DNA of 56,757 nucleotides from Desulfovibrionales bacterium (GTDB lineage Bacteria > Desulfobacterota > Desulfovibrionia > Desulfovibrionales > Desulfovibrionaceae): NCBI GenBank assembly GCA_030156255.1, contig JASGMV010000024.1, positions 1 to 56,757 on the forward strand, read 5' to 3'. The notes below the pieces were generated by a model. That model worked only from the letters and a program-made list of their open reading frames with translations. It searched no databases and was not told the DNA's origin. The translations under genes and the position numbers were made by a program. Positions within the stretch are counted from its first letter, which is position 1. Each line of letters starts with the position of its first letter. Of the stretch, positions 1 through 56,757 are shown piece by piece.

Positions 1-516
1 AAGGGTCGAGACGTCGATACTCCCGTTGATGATGCCGTCTCCCACGTCGTTCCAGATCAGCGCCTTGCCAGGCTCGGGCGCCGCGCATTCGACGTCCGTG
101 AGGCTTGAGGACAGCGGAACCTTGATGGCGCGGCCGGCCTTGGCGTCGATTTGCTGGCAGAGCATGGTCAGCTTGTCGTCGGCCGCCTCGATCTCCTCCA
201 CGTCGATTTCGTCGGAGTTCTCCCAGTCGGTTTCCTGGGTGAGAGGGACCTCGCGGTAGATGGTCAGGGTTTCACCGACAGACAGGCGCGCGCGCGGGGA
301 GGCGCCGGCCGGGAACGTGACGGTCCCGCCTTCGTCGTCCCCGGCGCCGGCCACGGTGTAGTCCGTGTCCAGCGCGAGAAGCTCGTCTTCTCCGTCGGTG
401 TTGGTGAGCACGCAGACCACGTGCTCGTTTTCCAGAAACTTGAACGTGGTCGGGAACGACGCGGCCGAGCCGTTGCCCGCGTAGATCTCCTTGGCCGTAG
501 TCGATGTGATGGCCAT
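1..516 (-). CDS. Phage tail fibre protein, N-terminal part (runs off the window)
   Basis: The gene starts at an ATG (514-516) preceded by a perfect AGGAGGT ribosome site six bases upstream and stays open to base 1, so only the first 172 residues are visible. The protein begins MAITSTTAKEIYAGNGSAAS and continues with a beta-rich stretch, then TLTIYREVPLTQETDWEN and ADDKLTMLCQQIDAKAGRAI. This pattern (Y.GNG, TDYTV.G, GTVTF, VPLTQ, DKLTM..QQ) is the usual N-terminal tail-attachment segment of podovirus-like tail fibres and tailspikes, which bind the virion at this end and host surface at the far end. It therefore marks a prophage or phage remnant extending left of the window. No other phage gene is visible here, so whether the prophage is intact cannot be judged. 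Confidence 0.8.
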   Translation of the reverse strand, partial: MAITSTTAKEIYAGNGSAASFPTTFKFLENEHVVCVLTNTDGEDELLALDTDYTVAGAGDDEGGTVTFPAGASPRARLSVGETLTIYREVPLTQETDWENSDEIDVEEIEAADDKLTMLCQQIDAKAGRAIKVPLSSSLTDVECAAPEPGKALIWNDVGDGIINGSIDVSTL

Positions 517-565
517 GATGCACCTCCTGCGCTTTGCAGCGCTGTTGTTGAGGCGTAAAATAACC

Positions 566-617
566 GATGATGTTTTGCATCATCTACAGATATAAAGAAA
601 GTGAAGTGATATTTCAC
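566..617. promoter_or_regulatory. Two dyads upstream of the tail-fibre gene
   Basis: Bases 566-584 form a perfect inverted repeat, GATGATG-ttttg-CATCATC. Bases 606-617 form a second, GTGA-tatt-TCAC. They lie in the 229-bp gap between the leftward tail-fibre gene and rightward trmO, so they could be operators for either. No repressor is visible to pair with them; the operator role is inferred from position and symmetry only. Confidence 0.35.
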
Positions 618-745
618 ATAGATCAGGGGCGGGAAGGAGGTCCTCCGCATGCGGCTGGACTCGCGTCGGCGAAGATTTCCTCCGTTTTTGGAGGATTTCT
701 TGACATTCACCTTGCGCGGATTCAAGATTTTGCAGGAGGACGCTT

Positions 746-1243
746 ATGGATACGATTCTGTTTCGCCCTATCGGAGTGATTCACTCGCCCTTCGCCGAAA
801 GGGAGGGGATGCCCATCCAACCGTCCGGCGCGAAAGGCACGGTCGGGAAGATTTGCCTGGAGCCCGACCTTGCCGAGGGCTTGCAGGACCTGGATGGATT
901 TTCCCACATCATCCTGCTGTATCAGTTCCACGCCTCATGCGGGTACAACCTGCAGGTCAAGCCGTTCATGGATACGGTCGCGCGCGGCCTGTTCGCCACG
1001 CGGGCGCCGCGGCGGCCGAATCCCATCGGCCTTTCCGTGGTCCGGCTTACGGCCGTTGAAGGCGACGTCCTGCACATTTTGGATGTGGACGTGTTGGACC
1101 AGACCCCGTTGCTGGACATCAAGCCCTATGTCCCGAGATTTGACGCCCCGAGCGACGGCGTGCGCTGCGGCTGGCTCGAAGAAAACGCCGAGAAGTCCGA
1201 GCACATCCGTTCCGATGACCGTTTCGTCAAAGAGGATATCTAG
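746..1243 (+). CDS. trmO: tRNA (N6-threonylcarbamoyladenosine(37)-N6)-methyltransferase TrmO (TsaA/YaeB family)
   Basis: 165 residues, the single-domain length of the family. TrmO adds an N6-methyl group to t6A37 of threonine tRNA using S-adenosylmethionine and acts in the cytosol. The family signatures are clear: IGVIHSPFAE at the N terminus, then RAPRRPNPIGLSVVRL in the middle and LLDIKPYVPRFD near residue 135. An AGGAGG ribosome site lies seven bases before the ATG. The gene is divergent from the phage tail-fibre gene and is followed immediately by the first copy of a 33-bp direct repeat. Some relatives are annotated only as SAM-dependent methyltransferase or VirR-like, but the motif set is specific. 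Confidence 0.9.
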   Translation: MDTILFRPIGVIHSPFAEREGMPIQPSGAKGTVGKICLEPDLAEGLQDLDGFSHIILLYQFHASCGYNLQVKPFMDTVARGLFATRAPRRPNPIGLSVVRLTAVEGDVLHILDVDVLDQTPLLDIKPYVPRFDAPSDGVRCGWLEENAEKSEHIRSDDRFVKEDI

Positions 1244-1244
1244 T

Positions 1245-1277
1245 GTCGCGCCCGGCAATTTCATATACCAAGAATCG
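1245..1277. repeat. 33-bp direct repeat, copy 1
   Basis: Identical over 33 bases to 1687-1719. It begins GTCGCGCCCGGCAATTTCAT and ends at AAGAATCG. This copy starts one base after the trmO stop codon. Flanks beyond the 33 bases show only patchy similarity. No third copy was noticed elsewhere in the window. Confidence 0.9.
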
Positions 1278-1329
1278 ACACGACACGCCGGCGGCCCGAA
1301 GGGACGACGCGCCGCGATAAGCGGCGTAA

Positions 1330-1361
1330 GCTCTGCTGAAAACCGCGTTTTTCAGCAGAGC
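1330..1361. repeat. 13-bp perfect inverted repeat (hairpin)
   Basis: The arm GCTCTGCTGAAAA (1330-1342) is mirrored exactly at 1349-1361 with a six-base loop. A second, shorter inverted repeat (GCGAAAT ... ATTTCGC) follows directly at about 1370-1395. No long T-run follows, so a standard intrinsic terminator is less likely than a structured repeat. Confidence 0.75.
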
Positions 1362-1405
1362 GATCTTGAGCGAAATGCATGCATATGAATTTCGCGGACA
1401 GCACA

Positions 1406-1420
1406 CTAGATTAAATCTAG
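1406..1420. repeat. 15-bp perfect palindrome
   Basis: CTAGATT-A-AATCTAG, a perfect palindrome around a single central A, inside the A+T-rich part of the island. It could be a protein-binding site; no adjacent gene supports a specific assignment. Confidence 0.6.
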
Positions 1421-1467
1421 AAATTTTAGATTGGCTTGTCTCTGCGTTGAAACAGCGCCCGCGTGTG

Positions 1468-1499
1468 TCGATATATGGAATATTATTCCGATATATCGA
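1468..1499. repeat. 32-bp near-perfect palindrome
   Basis: TCGATATATGGAAT, a short ATT loop, then the mirror arm with one extra base (G1490). Such a long A+T-rich palindrome can extrude as a hairpin or cruciform. Its role is unknown; it sits in the same gene-free island as the 33-bp direct repeats. Confidence 0.7.
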
Positions 1500-1686
1500 G
1501 ACAGCCGCATATTCCTGTCCATGAAAAGAGGGCAAGCGCCGTCCGCAGGACCAAAATCTGTGCGCGTCCGGGGGCGATAAGGCCGCCGGACAGGTCGAAC
1601 CGCCGATGGAGGAGCCTTTTTTCGACCCGTCAGCCCTCGACGACTCCATGGATAATGGATTTCACGGCGTTCGGATCAGGCCCTGG

Positions 1687-1719
1687 GTCGCGCCCGGCAA
1701 TTTCATATACCAAGAATCG
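1687..1719. repeat. 33-bp direct repeat, copy 2
   Basis: Identical to 1245-1277, start-to-start distance 442 bases, same orientation. The following bases are again GC-rich but only loosely similar to those after copy 1. Confidence 0.9.
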
Positions 1720-2060
1720 CCGCGCCGTAACGAGGGCGGCGTCCCCCGGAAACTGCATCGGCCGTTGGCGCCTTCCGAGGCGCGGAGGACCATGTCTATG
1801 ATTTTTAGCCGACGCGCCGATGGAATATGATAAAACGAGTAGCCTCGGGTCGCCGCCGCCAACTTGCGTCGAGGCCTCCTTGGCGCTTGTCCTTAGACAA
1901 ACACAGGATGGATGAAACCCCGGCGAGGGCGCCATTTTGGGTTCGGTCTGCTTGTCGTGCGCGCGGATTGCTTGCGCAAGGCCCCGTTGTGTGTTTCGTC
2001 GGGGGTAACGTGTTGGTTTGCTTGAAAGGCCGTCCGTGGTCGAATCTCCGGGAGGGGCGT

Positions 2061-2687
2061 ATGCGGTTTGTCGATTTTTTTTCCCGCCAGGCGCGAAAGC
2101 CGCGCGGACTGTTCGGCCGTTTTTTTATGTCCAAGGTTTTCGACAAGGGAAACGCCGAACTGAACGCCTTGACGCTCGCCACGCTGCCCCTTCGGGACAA
2201 CGCCCGCGTCCTGGAGATCGGCTCCGGGACGGGGGCGCTGATTGAACAACTGGCCGGCCGCCCGGCAGTCGGCCTTGTCGAGGGCGTTGATTTCTCAAAG
2301 CCCATGACGGCTATTGCCCGCAAGAGGAACAGGGAGGCGATCAAGATGGGGAGGGTGCGCATTCATCTTGGCGATTTCGACGCCACTCCCTTTGAGCCCG
2401 ACGCATTCGACGCCATCGCGTCGGTGAACACCGTCTATTTTTGGAGCAAGCCGGCGGAAACCATGGCCAGAATATACGAGCTGCTGCGCCCTGGCGGCGC
2501 GGCGATCATAGGGTTTCATGAAAAAAGCGACATGGAGCGGATGCCGTTGGACCGCGATATCTTCCGGTATTACTCCGTAGAGGACATGGCGGCGTTGTTC
2601 GCGGACAGTGCGAATTTTCGGAACATCCGGACGGCCTCCGAAGAAGGAACAGGGAAAACTTGCTATTGCGCCCTGGGCTTTAAATAG
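2061..2687 (+). CDS. Class I SAM-dependent methyltransferase (substrate unknown)
   Basis: 208 residues from the ATG at 2061, which follows a GGGAGGGG ribosome site by a few bases; the frame stays open further upstream but without such a site. Motif I, VLEIGSGTGALIE (about residues 51-63), binds S-adenosylmethionine. GVDFSKPM follows as the acidic motif II region, and YELLRPGGAAIIGFHE is the typical post-motif strand. The fold resembles UbiE/MenG-like small-molecule methyltransferases, and the substrate cannot be read from the sequence. The gene stands alone between the repeat island and a convergent small exported protein. Confidence 0.75.
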   Translation: MRFVDFFSRQARKPRGLFGRFFMSKVFDKGNAELNALTLATLPLRDNARVLEIGSGTGALIEQLAGRPAVGLVEGVDFSKPMTAIARKRNREAIKMGRVRIHLGDFDATPFEPDAFDAIASVNTVYFWSKPAETMARIYELLRPGGAAIIGFHEKSDMERMPLDRDIFRYYSVEDMAALFADSANFRNIRTASEEGTGKTCYCALGFK

Positions 2688-2729
2688 GGGCGGCGGCCGA
2701 CGCTGTTGGAGCCGGCGCTTGCTTCGTCG

Positions 2730-3044
2730 CTAAGGATGAAGCTCTCTCAGGCAGGCGGCGTATTTTTTCTCCACTCCCTTCGGGCAGTCCCCCGCGCCGT
2801 TGTTCAGACAACCCACGATCATTTTTTGGCAAGAGTCGTAGCCGCGCTCAAGGGGTTGTTCGTCGCCGCTTTGGTCCAGCACGCACTCCCAGGCCGCGCC
2901 GTCGGCCTCGCTGAGGCAGAGGACGCGGTCTTTGCTGCAGGATTCGAGCGTCTTGGCGACGTCGTTCAGGCAGGCGCTCACGTCGGCCAGGGCGGGACTC
3001 TGCAAGAGCAGGAAAAGCAGGGCGCAAAGCGTCGGCAGTTTCAT
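2730..3044 (-). CDS. Small exported cysteine-rich protein, unknown function
   Basis: 104 residues. Starting at the ATG at 3042-3044 gives MKLPTLCALLFLLLQSPALA, a clean Sec signal peptide, with AGGAGG seven bases upstream; an in-frame TTG five codons earlier is less likely. After cleavage the mature chain of about 84 residues has eight cysteines (for example SAC, ESC, VLC, WEC, DSC, VGC, GDC, AAC), an even number consistent with four disulfides in the periplasm. I do not recognise the family. It precedes no obvious partner, but another small exported protein lies just upstream on the same strand. Confidence 0.7.
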   Translation of the reverse strand: MKLPTLCALLFLLLQSPALADVSACLNDVAKTLESCSKDRVLCLSEADGAAWECVLDQSGDEQPLERGYDSCQKMIVGCLNNGAGDCPKGVEKKYAACLRELHP

Positions 3045-3132
3045 GCGGCCTCCTGTCAATCCCTTGTATGCCGCTGCCGGAAAAAGGCAAGCTCCGGGAG
3101 TGTTCGCCGAAACGCAGCCTTGCGCCCTGAGG

Positions 3133-3471
3133 CTATTTCGCGAGCTTGGGTTGAAGCCGGATGTTGAGCCGCAGGCTGGAGTCGGGCGCCACCCAGAGCC
3201 ATTGGCCGTACAGGTGATCGTCGCCCGTCACGCTTACGAACTCCCACCCGGGGGCCACGGCCGCGAACAGGAAGGTTCCGGCCGCATCGGTGACGGCCTT
3301 GGCCTCGCAGTCGCCGCCGGGCTGCTTTTGCAGACAAACCGTCCGGCCGGGCGCCAGGGATCCGTTTTGGCTCGTGACCGTGCCGGCCAACTCGCCTCGG
3401 GCCGCAGCCAAAGCCGGGGCGGCGGTGAACGTCAAAAAAGCAACCAAAAGCAATGTCGCCGCGTTGCGCAT
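3133..3471 (-). CDS. Exported carboxypeptidase-regulatory-like (CNA-B type) small protein
   Basis: 112 residues with a signal peptide ending near APALAAARG. The remainder reads GELAGTVTSQNGSLAPGRTV, then AVTDAAGTFLFAAVAPGWEF. That is the pattern of a carboxypeptidase regulatory-like beta-sandwich, a small accessory domain seen in exported and surface proteins. There is no catalytic domain, so this is a stand-alone sandwich protein of unknown role. It is transcribed in the same direction as, and 88 bases ahead of, the small cysteine-rich protein. A GA-rich ribosome site (GAGGGAG) lies about ten bases before the ATG. Confidence 0.6.
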   Translation of the reverse strand: MRNAATLLLVAFLTFTAAPALAAARGELAGTVTSQNGSLAPGRTVCLQKQPGGDCEAKAVTDAAGTFLFAAVAPGWEFVSVTGDDHLYGQWLWVAPDSSLRLNIRLQPKLAK

Positions 3472-4149
3472 GTCAACTCTCCCTCGTTAAAATCCTGGAG
3501 CGGCGTGTGGCGTCGCGCCAGTGAACAGCCAGCAAGCGGAAATGAAGACCAGGGAATTTCAGGCTACACATCTCGTTACAGTGCGGCAATAATTGAGACA
3601 AAATGGTAACAAACAAATCATGATAACGCTCGTTTGGAGGAAAGTTGCACCGTCGATAGGTAAAGAAGCGTTGTTAACTATCTGATAAGATAAAAAATTA
3701 TTTTTTTAAAAGGCGTTAGAGCAAGTCCAGTCGAACGAGGTGGACGCTTGACGCGCGCCGGCGTGGGCGCCTGCCGTTGCTCAAACGCGCCACCGCTCCG
3801 TCGCCGAGAAAAAATCGAATTGGCCGAGGCGTGCGGGACTTGGTCTTTCCTTGCGTCTCTGGCTGCATTGACCGCCGGGGATGGGCCTTGTTGAGGAAGA
3901 AGTCGAAAGGGGGCAGCCGGTGCGGCGTCGGATGGTCGCCCCGGAAACGTTGTTTTTGCACGTTTCAGGAGGGCGTTAGGCGAGTTGGAAGGGACACGGA
4001 GTTTGGCGGGCGAGGGACTTTGTCGGCCTCGGCCGGAAAAAGACGGTGGGGCGAGGCGGCGTCCGAAAGGACGCGAGGGGTCGTGTTTGCACTTCTTGTT
4101 TGTTGCGCGCTGCAGCCCCGATGGGCAACGCATGCGGGATAGGCCGGAA
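3472..4149. other. 678-bp gap without a supported gene
   Basis: Bases 3580-3720 are A+T-rich (promoter-like composition, with a short TATCT-gata-AGATA dyad near 3680). The rest is GC-rich with several overlapping open frames on both strands, none having a ribosome site or recognisable protein. I see nothing else in it. Confidence 0.5.
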
Positions 4150-4587
4150 TCAGTAATCGTAGACGTCGAAGATGAACTCGTCGATGTAGTCTTCCCGTTG
4201 CTCGACTTGATCCAGATACTCGGAATGGATGAACTCGTCGCGCATGCCGTTTTTGTTCATCGGCGTGATCGGGAAAGTGACGATGTCGTAGGCACCGGAC
4301 ACGGCGCGCGCCATGCCGTAGAAGCAGCCGACGAACATCCCTCCGACGTATCCCGAAAGCTGCTCCATGGTGGAGTCGCCTTCAATGGCCTGCCCCGCCA
4401 TCTGGTTGGGAAGCTCCAGGGGCGAACTGACGATGTTGGTCAGTCCCCGGGACAGTTTGCGGGCCGCCTTGTCGCCGTAAGATCCCCCCTTCTCCACGTA
4501 GTTGGGCTGCTGCTGCTTGACGGAGCACGCCGAGGCGGCGAACACAGCCAATGCGAGGAAAAGCAAGGCGAATCGGTGGGTCTTCAT
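4150..4587 (-). CDS. Lipoprotein, exosortase-system-associated TIGR04073-like family
   Basis: 145 residues. The N terminus MKTHRFALLFLALAVFAASAC is a lipoprotein signal with lipobox ASAC, so the mature protein should be anchored by a diacylglyceryl cysteine. The body contains AARKLSRGLTNIVSSPLELP and later YDIVTFPITP, the pattern of small proteins often labelled as exosortase-associated family TIGR04073, although many carriers have no exosortase. The function is unknown. An AAGGAG ribosome site precedes the ATG. No exosortase gene is visible in the window. Confidence 0.6.
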   Translation of the reverse strand: MKTHRFALLFLALAVFAASACSVKQQQPNYVEKGGSYGDKAARKLSRGLTNIVSSPLELPNQMAGQAIEGDSTMEQLSGYVGGMFVGCFYGMARAVSGAYDIVTFPITPMNKNGMRDEFIHSEYLDQVEQREDYIDEFIFDVYDY

Positions 4588-4771
4588 GGAAGCTCCTTCT
4601 CATGGGACCTTATTCCGCCGCAGCGCCCGTGTCAAGCGAGCTCGGGCGCTGCGGTTGCGCCGCGATATTCCTGGGAAGGCCGCGAGCGGACGAGGCTGCA
4701 AACGCCCGTGTCCGCCCATGGCCGTCCTTTTTATTCGCGGTTCGGTTTTCGTTCGCCCTGCTCCTTGGGCC

Positions 4772-5404
4772 CTAAGAGCAGAATGCGGCGCCCAGCTCTT
4801 CCGCCTGGGCCATGGCCGCATCCAGGCGCGCCTCTCTGGTGATCTGGTCGGCGAGGGTCATTTCCACAAAGATGCTGGCGTCCACGGTCAGTCCCATGAA
4901 GCCGAGAATGAAGTCCAGGTATGGGGACTGGTGGTTGAAGGCGGCCGCGGGAGTATTTTCGGGATAGGAGCCGCCGCGTGCGTAAATGGTCGCGGCCTTG
5001 CCCTGTATCAGTCCCTGATACGCTCCGCCTGGCAGGGACTCGAAAGTGTAGGTGGGCTGGCAGATCAGGTCGATGTAGTGTTTGAGGCGGTAGGGGATGG
5101 AGAAATTCCACATGGGCGCGGCGACGACGTAAAAGTCGTAGGCGGCGAACTCTTCAATGAGCCGCTCCACAGCGCTCCAGGCGCGCAATTCCCGGGGCGT
5201 ATGAACCCGGGAGTGCATGATGTTGTACTTGGCTTGCAGGGCGTAGCCGTCGAAGGGCGGCAGATCCATTTCAAAAACGTTTTTCTCCACCACCTCAAGC
5301 TCCGGACGCGCTTTCCGGCAGGCCTCGGCAAAGGCCTTGGCCACGGCTGTGGACCGGGAACGCTTCTCCCGGGGGGAGGATGTGAGAAGCAGAAGTTTGC
5401 TCAT
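4772..5404 (-). CDS. azoR: FMN-dependent NADH-azoreductase (flavodoxin-fold quinone reductase)
   Basis: 210 residues starting at the ATG at 5402-5404 with AAGGAGA just upstream; an open frame continues further upstream without a ribosome site. AzoR-type enzymes are cytosolic FMN proteins that reduce quinones and azo compounds by two-electron transfer from NADH. The evidence is the flavodoxin-like start (MSKLLLLTSSPREKRSRS), the FMN-contacting APMWNFSIPYRLKHYIDL (compare PMYNFGIP in E. coli AzoR) and ATIYARGGSY at the second flavin loop. The gene is monocistronic. The physiological substrate in an anaerobe is probably quinone-like, which is an inference. Confidence 0.85.
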   Translation of the reverse strand: MSKLLLLTSSPREKRSRSTAVAKAFAEACRKARPELEVVEKNVFEMDLPPFDGYALQAKYNIMHSRVHTPRELRAWSAVERLIEEFAAYDFYVVAAPMWNFSIPYRLKHYIDLICQPTYTFESLPGGAYQGLIQGKAATIYARGGSYPENTPAAAFNHQSPYLDFILGFMGLTVDASIFVEMTLADQITREARLDAAMAQAEELGAAFCS

Positions 5405-5863
5405 AGGCGATCTCCTTGGTTGCGATGGACGTTGGCCCGCGGCCGTGCTGCGAACGCGAGTGAACCTTACGAAAAAAAAGAGGCGGGTCAAGCAGCGTGT
5501 GCGCCCCGCGACGCGTTCTCTGCGTTCCTATAGCAAGAACCAGTGCGACGCTACGACGAACAGAAGGGGCGTAGAGGTCCGCGCTTTGCTTCGTGCGTCT
5601 TGCTGTACTTCTGGAAGCTTTGAAATTTGCGCTGCTGCGGCCCCGCCCGCGAAAAATATGCTCTGGGCGGGCTCTGGGCGCGGCGTTGAACGCGCAATGC
5701 GTCCGCCACGTCCGGGGGCGGGCCGGCGCGAAGTCCGAAGGAGCAGGGACGTTGTTTCGGAGGTTGGCCTGCGTCGTTGACAGAAGTGAAGTGAACTCGC
5801 TATGATAAAAAGAATTATAATCGGTATCGAGGTGGGTCGGTTCATGCAGACATTGAGGCGTCC
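5405..5863. other. 459-bp divergent intergenic region
   Basis: It separates leftward azoR from the rightward metallo-hydrolase. It holds a strong sigma-70 promoter facing right (5777-5806) and otherwise no supported gene or repeat. Confidence 0.6.
5777..5806 (+). promoter_or_regulatory. Sigma-70 promoter of the MBL-fold gene
   Basis: TTGACA at 5777-5782 (consensus -35) and TATGAT at 5801-5806 (five of six -10 bases) are separated by 18 bases. The start of transcription would fall near 5813, about 50 bases before the ATG at 5864. Confidence 0.65.
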
Positions 5864-6706
5864 ATGATCATTCGCTGTTGGGGAGCCCGTGGGTCCATTC
5901 CGGTATCTGGTCGTAAATATTTGAGATATGGCGGCGATACCACATGCCTGGAAATCCGGAGCCAGGACGGCGACATCCTGATCGTGGACGCCGGCACAGG
6001 CATCCGACGTCTGGGCAACCGCATGATGGCCGAAGGCGGCGACCGGTTCACGCTTTTTTTCACACATTCGCACTGGGACCATATGATCGGCTTCCCGTTC
6101 TTCAAGCCGATCTACAACGAGCAGGCCTCCTTTGTCCTGTACGGCTGCCCCATGAACCAGGGGAACATGCTGGAGCTGCTCGCAGCCATCATGAAACCGC
6201 CGCATTTTCCGGTGCCGTTTCACGACATCAAGGCCGGCATCGATTATCGCGGGCAGTGCGACCGGCCCTCCATGGTGGGCTCCATCGAGGTTGCGTCCAT
6301 ACCCATCAGCCACCCGAATCTGGGCCTGGGCTATAAATTCAAAGAGAACGGGCGCGCGTTGGTGTTCCTCACGGACAATGAATTGCTCCACCTCCACCGA
6401 GGGGGAAAGCGATTCGAAGACTACGTGGAGTTTTGCCGCGGGGCCGACCTGCTCATCCACGACGCCGAGTACACGGAAGAAGATTACGCCACGACCAAGG
6501 GGTGGGGCCACTCCCGGTACACGGACGCGTTGCGGCTGGCCCTCGAAGCCGGCGTCAAGAGCTTCGGATTGTTCCATCACAACCAGGACCGCTCGGACGA
6601 GGCGCTGGACGCGATGGTGGAGGACTGCCGCCGCCGCGCCCGGGCCGAAGGTTCGTCCCTGGAGTGCTTCGCGCTGGGCCAGACCACGGAATTGGTCTTG
6701 GATTGA
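5864..6706 (+). CDS. MBL-fold metallo-hydrolase (COG1235-like)
   Basis: 280 residues. The start MIIRCWGARGSIPVSG, followed by LRYGGDTTCLEI, is the hallmark of a subfamily of metallo-beta-lactamase-fold hydrolases related to PhnP and cyclic-phosphodiesterase-like enzymes. The dinuclear metal motif is THSHWDH (residues 69-75). Further ligands are the His in ISHPNLGLGY and the Asp in HDAEY, with a late GLFHHNQDRSD. The chain is cytosolic, with no signal peptide. It has a strong promoter of its own and seems to be transcribed alone. The substrate is not deducible; members in this lineage often lie near signalling genes, and here a CheY-like gene follows 750 bases downstream. Confidence 0.75.
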   Translation: MIIRCWGARGSIPVSGRKYLRYGGDTTCLEIRSQDGDILIVDAGTGIRRLGNRMMAEGGDRFTLFFTHSHWDHMIGFPFFKPIYNEQASFVLYGCPMNQGNMLELLAAIMKPPHFPVPFHDIKAGIDYRGQCDRPSMVGSIEVASIPISHPNLGLGYKFKENGRALVFLTDNELLHLHRGGKRFEDYVEFCRGADLLIHDAEYTEEDYATTKGWGHSRYTDALRLALEAGVKSFGLFHHNQDRSDEALDAMVEDCRRRARAEGSSLECFALGQTTELVLD

Positions 6707-7462
6707 TGCGGCGGTCCTTCCGGTTTCGCCGCCCCCCGCCTCTCTTGAGCTCTTTTTGATCCAGACACTGTTGGCTCTGGCCCCTCGCGCGACCGTCCTC
6801 GAACCGCTGGCGCGGCGTCTGAGCAGGTAGCTCGTCAGTGTCGCACCTTCGATCCGCCAAAAGCTATTGAGCTGCAAACCCGATGATCGCCTTCCACCCC
6901 CGAAGCATGCGGATGCGAGAAGCTTACAACGCCTTGCACCGATCATGTGCCGTCACAATCGGTTTATCTATTAAAATTCCAAGATTTTTTCCCCATGCGT
7001 CTTGATCTCGCCGCCGGATAAAGCGGCGGTTATTATTGCTCAATCCGCTATAGTTCAGGGCTCGGAACGCCGTGTGAAAAATTTGTTCAATGGCCGGAAA
7101 GACGTCTTTTTTCGGCATCGTTATAACGGACTGGGCGACTGCATTGTGCTGGCGCAGCCCGTCGTGAACTTGGAGAACGAGACCATCAAGGCGGCGATCA
7201 CGATGTTGAAGCTCCATGACTCCCGGGTACGGCAAAAAATCGTCGGCGCCGCGCCGCGGGCGTCCGCCGCTTGAAATTTTTCTTTCGGCTATGGATTCGC
7301 CCATCGGATGTTTTTCTCTTCTATCTAATTATTTATATGTGTTGCTCCTATTCAGGCGCTTGCTTGCCATTCAGAGGTAAATGTGAGATTGAATTTGCCG
7401 AACATTTCGCTTGAATTTTATACGGCGCGGGGCTTTTCCCCTGACCGCGCCAGGAGCGGCGC
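6707..7462. other. 756-bp gap without a supported gene
   Basis: Open frames exist on both strands between about 6920 and 7300 (up to 126 residues), but none has a ribosome site or a recognised domain. A small hairpin CCGCCG-gataaag-CGGCGG followed by TTATTATT lies at 7011-7029. Bases 7300-7420 are A+T-rich and probably hold the promoter of the downstream receiver gene. It may be decayed coding DNA; I cannot identify what. Confidence 0.45.
7424..7451 (+). promoter_or_regulatory. Leader hairpin abutting the ribosome site of the CheY-like gene
   Basis: GGCGCGG (7424-7430) pairs perfectly with CCGCGCC (7445-7451), with an inner GGGG/CCCC pairing possible. The AGGAG ribosome site begins one base after the stem and the ATG follows at 7463. 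A stem in this position could modulate translation or protect the mRNA end; this is an inference from position. Confidence 0.4.
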
Positions 7463-7888
7463 ATGAGAGTTTTGATCGTGGATGACGATTATTATTCCCG
7501 GAGCATGCTGCACGAAATGCTGCATCCATACGCCTACTGCGACATGGCGGTGAACGGCGAGGAAGCCGTTTTCGCCTTCAAAAGAGCGAGGCAGGAAGGC
7601 CGTAATTACGATCTTGTGTGCATGGATTTGGTCATGCCCGACGTGGACGGCCAGCAGGCCTTGAAAGAGATCAGGGCGCTGGAGCGCGAAATGGGCGTGC
7701 ACCCGGGAGAAGAAACAAAAGTCATTGTCACCACCATGCTCGACGACGACCGGGAGACCCACGACGCCTTTTTTCTGGGCGGCGCGGCGTTGTACCTGGT
7801 CAAGCCCATTGACGAGCAAAAGCTTTTGGGCGGGTTGGTGAGCTTGGGGCTCCTTGCGGCCGACGCCGTCGAGAAGAGCCGCGTCTGA
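7463..7888 (+). CDS. Stand-alone CheY-like response regulator receiver
   Basis: 141 residues, a single receiver domain without output domain. It begins MRVLIVDDDYYSRSM (acidic pocket Asp7-Asp9), the phosphoacceptor is Asp55 in VCMDLVMPDVDGQ, and the switch lysine lies in YLVKPID. Such lone receivers pass phosphate on or act by protein contact, as in chemotaxis. It has its own A+T-rich upstream region and a strong AGGAG site. It is similar in style to the receiver at 24049-24447 (shared phrase LE.EMGV), suggesting a small paralogous set. Its cognate kinase cannot be named; the large hybrid kinase at 13195-17061 is one candidate. Confidence 0.85.
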   Translation: MRVLIVDDDYYSRSMLHEMLHPYAYCDMAVNGEEAVFAFKRARQEGRNYDLVCMDLVMPDVDGQQALKEIRALEREMGVHPGEETKVIVTTMLDDDRETHDAFFLGGAALYLVKPIDEQKLLGGLVSLGLLAADAVEKSRV

Positions 7889-8036
7889 CAAATTTCCTTA
7901 GCCCTCAGGCCCGGAGAAGGGGCGGATCGAGCCGTCGGATGCGGAGGCGTTTGGTTTTGCATTCCTGCGCATGGTGTTTGCCGTTAAGAGCGATGTGGGC
8001 TACAGTGATCGGCGTCAATCAAGGATCGTCCATTCC

Positions 8037-9200
8037 ATGAGCCAGGTGCTGGGTGTAAAATTCAACGACTTCGGGTCGATTTATTATTTTTCTTCCGGGC
8101 CCTTCGTGCTGCGCAAAGGCAAGAAGGTGCTGGTGAAAACCGAGCAGGGCATGGGATTGGCCACCGTGGTGGACGTGCGGGGCAAGCCGCCCAGGGAGAT
8201 GGGTGAAGAGGATCTGAAGCCCATCTACCGCCTGGTCAACGATGAAGACCTGCAGGCCGTGGCCGAGAACGACAAATTGGCCCGGGAGGCGCGCAGTTTT
8301 TGCCGCCAGTGCATCGAAGAGCGGAAGCTGGAAATGAAGCTTGTGGACGTAGAGGTCTTCTTCGATCGCTCCAAGATCATATTTTATTTCACAGCCCAAG
8401 GCCGCATCGATTTTCGTGAGCTGGTGAAGGATCTGGTTCGGAAGTATCGCACGCGCATCGAATTGCGCCAGATCGGCGTGCGCCACGAAACCCAGATGCT
8501 CGGCGCCGTGGGGAACTGCGGCCAGGTCTGCTGCTGCCGGAGGTTCATGCGCAAGTTCGCTCCCGTGACCATCAAAATGGCCAAGGAGCAGAACCTGTTT
8601 CTCAATCCAACGAAGATTTCCGGTATTTGCGGGCGCCTTCTCTGCTGCCTGAGCTTTGAACAGGCGAACTACGAATCTTTCCACAAAAGCTGTCCCCGAC
8701 TCGGCAAAAAATACGCCACCACGGAGGGAAGGGCGAAGCCCATCCGCTCCAACCTTTTCCGCCAGACGCTGACCGTGATCTTCGAATCCGGCGAGGAGCG
8801 GGAATTGTCGTTGGAGGAGTGGATAGCGATGACGGCCCCTCAGGACGAGGCTTTGCTGCAAGAGGCCTCGGCCTCTTCGGAGGATGCGGCCCCGGAGCGC
8901 AAGAGCCGCCCCGGGCGCAAGTCTTCGGAGCGTCGGGGGGAGGAGAAAAAGGGCAGGCCCCGGAAAGAACGCAGCCAGGAGGCGAAAAATCCTGGCGAAG
9001 ACGAAAAATCCGACGCCGCCGAGTCCGTCGAAAATCCGGCCGCCCCGGCCGAAGCCGGACAGCAGCCCCAGGACGGGGCCAAAACGACCGGCCAGAGCCA
9101 ATCCAAGAGCGCTCGGCCCGATAAAATCCAGAGGCCCAGGCGCAAACGCCGGAGCCGTCCCCGGGGCGCCGGCTCCAAAGGCGACGGCGACAAGAGCTGA
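8037..9200 (+). CDS. PSP1 C-terminal domain / RicT (YaaT)-like protein with charged tail
   Basis: 387 residues from the ATG at 8037. The conserved core (about residues 1-270) matches the PSP1/RicT family: GVKFNDFGSIYYFSS at the start, then IELRQIGVRHETQMLGAVG, and the cysteine-rich GNCGQVCCCRRF and GICGRLLCCLSFE around residues 159-205. In Bacillus, RicT works with RicA and RicF in an Fe-S-containing complex that affects RNase Y-dependent RNA processing; the cysteines fit cluster binding. Residues 270-387 are a low-complexity Lys/Arg/Glu/Pro tail, probably disordered and nucleic-acid-contacting. metG follows 44 bases later in the same direction, so the two are likely co-transcribed. Confidence 0.85.
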   Translation: MSQVLGVKFNDFGSIYYFSSGPFVLRKGKKVLVKTEQGMGLATVVDVRGKPPREMGEEDLKPIYRLVNDEDLQAVAENDKLAREARSFCRQCIEERKLEMKLVDVEVFFDRSKIIFYFTAQGRIDFRELVKDLVRKYRTRIELRQIGVRHETQMLGAVGNCGQVCCCRRFMRKFAPVTIKMAKEQNLFLNPTKISGICGRLLCCLSFEQANYESFHKSCPRLGKKYATTEGRAKPIRSNLFRQTLTVIFESGEERELSLEEWIAMTAPQDEALLQEASASSEDAAPERKSRPGRKSSERRGEEKKGRPRKERSQEAKNPGEDEKSDAAESVENPAAPAEAGQQPQDGAKTTGQSQSKSARPDKIQRPRRKRRSRPRGAGSKGDGDKS

Positions 9201-9244
9201 ACGCCCGAAACGGGCCCCGCCAACTTTCCGCAAAAGAGGTTCTC

Positions 9245-11194
9245 GTGGACGCCTACTACGCCACAACTCCCATTTACTACGTCAACGCCAAACCCCATCT
9301 GGGCCACGCCTACACCACCATCGTGGCCGACGCCATGCGCCGCTTTCACCGGCTCATGGGCGAAGAGACCTATTTCCTGACCGGAACGGACGAACACGGA
9401 GACAAGATCGTCAAGGCGGCCGACGCCAACGGGCAGTCCCCGCAAGAGTACGTGGACCAGATCAGCGCCTTGTTTCAGGAAATGCTTCCCCAAATCGCCG
9501 CCGAACCCGACGACTTCATCCGCACCACCCAGAAGCGGCATGTTGCATGCGTGCAGCGGATTCTCCAGAAGGTCTACGACGCCGGCGACATTTATTTCGG
9601 GGAATACGGCGGCCACTACTGCTATGGCTGCGAGCGGTTCTATACGGAAAAGGAGCTGGAGGACGGCAAATGCCCGCAGCACGGCGTCAAACCGGAGTGG
9701 ATCGCCGAGAAGAATTATTTCTTCAAAATGTCCAAGTATCGGGATTGGCTGCTCAAGCACATTGAGAAGCATCCGGATTTCATCCGTCCGGAAGGCTACC
9801 GCAACGAGGTGGTCAGCCTTTTGGAGTCAGGAGAGCTGGAAGACCTCTGCATCTCCCGGCCCAAGTCCCGTCTTTCCTGGGGGATCGAGCTGCCCTTCGA
9901 CAAGGACTACGTCTGCTACGTCTGGTTCGACGCCCTCATCAACTATCTTTCGGCCGTAGGTTATCCCGATTCGCCCAAATTCAAGGAGTTCTGGCCGGCG
10001 GTCAACCATTTCGTGGCCAAGGACATTCTCAAGCCCCACGCCGTGTTTTGGCCCACCATGCTGAAAGCCGCGGGCGTCGAACCCTACCAGCACCTCAACG
10101 TGCACGGCTATTGGCTGGTGGACGAGACCAAGATGTCCAAGTCTCTGGGCAACGTGGTCTCGCCCATGGACATGCTGGGCAAGTACGGACTGGCCAGCTT
10201 CCGCTACTTCCTGCTGCGCGAGATGTCCTTCGGCATGGACGCCAGCTTCTCCGAGTCCGCCCTTATCGGACGCCATAATGCGGACTTGGCCAACGACCTG
10301 GGCAACCTGTTCAACCGTTCTCTGGCCATGACCCACAAGTATTTCAACGGAAAGATTCCGGCCCCGGGCGAAGAGGGCGTCGAGGACATCGAGATCAAAA
10401 AGCTCGGCCGAGAGGCCATGGCCAACTACCAGACTTTTTTCAGGGATCTGAAATACTCCCGCGCCTTGGAGTCCTTGTGGGAGCTTGTCCGCGGATTGAA
10501 TCGCTACATCGACGCCACCGCGCCATGGGCGTTGTTCAAGAATGGGGAGACGGCGCGGCTTTCCTCGGTGTTGTACACCGTGCTGGAGCACCTGAGAAAG
10601 GTGGCCGTGCACCTGTGGCCCGTGATGCCTCACGCTTCCGTGGAGATGCTGGGGCAGATCGGCGCTTCGTTTGATCCCGAAAAGATCGTTCTCACCAAGG
10701 AACTGGACATCTGGGGCGTGCTCGCCTCGGGCGTGGAGGTGGCATCGAGCTCCAATTTGTTCCCCAGGATCGACATGCCGGAAGTCTCCGTTGCGGCGGA
10801 AAAGGGCAAACCGGCCTCCAAAAAGAAAGCGGCCTCCGAAAAAAAGAAAAAGAACGCGCCCGCGGCGGCGGAGGTGGAGTTTTCGGACTTCCAGAAGCTG
10901 GAGATGCGCCTGGGAAAAATTCTGGAGGCCTGTTCGCATCCGGATGCGGACAAGTTGCTGGTCCTGAAGGTGGACCTGGGCGAGGAGCGTCCGCGGCAGG
11001 TGGTGGCCGGTCTGGCCGCGTACTACAAACCCGAGGACCTGCCGGGCCAGGACGTTGTGGCGGTGGTCAACCTCGCGCCCCGCAAGATTCGCGGCGAGGT
11101 CTCCGAAGCCATGCTGCTCACCGCCCAGGCGAAAGGGCGCGTGATGCTGTTGACGGCTCCCGGAGAGTTGCCGGCCGGCGCCAAAATCGCCTGA
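9245..11194 (+). CDS. metG: Methionine--tRNA ligase
   Basis: 649 residues with a GTG start after an AGAGG site. MetRS charges tRNA(Met) with methionine in the cytosol. The class I signatures are intact: PHLGHAY at 17-23 (HIGH box) and KMSKS at 296-300. A single zinc knuckle is seen (Cys126, Cys129, Cys143, His146). The anticodon-binding helical domain follows to about 510. A Lys-rich linker leads into a C-terminal EMAPII/Trbp111-like tRNA-binding domain (from FSDFQKLEMRLGKIL to the end), which dimerises long-type MetRS. It lies directly downstream of the PSP1/RicT-like gene. Confidence 0.97.
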   Translation: MDAYYATTPIYYVNAKPHLGHAYTTIVADAMRRFHRLMGEETYFLTGTDEHGDKIVKAADANGQSPQEYVDQISALFQEMLPQIAAEPDDFIRTTQKRHVACVQRILQKVYDAGDIYFGEYGGHYCYGCERFYTEKELEDGKCPQHGVKPEWIAEKNYFFKMSKYRDWLLKHIEKHPDFIRPEGYRNEVVSLLESGELEDLCISRPKSRLSWGIELPFDKDYVCYVWFDALINYLSAVGYPDSPKFKEFWPAVNHFVAKDILKPHAVFWPTMLKAAGVEPYQHLNVHGYWLVDETKMSKSLGNVVSPMDMLGKYGLASFRYFLLREMSFGMDASFSESALIGRHNADLANDLGNLFNRSLAMTHKYFNGKIPAPGEEGVEDIEIKKLGREAMANYQTFFRDLKYSRALESLWELVRGLNRYIDATAPWALFKNGETARLSSVLYTVLEHLRKVAVHLWPVMPHASVEMLGQIGASFDPEKIVLTKELDIWGVLASGVEVASSSNLFPRIDMPEVSVAAEKGKPASKKKAASEKKKKNAPAAAEVEFSDFQKLEMRLGKILEACSHPDADKLLVLKVDLGEERPRQVVAGLAAYYKPEDLPGQDVVAVVNLAPRKIRGEVSEAMLLTAQAKGRVMLLTAPGELPAGAKIA

Positions 11195-11619
11195 GCTTCG
11201 CCGCGTCGCGCCAGCCGCAACGCGGAGAAATCCCGATCGATCGTCGGCGCTCGGCCGAGGCGCGTTCACGCGATTCCCGCAATGAAGGGGCGCGCTCCCC
11301 GCGACCGCCTCGTTTCTTGGATGCATGCATCCCTCAATCCGCCGGGACGCCGTTTCGCATCCCGCCCTTGGCTTGCGAGGCGCGGCCGCGATTCTTGCGC
11401 TGCTTCCCGTTCGAACCCGTCTTGCCCGGAGCGCCGCGGGTCTCGGATTGCTACGAATATTTTCTAATATGTTTATTTATCTACATATTTTTGTTTTGTG
11501 TAACTTTTTGAACCCGTTCGCCAAACTTTTCTTTGCGGACCGTCCGAAATATGCTATCAAAAGAGATGAGGCGAAGGATAGAATTTGTAAATCATCGCCT
11601 TACGAGCAGGAGGCTGAAT
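11195..11619. other. 425-bp gap upstream of the PII-like gene
   Basis: GC-rich until about 11440, then a strongly A+T-rich stretch (11450-11560) that probably contains the promoter for the PII-like gene, although no convincing -35/-10 pair stands out. No gene or strong terminator was found. Confidence 0.5.
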
Positions 11620-11970
11620 ATGAAAGTTGTTATAGCCTACATCCCCCCGGAGTTGCTCGCCTCCGTTAAACAGGCCCTGATTGCTCGAGGCCGGTCGTCC
11701 ATGTCGGTGAAAGAAGCTCAGGGCAGTGGATGCAACGACGGAGTCTGCATCGATCCGGAAGTATTGATCGACGCCAACGACCGCAAAGTGATGCGCGTCG
11801 AGTTGGGCGTCGCGGAGCGGGAGTTGGATGAAGTGTTGGACGCATTGCGCGCTGCGGTGCGTTTCGGGCGCGAGGCCGAGGTTACGGTTTACGTTCAGGA
11901 GGCCGCTCGCGCCGTGCGCATCAGAACTTCGGAGGAGTGCGCCGCCGACCGGCATGAGGCCGTGACCTGA
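11620..11970 (+). CDS. Divergent PII-like (GlnB-family) signalling protein
   Basis: 116 residues from the ATG at 11620, seven bases after AGGAGG; the frame extends 29 codons upstream without a better site. The fold is recognisable from MKVVIAYIPPELLASVKQAL at the N terminus, the SVKEAQGSG strand, and EAARAVRIRTSEE, which matches the C-terminal VIRIRTGEE of GlnB. The parts that carry PII function are changed. The T-loop is short and lacks the uridylylated Tyr51 region, with CNDGVC instead. The B-loop GDGKIFV is replaced by EAEVTVYV. It is therefore probably a PII-like protein binding another small ligand or partner, not a canonical nitrogen sensor. No ammonium transporter or glutamine synthetase gene is adjacent. 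Confidence 0.6.
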   Translation: MKVVIAYIPPELLASVKQALIARGRSSMSVKEAQGSGCNDGVCIDPEVLIDANDRKVMRVELGVAERELDEVLDALRAAVRFGREAEVTVYVQEAARAVRIRTSEECAADRHEAVT

Positions 11971-12155
11971 GCGGGTTTTCCCGCGAGACGCATGCATTGA
12001 TTTTGGTGGAGTCTGCAACGCTGGAGGTCGGCGCGGCGCTTGGCCGCAAGCCCCTCCGGCGAGCGCCTCCAACCGCGGTAAGCGCCGAATTTTTCCCTTT
12101 CAGCCAATTCTCCCAAACATAGCTCGCCGCTGGCGAAGGCGTCCGGCCGATACCC

Positions 12156-13139
12156 TCAGGCGTGGTTGCGCAGCTTCAGCTCTAGAGGATGAGGCTTGAG
12201 GTAGTGCTGTTCGAGAAGGCGCTGCTTCTCGTATTTGCGGGCGAGGTGGGCCAGCAGCGTCACCGGGACGATGAGCGGGGTAAGGCCTTTGTGGAAGTCG
12301 TCGATGATTTCCAGCAATTCCTGCTTTTCGTCGCTTTCGATGTCTTTTTTGAAGTGTCCCAGCATGTGCATGAGCACGTTGACGTGTTTTTTCACCGTGG
12401 GCGGGAGGCGCATGGCTTCGGACAGCTTCGCGGAGTAGGCCGCGCGCAACGCGTCGAGGTCCAGGGGGCCGTGCGCCGTGATGCGGCCAAGCTCTCGGTA
12501 ACGCTCCACGCTGTGGGACAGAAGCAGTGATTTGTGCCGGGTGTGGAAATCGACCAGCGCGCCTCGGTCGAACCCGTGGGACAGCATGTCGCGCCAGCGT
12601 TTCATGACGAAAATCCGCTCGATGAAATTTTCGCGCAGCCGGGGATCGTTGAGCCGGCCTTCCTCCTCGACCGGAAGCTCCGGGAATCGGTCCATGAAAG
12701 CCCGGGCGAAGACGCCGACCCCTTTGTTCGCCGGAGCGCCGCCGCCTTCGGGGTACACTTTGACCCGCTCCATGCCGCTGGAGGGCGAGCGGCTTTTGAA
12801 GACGAATCCGCACAAGTCCGCGTCGGCCAGTTCGTCCAGGCGGGACCGGGCCCACGTTTGCATGGCCGCGGTATGGTCCCTGCCGGTTTTGGGGAAGACG
12901 AGCCGCGGGGAGGCGGGATCGCCGACCAGGCGCAGGCTGGGCCGGGGGACGGGGAGTCCGGACTCGACCTCCGGGCAGACCGGAACGAACTCCGCGAAAC
13001 GCCCCAAAGTGTCTCGAAGGAATTTATCCAGTTTGTGGCCGCCGTCGTATCGAACCTTGGCGCCTAGCAGGCAACTGCTGACGCCGAGCTTCAGAGGCGT
13101 CGCCGGGTTGTCGGCGGATGGTCGGGAAGGGAGAGCCAT
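12156..13139 (-). CDS. DUF523-DUF1722 (YbgA-type) two-domain protein
   Basis: 327 residues. The N-terminal half is DUF523: LGVSSCLLGAKVRYDGGHK (about 18-36), VPVCPEVESGLPVPRPSL, then LCGFVFKSRSPSSGMERVKV. The C-terminal half is DUF1722/YbgA: KSLLLSHSVERYRELG and FKKDIESDEKQELLEIIDD. This fusion is common and is variously annotated as YbgA family or 2-thiouracil desulfurase-like; its biochemical role is not settled. The conserved cysteines suggest Fe-S or sulfur chemistry. The ribosome site is weak. It lies between the convergent PII-like gene and the large hybrid kinase transcribed in the same direction upstream. Confidence 0.85.
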   Translation of the reverse strand: MALPSRPSADNPATPLKLGVSSCLLGAKVRYDGGHKLDKFLRDTLGRFAEFVPVCPEVESGLPVPRPSLRLVGDPASPRLVFPKTGRDHTAAMQTWARSRLDELADADLCGFVFKSRSPSSGMERVKVYPEGGGAPANKGVGVFARAFMDRFPELPVEEEGRLNDPRLRENFIERIFVMKRWRDMLSHGFDRGALVDFHTRHKSLLLSHSVERYRELGRITAHGPLDLDALRAAYSAKLSEAMRLPPTVKKHVNVLMHMLGHFKKDIESDEKQELLEIIDDFHKGLTPLIVPVTLLAHLARKYEKQRLLEQHYLKPHPLELKLRNHA

Positions 13140-13194
13140 AGGATGCGCTTACACCAAGTTGCGGGAAATTTCCATGGCTCCCTTCCGAAAGAGG

Positions 13195-16100
13195 TCAATC
13201 TTTCACGTGTTCGCAAAGGGCGAGCAGCAGCCGCTTGTGGTCCAAGGGTTTGTCGAGGCAGGCGCTCATGCCGGCTTCGAGGAACTCCAGTTTTTGTTTG
13301 GGGGAAACGTGGGCCATGACGCCCAGGACGGGCGGAGTTTCGCCGAGGATGGCTTCGCCGCCGAGGATGCGCCGTAGCGCCTCCAGCCCGCTCATGTCAG
13401 GCGGCTGTACGTCCAAAAGAACACAGTGAACCTTTTTTTCTTCCAATATTCTCAGAGCACCCCGCCCGTCAGCCGCTTCCAGGGGGATGACACCGTAAGG
13501 TTTCAGGACGTCGCAGACGGATTCCCTGCTGGTTCGGTCGCCGTCCACCACCAGAACGGCCTTGCCCTTGAGTCTGCCGAACCGGTTCTCCAAAGAGCTT
13601 TCGCACGCCTGCGCCGTTTTCTCCGGAGGGACGCGGGTCGGCAGAGTGAAGCGGAAGGAGGAGCCGCGACCCAGCTCGCTCTGCACCTGTATGTCGCCTC
13701 CGAAAAGCTGCAGCAGCCTGCGGACAATGGCCAGCCCGAGGCCGGAGCCTTCCCGGCTGGTCTGGTAATCTCCTTCGACCTGGACAAAAGGCTCGAAGAC
13801 TTTGTCCGCGACGTCCTCCGGGATGCCTCGACCGGTGTCGGTCACGGTGAAGCCCAAAATGACCGTCTGATGTTCGTCTTGCCGCCTGTGGACGTCTACG
13901 TCGACCGACACGAAGCCTTGCTGGGTGAACTTGACGGCGTTGGAGACGAGGTTGAGCAATATTTGCCGCAACCTGCCCGGATCGGTGAGAATGCGTTCCG
14001 GAACGTCGAGGTTCTTCCTCCAGCGAAGTTCAAGGCCTTTGCGCTCGGCCTGATTGTGAAGAAATTTGAACGACTGGTCGAGGAATGCGTCCAGGTTCAC
14101 CTGCTCGATACTGAGGTCCATTCGCCCGGCTTCTATTTTCGCCAGATCCAGCACGTCGTTAATGACGCCGGTCAAGGTTTTTCCGGCCTCCAAAGCGGCG
14201 TCCAAATATTCGGCCTGTTCTCCGGTCGTCCCGGTCAGGCGGACCAACTGGACCATACTCAGCAATCCGTTGAGCGGCGTTCTTATTTCGTGGCTCATGG
14301 TGGCCAGAAAGTCGCTTTTGGCCTGCGCCGCCTTTTCGGCTTCGCGCTTGGCCTGGAGCAACTCCTCCGTCCATTGGTTCACGGCGCGGCGCCGGGCCAA
14401 CCCTCGGAGCAAGAGCTGGGTGTGGCCGAGGTCTGTTTCGTCGTATCCTCCGCTTTTGTTGGCGAGCAGGAGGAGCGCGGTGTTCGACTCGCCATAGGTC
14501 AGCGGCGTCGCCAGCAGCGATCGGATGGGGGGATGGTTCTCGGGCGGAGAGACGCCAACGGAGCGGCGTTCGTTTGCAAAGTCGTTCAGGATCAAGGGCA
14601 TGGTGTTTTTTGTGAACTTGGGGCTCAAGCCGAGCAGGTTCGGGAGGGCGTGTTCGTGCTCCGGCTCCCTGCAGATTAGGGCGGCGTTTTTGGAAATGAA
14701 GGAACGCTGCAGATTGCTTTCCGTAATGTGGATCAGGCCGAATTCGCTTTCCGTCAGTTTCACCGCCTGCTCCAAGACGTATTCGGCCGTTTGGCGTTCG
14801 GAGGGGTGCTGCATGGCGCCGAGCTCCTCCAGCGTTTCAAGGCAACGAATGCGGCGCAGCAGCTCCCTTTCGGCGCGCTGCTGGAGTTTGACGTCCTGGA
14901 GCATGCAGTTTACTTGGTTGAATCGTCCTAAGTCGTCAAAGCCAATGGCGCCCCTGCAAGAGATGGGGAGGATGGAGCCGTCTTTTTTGACCAACTCCAG
15001 CTCCAAGCCGTGGAGTTCGCCGGAAGCTTTGAATGTTGGGAGGCTCTCCTGGAACCGCTCGATCCAACCGGGATGGAGAAAGCTGCTGAAATTTTTGCCG
15101 AGAATTTCATCCGGCCGGTAGCCGAGGAGATCGCAGAATGTTCTGTTCACCGAGAGGACGCTTCCGCCGTTGCGCAGGGACTGATAGGCGATGGGAACAT
15201 TTTCATAGTGCAGACAAAACAGTTGCTTTTCGGTTTCGGACGCTACGGCTTGCCGTTGCCCGGCGGCGGCGTAGAAGGTCAGGTGGATGGAGGCCCGGCC
15301 CTCGTAGTTCAGAGGGACGCTGCAGGCGATAATGTCCAACAGCTCTCCATCCATGCGCCGGAGCCGGCCGCTCTCGGAGACGATGAGGAAGCGCTCCCGG
15401 CTTTCGTTCTCCAAAGCCCTTTCGCCCGAAAACACGATGTAATCCCGGATGTCCGCTCCCATGAGCATGTTTTTGGATGTGGCTCCAATGGCCTTGGCCG
15501 CAGCGCTGTTCAGGAAGACGACGGCGTGGTTGTGGTGGACCACCACCGGAGCGGCGCAGGCCTCCACCAATTGCCGGAAGCGCGATTCGCTTTGGCGCAG
15601 CAGCTGGATGGCGCGCCGCAGTCCCGTCGTTTCGTGGGCGACGACAACGAACCTGGCCCGGGTTGCGCTCAACGCCGGCAGAGGGATGATGGTGGTTTCG
15701 AACGACCACGCTCCCCGCATGTCGTGAAACCTGACCACCCGCTTGCCTGTTTGCGCTTCTTGAATTTTGTGCAACCGCAGAGCCCAGGCGTCCGGGGGGA
15801 AGATATCCTGGAGGCGCCGGCCGATGATCTCTCCGGGTTGCTTGCCGAAACGGGCGGCGCCGGCCTCGTTGATCTGGAGGATGCAGTAGTCGTGGTCCAG
15901 GATGATGATGGAGTCGTTGGTGTGTTCGAACACGGCGTCCATGGCCGTGCGCATTTCCGTAAGATCGGCCTCCATGACCAGAACGTCGGTGAGATCCCTG
16001 GCCGTTATCACGGCTCCCGTGACGGCTCCGGCCTCGAAATGGGGCGTGTACTCCACCTCGATGTAATAGAGCCCGCCGGCGGAGTAGTGGGTCCACTCCT

Positions 16101-17061
16101 TGATTCGGACGGTCTCGCCGGAAAAGCAGGCGTCGAGGCGTGGTTTGATGCGGCGTTCGAAGAGTTCGCGGCCGAAGACGGCGTCCAGGGGCCTTCCCAC
16201 CAAATTTTCGAAAGCCGAGCCGAAAAAGCTTCTGTAGCGTCGGTTGGCCACTTGGTAGACGTAGTTGCGATCCACCATCCCCAGCGCGTCGGCCGAGGCG
16301 GCCACGACTTGCTCGTAAACGCTCAGGGAATGCTCTGCTCCTTCTCTCTGCGTTTTTTCGCGCTCCAGCTTTTCCACTGTCCTAGCCAGTTCTTTCGTGC
16401 GCTCCCGGACATGCGCCTCCAACTCGTCCCTGTTGTCGAGCAGCGTGGTTTCAAGATCTTTCCAGGCGGTGACATCGAGGAGCACGCCCCAAACGGCCTT
16501 GACGCCGTCCTCGTCCCCCTCCTCCGCCACCGCGTGCAGCATGGCGATTCGCTGGAGTCCGTCTTTTCGGAGCAGGCGAAGCTCCATGTTCGCCACGGGT
16601 TCGCCGGCCCGGAGCCGGTTGTAGGCGCGCTCCAGGGCGCTTGCGTCCTCCGGATGGACAAGGTCCAGCAGGGTCCGGAAGGACAGCGCTCCCGTTCTGG
16701 GCGGCCGGTCCAGGAGTTTGCGCAACGATTTGGACCAGATGGTTTTTCCCGTGTCGAGTTCTTCACGCCAGGAGCCGCACCACGCCATGTAACTGACCCA
16801 GTCCAGAGGCCCGGTGCGATGGAGGGGGTGTGATTCGTCGTGGGACGAGTCCAGCTTGAACAGGAAGAGGTTGGCGGGCTGGGTGTCCAATGCTTTGCAA
16901 ATTGCTTCAATCACCGTAAAGGATGGTGAAGCGAGTCCGCGTTCTATGCGGCTCAGGTATTGCGTTGTGAGCCCGGTTCGCTCTGCGAGGTCCGCCTGGG
17001 TGAGGTTTTTCAATGCTCGCAACAGCTTAAGTCGCTGGCCGAAACGTTGAGCAATTCGCAT
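13195..17061 (-). CDS. Hybrid sensor histidine kinase with N-terminal XRE/Cro-C1 DNA-binding domain
   Basis: 1288 residues from the ATG at 17059-17061 (a TTG ten codons earlier is less likely). Domains in order are: XRE helix-turn-helix, about 6-65 (LKLLRALKNLTQADLAERTG, LTTQYLSRIERGLASPSF); PAS with PAC, about 90-205; coiled coil 205-250; PAS domains at about 250-360, 370-485, 490-600 and 615-730; GAF about 745-895; HisKA with phospho-His924 in TMSHEIRTPLNG; HATPase (LLNLVSNAVKF, DTGRGIP, GSGLGLAIVRRL); and a C-terminal receiver with Asp1217 in LLDVQPPDMSG and Lys1271. There is no transmembrane segment, so it senses cytosolic cues. The kinase and receiver residues are intact. The DNA-binding head is the odd element: it could tether the kinase to DNA or act as a direct regulator. 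No partner regulator is adjacent. Confidence 0.9.
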   Translation of the reverse strand: MRIAQRFGQRLKLLRALKNLTQADLAERTGLTTQYLSRIERGLASPSFTVIEAICKALDTQPANLFLFKLDSSHDESHPLHRTGPLDWVSYMAWCGSWREELDTGKTIWSKSLRKLLDRPPRTGALSFRTLLDLVHPEDASALERAYNRLRAGEPVANMELRLLRKDGLQRIAMLHAVAEEGDEDGVKAVWGVLLDVTAWKDLETTLLDNRDELEAHVRERTKELARTVEKLEREKTQREGAEHSLSVYEQVVAASADALGMVDRNYVYQVANRRYRSFFGSAFENLVGRPLDAVFGRELFERRIKPRLDACFSGETVRIKEWTHYSAGGLYYIEVEYTPHFEAGAVTGAVITARDLTDVLVMEADLTEMRTAMDAVFEHTNDSIIILDHDYCILQINEAGAARFGKQPGEIIGRRLQDIFPPDAWALRLHKIQEAQTGKRVVRFHDMRGAWSFETTIIPLPALSATRARFVVVAHETTGLRRAIQLLRQSESRFRQLVEACAAPVVVHHNHAVVFLNSAAAKAIGATSKNMLMGADIRDYIVFSGERALENESRERFLIVSESGRLRRMDGELLDIIACSVPLNYEGRASIHLTFYAAAGQRQAVASETEKQLFCLHYENVPIAYQSLRNGGSVLSVNRTFCDLLGYRPDEILGKNFSSFLHPGWIERFQESLPTFKASGELHGLELELVKKDGSILPISCRGAIGFDDLGRFNQVNCMLQDVKLQQRAERELLRRIRCLETLEELGAMQHPSERQTAEYVLEQAVKLTESEFGLIHITESNLQRSFISKNAALICREPEHEHALPNLLGLSPKFTKNTMPLILNDFANERRSVGVSPPENHPPIRSLLATPLTYGESNTALLLLANKSGGYDETDLGHTQLLLRGLARRRAVNQWTEELLQAKREAEKAAQAKSDFLATMSHEIRTPLNGLLSMVQLVRLTGTTGEQAEYLDAALEAGKTLTGVINDVLDLAKIEAGRMDLSIEQVNLDAFLDQSFKFLHNQAERKGLELRWRKNLDVPERILTDPGRLRQILLNLVSNAVKFTQQGFVSVDVDVHRRQDEHQTVILGFTVTDTGRGIPEDVADKVFEPFVQVEGDYQTSREGSGLGLAIVRRLLQLFGGDIQVQSELGRGSSFRFTLPTRVPPEKTAQACESSLENRFGRLKGKAVLVVDGDRTSRESVCDVLKPYGVIPLEAADGRGALRILEEKKVHCVLLDVQPPDMSGLEALRRILGGEAILGETPPVLGVMAHVSPKQKLEFLEAGMSACLDKPLDHKRLLLALCEHVKD

Positions 17062-17501
17062 AGCTTCCCGCCGACAAAGATGATTAGGCAAGGCTAAAAG
17101 GAAAATGTATAGGATACGTATTGAAATGGAACAACCTTAGAGGTTGAATTGCTCAAATATGCATTGCTATAGCGAATTTTGTTACGTGAACGTTCTTTAT
17201 TAATCGATAATAATCGCAATAAAAAATACTAATACGGTCGTTGGGCCGTAACCTGCGGAAAAGATGAGCAACACTTCTTGCTTCCAGGCCGCCGTCGGCC
17301 TACATAAGTAGTGCGGATTTTCCGCTCGGAGCGTGTACATCGAAGAATCGACGGCGGAAAGGGCGGTCCTGCGTTCTGAAGCGCCGCAGGCGGGCCTGCG
17401 GCGGAGATCGGAGGCTCCCACTGCGAAGCACGACGCTTGGCGGATTCGGCATTTGTTCAGAGCGATGGAGCATCAGTTATCTCAAAAAGCACGGAGGCGG
17501 C
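17062..17501. other. 440-bp divergent region between the hybrid kinase and the flavin reductase-like gene
   Basis: The part next to the kinase (17090-17260) is A+T-rich and likely holds its promoter. A GC-rich perfect hairpin lies at 17382-17403. I see no gene. Confidence 0.5.
17382..17403. repeat. 10-bp perfect GC hairpin
   Basis: CGCCGCAGGC-gg-GCCTGCGGCG, 100 bases upstream of the flavin reductase-like gene. No T-run follows, so a terminator is unlikely; it may be an operator or a 5'-leader hairpin. Confidence 0.6.
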
Positions 17502-18269
17502 ATGTCCGAGGAGAAAAAGGCGCAGCAGGGCGAATGGAGAGTCGCTCGCACGCAAGTGGAAAACGACGACGTAACTTCGTTGTTTCTGGAAGGGCCCGTG
17601 GAAAAGGTGAAAAATCGCAAGCCGGGGCAGTTCGCGGTCATCAGAGTCTGGAATGGAGAAGACTGGAGCGAGCCGCATCCCTTCACCATCTCCTGCGCGC
17701 CGGGAGACGGATGTTTGAGGTTCACCATTAAAAACGTCGGGGAGTTCACCTCCAAGATTCGGGACCTGAAGCCCGGAACCCCGATACAATTCTCCGGTCC
17801 CTTCGGCGCGTTTTGCAAGGATATCGATCAGGAGAAGGAGATCGTCATGATCGCCGGCGGCGTCGGCGTCACGCCCTTTCTCAGCGTGCTGCGCCATTTT
17901 CGGGAAATCAAGGCCGACAATCGCGTGGTGCTGTTCTGGGGCAACAAAACGTCGGCCGACGCCTTCGCCTCCGAGGAGCTGGAGGCGATGACCCGAGAGT
18001 TGAATCTCAAGGTGGTTCACGCCTTCGACCACGTCACGCCGGAGGATTTGCCGCCTTCCCCGGACCCGGAGCGGGTCGTACACATCCTCGGCTATTTGAG
18101 CCGCGACGTGCTGCGGGAGCACATCCACACGCCGGAGGCCTCGTTCTATTTGTGCGGGCCGCCGCCCATGCAGAACGCCGTGATCGACGAATTGGCGGCC
18201 TGCGGCGTGGATCCTTCCCGCGTTCAGAAAGAAACCTTCTCCGCGCCGGCCAGGCCCAAAAAGGGGTAG
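17502..18269 (+). CDS. FAD/NAD(P)-binding oxidoreductase (ferredoxin reductase-like, HydG/AsrB-type)
   Basis: 255 residues, with GGAGG before the ATG. The two-domain ferredoxin-NADP reductase architecture is clear. A FAD-binding barrel carries the HPFTIS motif (compare RxYS). The NAD(P)-binding domain has MIAGGVGVTPFLSVLR (about 115-130) and ends in YLCGPPPMQNAVIDEL. There is no transmembrane segment and no C-terminal Fe-S cysteine cluster of the PyrK/AsrB type, so the electron partner must be separate. Relatives pass electrons between NAD(P)H and an Fe-S or haem partner. No hydrogenase or sulfite reductase subunit is adjacent. Its stop lies only a few bases from the convergent HesB-like gene. 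Confidence 0.8.
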   Translation: MSEEKKAQQGEWRVARTQVENDDVTSLFLEGPVEKVKNRKPGQFAVIRVWNGEDWSEPHPFTISCAPGDGCLRFTIKNVGEFTSKIRDLKPGTPIQFSGPFGAFCKDIDQEKEIVMIAGGVGVTPFLSVLRHFREIKADNRVVLFWGNKTSADAFASEELEAMTRELNLKVVHAFDHVTPEDLPPSPDPERVVHILGYLSRDVLREHIHTPEASFYLCGPPPMQNAVIDELAACGVDPSRVQKETFSAPARPKKG

Positions 18270-18276
18270 CACTCGG

Positions 18277-18582
18277 TCAGAAGCTGCAGGTTGCGCCACC
18301 CGGGGCGCTGCGGGAGTAGACGGTCAGGCCGTGGTAATCCACGTCCACGGTGAAGGGCCCGAACGTATCGGCCAACCCCGGCGCGACAAGGAAACGGACG
18401 CCGTTGCTTTCGACCTCGATGTCGCCATCCGCCGGCTCGTCCAGAGCCAGGCCGAGTCTGGGGCCGGTTCAACCGGCTCCCTTGTAGTGAATGCGCAAGG
18501 CTCCCGGCGCGCCTTCGAGCCGGCGGATGATCTCTTGCGCCGCGGCCCGGGTGGCTCGGACCATATTCGAATGATCGTGCAT
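18277..18582 (-). CDS. HesB/IscA-like selenoprotein (in-frame TGA read as selenocysteine)
   Basis: 101 residues if the TGA at 18469-18471 (codon 38) is read through. The frame starts at the ATG at 18580-18582 with GGAG eight bases upstream. Before the TGA the protein reads GALRIHYKGAG; after it, in the same frame, TGPRLGLALDEPADGDIEVE. This is the IscA/HesB pattern LR..Y.G.GC.GP..GLALDE, with the TGA exactly where the first cluster-ligating Cys belongs. HesB-like selenoproteins are a known family in selenocysteine-using deltaproteobacteria. The C-terminal CxC of IscA is reduced to one cysteine (Cys99 in GGATCSF). A SECIS-like hairpin follows the TGA. The likely role is Fe-S or selenium/sulfur handling; no isc/suf genes are adjacent. 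Gene callers would truncate or miss it. Confidence 0.8.
18432..18468 (-). promoter_or_regulatory. SECIS-like hairpin after the recoded TGA
   Basis: Reading leftward from the TGA, bases 18450-18432 form CTGGCTC-tggac-GAGCCGG: a seven-pair stem (one G-U) closed by a five-base loop. The loop begins 25 bases after the TGA and has G at its second position. Known bacterial SECIS elements have an apical loop 16-37 bases downstream of UGA with a G in its first two positions, so the geometry fits. Confidence 0.65.
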
Positions 18583-18810
18583 GCGATGGCTCCGTGTTTT
18601 GTCTTTTCCGTGAGTTATCGCATGCGGGCGTGAAAAGGCAACCAATCCCGGGGCGAAACTTTTTGGCGCGCAACGGCGGTTCGTTCGCGCCAAGGGAGAC
18701 GCCGGCCGGACAAAAGCTCCGCCGCGGCGGCGACGGACTTCAGCCTAGCGCTCCATGAAACGCGAATGGCCAGGGCGAAACCGGCGCCGTTAGAACTTGA
18801 AAGGTTCTTA

Positions 18811-18841
18811 TTGACAGAAGGTTGCGGCGACAGGATACAAT
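18811..18841 (+). promoter_or_regulatory. Putative sigma-70 promoter of cheV
   Basis: TTGACA at 18811-18816 and TACAAT at 18836-18841 are separated by 19 bases, slightly longer than ideal. It lies 30 bases ahead of the cheV start at 18871. Confidence 0.45.
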
Positions 18842-18870
18842 GGCCTACAAATCGTGGAGGAGGGCGAAGC

Positions 18871-19833
18871 ATGAGCCGAAGCGAAACGTTGCTTGAAGTT
18901 GGGACGAATGAGCTTGAGATTATTGAATTTTTTATTGACGAAACCCCCGAGGACGGCGGCGAGCCGATAAAAAACCACTTTGGCGTCAATGTGGCCAAGG
19001 TGCTGGAAGTGATCGAGAGCCCTCAACTCGAAGCCCAGCCTTCGGCGCCGCATCCCTGCTTCATGGGGACGATTCCCCTGCGCGACAAGATCCTGCCGGT
19101 GCTCGACCTGAGCGTCTGGTTGGATATCCCGCGGGCCCAGCACCCCAACGAGGTGATTCTCGTTACCGAGTTCTATGGAAAGATCACCGGATTCCTGTCC
19201 TCGGGCGTGACGCAGATTCACCGCTTGAGCTGGGGCGAAGTGAACCCTCCCAGCAAGTACATCGAGTCCGTCCACGGCAACTGCGTCAACGGCATGGTCC
19301 GCATCGAAGATCGTTTCGTGCTGATGCTGGACTTCGAGCGCATTCTCGCCGAACTGGACCCGGATTTCGACGAAAAAGCCGGGGAAACCGCCGTCCACGC
19401 CCGGGAGAAGTACCGGGCGCTGATGGCGGACGACTCCAAGGCCGTCCGCGCCATGCTCAAGAACAAGCTGGAGGCGGCCAACTTCGAAGTGCTGTTGGTC
19501 AACGACGGCCTGGAGGCCTGGGAGACGCTCAACGGGTTGCGCGAAAAGGCGCAAAGCCAGGGCGAGGACGTCACCGACCTGGTGGACATCGTGGTTTCGG
19601 ATATCGAAATGCCCCGTATGGACGGCTACACCCTGACCAAGCGCATCAAAGACGACAGCCAACTGAACCGGTTGCCGGTCATCCTTTTTTCATCCCTCAT
19701 CCGGGACGACTTGCGCCATAAAGGCGTATCCGTCGGGGCCGACGACCAAATCACCAAACCGGAATTCGATTCGCTCGCCGAAAGGGCGGTGAATTTGGTC
19801 GAAGGCCGCAAGGCCCGAGAAAAAGACGAATAG
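18871..19833 (+). CDS. cheV: Chemotaxis coupling protein CheV (CheW-receiver fusion), copy 1
   Basis: 320 residues, starting at the ATG after GGAGGAGGG. The N-terminal CheW domain (about 15-165; GVNVAKVLEVIESP, IPLRDKILPVLDLSVWL) docks on receptors and CheA. The C-terminal receiver (about 185-315) has the acidic pair in ALMADDSKAVR, the phosphoacceptor Asp in DIVVSDIEMPRMDGY and the lysine in QITKPEF. CheV couples chemoreceptors to the kinase and can be phosphorylated for adaptation. It is closely similar to the second copy at 44284-45255 (shared LLE.GTNELEI.EFFI). No receptor or CheA is adjacent. It ends three bases before the convergent Gln-rich gene. Confidence 0.9.
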   Translation: MSRSETLLEVGTNELEIIEFFIDETPEDGGEPIKNHFGVNVAKVLEVIESPQLEAQPSAPHPCFMGTIPLRDKILPVLDLSVWLDIPRAQHPNEVILVTEFYGKITGFLSSGVTQIHRLSWGEVNPPSKYIESVHGNCVNGMVRIEDRFVLMLDFERILAELDPDFDEKAGETAVHAREKYRALMADDSKAVRAMLKNKLEAANFEVLLVNDGLEAWETLNGLREKAQSQGEDVTDLVDIVVSDIEMPRMDGYTLTKRIKDDSQLNRLPVILFSSLIRDDLRHKGVSVGADDQITKPEFDSLAERAVNLVEGRKAREKDE

Positions 19834-19836
19834 TCC

Positions 19837-20535
19837 TTACTGGCTCTGCTGCTGGCCGGCCTGATTCGCCGCCGGCTGCTGCTGCGCCGGTTGCTGCGGC
19901 TGGGTCTGCGCCGGCTTCGAGGTGGACCCGGTGTCGTAGCCGGAAGTGACGTCCACCGAGGTTTGCACGTCCGAACTCTCCGACTCCTGTCTGGAGTTCG
20001 TCGGCCCAGGCGCCGGCCCCGATTGTTGCGCTTCCGGGGCGGCTTGCTGCGCTTGCGCCGGTTGCGCGGGCTGCTGCTGTTGAGGCTCCGCTTGCTGCGG
20101 GGCCGGCTGTTGCGGTTGCTGCGCCGGCGCCGGCTGCTGATCGGCTTGGTTCGCCGCCGGTTGCTGCTGCTGGGGTTGCTGCGGGGCCGGCTGTTGTTGC
20201 GGCTGTTGCTGTTGCGCCGGCGCCTGGGGAGCTTGCTGCTGCGCCTGCGGCTGTTGCTGCGGTTGCGCCGGTTGCGCCTGGGCCGGTTGCTGCTGGTTTG
20301 GCTGTTGGGGAGCGGTTTGCTGCTGCGCCTGCCCCTGCGGTTGCGTCTGGGTCGGCTGTTGGGGCGCGGCTTGCTGCTGTTGCTGTTGCGGGGCTTGTTG
20401 CTGCGTGGCCGGATCGCTCTGGGCGGGTTGCGTCTGGATTTGGCCGGCGGCCGGGTCTTGCGGATTTTCCTGGGCCAGGGCAGGAGTCGCCGAAGCGAAA
20501 AACGCCGTGAGAACAAGCGCCAAAAGTTTTTTCAT
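19837..20535 (-). CDS. Exported Gln/Pro/Ala-rich low-complexity protein
   Basis: 232 residues. MKKLLALVLTAFFASATPALA is a signal peptide, and AAGGA sits upstream of the start. The rest is almost wholly Gln, Pro and Ala (about 85 glutamines, runs up to six). Only one less biased stretch near residues 175-205 contains SESSDVQTSVDVTSGYDTGS. There is no recognisable fold, cysteine or anchor. It should be an extended, disordered periplasmic or outer-surface protein, perhaps a spacer or binding scaffold; function is unknown. The DNA is built of near-repeated CAG/CAA/CCG codons, so length is likely to vary between strains by slippage. Confidence 0.7.
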   Translation of the reverse strand: MKKLLALVLTAFFASATPALAQENPQDPAAGQIQTQPAQSDPATQQQAPQQQQQQAAPQQPTQTQPQGQAQQQTAPQQPNQQQPAQAQPAQPQQQPQAQQQAPQAPAQQQQPQQQPAPQQPQQQQPAANQADQQPAPAQQPQQPAPQQAEPQQQQPAQPAQAQQAAPEAQQSGPAPGPTNSRQESESSDVQTSVDVTSGYDTGSTSKPAQTQPQQPAQQQPAANQAGQQQSQ

Positions 20536-20579
20536 GGTCCGTTCCTTATTGCCGCCGGCGGGCGAGTTGGATGTTCATG

Positions 20580-20840
20580 AAACCGTTTCAGTTTACTGGC
20601 ATACATGCAATGCGTGAAAAAATGAAGTCTTTCGACATCCCCAAGGCCATTATCGAACCATTTTCGTCGAGGGCCTTCGTTTGCTTGATGGCTGCGAAAC
20701 CCCGTTCCGTTTTTTCGGGCGTTGAGCCTGAAAGGGCTGCTTCGCCGTTTTTCGCAATGCATCCGCTGCGATTTTCTGTAGTCGGTGGAGAGTCCGTCTG
20801 TGCGGGCGCCCGTTGGCGGACTCTCCCGCCGTTTTTTCTT
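20580..20840 (+). ncRNA. Candidate small RNA ending at an orphan terminator
   Basis: The terminator at 20787-20837 points right but nothing upstream on the plus strand codes for protein; the flanking gene on the left is leftward. A short transcript beginning somewhere after 20560 would explain it. The left boundary is a guess, as no convincing promoter was found. I could not match it to 6S, SRP, tmRNA or RNase P signatures. Confidence 0.3.
20787..20837 (+). terminator. Intrinsic terminator
   Basis: GGAGAGTCCG (20787-20796) pairs with CGGACTCTCC (20817-20826), with a further GC-rich inner stem around 20801-20812, followed by CGCCG and a run of six T. On the opposite strand there is no T-run, so it acts rightward. 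Confidence 0.7.
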
Positions 20841-20969
20841 TTCTGTGGGGCTTGTTAAAGCGTAGGGCCGGAACCGCTTGCTTTGGGGGCGCCCATCCAT
20901 TACATTGAAACCGGACGACTGGAGCGTCCACCAGATCTTTTTGCGTAATAATCCTTACACGCTTTCACC

Positions 20970-21779
20970 ATGAGCCTGTACGACAAGTTATCCGAGTCCT
21001 TGTCCGACGAAGTCATGACCGACATGGCCGAGGAGTTTTTCGGCGCCCGTCGGGCGTTGGAGGAGGACCTTGAATTTTTTGGCGTCATGGTCGAGCGGCT
21101 CAAGGCGCGGCGAAGGGACGTTCAAAACGCTTACGCCGTGCTGCGGCGGCTGTTGCTGGACGACGTCGAGGCCGAAGCCTTGATGCGCAGCCTGGGGCTC
21201 GAAGACCATCTGGCGGACTTGGCCGGCGGGACGATGGATATGGCCCTGCTCCGGCGTCCGCCGCGAGTCCTGTATTTTTCCCGTCGGTACGCGCGCGCCC
21301 TGTTTTGGGCCTATTCGTATTTCTACAAGACCCTGGACGCCTATCGACACGGGCAATGGCGGGACGATCCCCGCCAGAAAGGCCGCAAGACGCTCAGCGT
21401 GCACTACGAGCAGGCCCGGGAGTTTTGCCGCCGGCTCAACGAGCGCATCGAGGACTTGAACACCCATTGTTCGCCGGCGTGCGCGCTGCAGCGCGTGAAG
21501 TCGATGGACCCGGAGCAGGTGGAGCGCGAGCGGATCACCGGGGCGACGTTTACCGACTACGCCTGCGGCCTGGATGATGCGATGGCTTTCAAGCCCGCCG
21601 AGTTTCCGGAGGAGGCGTTGCCCGAGTACTGCGATGCGCCGGAGCCGAAGGATGCGGAAAAAATCGTACTTGCCTTCGGTTTGAAACTCGCCCGCCGGCG
21701 GCGCGTCGAGGCGCGCGGCGCATTGAGGGACATTGTCTGCGCCTGGCGGGAGGCCCGCAAGGGGGCGGCGAAGGGATGA
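20970..21779 (+). CDS. Conserved hypothetical protein, unknown function
   Basis: 269 residues, cytosolic, with no signal peptide or membrane segment. It is rich in charged helices, with stretches such as FFGARRALEEDLEFFGVMVE, the aromatic YFSRRYARALFWAYSYFYKT (about 105-124), and LKLARRRRVEARGALRDIV near the end. Three cysteines (NTHCSPAC and YCDA) are scattered. No catalytic motif is evident. Composition matches neighbouring genes, so it looks native, and it is probably a lineage-specific Desulfovibrionales protein. An exported protein gene follows after 26 bases and is likely in the same transcript. Confidence 0.65.
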   Translation: MSLYDKLSESLSDEVMTDMAEEFFGARRALEEDLEFFGVMVERLKARRRDVQNAYAVLRRLLLDDVEAEALMRSLGLEDHLADLAGGTMDMALLRRPPRVLYFSRRYARALFWAYSYFYKTLDAYRHGQWRDDPRQKGRKTLSVHYEQAREFCRRLNERIEDLNTHCSPACALQRVKSMDPEQVERERITGATFTDYACGLDDAMAFKPAEFPEEALPEYCDAPEPKDAEKIVLAFGLKLARRRRVEARGALRDIVCAWREARKGAAKG

Positions 21780-21805
21780 CTCCGCCGGGTCGGAGGACCT
21801 TGGTT

Positions 21806-22300
21806 ATGAAAAAATTGTTCTGTTCGGGAGCGGCTTGTCTGCTTTTGGCGTTGATGGGCGCGGTGTTGCTTCCGCAGACCGGCATGGCCCAGGAGAAACA
21901 GAACCCGCCGCCGGCCTCCAGCCTGAAGGAAGCCGCCCCGGACGGCCAGGGCCGCCAATGGCCGGTGCTGGTGGCCTTCGAGGGAGCGGACCTTTTGGGG
22001 CAGCGGCTGGCTTTACGGCTCAAGGAAAGGCTGGACGCCTCCCCGTTGTTCCGACTGGCGCGGCAGGATGAAAAGGCGGTCAAGGTGCTGCTGACCAGCC
22101 GCACCGAGATTCAGGAGCGCCCGGCCTTTGGTTCGGTCTACGCCGCGGTGTGGATGTACGCCGAAGGCAAGGACGTCCTGGCCTATTTCCTGGACGCCCA
22201 GGCGGGCTCGGTGGACGAGGCCCGTCTGGACGCCGAGGCGGATCGCCTGGCCGCGAACGCGGACAAGATCGCCGAACGGTACGCCTACCTGTTCGAATAG
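21806..22300 (+). CDS. Exported hypothetical protein
   Basis: 164 residues from the ATG at 21806 (GGAGG ten bases upstream; an earlier in-frame ATG overlaps the preceding gene). A signal peptide MKKLFCSGAACLLLALMGAV ends near GMAQEK. The mature part begins with a Pro/Ser-rich linker. A compact alpha/beta domain follows: WPVLVAFEGADLLGQRLALR, then SPLFRLARQDEKAVKVLLTS, GSVYAAVWMYAEG, and a C-terminal helix IAERYAYLFE. The pattern resembles small periplasmic proteins that follow signalling or secretion genes, but I cannot name a family. It is probably co-transcribed with 20970-21779. Confidence 0.65.
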   Translation: MKKLFCSGAACLLLALMGAVLLPQTGMAQEKQNPPPASSLKEAAPDGQGRQWPVLVAFEGADLLGQRLALRLKERLDASPLFRLARQDEKAVKVLLTSRTEIQERPAFGSVYAAVWMYAEGKDVLAYFLDAQAGSVDEARLDAEADRLAANADKIAERYAYLFE

Positions 22301-22341
22301 CCGTCCCACGACCGGACCGCGGCCCGGCCGGAGGCGCTTGC

Positions 22342-23652
22342 TCAGGTCTTCGGAAGCCAGACCTCCGCCAGTTCCGGGCCGAAGTAGGCCCGCTCGTTTT
22401 CCGCCAACATGCCGAGGCTCAGGCAGAGGATGCTCCACAGGTTCACGGTGCGCCAGCCTCCCTTGTAGTGCTCGGAGAGCTCCTCGATCTGCGCATGGCA
22501 GTTGTGGCAGGGCGTGATCACGTAATCCGCTCTGGTCGCCTTGATCTGTCCGGCCTTGACGCGTCCGTAGGCCAGCCGTGCGTCCTTGAATCCCGATTGC
22601 AGGAAGCCTCCCCCGCCGCCGCAGCAATAATTGTTGGACCGGTTGGGGAACATGTCCACGAAGTTTTCCTCGCCCACGCACGCCTTGACCACAAAGCGCA
22701 GCTCTTCGGCGAAAGCGTCGCCCATGGACTTGCGCACGGCCATGCACGGGTCCTGGACCGTGAACCGAAGCTTCAGGTCCTTGTTCCATTCGCTGCTGGG
22801 CGTGAGTCTGCCCTCGCGAATCCAGCGGGCGTACCAGTTGACGATGTGGTCGAAGTCGACTCCGCCGGTGTCCATGCCGAATCGCTGAAGACCGGCCCAG
22901 ATGGAGTAAAAGGAGTGGCCGCATTCTATGTTGACCCAGGATTTGCAGCCGAGATTTTTGACTCCGAGGACCTGCTTGTCCAGGATTTCGCGCCAGTGCT
23001 CGTCCTCGGCCGCGAACATGCAGTAGTTTTCCGCGCCCCAGCCCGTGGACCCGTAGGTCCAATCGACGCCGGCCCGGTGGAGAATTTTCCATAGGGGCGC
23101 CATTTCTTCGGGCTCTTTGACCGGCTCCCGGGAGTTCTGGTTGAAGAAGAAATAGGCGCCTTCCTTGTCGATGGGGGCCTGCAGGTCTTCGAAACCGGGC
23201 TGGGTCTCGTGGATTTCCTCCAGCACGTCGTCCACCACGAAGCGGAAGTCGTCGCTGGAAATCCCCACGGCGCTTGCGCCTTGGGTGCGCAGGCCCTGGT
23301 CGCAGGAGCCGATGATCCCCTTGGGTTTTTTGTCTCGCGGCCAACCGGCCCGCAGTTCGTAGACCAGGGCCGGAATGTCCACCTGCATGGGGCAGACCTC
23401 CTTGCAGCGGAAGCACATGGTGCACATCCATACCCAGGGCGTGGAGGCGATTTCCTCGTCCAGTCCCAGGGCGGCCATGCGCAGCAGCTTTCGGGGGTTC
23501 ATGTCTTCGAGGCCGGAGGCGGGACATCCGGCGGAGCACAGTCCGCAGGTGAGGCAAAGATCAAGGTTGCCCCCCGCGGGAAGCAGTTCGGACACTTTGT
23601 CCACAAAAGCGCCGCGTCGTTTGTCGTCGATTCGAATCGCCGGTTCGACCAT
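22342..23652 (-). CDS. HdrD/DsrK/TmcB-type Fe-S oxidoreductase
   Basis: 436 residues, ribosome site AAGGAG. It has two N-terminal [4Fe-4S] motifs, CLTCGLCSAGCP (33-44) and CTMCFRCKEVCP (77-88). A C-terminal CCG domain, YCCGGGGGF with the later CHNCHAQI, binds the noncubane cluster of heterodisulfide reductases. The first CCG repeat is degenerate (NIECGHSFY only). There is no transmembrane segment, so it would be a cytosolic, membrane-associated subunit. In sulfate reducers such proteins (DsrK, HmcF, TmcB) pass electrons from membrane cytochrome complexes to thiol-disulfide partners such as DsrC. The usual partner subunits (cytochrome c, membrane cytochrome b) are not adjacent, so the exact complex is unknown. 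Confidence 0.8.
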   Translation of the reverse strand: MVEPAIRIDDKRRGAFVDKVSELLPAGGNLDLCLTCGLCSAGCPASGLEDMNPRKLLRMAALGLDEEIASTPWVWMCTMCFRCKEVCPMQVDIPALVYELRAGWPRDKKPKGIIGSCDQGLRTQGASAVGISSDDFRFVVDDVLEEIHETQPGFEDLQAPIDKEGAYFFFNQNSREPVKEPEEMAPLWKILHRAGVDWTYGSTGWGAENYCMFAAEDEHWREILDKQVLGVKNLGCKSWVNIECGHSFYSIWAGLQRFGMDTGGVDFDHIVNWYARWIREGRLTPSSEWNKDLKLRFTVQDPCMAVRKSMGDAFAEELRFVVKACVGEENFVDMFPNRSNNYCCGGGGGFLQSGFKDARLAYGRVKAGQIKATRADYVITPCHNCHAQIEELSEHYKGGWRTVNLWSILCLSLGMLAENERAYFGPELAEVWLPKT

Positions 23653-24048
23653 CTCCCTGCTCCTTGTCTTGTCGCAGGGAGGGGGCTTCAGGACGCCTGC
23701 TCCCCGCTATCGTTGAGAATCGGGCGGCAAGTCCAACTCATGGTATTGTTTCGCACGGTCTCTTTGTATCGCTTCCGGAGCATGAGGAGGCGTCGCGAGC
23801 GTCTGTTCTTTGCGTTGCGCAACGCGGTGTGGGGCAGTAAACTTTTATAATTATAACAAACTATGGGGATTAAAGCGTGTTGTCCAATACTTTTTTTCTA
23901 TGCATTTCGTGTTGTTGCATTGAAAAAAATGACAGGACGCCGAAGGCGTGACGGCTTTGCTGCGCTTTGAAGACAAAATGCGGAGGTTCGAGAGCAGTTA
24001 ACTTTGAAAAGTCCAACGGCTCGGCAAGGATTTCAAGCGTAATATGCT
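23653..24048. other. 396-bp gap upstream of the HdrD-like gene
   Basis: It contains a perfect 14-bp palindrome (23812-23825), an A+T-rich zone at 23830-23930 and no supported gene. The promoter of the leftward HdrD-like gene must lie here, but I cannot place it. Confidence 0.5.
23812..23825. promoter_or_regulatory. 14-bp perfect palindrome, possible operator
   Basis: GCGTTGCGCAACGC, about 160 bases upstream of the HdrD-like start. The symmetry suits a dimeric regulator, but it does not match the FNR, CRP/HcpR or Rex consensus known to me. Confidence 0.35.
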
Positions 24049-24447
24049 CTAATCGATGAGCTTGATATTGCGCAGTTCGTCCAGGAGCTTGGCTTTGATG
24101 TCGGGTTTGGCGATGTAGGCGTCCGCGTATCCGTGAAAAAACGACTTACATACGTTTTTCGTGTCCGAAAGGGCGGAGATCATGATGAGCTTGAATGTAT
24201 GGATGTCGCTGACGCCCATTTCCTTTTCAAGGCTCCTCAACTGCTTGACCACTTCGTGGCCGTCCATGCCGGGCATCATGATATCCATGAACACCGCGTC
24301 GAACGGCTCGCTGGCCCCATGCTGCTCCCGGAAAAGTTCGATGGCTTCGTCGCCGTTATGCGCCACCGTGCAGGAGCCGTGCTTGGATAAGATTTTGGTG
24401 ATCAACAGAGCGATGCGCTCGTCGTCGTCAACGATCAAGAACTTCAT
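24049..24447 (-). CDS. Stand-alone CheY-like response regulator receiver
   Basis: 132 residues, a single receiver. It begins MKFLIVDDDERIALL (acidic pocket), the phosphoacceptor is Asp55 in VFMDIMMPGMDGHE, the conserved Ser sits in LIMISALSD and the lysine in YIAKPDI. It has no output domain. It lies downstream of, and is transcribed in the same direction as, the huge cyclase-like gene, with 171 bases between them. The A+T-rich spacer suggests its own promoter. It may act in the same pathway as the receiver at 7463-7888, with which it shares the phrase RSLEKEMGV or RALEREMGV. Confidence 0.85.
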   Translation of the reverse strand: MKFLIVDDDERIALLITKILSKHGSCTVAHNGDEAIELFREQHGASEPFDAVFMDIMMPGMDGHEVVKQLRSLEKEMGVSDIHTFKLIMISALSDTKNVCKSFFHGYADAYIAKPDIKAKLLDELRNIKLID

Positions 24448-24618
24448 GGGGGACTCCCTACGGTCCTGGGCGCTGGCAGGTGAAAGCCCCGCGGCCGCGT
24501 TAAGAGCGCTTCTATGTAATATTTTTAGATATCCTTATTTAGAAGGTATAGAGCCGGGAAACGAATGTCAACGCTTTCTTGTTGAAATTGAGGCGACATG
24601 TTGTAACACATCCTTTCT

Positions 24619-27600
24619 TTACGCTTTCGTTTCAAGGGGGGTGGAGCACGATTCTATATCGGGGCAGCGCGCCTTTTCCGGCTTGAAACTTGATATTTCC
24701 ACGGACGGTGTAACGGCGGTCTGGGTGGTTTTGCGCAAGAATCCTTTCGGGTCGTCGCGCAGCTGATTGCCGTAGACGTTCGTGGTCTGGCAAAAGGCCT
24801 CTCCCCAGCTGGTGGAGTAGGCGATGGACGATTCGAAGATGGCGTTCACGTCCCGTTTGCAGGTCAGATTGAGAATCAGCAGGGCTCGCAGCATGATTTC
24901 GGGTTTGTCCATCAGCGAGATGTTGATGTCCAGGTACTGGCTGCGTACGAAAAATTGGTCCATGAGGAACAAGAGCTGCTGGATATCTTTGGGAGTTATC
25001 GGGTTGGCGGTGTAGTCCACCTCGAACCTGCAGGACGGATCGTACAGGCCGTTGACCACATACCAGAGCAGCAGCCGGGCCAGATCGTCGTCGCGCCAGA
25101 TTTCGACGAGGTTTTCCTTGGAGACCTTCTGCTCCGCGGGGACGCCTCGCAGCATCCATTGGGACGGCCTGCCCGACGCTTTTTCGCAAAACAGAATGAC
25201 GTGGTGGAAGCGCCGGCTCATCAACCGCAGGAACGGGATGCGTCCGACTTTGTTTTTCCGCCGGGCGAACAGGATGTCCATCTTCCGCTCCAGTTGCTCA
25301 AGACGCTGGGGGGCGATTTGAAGCGCGGCGCCGGGCTGCATCGACTCGGCGGCGATGCGTTTGACGGCGTCGCGGATGAAGGCGCCGAAGACCTTTCCGG
25401 ATTTCGTCATGTATTCGAAACTCGTCTCGGCCGCCAGGCAGTGCTTCAGGATGTTCTTGGCGCCCTTGGTTTCTTTGAAGATGTCCTGGACGCATCGAGA
25501 CTTGTGCCCGGCCCAGGCCTGGTCCAAAGCCAATTCGACGTCCTTGCCTCCGGACTGCAGCGCGAAAGCCAGACCGGTAAGCTCCGCGGCTTTGCGATCC
25601 CCGCAGGCGATCAAAAAGTTGAAGGTCTCCCGGAACAGGGCGGCCCACGGGTCCACGTCCGCCAGATCACAGGAGCCTTCGAACACCCGCTGCTTGATCT
25701 TGTCGAAGACGAAAATTTCCGAGGGGTCCTCGTTGATCAGGAATCGCTGCAGTACGCCGTAGCGGATGAGGCAGACGAAGGGATTGGTGAATACGTCGGC
25801 CAGCTCGAACAAACAGGCTTCGAAAAACACCTGGGGATCGAGATTCGTGGGGAAGCCCAAGTCCAATGAGCGTTCTTCGAAAAAATAGGGAATGGACGCC
25901 AGTTGCTCCTGGTGTTCGCCGTGTTCCCGCTCGGTGACTCCGGGCGGCGTCAGCCACCAGGTGGGCGTTTTCCCGTACAGCGGCAAAAGCGTACGGCTGA
26001 GTTGCTCCTTGTGGAGCGCGGCCTGGCCGGGCGTCAGCTCCTCCCATTCAGGCGGAGCGTAGCCGCCTTTGCAGATGGAGCTCGCGTCGGCCACGGTGAA
26101 AAGCAGCCGCACGGAGTAGTGTTTCTGGGCGAAGGCTGCGACGCTCGCGAGCCTTCTTTTCAGCGCCGCCGCGGCGTTTTTGTCGGCCGGGGGATTTTCC
26201 AGCAACAGCAGCAACCGGGCGATCGAGCCGCCGGGCTGCGCCAGAGAGCCGAATTGCCCCACGGCGTACAAGCCGGCCACGGGCGCGGCGTCGCGGGCCG
26301 GCTCCGCCAAATCCATCATCCCGAACTGCTTTTGCAGCATTTCCCAACAGGAGAAGTCCGGAGCGTAGTCGAAGATGTCCAGATGCTGCTGGTTGTTGGC
26401 CTGGCGGGCGTCTCCGGGAGGGCCGAACTGCAAGGCGTAGGGCAGCAGGGTGAAAAGCTCCCTGGCCTTGGGCGGCTGGGGCTCCATGGCCATGTCCGTC
26501 CGTCGCCGCACGTAAGCCGCGTAGCGTTCCTCCTTGCGCGCGGCGTCTTCCTTGGGGAACCAGTTGTCCACCAGAAGCTGGATCATGTCCGAACATATCT
26601 CGCTGGCGGTCCAGCCGGGGACGTTCGCCGGAGGCCTAGCCGGCAGGTTGCCCGCCAGCCTTTCGCGGCGTCCGCAGTGGGCCGCTTGCAGCAAGGCCTG
26701 GGAAGAGGCGGCGTGCAGGCCGTAGCCGTGGACCAGACGGAAATGGCAGCCCTGGGTCGACAGGTTGCTGGCGTGGGTCTTCGCCAGCAGGGTGCGATGC
26801 AGCACGCAATCCAGCAACTCCAAGCCGTTGATCTGACAGGAGATGAAGCGGGCGTCCGAGAGGTCGGCGCCTTCCAGCCTGGAAGCGCTCAAGGCGCATC
26901 CCTCCAGCACGACCCGAAGAAAGCTCGTTTCCCGCGCCATGGACCGGCTGAAGTCCATGTTCTGCAGATACGACGCTTCGAAGCTGCTGCGGGAGCATAC
27001 CAGCCCGGCGACTTCGCTTTCCTCCAGCCGGGCGCCGCTGAAGTCGCAGCTCTTCATGAAGGACCACTTGAGGAAGCACTTGGAGATCCTGGCGTTTGTG
27101 AAGCAACAGTTTTCGAAGGTGCAGTCCGCGAAATAGACGTTGTCGATGACGCAGGCTTCGAAAACGCAATCCCGGAAGGAAACGGACTGGAAATGCGAGC
27201 CCCGGACAGCGCCGCGAGTGAATTTGCAATGCGATACGGAGAGGTGCGAAGCCTCGACGCTCTCCAGCGTCCGTCCCGCCAAATCCAAGCCGAAGAGGTC
27301 TTTCTGCTCGCGCAACCTTTCTTTTGTTTGTTCGAGCGGGTCCGGCCCGGAGTCTTTTTTGAACACCTTGGCCAGAGAGCGCGAGGCGACGTTTTTTTCC
27401 TTGTCGGGCGCGGAGGGCGGGCCTTGCTGCGCGTCGGCCGGCGCGGACAGGCCCAGGACGGCCTTGTCGTGCTCGATGACGAATTCCTGGACATTGATCA
27501 GGTTTTGTTGATCCAGCTGATACAGCCTGGGCACCTTCTCCACGTAGTCGGCCAGAAATTGCGTCACCCATTCGGGATCGCTGTGAATGAGCGTCGTCAG

Positions 27601-28593
27601 CAAAACGCCGTCGGCCTTGGCGCGAAGTTTTTCGTCGAACCGGTCCAGCAGCCTGTTCAGTTGGGACGTGTCCAGCAAGCAAAGCCTGCGCAGCGTCTGC
27701 TCGGCGATGTCGGGCCGTTTCTTGAGCAGGAAAAGGAAGACTTTTTCTATGTTCGGGGCGTTCAGTTTGATGAGGGCCTCGAGGGAGGCGAAGATGATCT
27801 CGGGGGATTTGGCGGCGACGATCCGTTCAAGGATTTGTTTCGCCAGACCGCGTCCGGCGACGCCGAGCTTGGCCACGGCGCGCAGCAGGGGCAAATCCGT
27901 TTTGGGGTTCGCTCCGAGCAACTCGGCCACGGGAGCTTCGGGCAGGGGGCGTCCCAACTGCTCGAGGCCCGCCAGAACGTTTCGCAGGCGCTTGGCCTTT
28001 GCGCCGGCATTCAGTTCGTCGATGGACCAGGCCCAAAAGCCGTCGCGGTACAGAACGTCCTCAACTGCCGGGGACAGGCTCCCGCCGTACAGGCGCAGTA
28101 TGGCGAGCAGCCGGACGTAGTCCTCGGGTTTGCGGATCGTGGGGGTGAAGAGCAATCTGGACGCCAGGGCCTTGGCGCTGGGTTCGGCTCGCCGGGCGGC
28201 CATGGTGTACTGGTTGAGCAGCAGCAGGCGCTCGTATTCTTCGAGATTATCGAGGGCGCTGGCGTAGGAGTCGCGGACGGCGCGGTTGCATTTGACCATG
28301 AAGTGGCGCGCGCCAAGAACCCAGCCGATAGGGCCGCAATGGGTCCAGAGGCCGAAAATGATCTCCAGCAACTCCCCGGCCTGGGTCGCCAGGGCGATCC
28401 GCCAGAGCGGGTAGGCGATGCGGGCCTGGAGCCGGGAGAATTCCCGTGGGTCGGCGGCTGAATCCGGATAGATGGAGGCCAGTTTGTCCTGCACCAGCCG
28501 CAAGTCCCGCCAGCGGTATGGCGGCGGCGGGGCGCCGTCCAACGCATTGATGGCGGCGCTGACCTGCTGAAGCGATTCGAGAGGATCGGTCAT
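24619..28593 (-). CDS. Class I adenylate cyclase homologue with HEAT-like and pentapeptide regions; catalytic DxD lost
   Basis: 1324 residues. Residues 1-370 are helical, HEAT-like. Residues about 430-620 are a pentapeptide-repeat solenoid (CKFTRGAVRGSHF, SCDFSGARLEE, GADLSDARF). Residues about 710-1030 match class I (enterobacterial CyaA) adenylate cyclase: LFTLLPYALQFGPP; VAGLYAVGQFGSLAQ, like ITGVYTMGSTSSVGQ; SRTLLPLYGKTPTWWLTPPG; RSLDLGFPTNLDPQVFF; and FDKIKQRVFEG, like AKDIKQRLHDG. In CyaA the glycine loop leads to SSDLDIW, with the metal-binding aspartates; here the same place reads GGSIARLL (789-793), so both aspartates are gone. It is probably a non-catalytic, regulatory or cyclic-nucleotide-unrelated derivative. 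No clear ribosome site precedes the ATG. The cyclase assignment rests on my by-eye alignment. Confidence 0.75.
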   Translation of the reverse strand: MTDPLESLQQVSAAINALDGAPPPPYRWRDLRLVQDKLASIYPDSAADPREFSRLQARIAYPLWRIALATQAGELLEIIFGLWTHCGPIGWVLGARHFMVKCNRAVRDSYASALDNLEEYERLLLLNQYTMAARRAEPSAKALASRLLFTPTIRKPEDYVRLLAILRLYGGSLSPAVEDVLYRDGFWAWSIDELNAGAKAKRLRNVLAGLEQLGRPLPEAPVAELLGANPKTDLPLLRAVAKLGVAGRGLAKQILERIVAAKSPEIIFASLEALIKLNAPNIEKVFLFLLKKRPDIAEQTLRRLCLLDTSQLNRLLDRFDEKLRAKADGVLLTTLIHSDPEWVTQFLADYVEKVPRLYQLDQQNLINVQEFVIEHDKAVLGLSAPADAQQGPPSAPDKEKNVASRSLAKVFKKDSGPDPLEQTKERLREQKDLFGLDLAGRTLESVEASHLSVSHCKFTRGAVRGSHFQSVSFRDCVFEACVIDNVYFADCTFENCCFTNARISKCFLKWSFMKSCDFSGARLEESEVAGLVCSRSSFEASYLQNMDFSRSMARETSFLRVVLEGCALSASRLEGADLSDARFISCQINGLELLDCVLHRTLLAKTHASNLSTQGCHFRLVHGYGLHAASSQALLQAAHCGRRERLAGNLPARPPANVPGWTASEICSDMIQLLVDNWFPKEDAARKEERYAAYVRRRTDMAMEPQPPKARELFTLLPYALQFGPPGDARQANNQQHLDIFDYAPDFSCWEMLQKQFGMMDLAEPARDAAPVAGLYAVGQFGSLAQPGGSIARLLLLLENPPADKNAAAALKRRLASVAAFAQKHYSVRLLFTVADASSICKGGYAPPEWEELTPGQAALHKEQLSRTLLPLYGKTPTWWLTPPGVTEREHGEHQEQLASIPYFFEERSLDLGFPTNLDPQVFFEACLFELADVFTNPFVCLIRYGVLQRFLINEDPSEIFVFDKIKQRVFEGSCDLADVDPWAALFRETFNFLIACGDRKAAELTGLAFALQSGGKDVELALDQAWAGHKSRCVQDIFKETKGAKNILKHCLAAETSFEYMTKSGKVFGAFIRDAVKRIAAESMQPGAALQIAPQRLEQLERKMDILFARRKNKVGRIPFLRLMSRRFHHVILFCEKASGRPSQWMLRGVPAEQKVSKENLVEIWRDDDLARLLLWYVVNGLYDPSCRFEVDYTANPITPKDIQQLLFLMDQFFVRSQYLDINISLMDKPEIMLRALLILNLTCKRDVNAIFESSIAYSTSWGEAFCQTTNVYGNQLRDDPKGFLRKTTQTAVTPSVEISSFKPEKARCPDIESCSTPLETKA

Positions 28594-28641
28594 CGGATGA
28601 GCAATGCTGTAAAGACGCCCCGGGAAGCAGGAGGAGGCGCT

Positions 28642-29559
28642 TTAGCCGTCTTGGGTGATACGCTCGATGAGCTCGGCCTTCACCCGCTCAGCGTCGTCAG
28701 TCGGGACCTGGCAGGTCCCCACGGCTTCGTGTCCGCCGCCGCCGTACTCGAGCATGAGCCGCGCCACGTTGGTTTTGCTCGTGCGGTTCAAAATGCTTTT
28801 GCCCACGGTGAAAACGACGTTTTGTTTCCTGAACCCCCAGATGATCCGGATGCTGATGTTGCATTCCGGATAAAGCGCGTAGATCAAAAAACGGGGACCG
28901 CAGTAAATGGGGGCTTGGTTTCGAAGATCCACGACGGCGAGGTTGCCGTGCAGAGCGGCGTTTTCCTCGATCATGCGCCGGTAAGGCTCCTCGTGCTCCC
29001 GGTATCGTGCGATGCGCTCCTTGACGTCGGGGACTTCGAGGATCTCCTCCACGCGCATGGTCCGGCAAAATTCGATGAGGCTTTCCATTAACTGGTAGTT
29101 GCTGATGGTGTAATCGCGATAGCGCCCCAGGCCGGTGCGGGGATCCATGAGATAGCCCAGCAGGACGTAGCCTTCCGGATGGAGGATTTCCTCCTTGACC
29201 AACTCGGCGCTGTCCATCTTGTCCACGGCTTCGAGCAGGGGGATGAGTCTTTCGGAGAAGGTCTGCTCCCCCCCGTAGTAATCCCAGATGACCCGTGCGC
29301 AGCTTTTGGCCGGTTTGGAAAGGCCCGTGAAGCGAAGATTGGGGCGCATCCGTTCTTGCTCGCTGATGTGATGGTCAAACCACATGCCGCAATAGGGAAC
29401 GTACGGTACGTTGGCCAGCACGTCGTTTTCCGTGACCTCCACGACGCCGTCCTGAAGATCTTTGGGATGGGCGAACTTGTAGGAGTCGATGACGCCTGCT
29501 TCTTTGAGTAGAACCCCGCAAACCAAGCCGTCGAAGTCGGAACGGGTGACAAGCCTCAT
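28642..29559 (-). CDS. DHH-family phosphoesterase (DHH-DHHA1)
   Basis: 305 residues starting at MRLVTRSDFDG (ATG at 29557-29559, GAGGAGG ten bases upstream). Manganese-dependent DHH motifs are present: RSDFDGLVCG near residue 6, the DHH motif itself in MWFDHHIS (about 60-67), and the DHHA1 glycine motif YGGGGHEAVGTC near the end. Family members hydrolyse phosphodiesters or phosphoanhydrides (nanoRNA, cyclic dinucleotides, polyphosphate). With no PAS or GGDEF part, this one is a cytosolic stand-alone enzyme of unknown substrate. It ends 48 bases before the cyclase-like gene in the same direction, so co-transcription is likely. Confidence 0.8.
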   Translation of the reverse strand: MRLVTRSDFDGLVCGVLLKEAGVIDSYKFAHPKDLQDGVVEVTENDVLANVPYVPYCGMWFDHHISEQERMRPNLRFTGLSKPAKSCARVIWDYYGGEQTFSERLIPLLEAVDKMDSAELVKEEILHPEGYVLLGYLMDPRTGLGRYRDYTISNYQLMESLIEFCRTMRVEEILEVPDVKERIARYREHEEPYRRMIEENAALHGNLAVVDLRNQAPIYCGPRFLIYALYPECNISIRIIWGFRKQNVVFTVGKSILNRTSKTNVARLMLEYGGGGHEAVGTCQVPTDDAERVKAELIERITQDG

Positions 29560-29663
29560 GAACGTAGTCCTCCTCAAAAAAAGTGAGACGGCTCAGGCTC
29601 GACTCGGGCTGGATGAAGGCTCCTTACAATACCAGATGTCCGCCTGCGCTGTCAAAGCAGCTT

Positions 29664-30362
29664 TCAGCACGGCGGGAGGTTCGGCTCGTGCAACGGAAGG
29701 ATGATTCCACCCATCTTTTGTATGCGCTGGGCGGAATCGTAGGCCGTGAGGGCGTCCGTATGCACGCCGGGACAGACCGCCGCGCCGCTCGCCGGGAAAT
29801 TTTTTGCGTTGGAGCACATGCCGGGAATGATCGCCAGCCCGGAGGCCGTCTCCGCCAACACGCTCTGGCCGCCGGGCGTGTGCCCGGGCGAGGGAATGAG
29901 TTTCAGCCCCGGCGCCGGCTCGGCCTCCCCGTCCAGGGCCTCGATGTCCAGGCCTTCCATGAGCTCCGGGGCGTACCGTCCGTCGATGGGGTGCGGGTGG
30001 TCCATAAACTCCAATTCCGCTCGCTGCACCAGATGTCTGGCGTGGGGAAATACGAGATTGTTCCCGCAATGGTCGTCGTGCAGATGGGTGTTGACCACCA
30101 TGGAGACGTCCGCGGGCGCCAACCCCTGGGAGGCCAGGGCGTCCTCCATGTACAAGGGCGTAAGCCCGGTGTCCTCGGTGAATCCCGCCGGGGTCATAAA
30201 ATCGTCCAGTCCGGTGTCCACCAGGACGGCCAGGCCGTCCCGACGTAGTAAAAAAGTCCACATAGGAAGCCATATCTGCTTGCCATAGCCGGCCTGGTAG
30301 GTCATCATTCCCTGGTCCGCGGTGCGGACGCCGGTTAGAAGCGGCGTAATGGTCCAGAGCAT
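29664..30362 (-). CDS. MBL-fold metallo-hydrolase (lactonase-like)
   Basis: 232 residues starting MLWTITPLLTG, with AAGGAGG upstream of the ATG at 30360-30362; the frame is open further upstream without a ribosome site. The metal-binding motif HxHxDH appears as NTHLHDDHCGN (about 106-116). Further ligands are PGHTPGGQSVL (about 173) and the final His in LPLHEPNLPPC. The architecture resembles N-acyl-homoserine lactonases and related hydrolases. There is no signal peptide. Lactonase activity is only one of several possibilities. It stands between the DHH gene and a gene-free region. Confidence 0.75.
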   Translation of the reverse strand: MLWTITPLLTGVRTADQGMMTYQAGYGKQIWLPMWTFLLRRDGLAVLVDTGLDDFMTPAGFTEDTGLTPLYMEDALASQGLAPADVSMVVNTHLHDDHCGNNLVFPHARHLVQRAELEFMDHPHPIDGRYAPELMEGLDIEALDGEAEPAPGLKLIPSPGHTPGGQSVLAETASGLAIIPGMCSNAKNFPASGAAVCPGVHTDALTAYDSAQRIQKMGGIILPLHEPNLPPC

Positions 30363-30683
30363 GAGCGCCTCCTTTTTGTCCGTCCGGCGAACTCGCCGGA
30401 TCGGATCGTGGGTCCCCGCCTCGCGGCGCCGGACGTACGATGCTCCATCGCGCAAGGGACTACGCTACGCCAGGAAAGCCCGGCCTGCAAGGCCGTTTGG
30501 TTATTATATATATGGAACGGATAGTCGCGGGTGGCTGTCGGCTGCGCAAGCTCGGCTCCCCCGCAATGGTCAAGGAAGGGATATTTTCTAGAAAATGTCT
30601 AAAAACGCTTGATTCTTTGAGAAGTATGCAGTACCAATCTTCTTGAGGGTCAAGCTGAAACTTCTTGCTTTCAGGAGGAAGCT
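30363..30683. other. 321-bp divergent region
   Basis: It holds a small hairpin (CGGCCT-gca-AGGCCG near 30484), an A+T-rich patch (30500-30516), and the 14-bp palindrome at 30583-30596 upstream of the rightward gene. No gene is supported. Confidence 0.5.
30583..30596. promoter_or_regulatory. 14-bp perfect palindrome, possible operator
   Basis: ATTTTCTAGAAAAT, 88 bases ahead of the start at 30684. It is A+T-rich and fully symmetric, as expected for a dimeric repressor or activator site; the regulator is unknown. Confidence 0.4.
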
Positions 30684-31136
30684 ATGGCCACTTCTCAAGA
30701 AAAGGTTCACCATTTGGAAGATTACAAAGCGAAGACGTACACAGAAGAATCCATTCAGGATGTAGGCAAAGCCTCTCCCCGCGACATGGGCAAGGCGGCG
30801 ATCATCATCGCCATTCTGTCCGTTGTATTGTTGGTTATTTTTTTCTTCGGCCTGAACCAGAATCTCGCGGGACTCACCAAGCAGGTTGCGAAGCTCAGCT
30901 CTCTTGAAGGAGAGGTCGCCCGCATCGACGAGACGGTGACGGCGGTGGACGCGCGCATGACGGAGCTTGAAAAGCTTCCGCAGAAGACTCGGAACATGAT
31001 GATCGACCAATCGTTGGATGAATTGAGCAATCGTCTGAACTACATGAGCGGATACCTCGGAGACGAAGAGAGCTCCGATAAACTGTACCAGGCCATGCAA
31101 TTGCTCAAGCAAGTGCAGGCGGGCCTCGATCAGTAA
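30684..31136 (+). CDS. Single-span membrane protein with coiled coil, unknown function
   Basis: 150 residues, AGGAGG ribosome site. The N terminus (about 35 residues, charged) precedes one transmembrane segment, AAIIIAILSVVLLVIFFFGL (about 38-57). The remainder is a periplasmic, heptad-rich coiled coil (LTKQVAKLSSLEGEVARIDE, VDARMTELEKL) ending in acidic helices. It should be bitopic with a cytosolic N terminus. It is probably a conserved lineage protein; no enzyme motif is seen. A strong terminator follows, so it is transcribed alone. Confidence 0.7.
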   Translation: MATSQEKVHHLEDYKAKTYTEESIQDVGKASPRDMGKAAIIIAILSVVLLVIFFFGLNQNLAGLTKQVAKLSSLEGEVARIDETVTAVDARMTELEKLPQKTRNMMIDQSLDELSNRLNYMSGYLGDEESSDKLYQAMQLLKQVQAGLDQ

Positions 31137-31160
31137 TAGGCGCTGTTATGATCCATGAAC

Positions 31161-31207
31161 AAACGGCGGGAAGCTTGCTTGAATCGGCTTTCCGCCGTTT
31201 GTTTTTT
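31161..31207 (+). terminator. Intrinsic terminator
   Basis: AACGGCGGGAAGC (from 31162) pairs with GCTTTCCGCCGTT (to 31199) with one G-U pair, followed by TTGTTTTTTC. It ends the transcript of the membrane coiled-coil gene. Confidence 0.85.
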
Positions 31208-31221
31208 CGGGGGTAGGCCGT

Positions 31222-31851
31222 ATGCTCGAAGACAACTGGGGAGCGTCAGCCGAAGGGGGCCGGACCGATCGTCCAGGGCCGGGGCAGCCTTGGGAGGGCG
31301 AGCGGGAGCGGACGTTGCGGGACCGCATCAACTCGATTCTGAAAGAGCGGAGCTGCATGGAGCAGCGGTTCCGGGAGGAACTGCTTCATTTGGAAGGCGA
31401 ACTCGAAAGGCTGCGTTCCGAAGCTGACGGCCGCGAGGGGTTTCAGCGCGAGCAGCCCGCCGGCGACGGCCTCGCCGCTCCGCCGTCCGTGTTGCTGAGC
31501 CAGCCGTTGGTGGTCAAGACCTCCTCCGAGGAATACCTCGGATTTTGCGGCCCCGACCGCAGGCATTTCGCCCTGAAGGATTTCATGGGGCTTATTTTGC
31601 AAAGCCTGTCCACGCGCAGCCCCGTGGAAATGCGCTGGGAAAGCCGGGACGGGGAGTGGGTGCTGGTCATTTCCGCCCAGCGCGAGGACGCTTGCGAGGA
31701 GTTGCGCATTCTGCTGGTGGTTCGCCGGGCCACGACTCCCAGAGAGAACACCGTCACACAGATCATTCGGCTGAACATCAACGGGCACGAAGCGCCCCAA
31801 CCTCTGATTCTTAACCTGTTCCGACAAATACGGAAGAAATTCGAAGGATAA
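31222..31851 (+). CDS. Conserved hypothetical protein with N-terminal coiled coil
   Basis: 209 residues, cytosolic. Residues about 25-70 form a charged coiled coil (RERTLRDRINSILKERSCME, REELLHLEGELERLRSEADG). A variable linker follows, and then a compact C-terminal domain: PLVVKTSSEEYLGFCGPD, WESRDGEWVLVISAQREDAC and VTQIIRLNINGHEAPQPLIL. I do not recognise the family. The ribosome site is modest. It sits just after a terminator and before another unknown gene with its own promoter, so it is probably monocistronic. Confidence 0.6.
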   Translation: MLEDNWGASAEGGRTDRPGPGQPWEGERERTLRDRINSILKERSCMEQRFREELLHLEGELERLRSEADGREGFQREQPAGDGLAAPPSVLLSQPLVVKTSSEEYLGFCGPDRRHFALKDFMGLILQSLSTRSPVEMRWESRDGEWVLVISAQREDACEELRILLVVRRATTPRENTVTQIIRLNINGHEAPQPLILNLFRQIRKKFEG

Positions 31852-31878
31852 CGTCTGGTCGCGACGCGATCCGCGCCG

Positions 31879-31906
31879 TTGTCCCGAAAGATTTTGTCTA
31901 GATAAT
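31879..31906 (+). promoter_or_regulatory. Putative sigma-70 promoter
   Basis: TTGTCC (31879-31884) and GATAAT (31901-31906) with a 16-base spacer, 95 bases ahead of the ATG at 32001. Confidence 0.4.
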
Positions 31907-32000
31907 ATCTTGATTCGAGGGTGGTTTCTTGGTACTCAATTACGCAGGCAAAACTCAAAGTCTGCCGCACAAGGCCGGGGAGACCTCCAGGAGGGCTTCG

Positions 32001-32426
32001 ATGCCACAGGTAGCCGCACGCATCACATACGACCACGAAAAGTGGTTGAAGAATTATTTCAAGACGAAAAGCGCAGGCGCCGAGTTTATTTTGCCTTGGG
32101 CTGTGGACATGTTTTTCAAGACGCTCAAGGGCGTGGTGGACGACTTTTCCCTGCCGGAGCTGAAGACCATTCTCGAATCCCACCGGGACGTCAAGTTATT
32201 GCCCAACCAATCCAAGCAGGCCTATCTGCTGCTGCGCGTCGAAGAGGCGTGCAACGAAAAAAACGCCCACAACCAACACGGCGCCAGCCGTTCCTCCCTG
32301 GAGATCAAGCTCAAGCGGCTGACCGACCTCCAGGCCACGGCGCTCATGATCTGGGCCACGGCCTACTGGGTCAGCAAGACCTGGAACGGCGTTTCCCTCG
32401 AAGAATACGTCAAGCTTTCCGGCTAG
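32001..32426 (+). CDS. Conserved hypothetical protein
   Basis: 141 residues from the ATG at 32001, five bases after AGGAGGG; an upstream in-frame start lacks such a site. The protein is all-helical and soluble: MPQVAARITYDHEKWLKNYF, then GAEFILPWAVDMFFKTLKGV, RVEEACNEKNAHNQHG, and ATALMIWATAYWVSKTWNGV (this last helix is amphipathic-hydrophobic). No motif suggests an enzyme. Codon use matches neighbours, so it looks native and probably lineage-specific. Confidence 0.65.
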   Translation: MPQVAARITYDHEKWLKNYFKTKSAGAEFILPWAVDMFFKTLKGVVDDFSLPELKTILESHRDVKLLPNQSKQAYLLLRVEEACNEKNAHNQHGASRSSLEIKLKRLTDLQATALMIWATAYWVSKTWNGVSLEEYVKLSG

Positions 32427-32561
32427 GCTTTCCCTCGTATCCATCTCGTCGAAGGGCGTCTGCGGGAGCCCGGCGCCTGTGGCGGCGCTGCTTTCCCTGC
32501 ACGGCGCCTGAAGCGATGTACAGCATAAAAGTTTTGACGAGGGGGCTTGGGAGAGGCTTTC

Positions 32562-33782
32562 TTAAGAAGCTTCCCCCCCGGAAATCGTCCTCAAATCCCG
32601 GCTGCGGGATTGCATTTTCCCGGCCAGGGACGCGGCCTCCTCGGCCGCGGCCTTGAGGGCCGGCAATGCGTTGCTTTGGGCGATCAGCCGGCGGTGCGCC
32701 CATTGGACGATCGCCAGGATGTCGTCATTGTCCGGGCAATCCTGCTTGCACTCGTCGCGCGCGATGTCCGTGATGCGCCGCCGGGCCTGCTCGCGTGCGG
32801 TGATGGCCTGTTTGAGGGTCTGCGCCGCCTTGCGCAGCCGGGGGTTGTCCTCCACGTCGGACTTTTGTCCTCCCGCCTGGCGCAACCGGCCGAGCAATTG
32901 CTGAAATTCGGCGTTGGCCGCCAGGACCCGGTTGGCCGAGCGCACATAACGGCCTGCCTGCTCCCGCAGCTCCGGTTGGGCGACGACGGCGGCCAGCACG
33001 TTCGACCAGCTGCGCAATTTGTCTCCGTCGATCCGGAGCATCTCCGCCGTTTCTTCGGGGGTGAGCCCGCGCGTCTCGGACTGGCCGTCCTTGGCGAAGT
33101 TTTTGTTGGCGTTCTCCCCGGCGATCACCAGGGATTCGACGAACCAGTCGCCGTAGAGCTGGAACAAGGCGTGCACGGTCAGGGGGGCCATCACGTAATC
33201 CAGCACCTCCTTGCGCGCGGTTTCGGGCTCGGGGGATGCATGGGACAGACCGGCGAAGTCCACGCCGTAGTGGGCGTTGAGCCCCTTGACGGTCAACGTG
33301 GAGACAGGCTCGTCCTGGGCTGGAGGCGCGCCGGGCGGGAAAAAGCGCTCCACGATGTAGGCGCACAAGTTGTCGATGAACCCCAAAGTGACCACGGAGT
33401 CCTCGGTCTGGGTCTGCGTTTCCTGCGCGGCTGGACTGGGCTGGCCTGTGTTGTTTCGGTGGGCGGCTTGCCGGGAGGATGTGGCCTGCTCCTCGGCGCT
33501 TGGAGCGGAGGCGAGGCCGCCTTCCGCCGGGCCTGATCGGTCAACCGCGCCAACGGCGGGCGCTGTTTGGGAGGGAGGGGCGACGGTTTCCCGCTCCGTC
33601 CCTTGGACTTCGAAGGGCTTCGCGGCGTCGGTCGACTGGCCGGGAGCGGATTGTTCCGCAAGTCCGGCGTCTTCCCGGGCGGCCATGGGCTCCTGAGCGG
33701 GCCGGGAGGCCAGATAATAGACGACGCCCGCCCCGATGAGCAGGACCACGGCGACGACGGCGATGATGCTGTTTTTTTTCAT
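32562..33782 (-). CDS. Membrane-anchored protein, unknown function
   Basis: 406 residues. One N-terminal transmembrane anchor (KKNSIIAVVAVVLLIGAGVV, 2-21) is followed by a disordered Pro/Ala/Ser/Gln linker to about residue 125, then a helical periplasmic domain. Notable stretches are LCAYIVERFFPPGAPPAQDE, LTVKGLNAHYGVDFAGL, YVMAPLTVHALFQLYGDWFV, and a long Ala/Arg/Gln coiled-coil tail with the paired cysteines of DECKQDCPDND. I cannot assign a family. It lies 93 bases downstream of the Na/Pi transporter gene in the same direction, so the two may form an operon. Confidence 0.65.
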   Translation of the reverse strand: MKKNSIIAVVAVVLLIGAGVVYYLASRPAQEPMAAREDAGLAEQSAPGQSTDAAKPFEVQGTERETVAPPSQTAPAVGAVDRSGPAEGGLASAPSAEEQATSSRQAAHRNNTGQPSPAAQETQTQTEDSVVTLGFIDNLCAYIVERFFPPGAPPAQDEPVSTLTVKGLNAHYGVDFAGLSHASPEPETARKEVLDYVMAPLTVHALFQLYGDWFVESLVIAGENANKNFAKDGQSETRGLTPEETAEMLRIDGDKLRSWSNVLAAVVAQPELREQAGRYVRSANRVLAANAEFQQLLGRLRQAGGQKSDVEDNPRLRKAAQTLKQAITAREQARRRITDIARDECKQDCPDNDDILAIVQWAHRRLIAQSNALPALKAAAEEAASLAGKMQSRSRDLRTISGGEAS

Positions 33783-33875
33783 AGTCTTCGGTGGGGTTGG
33801 CGTTGCGCCGCAAAAATGGCGACATTGCCTCGCACTGTGGCCTCTCCCCAGGAAAAAAGCAAGTGGGGCCGGCGG

Positions 33876-35540
33876 CTACCAGGGTTGGTTCCAGGCGAAG
33901 TTCGACGGGGACGGCGCGTTCGGGCAAACATTCGCGGCGCCGCGCATCTGGGCCCAGAACATGGCCGCCTTGGCGTTTTGCTCGATCATGCGATGTACGG
34001 CGCTGTAGCGCTCCAGCCGCCGGACCATGACGGCGATGGGCGTTCGCCCTGCGCCGCCGTCGGCCAGGAGGGCGGCCTTGAGCTGGTGGTAGCGCTCGCC
34101 GAATTCGGCCAACCCGGCCTCGGAGCGGGCGAATTCCGCGGAGCAGGGGGCGTCCGCGGCCTGAAGGAGCTGCAGGGCCGACTCGACGAATCCGGCGCGG
34201 GCCTGTTCGGTTTCGGTCGCACCGGTCTCCGGCTCGTCGCCTTCTTGGCGCGAGAGCTCCAAGGCGAGGTCGGCGGCCGTGGTGTGGTATTGGCAAATGC
34301 GCAGGGCCGCCGGGAGTTTCTGAGCCAGGGCGGCCGGCAGGACCGCCTGCTGAAGGCTTGCGCAAAAGTCTCTGACTGCGGCGATGAGGCTGTCCAGGGC
34401 CTGCTTGTCCGGCTCCAAAAGCCGGCAGGAGGCGCCTTTGGGAGCGAGGACTTCGCGGGCCATGCTCCGGTTGGTCTCCCCGATACGAGCCAACTCCAGC
34501 GCCAGCGCGTCCAGGGCCAGCTCCGGGGCGGCCAGGACGGTCTTGTCCAGATAGCGCGGCGCGCCGGCCTCGTCCCTGACGCGTCCTACCCGGCGCCGCA
34601 GGAAGCGGACGAGCCTCGGAGTCAGCGGCCACATGACGGCCACGCCCAAGACGTTGAACATCGTGTGGAACAGGGCCAGCAGGACGGCCGGTCCGGCGTC
34701 GGGCCCGATGAGAGCGGCCAGTTTTTCCAGCAACGGAAGCATGATCGGCAGCAGGATCAGAGCCGTGGCCGCGGTGACGGCGTTGAATACGACGTGGGCG
34801 GCGGCGACCCGTTTGGCGTTGGCCGTGGCTCCGAGCACGGACAGCGCCGCGGTGGAGGTGGTGCCGAGATTGGCTCCGATGACCGCGGCCGCAGCCGCCG
34901 GCAGGTCCACGAAGCCTCCGGCCGCGGCCGTGAGCACGACGGCCATGGCCGCGCTGGAGCTTTGCATGAGGATGGTCAAGCCGCAGCCCACGCCGAGGAA
35001 AATGAGCACGCTCCAGAATCCGTAACGGCCGAGCTGGTCCAGGGGCAGGCTGGCGCCCAGGCCCTGAAAGGCCTGCTGCAAGATTTCGATGCCGAGAAAA
35101 AAGATGCCGAAGCCGGCCAGAGCCTCGCCCAGAGAAGCGCGCCGGGTTCCCTTGCCCGTGAGCTGCAGGATCATGCCCAAGCCGACCAGGGGCAGGGCCA
35201 GGGCCTTGAGGTCCACGTCCAGACCCACGGCGGCCACGATCCAGCCGGTGACGGTGGTGCCGATGTTGGAGCCGTAGATGACGCCGATGGACTGGGCCAG
35301 GGTGAGCAGGCCGGCGTTCACGAAGCCGATGACGGCCACGGTCACGGCCGACGAGGACTGGACCAGGGCGGTGACGCCGAATCCGGCGACCACGCCGCGC
35401 AGCACCGTGCGCGTCCAGGCGCCCAGGATTTTGCGCAAGGCCTGGCCCGCGGCCAGCTTGAGGCCGTGGGTCATCAAGCCCATGCCCAGGAGGAAAAGCC
35501 CTACGCCTCCGATCAGTGTCGCAGCCAGAGTGATGCTCAT
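33876..35540 (-). CDS. Na+/phosphate cotransporter family protein (NptA/YjbB-like)
   Basis: 554 residues. The N-terminal membrane domain (about 1-320) carries the duplicated NaPi-II signature: VQSSSAVTVAVIGF with YGSNIGTTVTGW, and later MQSSSAAMAVVL with GANLGTTSTAAL. The C-terminal region (about 345-540) is a soluble, helical PhoU-like domain. Such proteins couple phosphate movement, often efflux, to the sodium gradient in the inner membrane. No pst/pho genes are adjacent. An unknown anchored protein follows on the same strand. Confidence 0.88.
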   Translation of the reverse strand: MSITLAATLIGGVGLFLLGMGLMTHGLKLAAGQALRKILGAWTRTVLRGVVAGFGVTALVQSSSAVTVAVIGFVNAGLLTLAQSIGVIYGSNIGTTVTGWIVAAVGLDVDLKALALPLVGLGMILQLTGKGTRRASLGEALAGFGIFFLGIEILQQAFQGLGASLPLDQLGRYGFWSVLIFLGVGCGLTILMQSSSAAMAVVLTAAAGGFVDLPAAAAAVIGANLGTTSTAALSVLGATANAKRVAAAHVVFNAVTAATALILLPIMLPLLEKLAALIGPDAGPAVLLALFHTMFNVLGVAVMWPLTPRLVRFLRRRVGRVRDEAGAPRYLDKTVLAAPELALDALALELARIGETNRSMAREVLAPKGASCRLLEPDKQALDSLIAAVRDFCASLQQAVLPAALAQKLPAALRICQYHTTAADLALELSRQEGDEPETGATETEQARAGFVESALQLLQAADAPCSAEFARSEAGLAEFGERYHQLKAALLADGGAGRTPIAVMVRRLERYSAVHRMIEQNAKAAMFWAQMRGAANVCPNAPSPSNFAWNQPW

Positions 35541-35678
35541 CGGCCTTCTTGAGTTGAGTCCGCCGGAGGGCTCTGTCTATCCTGTACCTTGGGCGAAGGC
35601 AAGGCTATGCCGGCAATCTCGCCGCAGTCGTTGCAAACGCGCCGCGAACTTTTTATGGTGTCGCAACGAGGAGGCGCC

Positions 35679-36347
35679 ATGGCGGCTGAAATCGAGTTTT
35701 CCGTAATCACGCCCACCTGCGGCGAGAGGCCCAAGGGATTGCAGCAGGCTGTGGACAGCGTGGCCGCGGCCGTGGAGGCGGCCGGCGATGCGTTGCCGCC
35801 GGGGGCGGTGGAGATGCTCATCGGCTTCGACGGCGTCAAGGGCGAAAAGCCCCGGGGAGCCGACTTCACGCGCTGCTTCAATTTGCCCCTGGACAACGAC
35901 TACGGCAACGGAATTCGCCGTATTCTGCTCCAGCAGGCCAAAGGCCGGCGGTTGGTTTTCGTGGACGACGACAACGTTCTGGCCCCGGAGGCGTTCCGGG
36001 TGTACCTGCGCCATCCCGACGCCGACCTGATCATCGCGCGCATCGACACGAGCCGCGCATTCCCCGACGCGCCGTATTTGCCGGTGGATGACGGAGGCCC
36101 CTCGCTGGTGCGCCAGAACAACGTGGACCCGCTGTGCCTGTGCGTTTCCCGGGAGCTGGCCGTCGTGCGTTGCGGGGGGTGGCGTTATACGAATTATGTG
36201 GCCGACTATCTGGCCATCCGGGACTTCGACCGCCGCTCCCGTTCAACCGTTATTCTGACCGACGTCGTGGGCGTGTACGATGCGGGCCGTGGGCTGGACG
36301 ACCAATCCTCGACCACGCGCAGGATGCTCACCAGGGAGTCGGGGTAA
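35679..36347 (+). CDS. Family 2-like glycosyltransferase (short)
   Basis: 222 residues from the ATG at 35679, which has AGGAGG just upstream; the frame is open back to 35589 but earlier starts lack a site. The GT-A pattern is visible: FSVITPTCGERPKGLQQAVD at the start, and RRLVFVDDDNVLAPEAF as the DxD metal/nucleotide-sugar site (about 88-104). CVSRELAVVRCGGWR follows. There is no membrane anchor. The donor and acceptor are unknown. It stands between divergent and convergent neighbours and is probably monocistronic. Confidence 0.7.
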   Translation: MAAEIEFSVITPTCGERPKGLQQAVDSVAAAVEAAGDALPPGAVEMLIGFDGVKGEKPRGADFTRCFNLPLDNDYGNGIRRILLQQAKGRRLVFVDDDNVLAPEAFRVYLRHPDADLIIARIDTSRAFPDAPYLPVDDGGPSLVRQNNVDPLCLCVSRELAVVRCGGWRYTNYVADYLAIRDFDRRSRSTVILTDVVGVYDAGRGLDDQSSTTRRMLTRESG

Positions 36348-36417
36348 AGCAACTGTAGCTTGATAAAAGCTGGAGAAAGGGGGCGGCCGGCTTCGTCGAT
36401 GCCGGATGCCGCGTCAG

Positions 36418-36855
36418 TTAGTCTCCACCGGACTTGCGCAGGTAGTCTCCCACGGCTTCCTTGAGCGATTCCGCCGCCAGATGCGCGCAGTGCCGGTCGT
36501 CTTCCGGGAAGTCTCCCAGAACGTCCAGAATGGTTTGGCCGCTGAAGTCGGCCAGTTCGTCCGGCGTCTTGCCGTGGGCCAATTCCGCTGCGAAGGAGGC
36601 GCAGATTTGACTGGAGGCGCAACCGTCCGTCAGATAGGACGCCTGGGACACCGCGCCGTCCTCGAAACGCAGGAAGATCATGATGGTGTCGCCGCAGGAG
36701 CCGCTCACCTTGCTGGTCCCGTGGGGATTTTTCAGGGGGCCGACGAACTTCGGTTCGCGCCAGCGCTGGTAACCCGTGGGGCCGTAGCGCTTTTCCGCGT
36801 CTTCGTTGATCTGGCGCTGCAAACCGTCCAGGTAGGTTTCAAGCTTGTCGGGCAT
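36418..36855 (-). CDS. IscU/NifU-N-like iron-sulfur cluster scaffold
   Basis: 145 residues. The IscU/NifU N-terminal signatures are GSCGDTIMIFLRF (Cys54), LTDGCASSQICASFAAELAHG (Cys79, also Cys85) and DDRHCAHLAAES (Cys123). The three conserved cysteines assemble a transient Fe-S cluster. The ATG follows the stop of the oxidase gene by two bases, so translation is coupled in the operon activase - oxidase - scaffold. No cysteine desulfurase is adjacent, so it is not a full isc operon; it may serve the Fe-S activase upstream (inference). Confidence 0.85.
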   Translation of the reverse strand: MPDKLETYLDGLQRQINEDAEKRYGPTGYQRWREPKFVGPLKNPHGTSKVSGSCGDTIMIFLRFEDGAVSQASYLTDGCASSQICASFAAELAHGKTPDELADFSGQTILDVLGDFPEDDRHCAHLAAESLKEAVGDYLRKSGGD

Positions 36856-36857
36856 CG

Positions 36858-38066
36858 TTAGCTCTTGGAGGTTGTGGTGGAGGCCAACTCGTCGGCCGCC
36901 AGCTTGGCGAAGGTCATGGATGACGTGAAGGCCGGAGAAATGGCGTTGAGCACGTGCAGGCTGTTTTCGCCGCGTTCGATCAGAAAGTCCATCACGAGTT
37001 CGCCGGTTTTCAGGTCCACCAGTTGGGGCCGGATGCCGGCCTTGGAGCAATGGACCAGATCGCCTTTGGAAAGGGACGGGACCAGCGCTTTGGCGTCGCG
37101 GAAGAAACTGCCGGACACCCGGCGCACGACCTCTTCTTTGGCTGCGGCCCGGTACTTGGGATTGATGACGACCAGGCGCAGGTTGCGGACCAGGATCAGG
37201 GCCGACTCGGCGGACAGGCCCTCGAAGGGGTGATAGTTCTCCCGGCCGAACACCGGCTGGGCCGTCGGTCCGGCGTAGACCGCGCCGGAGACGCCGCGGG
37301 TCAGGTGGACGCCGAGAAAGGGGTTGCGGATGTCCGGCGTGGGGTAGATGGAGCCGCGGACCAGATGGGTTTTCTCGTCGCGCAATTTCTCGTAGCCGCC
37401 CATGAACGGCATCAGCGCGTAGCCCTGGCCCAGGCCGAACATCCGGGCCACGACGTCGGCGTAGGCGCCGGCCGCGTTGATGAAGGTTCGAAACTCCACG
37501 GGGCCGTCCGTGGTCGCAAGGACATTGGGCTTGTCCCGGCCGATGGCGCTGACGCCCATCATGAAGCGAACCTTGCCCGTGGCGGCCAGGCTCTTTTGGA
37601 GTTCCTGCAGAATGGCCTTGGGGTCCACCACCGCGGTGTGGGGCGAATGGATGGCCCGTTGCGTGGTGGCGGCGTAGGGCTCTATTTCATGCAGCTCCTT
37701 TTCGTCGATGATGCGGGTTCCGGCGCCGTTGGCCGTGGCCCGCCGGTGCAGTTCGTCCAATGTGGGCAGCTCCTCCGGGGTCTTGGCCACGATGACCTTG
37801 CCGTAGGGCTGATAGGGCAGGCCGCGCTCCTTGCAAAAGTCGCGCATGAGGAAATTGCCCTGGATGCACAGTTTGGCTTTCAGGGTGCCCGGAGAGTAGT
37901 ACACGCCGGCGTGGAGCACGCCGGAGTTGCGGCCCGAGGCGTGCAGGCCCAGGGCGTGTTCCTTTTCGAGAACGAGAATGTCGTCTGCGCCGCGTGAGAG
38001 AAGTTCGCGAGCCAGGGTGAGGCCGGTGACGCCGGCCCCGCAAATGACGATTTGGGCGTTTTGCAT
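36858..38066 (-). CDS. lhgO: L-2-hydroxyglutarate oxidase/dehydrogenase
   Basis: 402 residues from the ATG at 38064-38066. LhgO oxidises L-2-hydroxyglutarate to 2-oxoglutarate with FAD and feeds electrons to the quinone pool or another acceptor. The Rossmann FAD motif is IVICGAGVTGLTLARELLSR at the start. The DAO-family signatures follow: LHASGRNSGVLHAGVYY, HTAVVDPKAI, INAAGAYADVVARMFG, and GLRP-like KAGIRPQLVD near the end. The 8-9 base overlap or spacing with the activase gene upstream and the scaffold gene downstream shows an operon. Confidence 0.88.
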   Translation of the reverse strand: MQNAQIVICGAGVTGLTLARELLSRGADDILVLEKEHALGLHASGRNSGVLHAGVYYSPGTLKAKLCIQGNFLMRDFCKERGLPYQPYGKVIVAKTPEELPTLDELHRRATANGAGTRIIDEKELHEIEPYAATTQRAIHSPHTAVVDPKAILQELQKSLAATGKVRFMMGVSAIGRDKPNVLATTDGPVEFRTFINAAGAYADVVARMFGLGQGYALMPFMGGYEKLRDEKTHLVRGSIYPTPDIRNPFLGVHLTRGVSGAVYAGPTAQPVFGRENYHPFEGLSAESALILVRNLRLVVINPKYRAAAKEEVVRRVSGSFFRDAKALVPSLSKGDLVHCSKAGIRPQLVDLKTGELVMDFLIERGENSLHVLNAISPAFTSSMTFAKLAADELASTTTSKS

Positions 38067-38071
38067 GTTCG

Positions 38072-41000
38072 TCAACCTTGAATCATGGCGTCATGGAGTC
38101 GCTGGGCCTGGAGGACAAACGCCTCCAGTCTCGCTTCGATGAGTTGGGGGAAAGGATTGCCGTCGGTTTCGATGGCCAGGAAGGGGAGCTTGCTGTCTTT
38201 CTCCAGGATCTGGCGGGCGCCGGGGAGCTTGAGCTTTCGCGGCGCTGTCCTCCGCACCTGCTCCGTCGTGAACGTCTCGTTCAGGACGGCTTCCGCCACC
38301 CGGGAGGGCATACAGCCAAAGGGGCCGATGGAGATGATACCGCAGGTCGGTTCTAAAATTTCATGGAAGGCCGCGCCCACGGTCAGGATGGCCTCTCCGG
38401 TGAGTTTGGGGGAGATGAAGCGCGCGCCCTCCTTGACGATGTGGGACGCGGGCGGCTCATGGGGATGGATGAGCCCGCAACGGACCATCTTGCTGCGGAT
38501 GCGCGCCTCGAAATAGCGTTTGTAGGCCAGCCTGATCCACATGCCGGAGGTCGGCCTTCCTTCGATGCTCTTTTTATTAAGGTAATCTGTGTACTTGACC
38601 CACTCGGAAACCTTGGACGTGCGAACCGCGAACCCTCGTTGGGCCAGGCGCTCGATGAGCCGCTGCCGTGACAACGGGTCGTGCCGTACGTAGATTTCCC
38701 CCACCAGCGTGATTTTGGGCAGGTCCTTGTACGGCGTGCGCATGGGGACGGCCTGAAGCTTGGCGGCGCTGCGGTTCAGGGTGCGGCCGAAGGTTTTCCA
38801 GTCTTTGGAGACGTTCCGGCGGATGTCGGACAGGACTTCCGAAAATACGCCCAGGGCTTGGGGGACGTCTGCGGCGCCGGCCAGCAAGCTGGAGTGGACC
38901 TCCTCCATGATGTCCCCCACGACGATGGACTGCCAGACTTTGAGCATGACCTTGTCCGAGAGTCCGCTGTAGCCATTGACGGAATTGGGAGCGAACACGG
39001 CGGCGTTCTTGAAGTCGTGCAGGGCGATGGTTCGGGACGAGAAGACGTTGTATTGGCCGAATCGGCAAGGACCCACGGCGCTGGGCATGAGGTAGACGCT
39101 GACCTCCTCCGGGTCGCGGTTGCGCAGGTGGTGGATCATGGAGCCGATGGTCAGCTGTAGCGGCAGGCATTCCTTGCAGGAGGAGTTGCCGCGCCCGATT
39201 TTGAGTTGCTCTTCGTCGGCCGGAGGGATCACTTCGGCCCGGATGCCTCCGCTGGCCAGGGATTGCGCCAGAATGGGCGTTCCGTACGTTCCCATGGACG
39301 GCACGAGCAGGACCACGCGTTCGTGTGTCAGCGGCAGCCATTGCCCGGTGTCCGTGGTCACCCCGAGTTGTCCGTTGGCGCCCGTGAGCTTGGACAGGTT
39401 GTCCGCGGGCCTGCGGGGCTTGCCCACGGCGGCGCCGAGGCGCCGGGAGGCCTCGGCGATGTCCAGAAAGGCTTCGATGCGCGTTTCCAGGCCGGCGTCG
39501 GCCGTGTGGCTGTCCAACTCCAGGGTCAAGGAGGGTTTCTTGCCCATGGAGTCGCGGAAATAGCTTAGAATGAAGGAGTCCGGCCCGCAGGAGAAGTTGG
39601 TGATGTAGCAGCCGAAAAGTTGGGGATGCCTCGCCGTGAACCGCGCGGCCTGCAGGTTGGCCCGACCCAGGCCCCAGTACATGTTTTGACCCTGCGGCAG
39701 CTCTTCGTTTTCATAGGGAAGCGCGTCGAAGGGAATGATGAGCTTGCCCCGCGTGGCGAACTTGGCCGGCACGGCCTTGTTGGCGTCGGACGCAAAGGCG
39801 TTGTACGGCCGTCCGAACTGGACCACGGCGAACTCGTCCGGGTTGTCGGCCAGCCGGGCCAGGGCCTGCTCGCCCATCTGCTTGAGCCGGCGCTGGAAAT
39901 CCTTTTGGGCGGCGACGGCCTTTTGGAAGGCCCGTCCCGCATCGGCTTTTGCTGCGCCCAACTCGAGCGCTACGCCGTTCAGGACGGGCTCGGATTCCTC
40001 AAGGCCGCTTCTCATGTCGATGACCGGGAACAGGGCCTTCGACCCCCAGTTCAGAATTTCGGGGAAGGCCGTGCGCAGATAGTAGGACTCCCCCTGAACC
40101 AGGACGCAGGCGCACGAGGCGTCTTCCGTTTTTTCGGTCGGCAGGGAGCGCAGGTGCGGCAGGAAGAGGTAGTCGGGGGTCTTGTCCAGAAGGTTCTTGG
40201 CGAACCCGTGGGACAATTCGCCGGGGAAGCAGAAGGCCGAGCCGCGCTGCTCCACACCCAAGGGGTCGCAGACGTCCGGCAAGACCACGTCCAGGCCCAG
40301 TTCGTCGAAGTAGGCCTCGAAAAACGGCAGATAGGTGTAGATAAGGTAGGAGCGGTTCAGGCCGATGGTCGGACGCTGGCCCGAGGGCGGACCGGCGCAG
40401 TCCATGACCATTCGTTCGCGGACTTCGACCAGGTTGAGGCTGGCCGCGTCCACCTGTTTGCGTCGAACCACGTTCTCGTAGCGGTTGCAGATCCCGCCGA
40501 AAGGATAGGTCTTGCCTTCGATGACGATGCGCGCGATTTCGCAGTTGCGGTCGCAACGCTCGCGTCCGCCTTTGCAACGGAACGGCTCCTTGTAGCTGAC
40601 TTCGCGGGCGGCCAGACGGTTCAGGTCGAAGCGCTGCTCGGCCATGAGCCCGGCGTCCAGGCGGTGCTTGACCTCCAGAGCCACGCCGAAGGCGCCCATC
40701 AGTCCTGGCTCGGGCGGCACCACGATGCGTTTGCCGGTCAGGGCGGCCATGGCCGCGGGCACGGCCTTGTTGTAACAGACGCCGCCCTGCATGAAGATGC
40801 GCCCGCCCATGGGCCGGGCGCCTTTGACCCTGTTCGCGTAGTTCATGCAGATGGAGTAGACGAGCCCGGCCACGATGTCGGCCAGGGGCAGTCCCTCCTG
40901 GGTCGCGATCTTGATGTCCGAACTGATGAAGGCCGCGCATTGGTCGTTGAAATTCGGGGGGCGCTGGCCCTGGTAGGCCAAATCCCCGATGTCCTCCATG

Positions 41001-42334
41001 GCCACGCCCAGAGTTTCTCTGGCCGATTCCTCCAAAAACGATCCGGTCCCCGCGCTGCAGGCTTCGTTCATGGCGTAGTCGCACGGGACGCCGTTCTGGA
41101 TGGAGGTGTACTTGGCGTCCTGGCCGCCGATCTCGAAGATGGTCTCGACTTTGGGGTCGAAGTGCACCGCGGCCGTGGCGTGGGCGATGATTTCGTTGAT
41201 CACGCCTACGGTCCCGGCGTGCAGCCCGGCGATAGCCCGGCCCGAGCCGGTGACGCCGAGCCCGACGATCTCCACCGGGACGTCGAGCTGGCCGCTCAGG
41301 CTGGCGTAGACGTTGCGCGAGGCGCCCACGGGATCGCCCATGGTGCGCAAATATTCTGCGGCCAGAATGGCCTTGTCCGAGTCGCGCAGGATCACGCCCT
41401 TGGTGGTGGTGGACCCCACGTCCAGACCGACGATGACCCGGTCTCCCGGCCGGGCTTCGGAGCGCGGGTGCGACTTGAAGGCGACTCTGTCCTTGAATTC
41501 TCCCAGGGGCTTTAAAAAAGAAAAGCTGGCGTCGTGGTCCTTGAAAATGCCGTCCAGGCCAGGGAAGGCGGGCGGGTCGGCTTCGAGCGCCCAGAGCGCC
41601 GCGCCCAGGGCTTCGGCGTACGGAGCTTCCTCCGGGATCACGAGGCCCGGCAGCTCCTGTTTCAGATAGTGGACCATGAAGGCGTTGGACGCGCATCCTC
41701 CGGTGAGGACGCAGCCGTCCTTGGGCAGTTTTTTGAGCAGCTCCAGGCATTTTTCGGCCATCATTCTGGCCAACCCCGCCACCACGTGGGGCCGCGGCAC
41801 GCCTTTGTTCAGTGCGTGCGTGCAGTCACTCTTGCAGAACACCGAACAGCGGCCCGAAACCCGGTGCGCCGGGGCTTTGACGTCCATGGACGCCAAATCG
41901 TCCAGGCGCATGTCCATGCGCGAGAGCTGCTGCAGCAGAAATTCGCCGGTGCCCGAGGCGCATTTGTTGCCGGTATGGATGGACTGGATGCGGCCCTGCG
42001 CGTCCAGGCGGTAGACCAGAAAGGTTTCGCCGCCCGCGCTGATGACGGTCTTTTGGCGCTCGCCTTCGGGGAAGATATACGCCATGGCCAGCTCCACGGC
42101 CTCGGGTTCGGAGATCGAAGGCAGGGAGAGTAGATTGCGGAATTTCCGGCCGGTGGCCGCCACCTTGAGCGAGGCAAGGTCTTCCACTTCCCGGAGCATC
42201 TTCAGCAGCACGCCCCTGGAGTCTCCCTCGTGGGAGCGAACCCGGCGGTCGACGACAACCGGCCCGTTTTCAGTACGACGAAGGCGCGCCATCTTGATGC
42301 TGGATGCGCCGATGCAGATTCCCAAGCTTTCCAT
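38072..42334 (-). CDS. Acyl-CoA dehydratase activase-related protein (BadF/HgdC-type ATPase with DUF2229)
   Basis: 1420 residues, the long form found in anaerobes. It has two actin-like ATPase halves. The N-terminal one covers 1-260 ([40 protein letters not shown], with Cys125, 163, 167, 171). The second starts at about 300 ([48 protein letters not shown]). From about 640 follow DUF2229 and an HgdB-like dehydratase-related region. HgdC proteins use ATP and a bridging [4Fe-4S] cluster to inject an electron into 2-hydroxyacyl-CoA dehydratases. Whether this long form does so is not proven, and no separate dehydratase subunits lie nearby. It heads the operon with lhgO and the IscU-like gene. GGGAGG precedes the ATG. 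Confidence 0.88.
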
Positions 42335-42493
42335 CTACGATCCCGACCTCCCGCGTCTTATCCTATAATGATCCGACGCATTTGGAAAGGCTTTGAGCGC
42401 GGCGAAAGCGGTTTCGGACGGGAAAGCTTGCCATTGCCGGCGCAAAGCCTTACAGATTCGGCGGTTCATACGACTTTAACCTTCTCTCCCCCC

Positions 42494-43276
42494 ATGCTGC
42501 AATATCCCAATATCGATCCGGTGATTTTCAAGATCGGCCCGCTGTCCTTGCATTGGTATGGTCTTGCCTATGCGGCGGGATTCATTTCCGCGTACTTTTT
42601 GGCTGCGCGGCGCGTCAAGCGTCTGCTGCCGGATTGGACCGACCAGGACGTCAGCGGCCTGGTGATGCATCTGGTGGCAGGCGTCGTCCTGGGCGCTAGG
42701 CTGGGCTATGTCCTATTTTATGACTTCTCCTGGTTTCTAAGCCATCCTTGGGATATCGTCGCGGTCTGGAAGGGCGGCATGTCCTTCCACGGCGGATTGA
42801 TCGGCGTCATCGTCGGCGTCTGGATTTTCGCCCGCAGAGCCAAGAAGTCTTTCCTGCGCGCCACGGACCTCATCGCCCCGCTTGCGCCCATTGGCCTGTT
42901 TTGCGGCAGAATCGCCAACTTCATCAATGGCGAACTGTGGGGCCGGGCCACGACGGCGCCGTGGGGCATGGTCTTCCCGGGCGCGGGCCCCTTGCCGCGG
43001 CATCCATCCCAGTTGTACGAAGCCCTGCTGGAAGGCGTGGTCCTGTTCACGGTGTTGTGGACGTATTCCCGCAAGCTGCGTTCTCCGGGCAAGGCCTCAG
43101 GGTTGTTTCTGGTTTTGTACGGCTGCTTTCGTTTCTCCGTGGAGTTCGTGCGCCAGCCCGACGCCCAGCTCGGCTTTATCGCCTTCGGCTGGTTGACCAT
43201 GGGCCAGATCCTGTGCCTGCCCATGATCCTGCTCGGCGGATATTTGCTGGCCACGGCCCATCGCCGGGCGGGATGA
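42494..43276 (+). CDS. lgt: Prolipoprotein diacylglyceryl transferase
   Basis: 260 residues with about seven membrane spans. Lgt transfers a diacylglyceryl group from phosphatidylglycerol to the lipobox cysteine of prelipoproteins in the inner membrane. The signatures are intact: [11 protein letters not shown] (with the His essential in E. coli), [32 protein letters not shown], and [10 protein letters not shown]. The start [19 protein letters not shown] agrees with family starts, although the ribosome site is not obvious. It is convergent with a divergent paralogue starting at 44057. Confidence 0.95.
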
Positions 43277-43289
43277 TGCGTCGGCCGCT

Positions 43290-44057
43290 TTATTCCCTGA
43301 ACCTCGTCCCTAACATCAACAGCCAAAGCCCCAGCGCCATGAGGGGCAGGCTGAGCCATTGGCTCACGGAGAATCCGAGCAGGAATTCTCCGCGGAAGTC
43401 GGCGCGCTGGAACTCCACCAGGATGCGCGCGATGGGGTAGAGAATCAGGAAGATCGCCGCGGACAGGCCCGGGAAGCGGAGCCTGGGCAGGCCGCGTTCG
43501 CAGAAGATGATCAGTAGAAACACGATGAAGGCCGCAGCGCTCAGATAGAGCTGGGTCGGGGCCAGGGGAACGCCCGCCGGCGCCACGGCGCCTTGGGGGA
43601 AGACCACGGCCCATGGCGAATCGGACGCAACGCCGTAACAGCAGCCGCGGGCGAAACAGGCCAGCCGCGCCACGACGAAAACCAACGCTATGGGCGCGGC
43701 CAAGGCGTCGGCCGTGAGCAGGACGGGCAGTTTTTTGACCGCGATGAAGACCGCCGCCGAGATCAAGGCGAAGAACAATCCGCCGTAGGCCACGAATCCG
43801 CCTTTCCAGAACTGGAAGATCGCCATAGGGTGCGCCAGATAGTAGCCCGGCAGTTCGAAGATGACGTGAAAGAGCCGAAAGCCGATGAGGGCGCAGACGT
43901 ACATGACCAGGAGCAGGTTGGAGAAATCCCGAGCCCTTTCGGGCATCAGGCGCCTGGCGCGGCTCGGTCCGTAGAACAACGGGATGGCCAGGGCCAAGGC
44001 CATGAGGGTGAAGTAGCTGTCCAGCCGGAGGGGGCCGAGGTGTATTTCCGGGAACAT
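43290..44057 (-). CDS. Divergent Lgt-family membrane protein
   Basis: 255 residues from the ATG at 44055-44057, with multiple membrane spans. The overall plan follows Lgt: MFPEIHLGPLRLDSYFTLMA, FWKGGFVAYGGLFFALISAA, PWAVVFPQGAV, PLAPTQLYLS, and ARILVEFQRADFRG. Key positions differ from the authentic Lgt next door: HGGL is YGGL, and [14 protein letters not shown] is ARLACFARGCCYGV. The catalytic His and the NFINGE segment are thus missing. It may be an acyl or glyceryl transferase with another acceptor, or a non-catalytic relative. It ends 13 bases from the end of lgt, tail to tail, so the pair may have arisen by local duplication, but they have diverged far. Confidence 0.75.
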   Translation of the reverse strand: MFPEIHLGPLRLDSYFTLMALALAIPLFYGPSRARRLMPERARDFSNLLLVMYVCALIGFRLFHVIFELPGYYLAHPMAIFQFWKGGFVAYGGLFFALISAAVFIAVKKLPVLLTADALAAPIALVFVVARLACFARGCCYGVASDSPWAVVFPQGAVAPAGVPLAPTQLYLSAAAFIVFLLIIFCERGLPRLRFPGLSAAIFLILYPIARILVEFQRADFRGEFLLGFSVSQWLSLPLMALGLWLLMLGTRFRE

Positions 44058-44283
44058 GGCGCTCGCGATGTCTGGGTATGGGGTCAAGCGCGGCGCGGGA
44101 CACTCCGGCCGGCCTCGACGCAATGAACGCGAACATACAGAAAAGCCTCCTATTCGTCGAGGCGCAGGCGGGAGAACCGGCGTGTTTTTTTAAGCGGCGG
44201 GCGAGGTTGCCCTATAGACCGGCGGGGGAGAGAGATGTTATCGTATGCCGCCGGCCAGGTTAAACGGGCCGCGAGGAGCGAGC

Positions 44284-45255
44284 ATGAGCCAATCCGAAAT
44301 CCTGCTGGAGACGGGAACCAACGAGCTTGAGATTTTGGAGTTTTTCATCAACGAAGTCGGGCCGGACGGCAAGGTCGAACCGTGCCGCTTCGGCATGAAC
44401 GTGGCCAAGGTGATGCAGGTCATTGAATCGCCGAAGCTGACGCCTTCCGAATCCGCGCCGCATCCTTGCTACATGGGCATCATTCCTCTTCGGGGCCACA
44501 TCCTTCCTGTGCTGGATCTGGCGGTGTGGCTGGGCATGGAGCGTCGGCCGACCGATTTCGACGTGGTGGTCATCACCGAGTTCAGCCAGACCGTGACCGG
44601 TTTTCTGGTCTCCGGCGTGGTGGAAATCCACCGGCTGGGATGGGAGGAGGTGATCCCTCCCGGCTCGTTCATTTCCGGCCTCGGCGCCAACTCCATCATC
44701 GGCATGGTGAAGCAGGGCGATCATTTCATTCAACTGCTCGATCTGGAGTCCATTTTGACGGATTTGGATCCGCGCGGCATGGACAGCTACAAGGTCGACA
44801 TCGCAGTGGAGGGCAAAGGATACAAGGCCCTGGTGGCGGACGATTCGGCCACCATCCGCTTCATGCTGCAAAACCATCTCGAAGACGCCGGGTTGGTGGT
44901 CACCATGGTGACCAACGGCTCCGAGGCCCTGGACCAGTTGATGGCCGTGAAGGCGAAGGCCCAGGAAGAGGGCAAGCCGCCGACGCATTACGTGGATGTG
45001 GTCATCTCGGACATCGAGATGCCTCTCATGGACGGCTTTTCCATGACCAAGGCCGTCAAGACGGATGAAGTACTGCGGGATCTGCCCGTTATTTTGTATT
45101 CGTCGATCATTACCAAAGAGCTTCGGCACAAGGGGGAGTCCGTGCGCGCAGACGAACAGGTCGCCAAACCGGAGATGAACCGCATGGCTGAGATCGCCGT
45201 GAAGCTCATAGAAGATCGCCGGAGCAAGGCGAAGGAGCTGTTGGCGAATGGATGA
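44284..45255 (+). CDS. cheV: Chemotaxis coupling protein CheV, copy 2
   Basis: 323 residues, ribosome site GAGGAG. CheW domain about 15-165 (GMNVAKVMQVIESPKLTPSE, IPLRGHILPVLDLAVWLGM) and receiver about 180-315 (ALVADDSATIRFM, DVVISDIEMPLMDGFSMTK, QVAKPEMN). It is a paralogue of 18871-19833 across the full length. Its last codons overlap the start of an Hpt gene by eight bases, so receiver and phosphotransfer domain are made together and may form a relay outside the standard CheA path (inference). Confidence 0.9.
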   Translation: MSQSEILLETGTNELEILEFFINEVGPDGKVEPCRFGMNVAKVMQVIESPKLTPSESAPHPCYMGIIPLRGHILPVLDLAVWLGMERRPTDFDVVVITEFSQTVTGFLVSGVVEIHRLGWEEVIPPGSFISGLGANSIIGMVKQGDHFIQLLDLESILTDLDPRGMDSYKVDIAVEGKGYKALVADDSATIRFMLQNHLEDAGLVVTMVTNGSEALDQLMAVKAKAQEEGKPPTHYVDVVISDIEMPLMDGFSMTKAVKTDEVLRDLPVILYSSIITKELRHKGESVRADEQVAKPEMNRMAEIAVKLIEDRRSKAKELLANG

Positions 45256-45631
45256 AAGGACCCGCAAGGCTCTTCAGATATATACGGAAGAGGCCAATGA
45301 ACGGCTTGAAGCCGTGGAGGCCGGTTTGCTGGACATGGAGCGGCAGGGCGCCTCGGCTTCCGAGGACCTGGTGAACCGGGTGTTTCGCGACGCCCACTCC
45401 ATGAAAGCCGGGGCGAACCTGCTGGGGCTGAGCAACATAGAATCTTTGACGCACCGGCTGGAGAACGTGCTGGACGAATTGCGTTTCGGCCGGTTGAGCC
45501 TGTCCACGCATCTGGTGACGGATTTGCTGGAGGCCGTGGACTCGCTCAAGGACATGCTGGCCTCGCCGGGAGCCGGCAACGCGGCCGACATCAGCACGGT
45601 GGACGCGAACCTCTCCAGGTGGCTGGCCTGA
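45248..45631 (+). CDS. Hpt-domain histidine phosphotransfer protein
   Basis: 127 residues, a stand-alone Hpt four-helix bundle. The phosphorylatable His50 is in VFRDAHSMKAGANLLGLSNI, the CheA P1/Hpt motif (H-S-x-K-x-x-A/G). The start codon overlaps the end of the upstream cheV (ATGGATGA), indicating translational coupling. It has no catalytic kinase part, so it must receive phosphate from a kinase or hybrid receiver elsewhere. It could shuttle phosphate between a hybrid kinase and CheV. Confidence 0.88.
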   Translation: MDERTRKALQIYTEEANERLEAVEAGLLDMERQGASASEDLVNRVFRDAHSMKAGANLLGLSNIESLTHRLENVLDELRFGRLSLSTHLVTDLLEAVDSLKDMLASPGAGNAADISTVDANLSRWLA

Positions 45632-45697
45632 CGAGCGGCCGACGGCGAGTGGCTCGCACGGTGGTTTTTTCCTGAGGGACGTCACTGCGGAATACGC

Positions 45698-47272
45698 ATG
45701 CGCATCGCTTACTCGGGCAACTTCCTGGGCGAGGGGCTTCGCCGGCTTGGACAGGATGTTGTCGACATTCGGCTTTCCCCGGATACGTCCCTGGACGACA
45801 TTCTCGATGCGCAGGACCCGGCGCCCGACATCGTCCTGATCGAACTCTGGGGTAACACTTCGTTGCCGCTGAAAATGCACGCATGCCGGCGTCGGCTTGT
45901 CGCGTACGCCGTGGATTCCTGCCTGAACGAATTCTGGCAGGCCCCTTTGCTTTCCCTTTTCGACGACGTCTTCTTTGACCAGCTTTTGACGGCGCCCAGG
46001 CTGAAACGGCTTGGGCTGCGGGCCGGCTGGCTGCCTCTGTGCGCTTCCGAAGAAGACTTCAGGGAGCCGCAGGAAAAGTTGTACGACATTTCCTTCGTGG
46101 GCCGGGTCACGGAGCATCGCCCCAAACGCAGGAATCTATTGAACCTCATCGCCGGGGAGTTTTCCCTGAACCGCGTCGAGGGCGTCTCCCGCGCCAGGAT
46201 GCAGGACATCCATGCGCAGTCGCGCATTGTTCTGAACGAGAATTTTTTCAATGGGCTGAATTTGCGGGCGCTCCAAGGCTTCGCTTCCGGATCGTTACTG
46301 CTGACCGAAGCCGGCGGCGTCGGGATGGATCGTTTTTTCACGGACGGGCGGCATTACGCGTCCTTCACCCCGGACAACGTGCTGGACCGCATCGCGGACA
46401 TTCTTGGACATCAGGGAGAGTGGGCCGCCGCGGCCGCGGCGGGCCGGGATGCGTGCCGGGAGCGGCACACCAGCCGAGCCCGGGCCGGGGATCTGTTGCG
46501 TATGGTGGCGGATAATGCGGCGCGTAATTCCAGACGCCCCGATTCCGCACGGAAGCTGGCCGAGGCCGAGGCCAAGCACGCCTACGCCCGGCGTTTCGGC
46601 GGCTCCTTCGAGGAGGCGGTGATGTTGGCGGCCGAGGCGGCGCAGGATCATGGGGAAACCGGCCGCAAGGCGGATCATCTGCTGGGTCTGATGCTCGCCA
46701 GAAGCGGCAGGCCCGGTCCCGCCCGGAAGCGTTTTATCAGGGCGTTGAAGGGAAAGAGGCCGATGCTTCCGGCCGCTGCGTTGGCAATGTCCCTACTTCA
46801 TGAAGGAGGCGTTCGGAGGGTCTGTGAGGGCTTGAAGCCAGCGGCGGCGTATTTTCCCAAAGGACTGCTTGATGTTTTGGAGCGCCGCAATTCCGAAAAA
46901 AGTGAAGAAGCCGTTTTTGGAGCGTTGATGCTGGAGCTGGCGCGGATTTATTTGGAGTTGGGACGCGCCTCCGACTTGGGGTTCGTCAAGATAGAGAAGG
47001 AGCGTTTTCCGGATTACGCCTTGGAGTTCGCCATGTTGGCCTGGGACAGGCAGCCCTCCAAACCGGCGCTGGACATGATCCGGAGGTGCGCGGAGTCCTG
47101 CGGCGCTGCGTTGGGCCTTCCGCCGTTGTTCGCCGCGGCCGTGGAAAAAGGAATCGCCTCACGGGAGGACATTGCGTACGCGGCCGATCTGGCGCGTTTG
47201 TGCTACGATAGGGAGAGGGCCGCGGCCCTTCGGCGCGCTTTGGAGACGCCCGGCGCACAGGCGCAGGAATGA
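45698..47272 (+). CDS. CgeB-like glycosyltransferase with C-terminal repeat region
   Basis: 524 residues. The N-terminal half (about 1-270) follows the CgeB/glycosyltransferase group 1-like layout: MRIAYSGNFLGEGLRRLGQD at the start, YDISFVGRVTEHRPKRRNLL (about 128-147), IVLNENFFNGLNLRALQGFA, and GSLLLTEAGGVGMDRFFTDG with the late DG..Y.SF.. block. The C-terminal half (about 290-500) is Ala/Leu/Arg-rich, with TPR-like helices. It is cytosolic. The glycan target is unknown; such enzymes often modify surface or flagellar structures, which is an inference. It ends in a strong terminator. Confidence 0.7.
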   Translation: MRIAYSGNFLGEGLRRLGQDVVDIRLSPDTSLDDILDAQDPAPDIVLIELWGNTSLPLKMHACRRRLVAYAVDSCLNEFWQAPLLSLFDDVFFDQLLTAPRLKRLGLRAGWLPLCASEEDFREPQEKLYDISFVGRVTEHRPKRRNLLNLIAGEFSLNRVEGVSRARMQDIHAQSRIVLNENFFNGLNLRALQGFASGSLLLTEAGGVGMDRFFTDGRHYASFTPDNVLDRIADILGHQGEWAAAAAAGRDACRERHTSRARAGDLLRMVADNAARNSRRPDSARKLAEAEAKHAYARRFGGSFEEAVMLAAEAAQDHGETGRKADHLLGLMLARSGRPGPARKRFIRALKGKRPMLPAAALAMSLLHEGGVRRVCEGLKPAAAYFPKGLLDVLERRNSEKSEEAVFGALMLELARIYLELGRASDLGFVKIEKERFPDYALEFAMLAWDRQPSKPALDMIRRCAESCGAALGLPPLFAAAVEKGIASREDIAYAADLARLCYDRERAAALRRALETPGAQAQE

Positions 47273-47273
47273 A

Positions 47274-47301
47274 AAAGGGCGAGGCCGAAGCCTCGCCCTT
47301 T
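47274..47301. terminator. Bidirectional intrinsic terminator
   Basis: AAAGGGCGAGGC-cgaa-GCCTCGCCCTTT, a perfect 12-bp stem with a CGAA tetraloop, between the convergent glycosyltransferase and pyruvate carboxylase genes. The short A/T runs on both sides suit termination both ways, best for the leftward gene (CCCTTTTTC). Confidence 0.85.
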
Positions 47302-47324
47302 CGTTGCGCTTCGTTGGTTGGCGG

Positions 47325-50300
47325 CTAAAACTGGATGGGTTCGCCGCAGAAGGGACAGTGCTTGAAGCCCTCGTCCGTGATCGGCTCCATGCAGGCCCGG
47401 CACCTCTTGGGCACGGGACCGAGCTCCACGAGCAACTCGCCCGCTATCACCGGAACCATTGTTTTGTCTTCCTGGAAGTTCGCGGCCTTGAGCACGCGCT
47501 TCACCACGGCGTCCATGGGCGCGTACACAGCCTTTTCCTGCTTCATGATGGAGATGTTGAACAGCTCCTCTCCCTTGGACACCACCGCGCCCGGCGCGGC
47601 GTGCATCACCCAGAGGTCGCCGTTGGAGGGGGCGGCCACGTGCATGGCGTTCTGCGGATCGGCCATCTCCACGCCGCCCGTATCCACGGCGTGCCCCGCC
47701 TGGATTCTGACCTGGTGGGAGAAGATTTCGGAGTCGAAGGAGTAGCGCACGACGCTCATGCCGGCGTCGTTGGGCTCCATAATGGCCAAAATGCGCATCT
47801 TGTGGGGCTTGCCCGCCTCGTCCATGAACTTGAGTTCTTCGCCCCGCTCCAGCCCCTCGAACCAGACGTCCAAGGGGATGTTGTTGGGGTCGCCGTACTT
47901 CTCCACGAACTCGATGGTCTTGATCGCGTCGGCCGGGTGGTTGAGGTAGTTCACCAACTCCTCTCGGGTCGGGGTCCGGCCCAAGGTCTTGGCCAGGGCG
48001 GCCCGTTCGGCCTTGATGTCCACGTCGGGCAGTTCGGCGATGGGCGAGGTTGTGGTGCGGTTGTCCACGGCGTTGCGCCATTCCTGGGGGCCGAAGGCGG
48101 ATTCGTAGACCCAGTTCGCGGGGAATCCCAGCGGCAGCCTGCCGTATTTGCCCAACAGCAGGTTGCGGAAGGCGTCATTGGCGTCGCAGTACAGGTCGAG
48201 CCGCGCCTTCTTCTCCAGTTCGGTGAGTTCGTCTTCGCTCGCCAGATTAACGATATCCAGAATGGTCAGCAGCCGGCGCACTTCGCGCTCTCCGCCGCGC
48301 TTGAAGGCGCCCGTGACGGCCAGGAAGGCGGTGTTCCAGGTGATCTGGGAGCCGGGGGTGACGTCGTGGTAGCGCACGATCTTGCGGGTTCCGGCCAGGA
48401 ATTTGAGCATGTAGGGCAGCAGGTGGATGTAGCCCTGTTTCATGGCGCCTTCCTGGGAGGAGGACGTGGCGCCGCCGGGCATGCCGTGCTGGACGGCGTC
48501 GTAGTCGACGCCCTGGAAGTAGGGCGCGGTGTAGCGGTCGTAGTAAGGCATGATCTGCTTGATGGCGAAGTTGGCCGAGCGGATCATCTCCTTGTCCAGA
48601 TCGGTCTTCAGGCCGAGTTCGTCTTCGATGTAGGCCGAGGTGGACAGGATATCTCCCTGGCCGTACCAGCGCACGCTGGCGCCCAGGCCGGTGTCCACGA
48701 TATGCACGCCCGCTTCGGCCGCCGCGCCCACGGACGGGACGAAGAGGCCGTCGGTGTAGTGGCGGTGGCAATGGAGCACGAGTTCGGGGTGTCTTTTGCG
48801 CAACGCCGAGACCAGCTCCCGCATGAAGCGGGGGGGACAGACGCCGCCCATGTCCTTGAGGCCCAGAATGATGCGGGAGGCCGCCTTGGTTTTGGAGACT
48901 CCGGCGGCCTCGGCGCACAGGGCGAGGATTTCCTCCGTGATCTCCAGGTAGTGGTCCACGGTGAAACCCTTGGCCCAAGACATGGACAGGGCCGGCTCGA
49001 AGATGTTGGCGGTGCTGTTCAGGGCCACTTCGGCGAAGGGCCGCATGTTTTCAACGTGGTTCAGGAAGTCGAAGCAGCGGATGATGTTGTAGTGCTCGCT
49101 GATCATCTCGCCGGTGAGGCGCATCAGGTTCTTGGCCATGGGCTTGTAGCCCAGCACGTTGGTGGAGCGGATGAGGATCTGCTTGAGCGTCCTGGGCGCG
49201 AAACGGTTCCACTCCTCGGCCTCCGTGAACGGATAGGTCATGTTGGCCATCATGGCCACGTGATAGTGGGCGCCTCCGCCGTTCTCCAGAGAAAAGAATC
49301 CGCACTTGTCCAGATACGGGCCGATGATGCGGTCTTCGGCCAGCCGGAAGCGGTTGCCGCTGTTGGACTGGGTGATGTCCCGCGTGGTGGTGTCCGTGAA
49401 GTGGATGATTCCCTGCTCCCGGTCGGCGCGCAGCACGTCGAGAATGGAATCCCGGGACATGCCGCGGGTGATGCGGGGTTCGAACCACGTGGAGATTTCG
49501 GGCGGCTCCACCGGATTGAACCGTCCGACGCGTTTGTCGTTGCGGCCGCGGTACTCGCCGAGCTGGACGTGGGGGTTGTAGCCGATGGCGGAGATTTCGG
49601 CGATGAGCCGGGAGAGGCGCAGGCCGTCGGGCTCCTTGTCCTGATAGGAAATGAGTTCGTCGCGCCGCTTGTCCACGAAGTTGGTGTCGTATTCGGCGTC
49701 CATGAAGGCCGGGTGCTTGGTGACCATGCGATGGAAGGGGATGGTCGTCTTGACCCCGCCGACGATGTATTCGCGCAGAGCCCGGCGCATGAGCATGACC
49801 ACCTTCGCCCAACTGGAGCCGTAGGTGATGAGCAGGGCCATGGCCGAGTCGTACTGGGACGGGAAGACGTACCCGTCGCAGATGCAGGAGTCCACGCGCA
49901 CGCCCTGGCCTCCGGGAGAGAGGTAGCGGGTGATGCGTCCGGCGTTGGGGGCGAAGTTTTCCTGCGGGTCCTCGCAGTTGATGCGAACCTGCATGGCGTG
50001 CTGGTACGGCTTGGTGTTCTCTTCGTTGAAGCGCAGCCTGGCGCCGAAGGCCACGGCGATCTGCTCCTCCACGAGGTCCACGCCGTAACGGCATTCGGTG
50101 ATGCCGTGCTCCACCTGGAGCCGGGTGTTGACTTCGATGAGATAGGGCGTTCCGGTGTGGTCCACCAGGAACTCCACCGTGGCCAGGGAGTAATAGCCGA
50201 CTTCCGTGACCAGTTGGGCGGCGTATTTCTTGAGCCGGGCCCGGAGTTCGGGCGTCATGCCGGGCCACGGCGAAGGCGTGATCTCGATGAGCTTCTGGTG

Positions 50301-51038
50301 GTTGCGCTGCACGGTGCAGTCGCGTTCGTCGAAACAGAAGACTGAGCCGTACTTGTCCGCAATGACCTGGATTTCGATGTGGCGCACCGAGGTCAGGAGT
50401 TTTTCGACGTAGACCCGCGGATTGCCGAAGCTCGCGCTGGCCATGGCCGAGGCCTTTTGGAAGGAGCTCTCCAGATCGCTGTCCGAGTAGACCTCGTAGA
50501 TGCCCCGGCCGCCGCCGCCGCCTTCCGCCTTGAGCATGATGGGATAGCCGATTTCGCGGGCCAGCCGGCGGGCTTTGGCCGCGTCCACCGCGCCGTCGGA
50601 TCCGGGCACAACCGGCACGCCCACTTTTTTAGCCAGGCGGCGCACCGCCACCTTGTTGCCGAGGATGCGCATGGGTTCGGTGGGGGGGCCTATGAAAATG
50701 ATGCCGGCTTCTTCGCATTTGGCGGGAAACGATTCATCCTCCGCGCCGAAGCCCCAACCCGGGTGCAAGGCCACCGCGCCGATCGCTTTGGCTTTGCGAA
50801 CGATCATGTCCAGGTTCAGATAGCCTCTGGGATCGGAGCCGAGCAGCAGCAGTTCGCTGGCGCCGGAAGTGGCGGGGGAGGTCATGTCCACATCCGTGGC
50901 GGTCAACACCGCTTTGGCCTCGAACATTTCGGTGACGGTTCTGCAAATCCGCCTGCCCGGGATGCCCCGGTTGGCCACCACGATGGGGCGGCCTTTGATT
51001 ATGGCCAACATTTCCTTGAAGGACTTGGGGGTGTTCAT
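47325..51038 (-). CDS. pyc: Pyruvate carboxylase with C-terminal zinc-ribbon extension
   Basis: 1237 residues, single chain. The enzyme makes oxaloacetate from pyruvate and bicarbonate with ATP and biotin (anaplerosis). The biotin carboxylase part (about 20-490) shows KAEGGGGGRGIYEV, ERDCTVQRNHQKLIE and EVNTRLQVEHGITE. The carboxyltransferase follows (ILGLKDMGGVCPP carries the expected lysine, LHCHRHYTDG the metal histidines). The biotinyl domain is last, with acceptor Lys1166 in ISIMKQEKAVYAP. Two oddities are seen. The usual AMKM is IMKQ. Behind the biotinyl domain is a 4-Cys ribbon (Cys1213, 1216, 1228, 1231). A separate biotin ligase gene follows upstream on the same strand, a sensible partner. 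Confidence 0.93.
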   Translation of the reverse strand: MNTPKSFKEMLAIIKGRPIVVANRGIPGRRICRTVTEMFEAKAVLTATDVDMTSPATSGASELLLLGSDPRGYLNLDMIVRKAKAIGAVALHPGWGFGAEDESFPAKCEEAGIIFIGPPTEPMRILGNKVAVRRLAKKVGVPVVPGSDGAVDAAKARRLAREIGYPIMLKAEGGGGGRGIYEVYSDSDLESSFQKASAMASASFGNPRVYVEKLLTSVRHIEIQVIADKYGSVFCFDERDCTVQRNHQKLIEITPSPWPGMTPELRARLKKYAAQLVTEVGYYSLATVEFLVDHTGTPYLIEVNTRLQVEHGITECRYGVDLVEEQIAVAFGARLRFNEENTKPYQHAMQVRINCEDPQENFAPNAGRITRYLSPGGQGVRVDSCICDGYVFPSQYDSAMALLITYGSSWAKVVMLMRRALREYIVGGVKTTIPFHRMVTKHPAFMDAEYDTNFVDKRRDELISYQDKEPDGLRLSRLIAEISAIGYNPHVQLGEYRGRNDKRVGRFNPVEPPEISTWFEPRITRGMSRDSILDVLRADREQGIIHFTDTTTRDITQSNSGNRFRLAEDRIIGPYLDKCGFFSLENGGGAHYHVAMMANMTYPFTEAEEWNRFAPRTLKQILIRSTNVLGYKPMAKNLMRLTGEMISEHYNIIRCFDFLNHVENMRPFAEVALNSTANIFEPALSMSWAKGFTVDHYLEITEEILALCAEAAGVSKTKAASRIILGLKDMGGVCPPRFMRELVSALRKRHPELVLHCHRHYTDGLFVPSVGAAAEAGVHIVDTGLGASVRWYGQGDILSTSAYIEDELGLKTDLDKEMIRSANFAIKQIMPYYDRYTAPYFQGVDYDAVQHGMPGGATSSSQEGAMKQGYIHLLPYMLKFLAGTRKIVRYHDVTPGSQITWNTAFLAVTGAFKRGGEREVRRLLTILDIVNLASEDELTELEKKARLDLYCDANDAFRNLLLGKYGRLPLGFPANWVYESAFGPQEWRNAVDNRTTTSPIAELPDVDIKAERAALAKTLGRTPTREELVNYLNHPADAIKTIEFVEKYGDPNNIPLDVWFEGLERGEELKFMDEAGKPHKMRILAIMEPNDAGMSVVRYSFDSEIFSHQVRIQAGHAVDTGGVEMADPQNAMHVAAPSNGDLWVMHAAPGAVVSKGEELFNISIMKQEKAVYAPMDAVVKRVLKAANFQEDKTMVPVIAGELLVELGPVPKRCRACMEPITDEGFKHCPFCGEPIQF

Positions 51039-51117
51039 GCGAAGAAATCTCCTGCGCTGGTGTTCGCCCCGGAAAGGTTCAAAACATCCTTTCCGCCGGG
51101 CTGCGCGGCGTATAGTC

Positions 51118-52053
51118 CTACTCGGCGTTCACCGAGCCTGAGTAAATGATATGCTCCGTCCCGCCCCGGCGAATTCGCAGGCCGCCGTCTGCGGCTACCC
51201 CGACAATCCGGGCCTGGTACGGGGCGCAATCATTTTCGCGCACCGTCGCCATGCGTCCGGTCCACGCCATCCGACGGCTGAATCTCTGGAGGAATTCCTG
51301 GGGGCCTGCGGAGCGAAGCAAACTTTTATAGCAGTTTTGACAAAAAGTTACAAGTCTGATCCACAGGGTCAAAGGCGGCGGATCCAGCCCCGCTTCGTTC
51401 AAAGAGGCCGCCTGCACGGCGCTGTCGGCCCGCAAATCTTCGGCGTCCGGAGCCTTCGCCAGATTCAGCCCCACGCCCGCGACCGTCACGCCGCGCCGCT
51501 CCTCCACCAAGATTCCGGCGGTTTTACGCCCGCGCCAGAGCAGGTCGTTGGGCCATTTGATTTCCAGTTCAACGCCCAACTCGCTGAACGCCTCGGCCAG
51601 CATCCAGCCGACGACCAGGGGCGTGAGCCTGTCCCAGGCCTCGACGCCGAATCGTTCGCCGGGGGGCCCGGGCCAGCGCACGGTCGCAAACAGATTCCCC
51701 GCCAGGGAGGACCACGGCCGCCGCATTTGCCCGCGAGCCGAATGCTGGCGCACGGTGGCTGCGGCGTCCCATGGTTCGAGCAATCCTTCCCCGGACAACC
51801 AGCGGGCCGCGTCCATGGTGGAGCCGCACTCCCCGCAAACGTAGATGTTCGCCGGAGTCGGCGCCGCCGCGGCCAATCCGCGGAGCTCTCCACCCGAGGC
51901 CAGGGGCAGGCTCACGCGCCTCCATTGTCCAGCCGCCGTCAATTCTTCGATTTGGCGCGCCCAAGAAGAATGGACGGCGGCCGTTTCCTCCGGGCGAGCC
52001 GGGGAAAAGACGCCCTCCACCTCGTCTTGCAGCAACACCAGACTGTGTTTCAT
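51118..52053 (-). CDS. birA: Biotin--[acetyl-CoA-carboxylase] ligase (BirA-type, no HTH)
   Basis: 311 residues. The ligase biotinylates carboxylase carrier domains via biotinyl-AMP. The core is clear: YVCGECGSTMDAARWL, the biotin loop HSARGQMRRPWSSLAGNLF (compare GRGRRGRxW), LEIKWPNDLLWRGRKTAGIL with the catalytic lysine, and GVGLNLAKAP. The first 65 residues are not a helix-turn-helix but an unrecognised extension, so it is not a BirA-type repressor. It lies 79 bases upstream of pyc in the same direction and is probably co-transcribed with it. The biotin loop deviates from consensus (MRR for RRG), interesting next to a carboxylase with an unusual acceptor motif. Confidence 0.88.
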   Translation of the reverse strand: MKHSLVLLQDEVEGVFSPARPEETAAVHSSWARQIEELTAAGQWRRVSLPLASGGELRGLAAAAPTPANIYVCGECGSTMDAARWLSGEGLLEPWDAAATVRQHSARGQMRRPWSSLAGNLFATVRWPGPPGERFGVEAWDRLTPLVVGWMLAEAFSELGVELEIKWPNDLLWRGRKTAGILVEERRGVTVAGVGLNLAKAPDAEDLRADSAVQAASLNEAGLDPPPLTLWIRLVTFCQNCYKSLLRSAGPQEFLQRFSRRMAWTGRMATVRENDCAPYQARIVGVAADGGLRIRRGGTEHIIYSGSVNAE

Positions 52054-52109
52054 GCTTTTTTCTCCGGTTCGTTATGGCGCAAGGGAGGCGGTTTTGGTAC
52101 AAAAAGGCC

Positions 52110-53228
52110 ATGCGTGTTCTTTTGGTGGGAGGAGCCGTACGGGATCTTGTACTCGGCAGGCCCGTGTCGGACAAGGATTATTTGGTTATGGGCGCCGATG
52201 CGGCCGAATTCGGGGAGCGTTTTCCGCAGGCTCTTCCGGTCGGTAAATCGTTTCCCGTGTACTGGCTACGCGGCGACCAGTTCGCTTTCCTTCGCGGCGC
52301 AAGCGTGGACGAGGACCTTTTGGCTCGCGACTTCACCGTCAACGCCATGGCCCTGGACGAGAACGGCGAGATATACGCCCATCCCCGCGCCCTGGAGGAC
52401 CTGGACGCAAAGGCGCTGCGCCCTTGCTCCGCGAGGTCCTTGTCCGACGATCCGTTGCGCGTTTTCAGGGCCGCGAGATTCCTCGCGCAGCTTTCGGGCT
52501 TCAAGGCGCATCCGGAGTTGGCGTTGGCCATGCGCCGCGAAGCGGCCCTCGGGGAGTTGGAGGGCATCGACGCCGAGCGCGTGGGCGTCGAGCTGCGCAA
52601 GGCGCTGCAGGGGCTCCGGCCCGGCGTTTTCCTCCGCCTCCTGTCCGAAACCGGCTGCCTGCGGCCGTGGTTCGAGGAATTGGCGTCCGCCGCGGATATT
52701 CCCGCCGGCCCCTTGCCCTATCATGACGAGTCCGTGTTGGAGCACACGGCCCAGGTCATGGACCGCCTGGCCGGCCAGGGCGAGTTGGCCGTGTTCATGG
52801 GGTTGTGCCACGATCTGGGTAAGACCGTGACACCCTCCGACCGCTGGCCGAGCCACCATGGGCACGACCGGCTGGGAGAGGAACTGGCGTCCGACATGGC
52901 GCTGCGGCTGCGGCTGCCGTCCCGAATGGAGGCTGCGGGCCGAACCGCGGCGCGTTGGCACATGACCGCGGCGAGATACAAGGACCTGCGGACCGGAACG
53001 CGCGTGGACCTTCTGTCCAGACTGCACGCCCTGAAGCTTGTCCGCGAAACGTTCGCCCTGGTCGTTGCGGATCGCGGCGCGAAGGCCGCGGGCCTGCTGG
53101 AGCGGGCGCAAGCCGATCTCGACGCCATGCTGGCCGTGCGGTTGCCCAAGGCCGACCGCAACCGGGGCGCAGCCTCGGGCGAACGCCTTCGCCAGCTGCG
53201 GTGCGAGGCCCTGGCCCATCGCCGCTGA
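52110..53228 (+). CDS. cca: CCA-adding tRNA nucleotidyltransferase with HD domain
   Basis: 372 residues from the ATG at 52110 (AAGG just upstream; an in-frame ATG at 52074 is possible but the family begins as here). The enzyme adds or repairs the 3' CCA of tRNA. Class II nucleotidyltransferase signatures are VGGAVRDLVLGRPVSDKDYL (6-25, with the metal-binding DKD), LLARDFTVNAMAL and DDPLRVFRAARFLAQ. The C-terminal part carries an HD phosphohydrolase motif (HTAQVMDRL, MGLCHDLGKTVTP, HHGHDRLG) as in the multifunctional E. coli type. It is divergent from birA with 56 bases between the starts. Confidence 0.92.
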   Translation: MRVLLVGGAVRDLVLGRPVSDKDYLVMGADAAEFGERFPQALPVGKSFPVYWLRGDQFAFLRGASVDEDLLARDFTVNAMALDENGEIYAHPRALEDLDAKALRPCSARSLSDDPLRVFRAARFLAQLSGFKAHPELALAMRREAALGELEGIDAERVGVELRKALQGLRPGVFLRLLSETGCLRPWFEELASAADIPAGPLPYHDESVLEHTAQVMDRLAGQGELAVFMGLCHDLGKTVTPSDRWPSHHGHDRLGEELASDMALRLRLPSRMEAAGRTAARWHMTAARYKDLRTGTRVDLLSRLHALKLVRETFALVVADRGAKAAGLLERAQADLDAMLAVRLPKADRNRGAASGERLRQLRCEALAHRR

Positions 53229-53317
53229 ATGGCCCGGCCAAAGGGTTTTTTTCTCTTTTGAGTTGCCAGACGACGCCGTCATGTTGCAAGTTGGCGAAAA
53301 CACCATAAGGAGCCCAG

Positions 53318-55081
53318 ATGCCCAAACCCGACGTTCATCCTTGGATAGAGGAACTGGCTGACGAGACTCGCAAGGGCGGAGTGAACCGAAGAGATTTTTT
53401 GCGCTACGCCTCCGTGATGGGCGTTTCCCTGTTCGCGGCGGGCGCCATGGCCGGCATGAAGCCGCGGGAAGTGTTGGCCCTGGAGCAGGAGAATTGGGCC
53501 GCCTTGAATAAGGAAAGCCCGTTCGAGGTCAAGAATCTGCTCATCGAGCGCGCGCAGGAGGCGTGCGCCAAACAGAGCAAGGCCGGCCGGTCCTGCTCCG
53601 TGCTCAACGCCGGACGGGGCAACCCGGACTTCCTGAATGTCACCGTCCGGCAGGCCTTTGCGTTGCTGTTGTCGTTCGCGGCGTACGAGGCGGGCCATCT
53701 CGCTGAGGACCCCGACCTGGGCATGATCGCGCCCAAGGCCGGCATGGCCGCCAAGCTGCGGGACTTCGCCAAGCAGCACGCCAAGACTCCGGGCGGGGAG
53801 ATGCTCGCCCAAAGCGTCGAGTACATCCTCACCAAACTCGGCATGGATCCGGACGAGGCGGCCTATCAACTCGTGGACGCCGTGCAGGGCGACCACTACC
53901 CGGAGCCTTCGATGATCCAGCCCGTGGTGGAGAAAGGGGTCGCCAAGTATCTTGAGAAGATTGTTTTCTCTGGCCGGCCTCCGAAAAAGCCTTTCGGACT
54001 TTTCGCCACCGAGGGCGCTACGGCGGCTATGGTTTATTTGTTCAAGTCGCTGCAGGTGAACAAAATTTTGATTCCCGGCGACAAAATCGCCATTGTGACG
54101 CCTATTTTTTCGCCGTACCTGGAAATTCCCGTGCTGGCCCGCTTCGGCTTGAAACCGGTGTATATCGCCACCACCGCCAAGGACGGTTGGCAGATCCCCC
54201 CGTCCGAGTTGAACAAGCTGAAAGATCGCTCCGTGAAGGGACTGTTCCTGGTCAATCCGGCCAACCCCGCTTCGGTGTCCCTGAACGCCTCCACGGTGCA
54301 GAAAATTGCAAAGATCGTGCGCAACGACAACCCTGATTTGGTGGTCATTTCGGACACGGTCTACGCGAGCTTCGTGGACGAGTTCCATACACTGGCCGAG
54401 GAGATTCCGGAGAACGTGCTCGGCGCTTACTCCTTCTCCAAGTACTTCGGCGTCACCGGTTGGAGACTTGGCGTGATCATGGCCGTGCAAAACAACGTTG
54501 TCGATCGGCTCATCGCCCGGCTGCCCAAGCGCGACCAGGCCATACTGGACGCCCGCTACCGGTTGACCTCCACCCAGCCGGAGACCATTCCGTTCCTTGA
54601 ACGATTGGAGATCGACAGCCGTAACGTGGCCTTGGCCCACACCGGCGGCCTGTCTACGCCCCAGCAGGTCATCATGCTGCTGTTCAGCGTGTTCGAACTG
54701 CTGGACGAGAAGTGCGAATACAAGAAGGCGGTAATGAACGTTCTGCGCAAGCGCTGGGCGGGGTTGTACAAAGGGCTGGAGCTGCCGGCGCCGGACGATC
54801 CGGGCCTGACGCGCTACTACGCCCTCATCGACCTGCAGGACATGGCCCGTCGCCGCCATGGCGAAGCCGGGATCAAGGCCTTGTCGGGCCGCCAGCCCTT
54901 GGAGCTTTTGTTCAAACTGGCCGAAGATGCGATGACCGTGTGCTTGCCCGGAGCCGGATTCGCCGGGCCGGAATGGTCCTTGCGCGTGGCCCTGGCCAAT
55001 CTGGACGCCAAGGACTGCGAGCAGGTCGGGGTGAACATCAAAAAAACGTTGGACGCCTTTGTGGGGAACGCCAAGTCCTGA
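53318..55081 (+). CDS. asdA: Bifunctional aspartate aminotransferase / aspartate 4-decarboxylase with Tat-like leader
   Basis: 587 residues, AAGGAG eight bases upstream. The fold-type I PLP enzyme removes the beta-carboxyl of aspartate to give alanine and CO2 and can transaminate. PLP-site features are LVNPANPASVSLN, LVVISDTVYASFVDEF, and the Schiff-base Lys375 in AYSFSKYFGVTGWRLG. The remarkable part is the N terminus: residues 21-50 read GVNRRDFLRYASVMGVSLFA followed by AGAMAG, a twin-arginine export signal pattern (RRDFLR plus a moderate hydrophobic stretch and AxA). This extension lies ahead of the usual enzyme start. Export of a PLP enzyme by Tat is feasible, because the cofactor can be loaded before export, but is not usual for this family. 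It is transcribed alone, with hairpins behind it. Confidence 0.85.
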   Translation: MPKPDVHPWIEELADETRKGGVNRRDFLRYASVMGVSLFAAGAMAGMKPREVLALEQENWAALNKESPFEVKNLLIERAQEACAKQSKAGRSCSVLNAGRGNPDFLNVTVRQAFALLLSFAAYEAGHLAEDPDLGMIAPKAGMAAKLRDFAKQHAKTPGGEMLAQSVEYILTKLGMDPDEAAYQLVDAVQGDHYPEPSMIQPVVEKGVAKYLEKIVFSGRPPKKPFGLFATEGATAAMVYLFKSLQVNKILIPGDKIAIVTPIFSPYLEIPVLARFGLKPVYIATTAKDGWQIPPSELNKLKDRSVKGLFLVNPANPASVSLNASTVQKIAKIVRNDNPDLVVISDTVYASFVDEFHTLAEEIPENVLGAYSFSKYFGVTGWRLGVIMAVQNNVVDRLIARLPKRDQAILDARYRLTSTQPETIPFLERLEIDSRNVALAHTGGLSTPQQVIMLLFSVFELLDEKCEYKKAVMNVLRKRWAGLYKGLELPAPDDPGLTRYYALIDLQDMARRRHGEAGIKALSGRQPLELLFKLAEDAMTVCLPGAGFAGPEWSLRVALANLDAKDCEQVGVNIKKTLDAFVGNAKS

Positions 55082-55134
55082 AGCGTCGCCCGCCCAGGCG
55101 CAGGCCCATACTTCAGGCAAGAGGGCGGTCGGGC

Positions 55135-55200
55135 CGGCCGGAGGGTGAAGCCCTCCGGCCGACTGCGGCCGCAGTGCGGGGAAGGCCGCCGTCTTTTTTT
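55135..55200 (+). terminator. Tandem hairpins and T-run after asdA
   Basis: CGGCCGGAGGG (55135-55145) pairs with 55151-55161 (11 bp); then a 14-bp palindrome ACTGCGGCCGCAGT (55162-55175). A GC stem (GCGGCC with GGCCGC) follows, leading into GTCTTTTTTT. The last stem with the T-run is the probable intrinsic terminator. Confidence 0.75.
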
Positions 55201-55355
55201 CGCCTCCCTGGCGTTTTGATTCACGTCGCGGCGTCCGCCGAATACGGGCGCGCCGGTGCGGGCCTGTTGCGATTCGGAACTTTTGCTTCTTCGGGTTTCG
55301 TGGTATGCCTGTAACCCGGCTGCAACCATTCCCGTCACTACCAAGATTGAGGGCA

Positions 55356-56630
55356 ATGCCAAAAATGAATATTCTGAGCCAAAATCCGGCCCTGCAAGGG
55401 GTCGTGGACCAACATTTGGACGCCACGCTTCAAGACGAGACCATCTCCCGGCAAGAGGCTCTGGACGCCATCAACGCCGGGACCATGGTTTTGCTGGGCA
55501 ATCCCGCCCACCCTTCGATCCGGCCGTTGCTTGTGGGCCGGCCCTCCAAGATCAAGGTCAACGCCAACCTGGGCACGTCGCCTTTTTCGAGCGACCCGGA
55601 CCTTGAGATGCAAAAACTGGCCATGGCCAAACAGGCCGGCGCCCACGCCGTCATGGATTTGTCCACGGGCGGCGACCTGGACGCGATCCGCCGGGGCATG
55701 ATCGAGGCGACGGACCTTCCTCTGGGTACGGTGCCGATCTATTCCGTGGCCCAGAAACTCACCCTGCAGGAGAAGGATCCGGCGGAGTTCACCTGGGCCG
55801 ACCTGCGCGGCGAGATCGTCAGCCAGGCCGAGCAGGGCGTGGACTTCATGACCCTGCACTGCGGCGTCACCCACAAAGGCGCCGAATACGCCTCCAAGCG
55901 GGTTTTGGGCATCGTGTCCCGCGGCGGCTCCATCCTGGCCCGCCACATGCGCAACAACGATTGCGAGAATCCGCTGCTGGAAAACTATGACGAACTGCTG
56001 GACGTTTGCCGGAAGTACAATGTGACCATCTCCCTGGGCGACGGACTGCGCCCCGGAGCGGGCGCCGACGCCGGAGACGCGGCCCAGTGGGAAGAGGTCG
56101 TCACCTTGGGAACGCTGGTGGCTCGCGCCCGCGAGGCCGGCGTCCAAACCATGGTGGAAGGACCCGGCCACGTGCCGCTGCACCTGGTGGAGGCTGAAAT
56201 CCGCGGCATCAAACAGGCAACCCTGAACGCCCCGTTGTACGTCCTGGGACCTCTGGTCACGGACTGTTCGCCTGGCTACGACCACATTGCCGGCGCCATC
56301 GGCGGCGCCCTGGCCGCCTCCAGCGGGGCGGACTTCCTGTGCTACCTGACGCCGGCCGAGCACCTGACCCTGCCCAGTCCCGAGGACGTATGGGCCGGCG
56401 TCAAGGCTTCTCTCGTGGCCGCCCACGCCGCTCACATCGCCATGGGCGACGGGGAGGCCATCCGGCGCGACCTGGAAATCTCCCAGGCTCGGGCCAAACT
56501 GGACTGGGAGCGCATCACCGAGCTGGCCATGGACCCGTGCCTTGTGGACGCAAGACGCGGCGAACATCGGCGTGAAAAGGAATGCGCCATGTGCGGAAAG
56601 TTCTGCGCTATCCGCATGTTGGACGAATAA
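55356..56630 (+). CDS. thiC: Phosphomethylpyrimidine synthase ThiC
   Basis: 424 residues from the ATG at 55356 (GAGGG five bases ahead; another ATG three codons on is possible). ThiC is a radical SAM enzyme that rearranges aminoimidazole ribotide to hydroxymethylpyrimidine phosphate for thiamine. The family motifs are VNANLGTSPFSSDPDLEMQK, VMDLSTGGDLDAIRRGMI, DFMTLHCGVTHKG, VEGPGHVPLH and DHIAGAIGGALAASSGADFL. The C-terminal cluster motif ECAMCGKFCAIRM (CxxCxxxxC) binds the [4Fe-4S]. Length fits the shorter anaerobe type. No thi-box riboswitch was visible upstream, unlike many thiC genes. Confidence 0.96.
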   Translation: MPKMNILSQNPALQGVVDQHLDATLQDETISRQEALDAINAGTMVLLGNPAHPSIRPLLVGRPSKIKVNANLGTSPFSSDPDLEMQKLAMAKQAGAHAVMDLSTGGDLDAIRRGMIEATDLPLGTVPIYSVAQKLTLQEKDPAEFTWADLRGEIVSQAEQGVDFMTLHCGVTHKGAEYASKRVLGIVSRGGSILARHMRNNDCENPLLENYDELLDVCRKYNVTISLGDGLRPGAGADAGDAAQWEEVVTLGTLVARAREAGVQTMVEGPGHVPLHLVEAEIRGIKQATLNAPLYVLGPLVTDCSPGYDHIAGAIGGALAASSGADFLCYLTPAEHLTLPSPEDVWAGVKASLVAAHAAHIAMGDGEAIRRDLEISQARAKLDWERITELAMDPCLVDARRGEHRREKECAMCGKFCAIRMLDE

Positions 56631-56708
56631 CCGGGGATCGGGGGGAGACAGCTTTTCGCGCGCCGGCTCGGCCGGGCTTGGTTTCCTTCTGACGTTGAGG
56701 CAGCATGT

Positions 56709-56747
56709 ATGGCGGACCCGTCGAGTCGACGGGTCCGCCATATTTTT
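56709..56747 (+). terminator. Strong intrinsic terminator after thiC
   Basis: ATGGCGGACCCGTCGA (56709-56724) is mirrored at 56726-56741 around a single G (16 bp perfect), followed by T-rich ATTTTTT. It ends the thiC transcript close to the window edge. Confidence 0.9.
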
Positions 56748-56757
56748 TATATTTTTG

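Follow-up and report, generated by a model that had tools for sequence, protein, structure and literature searches.

The locus and its surroundings

The window analysed here, a stretch of 56,757 nucleotides, holds a short HesB/IscA-like gene that is read on the minus strand from an ATG at 18582 to 18277. The frame can be written as MHDHSNMVRATRAAAQEIIRRLEGAPGALRIHYKGAG-U-TGPRLGLALDEPADGDIEVESNGVRFLVAPGLADTFGPFTVDVDYHGLTVYSRSAPGGATCSF-stop, with TGA both at codon 38 and as the last codon; beyond codon 38, the read-through translation meets no other internal stop. The initial annotation placed the gene at 18277-18582, correctly, and left the strand unstated. Read on the plus strand, the same interval is meaningless. 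The annotation had also described the TGA as flanked in one frame by IscA/HesB peptides, and both of these (GALRIHYKGAG and TGPRLGLALDEP) are present. Gene calling that stops at TGA 38 would yield only a 37-residue stub. The features used below are as follows:

18277..18582, minus strand: probable HesB/IscA-like selenoprotein gene, 101 codons plus a TGA stop (18279-18277), in read-through translation
18590..18593, minus strand: GGAG, probable ribosome-binding site judged from sequence, 7 bases upstream of the ATG at 18582
18469..18471, minus strand: TGA codon 38, read as probable selenocysteine from the aligned Sec/Cys column and the sel genes
18432..18450, minus strand: SECIS-type hairpin of seven pairs (CUGGCUC with GAGCCGG), loop UGGAC at 18443-18439, core of five pairs (18448-18444 with 18438-18434)
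18286..18288, minus strand: Cys99, the sole cysteine of the protein, aligned with the invariant C-terminal Cys of Bacilli selenoproteins (alignment A1)

The UGA is aligned with the conserved IscA/HesB Cys and is followed by xGP, giving a UTGP motif at residues 38-41. Codon-position G+C on the 3' side of TGA 38 is 0.68/0.52/0.83, and the third-position value is like that of four long frames in the window (0.79-0.84). Recoding of the second TGA, at codon 102, through a hairpin of its own was also considered; a 50-base fold exists (-13.8 kcal/mol), but no likeness to the family was seen in the read-through tail, and this TGA is taken as the stop.

On one side, a FAD- and NAD-binding-domain protein (17502-18269, plus strand) converges on the gene, from which it is separated by 7 bases; on the other side, a CheW/response-regulator protein (18766-19833, plus strand) diverges from it. 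With one convergent and one divergent neighbour, the gene therefore stands alone. A search for a sigma-70 promoter at 18200-18900 gave no match. Farther along the minus strand are a 232-residue frame in which a signal-like start gives way to a sequence mostly of Gln, Pro and Ala (19837-20535), an HmcF/TmcB/DsrK-like Fe-S protein scoring under the equivalog cut-offs (22345-23652), a hint that the organism may live by sulfate reduction, and a protein of 1324 residues that combines pentapeptide repeats with class-I adenylate cyclase domains (24622-28593).

Selenocysteine machinery and the codon-38 column

The genome that contains the window (G000) encodes the apparatus for selenocysteine insertion. 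Its tRNA-Sec scores 82.4 bits and is called by ARAGORN as tRNA-SeC with anticodon tca, and SelA (592.9 bits), SelB (357.6 bits) and SelD (341.3 bits, with an in-frame TGA of its own) all lie above their curated cut-offs. An absence of sel genes, which the initial annotation held would speak against recoding, is thus not what the genome shows, as selA, selB, selC and selD are all four present.

Relatives were drawn from 59 genomes including the window's own (55 of the 59 with a match), and the best hits were added from a search of 288 genomes of the family, of which 261 gave a match. Their frames were read with TGA open and with TAA and TAG as stops, so that neither of the latter could appear in the codon-38 count, and were then aligned. 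The resulting 146 rows are distinct gene sequences passing a filter of E 1e-5, the window gene among them, with family-wide matches represented by best-match loci. The column contains TGA in 76 rows, TGC in 55, TGT in 14 and GCC in one, that is, a Cys codon in 69 and an Ala codon in a single row, and the frame is kept downstream. A random codon at this site with loss of frame in the relatives, the other outcome named beforehand as adverse, is therefore not seen. Exchange of Sec and Cys is a recognised sign of selenoproteins, and searches for Cys/TGA pairs are described in the available part of PMC9312934.

Five weaker matches (of 100) stand outside these counts; two of them are TGA genes (L172 and L173) and the other three are Cys genes. 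One of the Cys rows, L097, is misplaced in the column by its GCGVU motif. In this HesB-like gene (G012:C149, minus strand) a TGA occurs three codons past the aligned-column Cys, with a weak hairpin after it, and it may represent another Sec position in the IscA/HesB fold.

A second set comes from the GTDB collection, in which 30 loci were found (L109-L138), all from genera that we take, from the record titles, to be Bacilli (Alkalihalophilus, Halalkalibacter, Salibacterium, Cytobacillus and others). These HesB-like genes have TGA at the site in 29 of the 30 loci and continue past it into a short tail with C or CC at its end; the remaining locus, L127, gave no reading at the site. The search required exact query peptides, GLALDEPA foremost, and the set is thus selected for them. 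Alignment A1 joins the window protein to 18 proteins out of the 30 Bacilli records, and the columns of Sec38 and Cys99 are invariant in it. A plasmid search returned two records, again from Bacilli, with partial matches of 50-52 bits, and a phage search returned no match.

The SECIS-type hairpin

The seven-pair hairpin with a UGGAC loop that the initial annotation placed after the TGA is found at 18450-18432. From the outermost pair inward it consists of CG, UG, GC, GC, CG, UA and CG; the stem begins 18 bases after the TGA, the core at 20 and the loop at 25. In bacterial SECIS elements a G is expected in the first two loop positions, and the window gene has both a hairpin just 3' of the UGA and a loop that follows this rule.

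The comparison with relatives is more telling than the single fold. With bases numbered from 0 after the TGA, the core joins bases 20-24 to bases 30-34, and all five pairs can form in 74 of the 76 TGA genes, as against 2 of the 69 Cys genes; the core is thus a clean way to separate Sec from Cys copies, and it supports the SECIS claimed earlier for this gene. Most genes of both groups encode LALDE in this region and differ in their choice of codons, the TGA genes sharing GCT CTG GAY GAG with few exceptions, and in the residue after Glu. Bases 33-34 are the first two of that residue, which is usually Pro or Gln in TGA genes and covers a wider range in Cys genes; the contrast in pairing is partly one at the protein level. 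Two-sided compensatory changes occur in L026 and L080 (GGCCC/GGGCC, with the conserved Glu changed to Gly) and in L094 (GGTTC/GAACC, with Ala changed to Val), and L173 retains GGCTC/GAGCC even with LALDE changed to LAPGE. Among the Bacilli TGA loci, 19 of 29 form all five core pairs and the other 10 form four.

Synonymous shuffling also separates the two groups, with a mean z of -1.23 for the 76 TGA genes versus -0.05 for the 69 Cys genes (Mann-Whitney p 1.8e-7); at most one of 30 shuffles is as stable as the native sequence in 28 of the 76 and in 5 of the 69, respectively. Raw hairpin energies are nearly equal (mean -8.04 versus -6.64, p 0.08), and it is the shuffle-corrected values that differ. 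The energy of the window hairpin is by itself unremarkable (z -0.67, with 6 of 30 synonymous shuffles folding as well). In 200,000 random synonymous versions of the window gene, with the protein sequence fixed and codons sampled from six long window frames, the five-pair core is kept in 2.0% and all seven pairs in 0.9%; the core uses the Ala codon GCT, which is rare in the six frames (37 of 524 Ala codons). A genome-wide search for the TGA-plus-SECIS pattern with at most three mismatches finds two sites, the window gene and a HesB-like gene on contig C30, and none in the reversed control; the pattern was one N short, which accounts for 2 and 3 mismatches at its two sites. Folding energy over the whole stretch was uninformative as evidence for a SECIS, and an Rfam search of the stretch gave no family match. 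The strong evidence for the SECIS is comparative, rather than the folding energy of one gene.

These observations bear on a rival explanation, in which a TGC or TGT has been misread as TGA in the assembly. The gene is known from a single genome, as an assembly of 106 contigs. Nevertheless, the five-pair core that marks TGA genes and is nearly absent from Cys genes stands after the window TGA, and we regard such an error as extremely improbable.

Protein family and predicted fold

Among curated models, the closest to the window protein is NF038090 (IscA_HesB_Se), which matches residues 7-100 with 55.3 bits (E=6.3e-15; 48.2 bits in the whole-genome search), under a cut-off of 85. The scores against TIGR01911 (HesB_rel_seleno; 35 bits, cut-off 66.35) and Pfam PF01521 (23.3 bits, cut-off 26.3) are likewise below threshold. 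A Sec protein from Bacilli is also below both selenoprotein cut-offs, at 47.9 bits (TIGR01911) and 52 bits (NF038090).

The predicted structure of the window protein has the order H-E-E-E-E-H-E-E, at modest confidence (mean pLDDT 63.9). In a fold search with this model, the top PDB matches are IscA with a [2Fe-2S] cluster, HI1723, E. coli IscA, DsrR and SufA; the Foldseek match to IscA (1x0g_C) has E 1.3e-4 and TM 0.61, which places the predicted protein in the IscA fold at that model confidence.

Other HesB-like copies in the genome and the order

G000 also carries a standard HesB-like pair on contig C30, about 4 kb from selD, whose members score 111 and 104.5 bits against NF038090. At this locus (L039, G000:C30:9000-15360, plus strand) the Sec gene starts at 3568 and the Cys paralogue follows from about 4071, near the UGA-containing selD. 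Same-strand tandems of HesB-like Sec and Cys genes occur at 31 loci (e.g. L039, L010, L139 and L053), with the Sec gene first in 27; these are loci of the relatives' set, counted once per distinct Sec-protein start. The arrangement suggests that the two genes work together or that one serves as a backup independent of selenium.

By sequence comparison, the window gene adds a third HesB-like paralogue to the C30 pair of this genome, a divergent orphan that stands as a single gene. Across 348 genomes of the order, nothing else matches the window copy better than 68 bits (41% identity). Some weaker, shorter matches are up to 48% identical along a portion of the length. No orthologue was recognised in the 348 genomes, and selection on the window copy itself is thus not measurable. 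One Cys follows the Sec in the window copy, whereas at least three do so in 73 of the 76 TGA rows; this Cys-rich tail, as a feature of the NF038090 type, is our reading of the relatives' alignment.

Four other divergent solo TGA copies lacking the usual Cys-rich tail were found in the 59 genomes: L094 (G026:C55), with one Cys after the Sec; L091 (G012:C31), with three Cys outside the usual place; L172 (G027:C5), with none and with its hairpin shifted (the default fold pairs GCGGCCCU with GGGGCCGC); and L173 (G001:C112), with one Cys that is not C-terminal. Default folds of L094 and L173 favour other structures, so the SECIS in these two is a possible local hairpin rather than the predicted minimum. 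L094 is directly followed by a frame resembling a Tat-signal ferredoxin, with an octahaem cytochrome further on. Nothing common to the four copies was seen in the 10 flanking frames tested. In a quick tree that took in the window copy, L094 and L091, but neither L172 nor L173, the window copy lies on a long branch (1.78) whose placement is not settled; L094 and L091 are also long branches, attached elsewhere, and the tree output itself carries a warning about this. By this tree, the divergent solo TGA copies need not form one lineage.

An orphan, solo gene with a long branch, a short tail and scores under the family cut-offs is also what might be expected of a pseudogene undergoing decay, in which the TGA would be an ordinary nonsense codon of an old HesB-like copy. 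Such decay would have had to put the sole internal stop, a TGA, exactly in the Sec/Cys column and to leave both the SECIS core, including its rare GCT codon, and a gene-like third-position G+C after the TGA intact, and we consider it very unlikely. The favoured reading is that the window gene encodes a HesB/IscA-like protein with selenocysteine inserted at UGA 38; on the sequence evidence assembled here, we put its probability at about 0.9.

Possible function

In the proposed mechanism, the ribosome would reach UGA 38, where a complex of SelB, GTP and Sec-tRNA(Sec) would bind the hairpin starting 18 bases on and Sec would be inserted; we infer this step from the presence of the sel genes and the conservation of the hairpin. 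The product would be a 101-residue protein of the IscA fold with Sec at the position of the first ligand Cys of the A-type carriers. The earlier statement that Sec38 replaces the first cluster-ligand Cys, with Cys99 the sole Cys left, is right as a statement about the alignment. Ligation of a cluster by these two residues is a further step: the protein may act as a dimer or a tetramer in which Sec38 and Cys99 bind either iron or a small Fe-S cluster, a role to which we give about even odds.

A serious competitor, to which we give somewhat less than an even chance, accepts that Sec is decoded and takes the protein to be no Fe-S carrier at all, but a small selenol redox protein or one that handles selenium or sulfur on the IscA fold. 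Divergent copies keep UGA and SECIS-type pairing without the Cys-rich tail (the window copy and L094 with a single Cys, L173 with one that is not C-terminal, and L172 with none), in agreement with such a role, and most uncharacterised selenoproteins are probably redox proteins according to the part of a review that was available (PMC13188914). On the other hand, Cys99 has been retained, and the matching Cys is invariant in the 18 aligned Bacilli rows; the best match of the predicted fold is a cluster-bearing IscA. Moreover, no protein of the IscA/ErpA/SufA type scoring above the Pfam cut-off for PF01521 was found in the whole G000 genome, and the work of an A-type carrier may thus fall to its HesB-like proteins.

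A wider proposal takes in the other solo copies. In addition to the standard HesB-like genes, the order may have scattered, fast-changing solo HesB paralogues that have lost the Cys-rich tail while UGA and SECIS stay under selection, with the selenol and at most one or a few Cys at the heart of the site; they would have either a natural minimal site where Se ligates an Fe-S cluster (or iron), or an IscA-fold function that depends on Sec alone. We offer this as speculation that is rather unlikely to hold. Whichever function applies, a copy pared down to a single Sec and a single Cys offers a simple way to test whether Sec can ligate an Fe-S cluster in an A-type carrier or serves redox chemistry.

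Comparison with known systems

The premise of the initial annotation that HesB-like selenoproteins exist agrees with the literature, where they have been listed since the mid-2000s with Desulfovibrio included. In the portions of the papers available, HesB is among the known selenoproteins of a 2005 paper (PMC1242214), D. vulgaris and D. desulfuricans are tabulated with a HesB-like selenoprotein (PMC1794560), DVU_1382 is a HesB-family TGA gene (PMC1914089), a 2016 survey puts the number of HesB-like selenoproteins at 90, spread over 86 organisms (PMC5029168), and the name 'UxGP' is used (PMC13188914). For Methanococcus maripaludis, the excerpt of a 2024 paper (PMC11097638) reports that mutagenesis and 75Se labelling identified the HesB-like protein as a selenoprotein, that its function is 'not clear', and that a disruption mutant still fixed nitrogen (an unpublished observation). 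Searches of open-licence papers turned up no title or abstract opening that refers to HesB copies in tandem or lacking the tail.

The HesB-like selenoprotein family described by TIGR01911 ('UxGP') has Sec at the first IscA Cys, the UxGP motif and a small single domain, as does the window copy, which is nonetheless below the family cut-off (35 versus 66.35 bits). With the IscA/ErpA/SufA A-type carriers (PF01521) the window protein has the predicted fold in common. These carriers have a C-terminal CxC; the window copy differs in having Sec for Cys, one C-terminal Cys in place of CxC and a PF01521 score below the cut-off.

The HesB-like selenoproteins of Bacilli (e.g. L115, from Alkalihalophilus pseudofirmus OF4) have in common with the window copy a UxxPxxGLALDEPA core and a short C-terminus with one or two Cys at the end, at 28-34% identity. 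This likeness in the core was selected for, since the proteins were found through a query peptide present in the window protein. In profile scores, the Bacilli type (46 bits) comes no closer to the window copy than the type found in its own order does (59-67 bits). Horizontal transfer from Bacilli, at which the GLALDEPA core and short tail hint, is not favoured by these scores, and the hits are biased by the query peptides.

The NF038090 type matches the window copy over nearly its full length, and the SECIS core is identical to that of the C30 Sec gene. The differences are that the window copy reaches 55.3 bits where the members of the C30 pair reach 111 and 104.5, that a lone Cys99 replaces the Cys-rich tail and that there is no Cys partner. 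The kind of protein is thus already known; what is new is a stripped-down, divergent copy that keeps its Sec.
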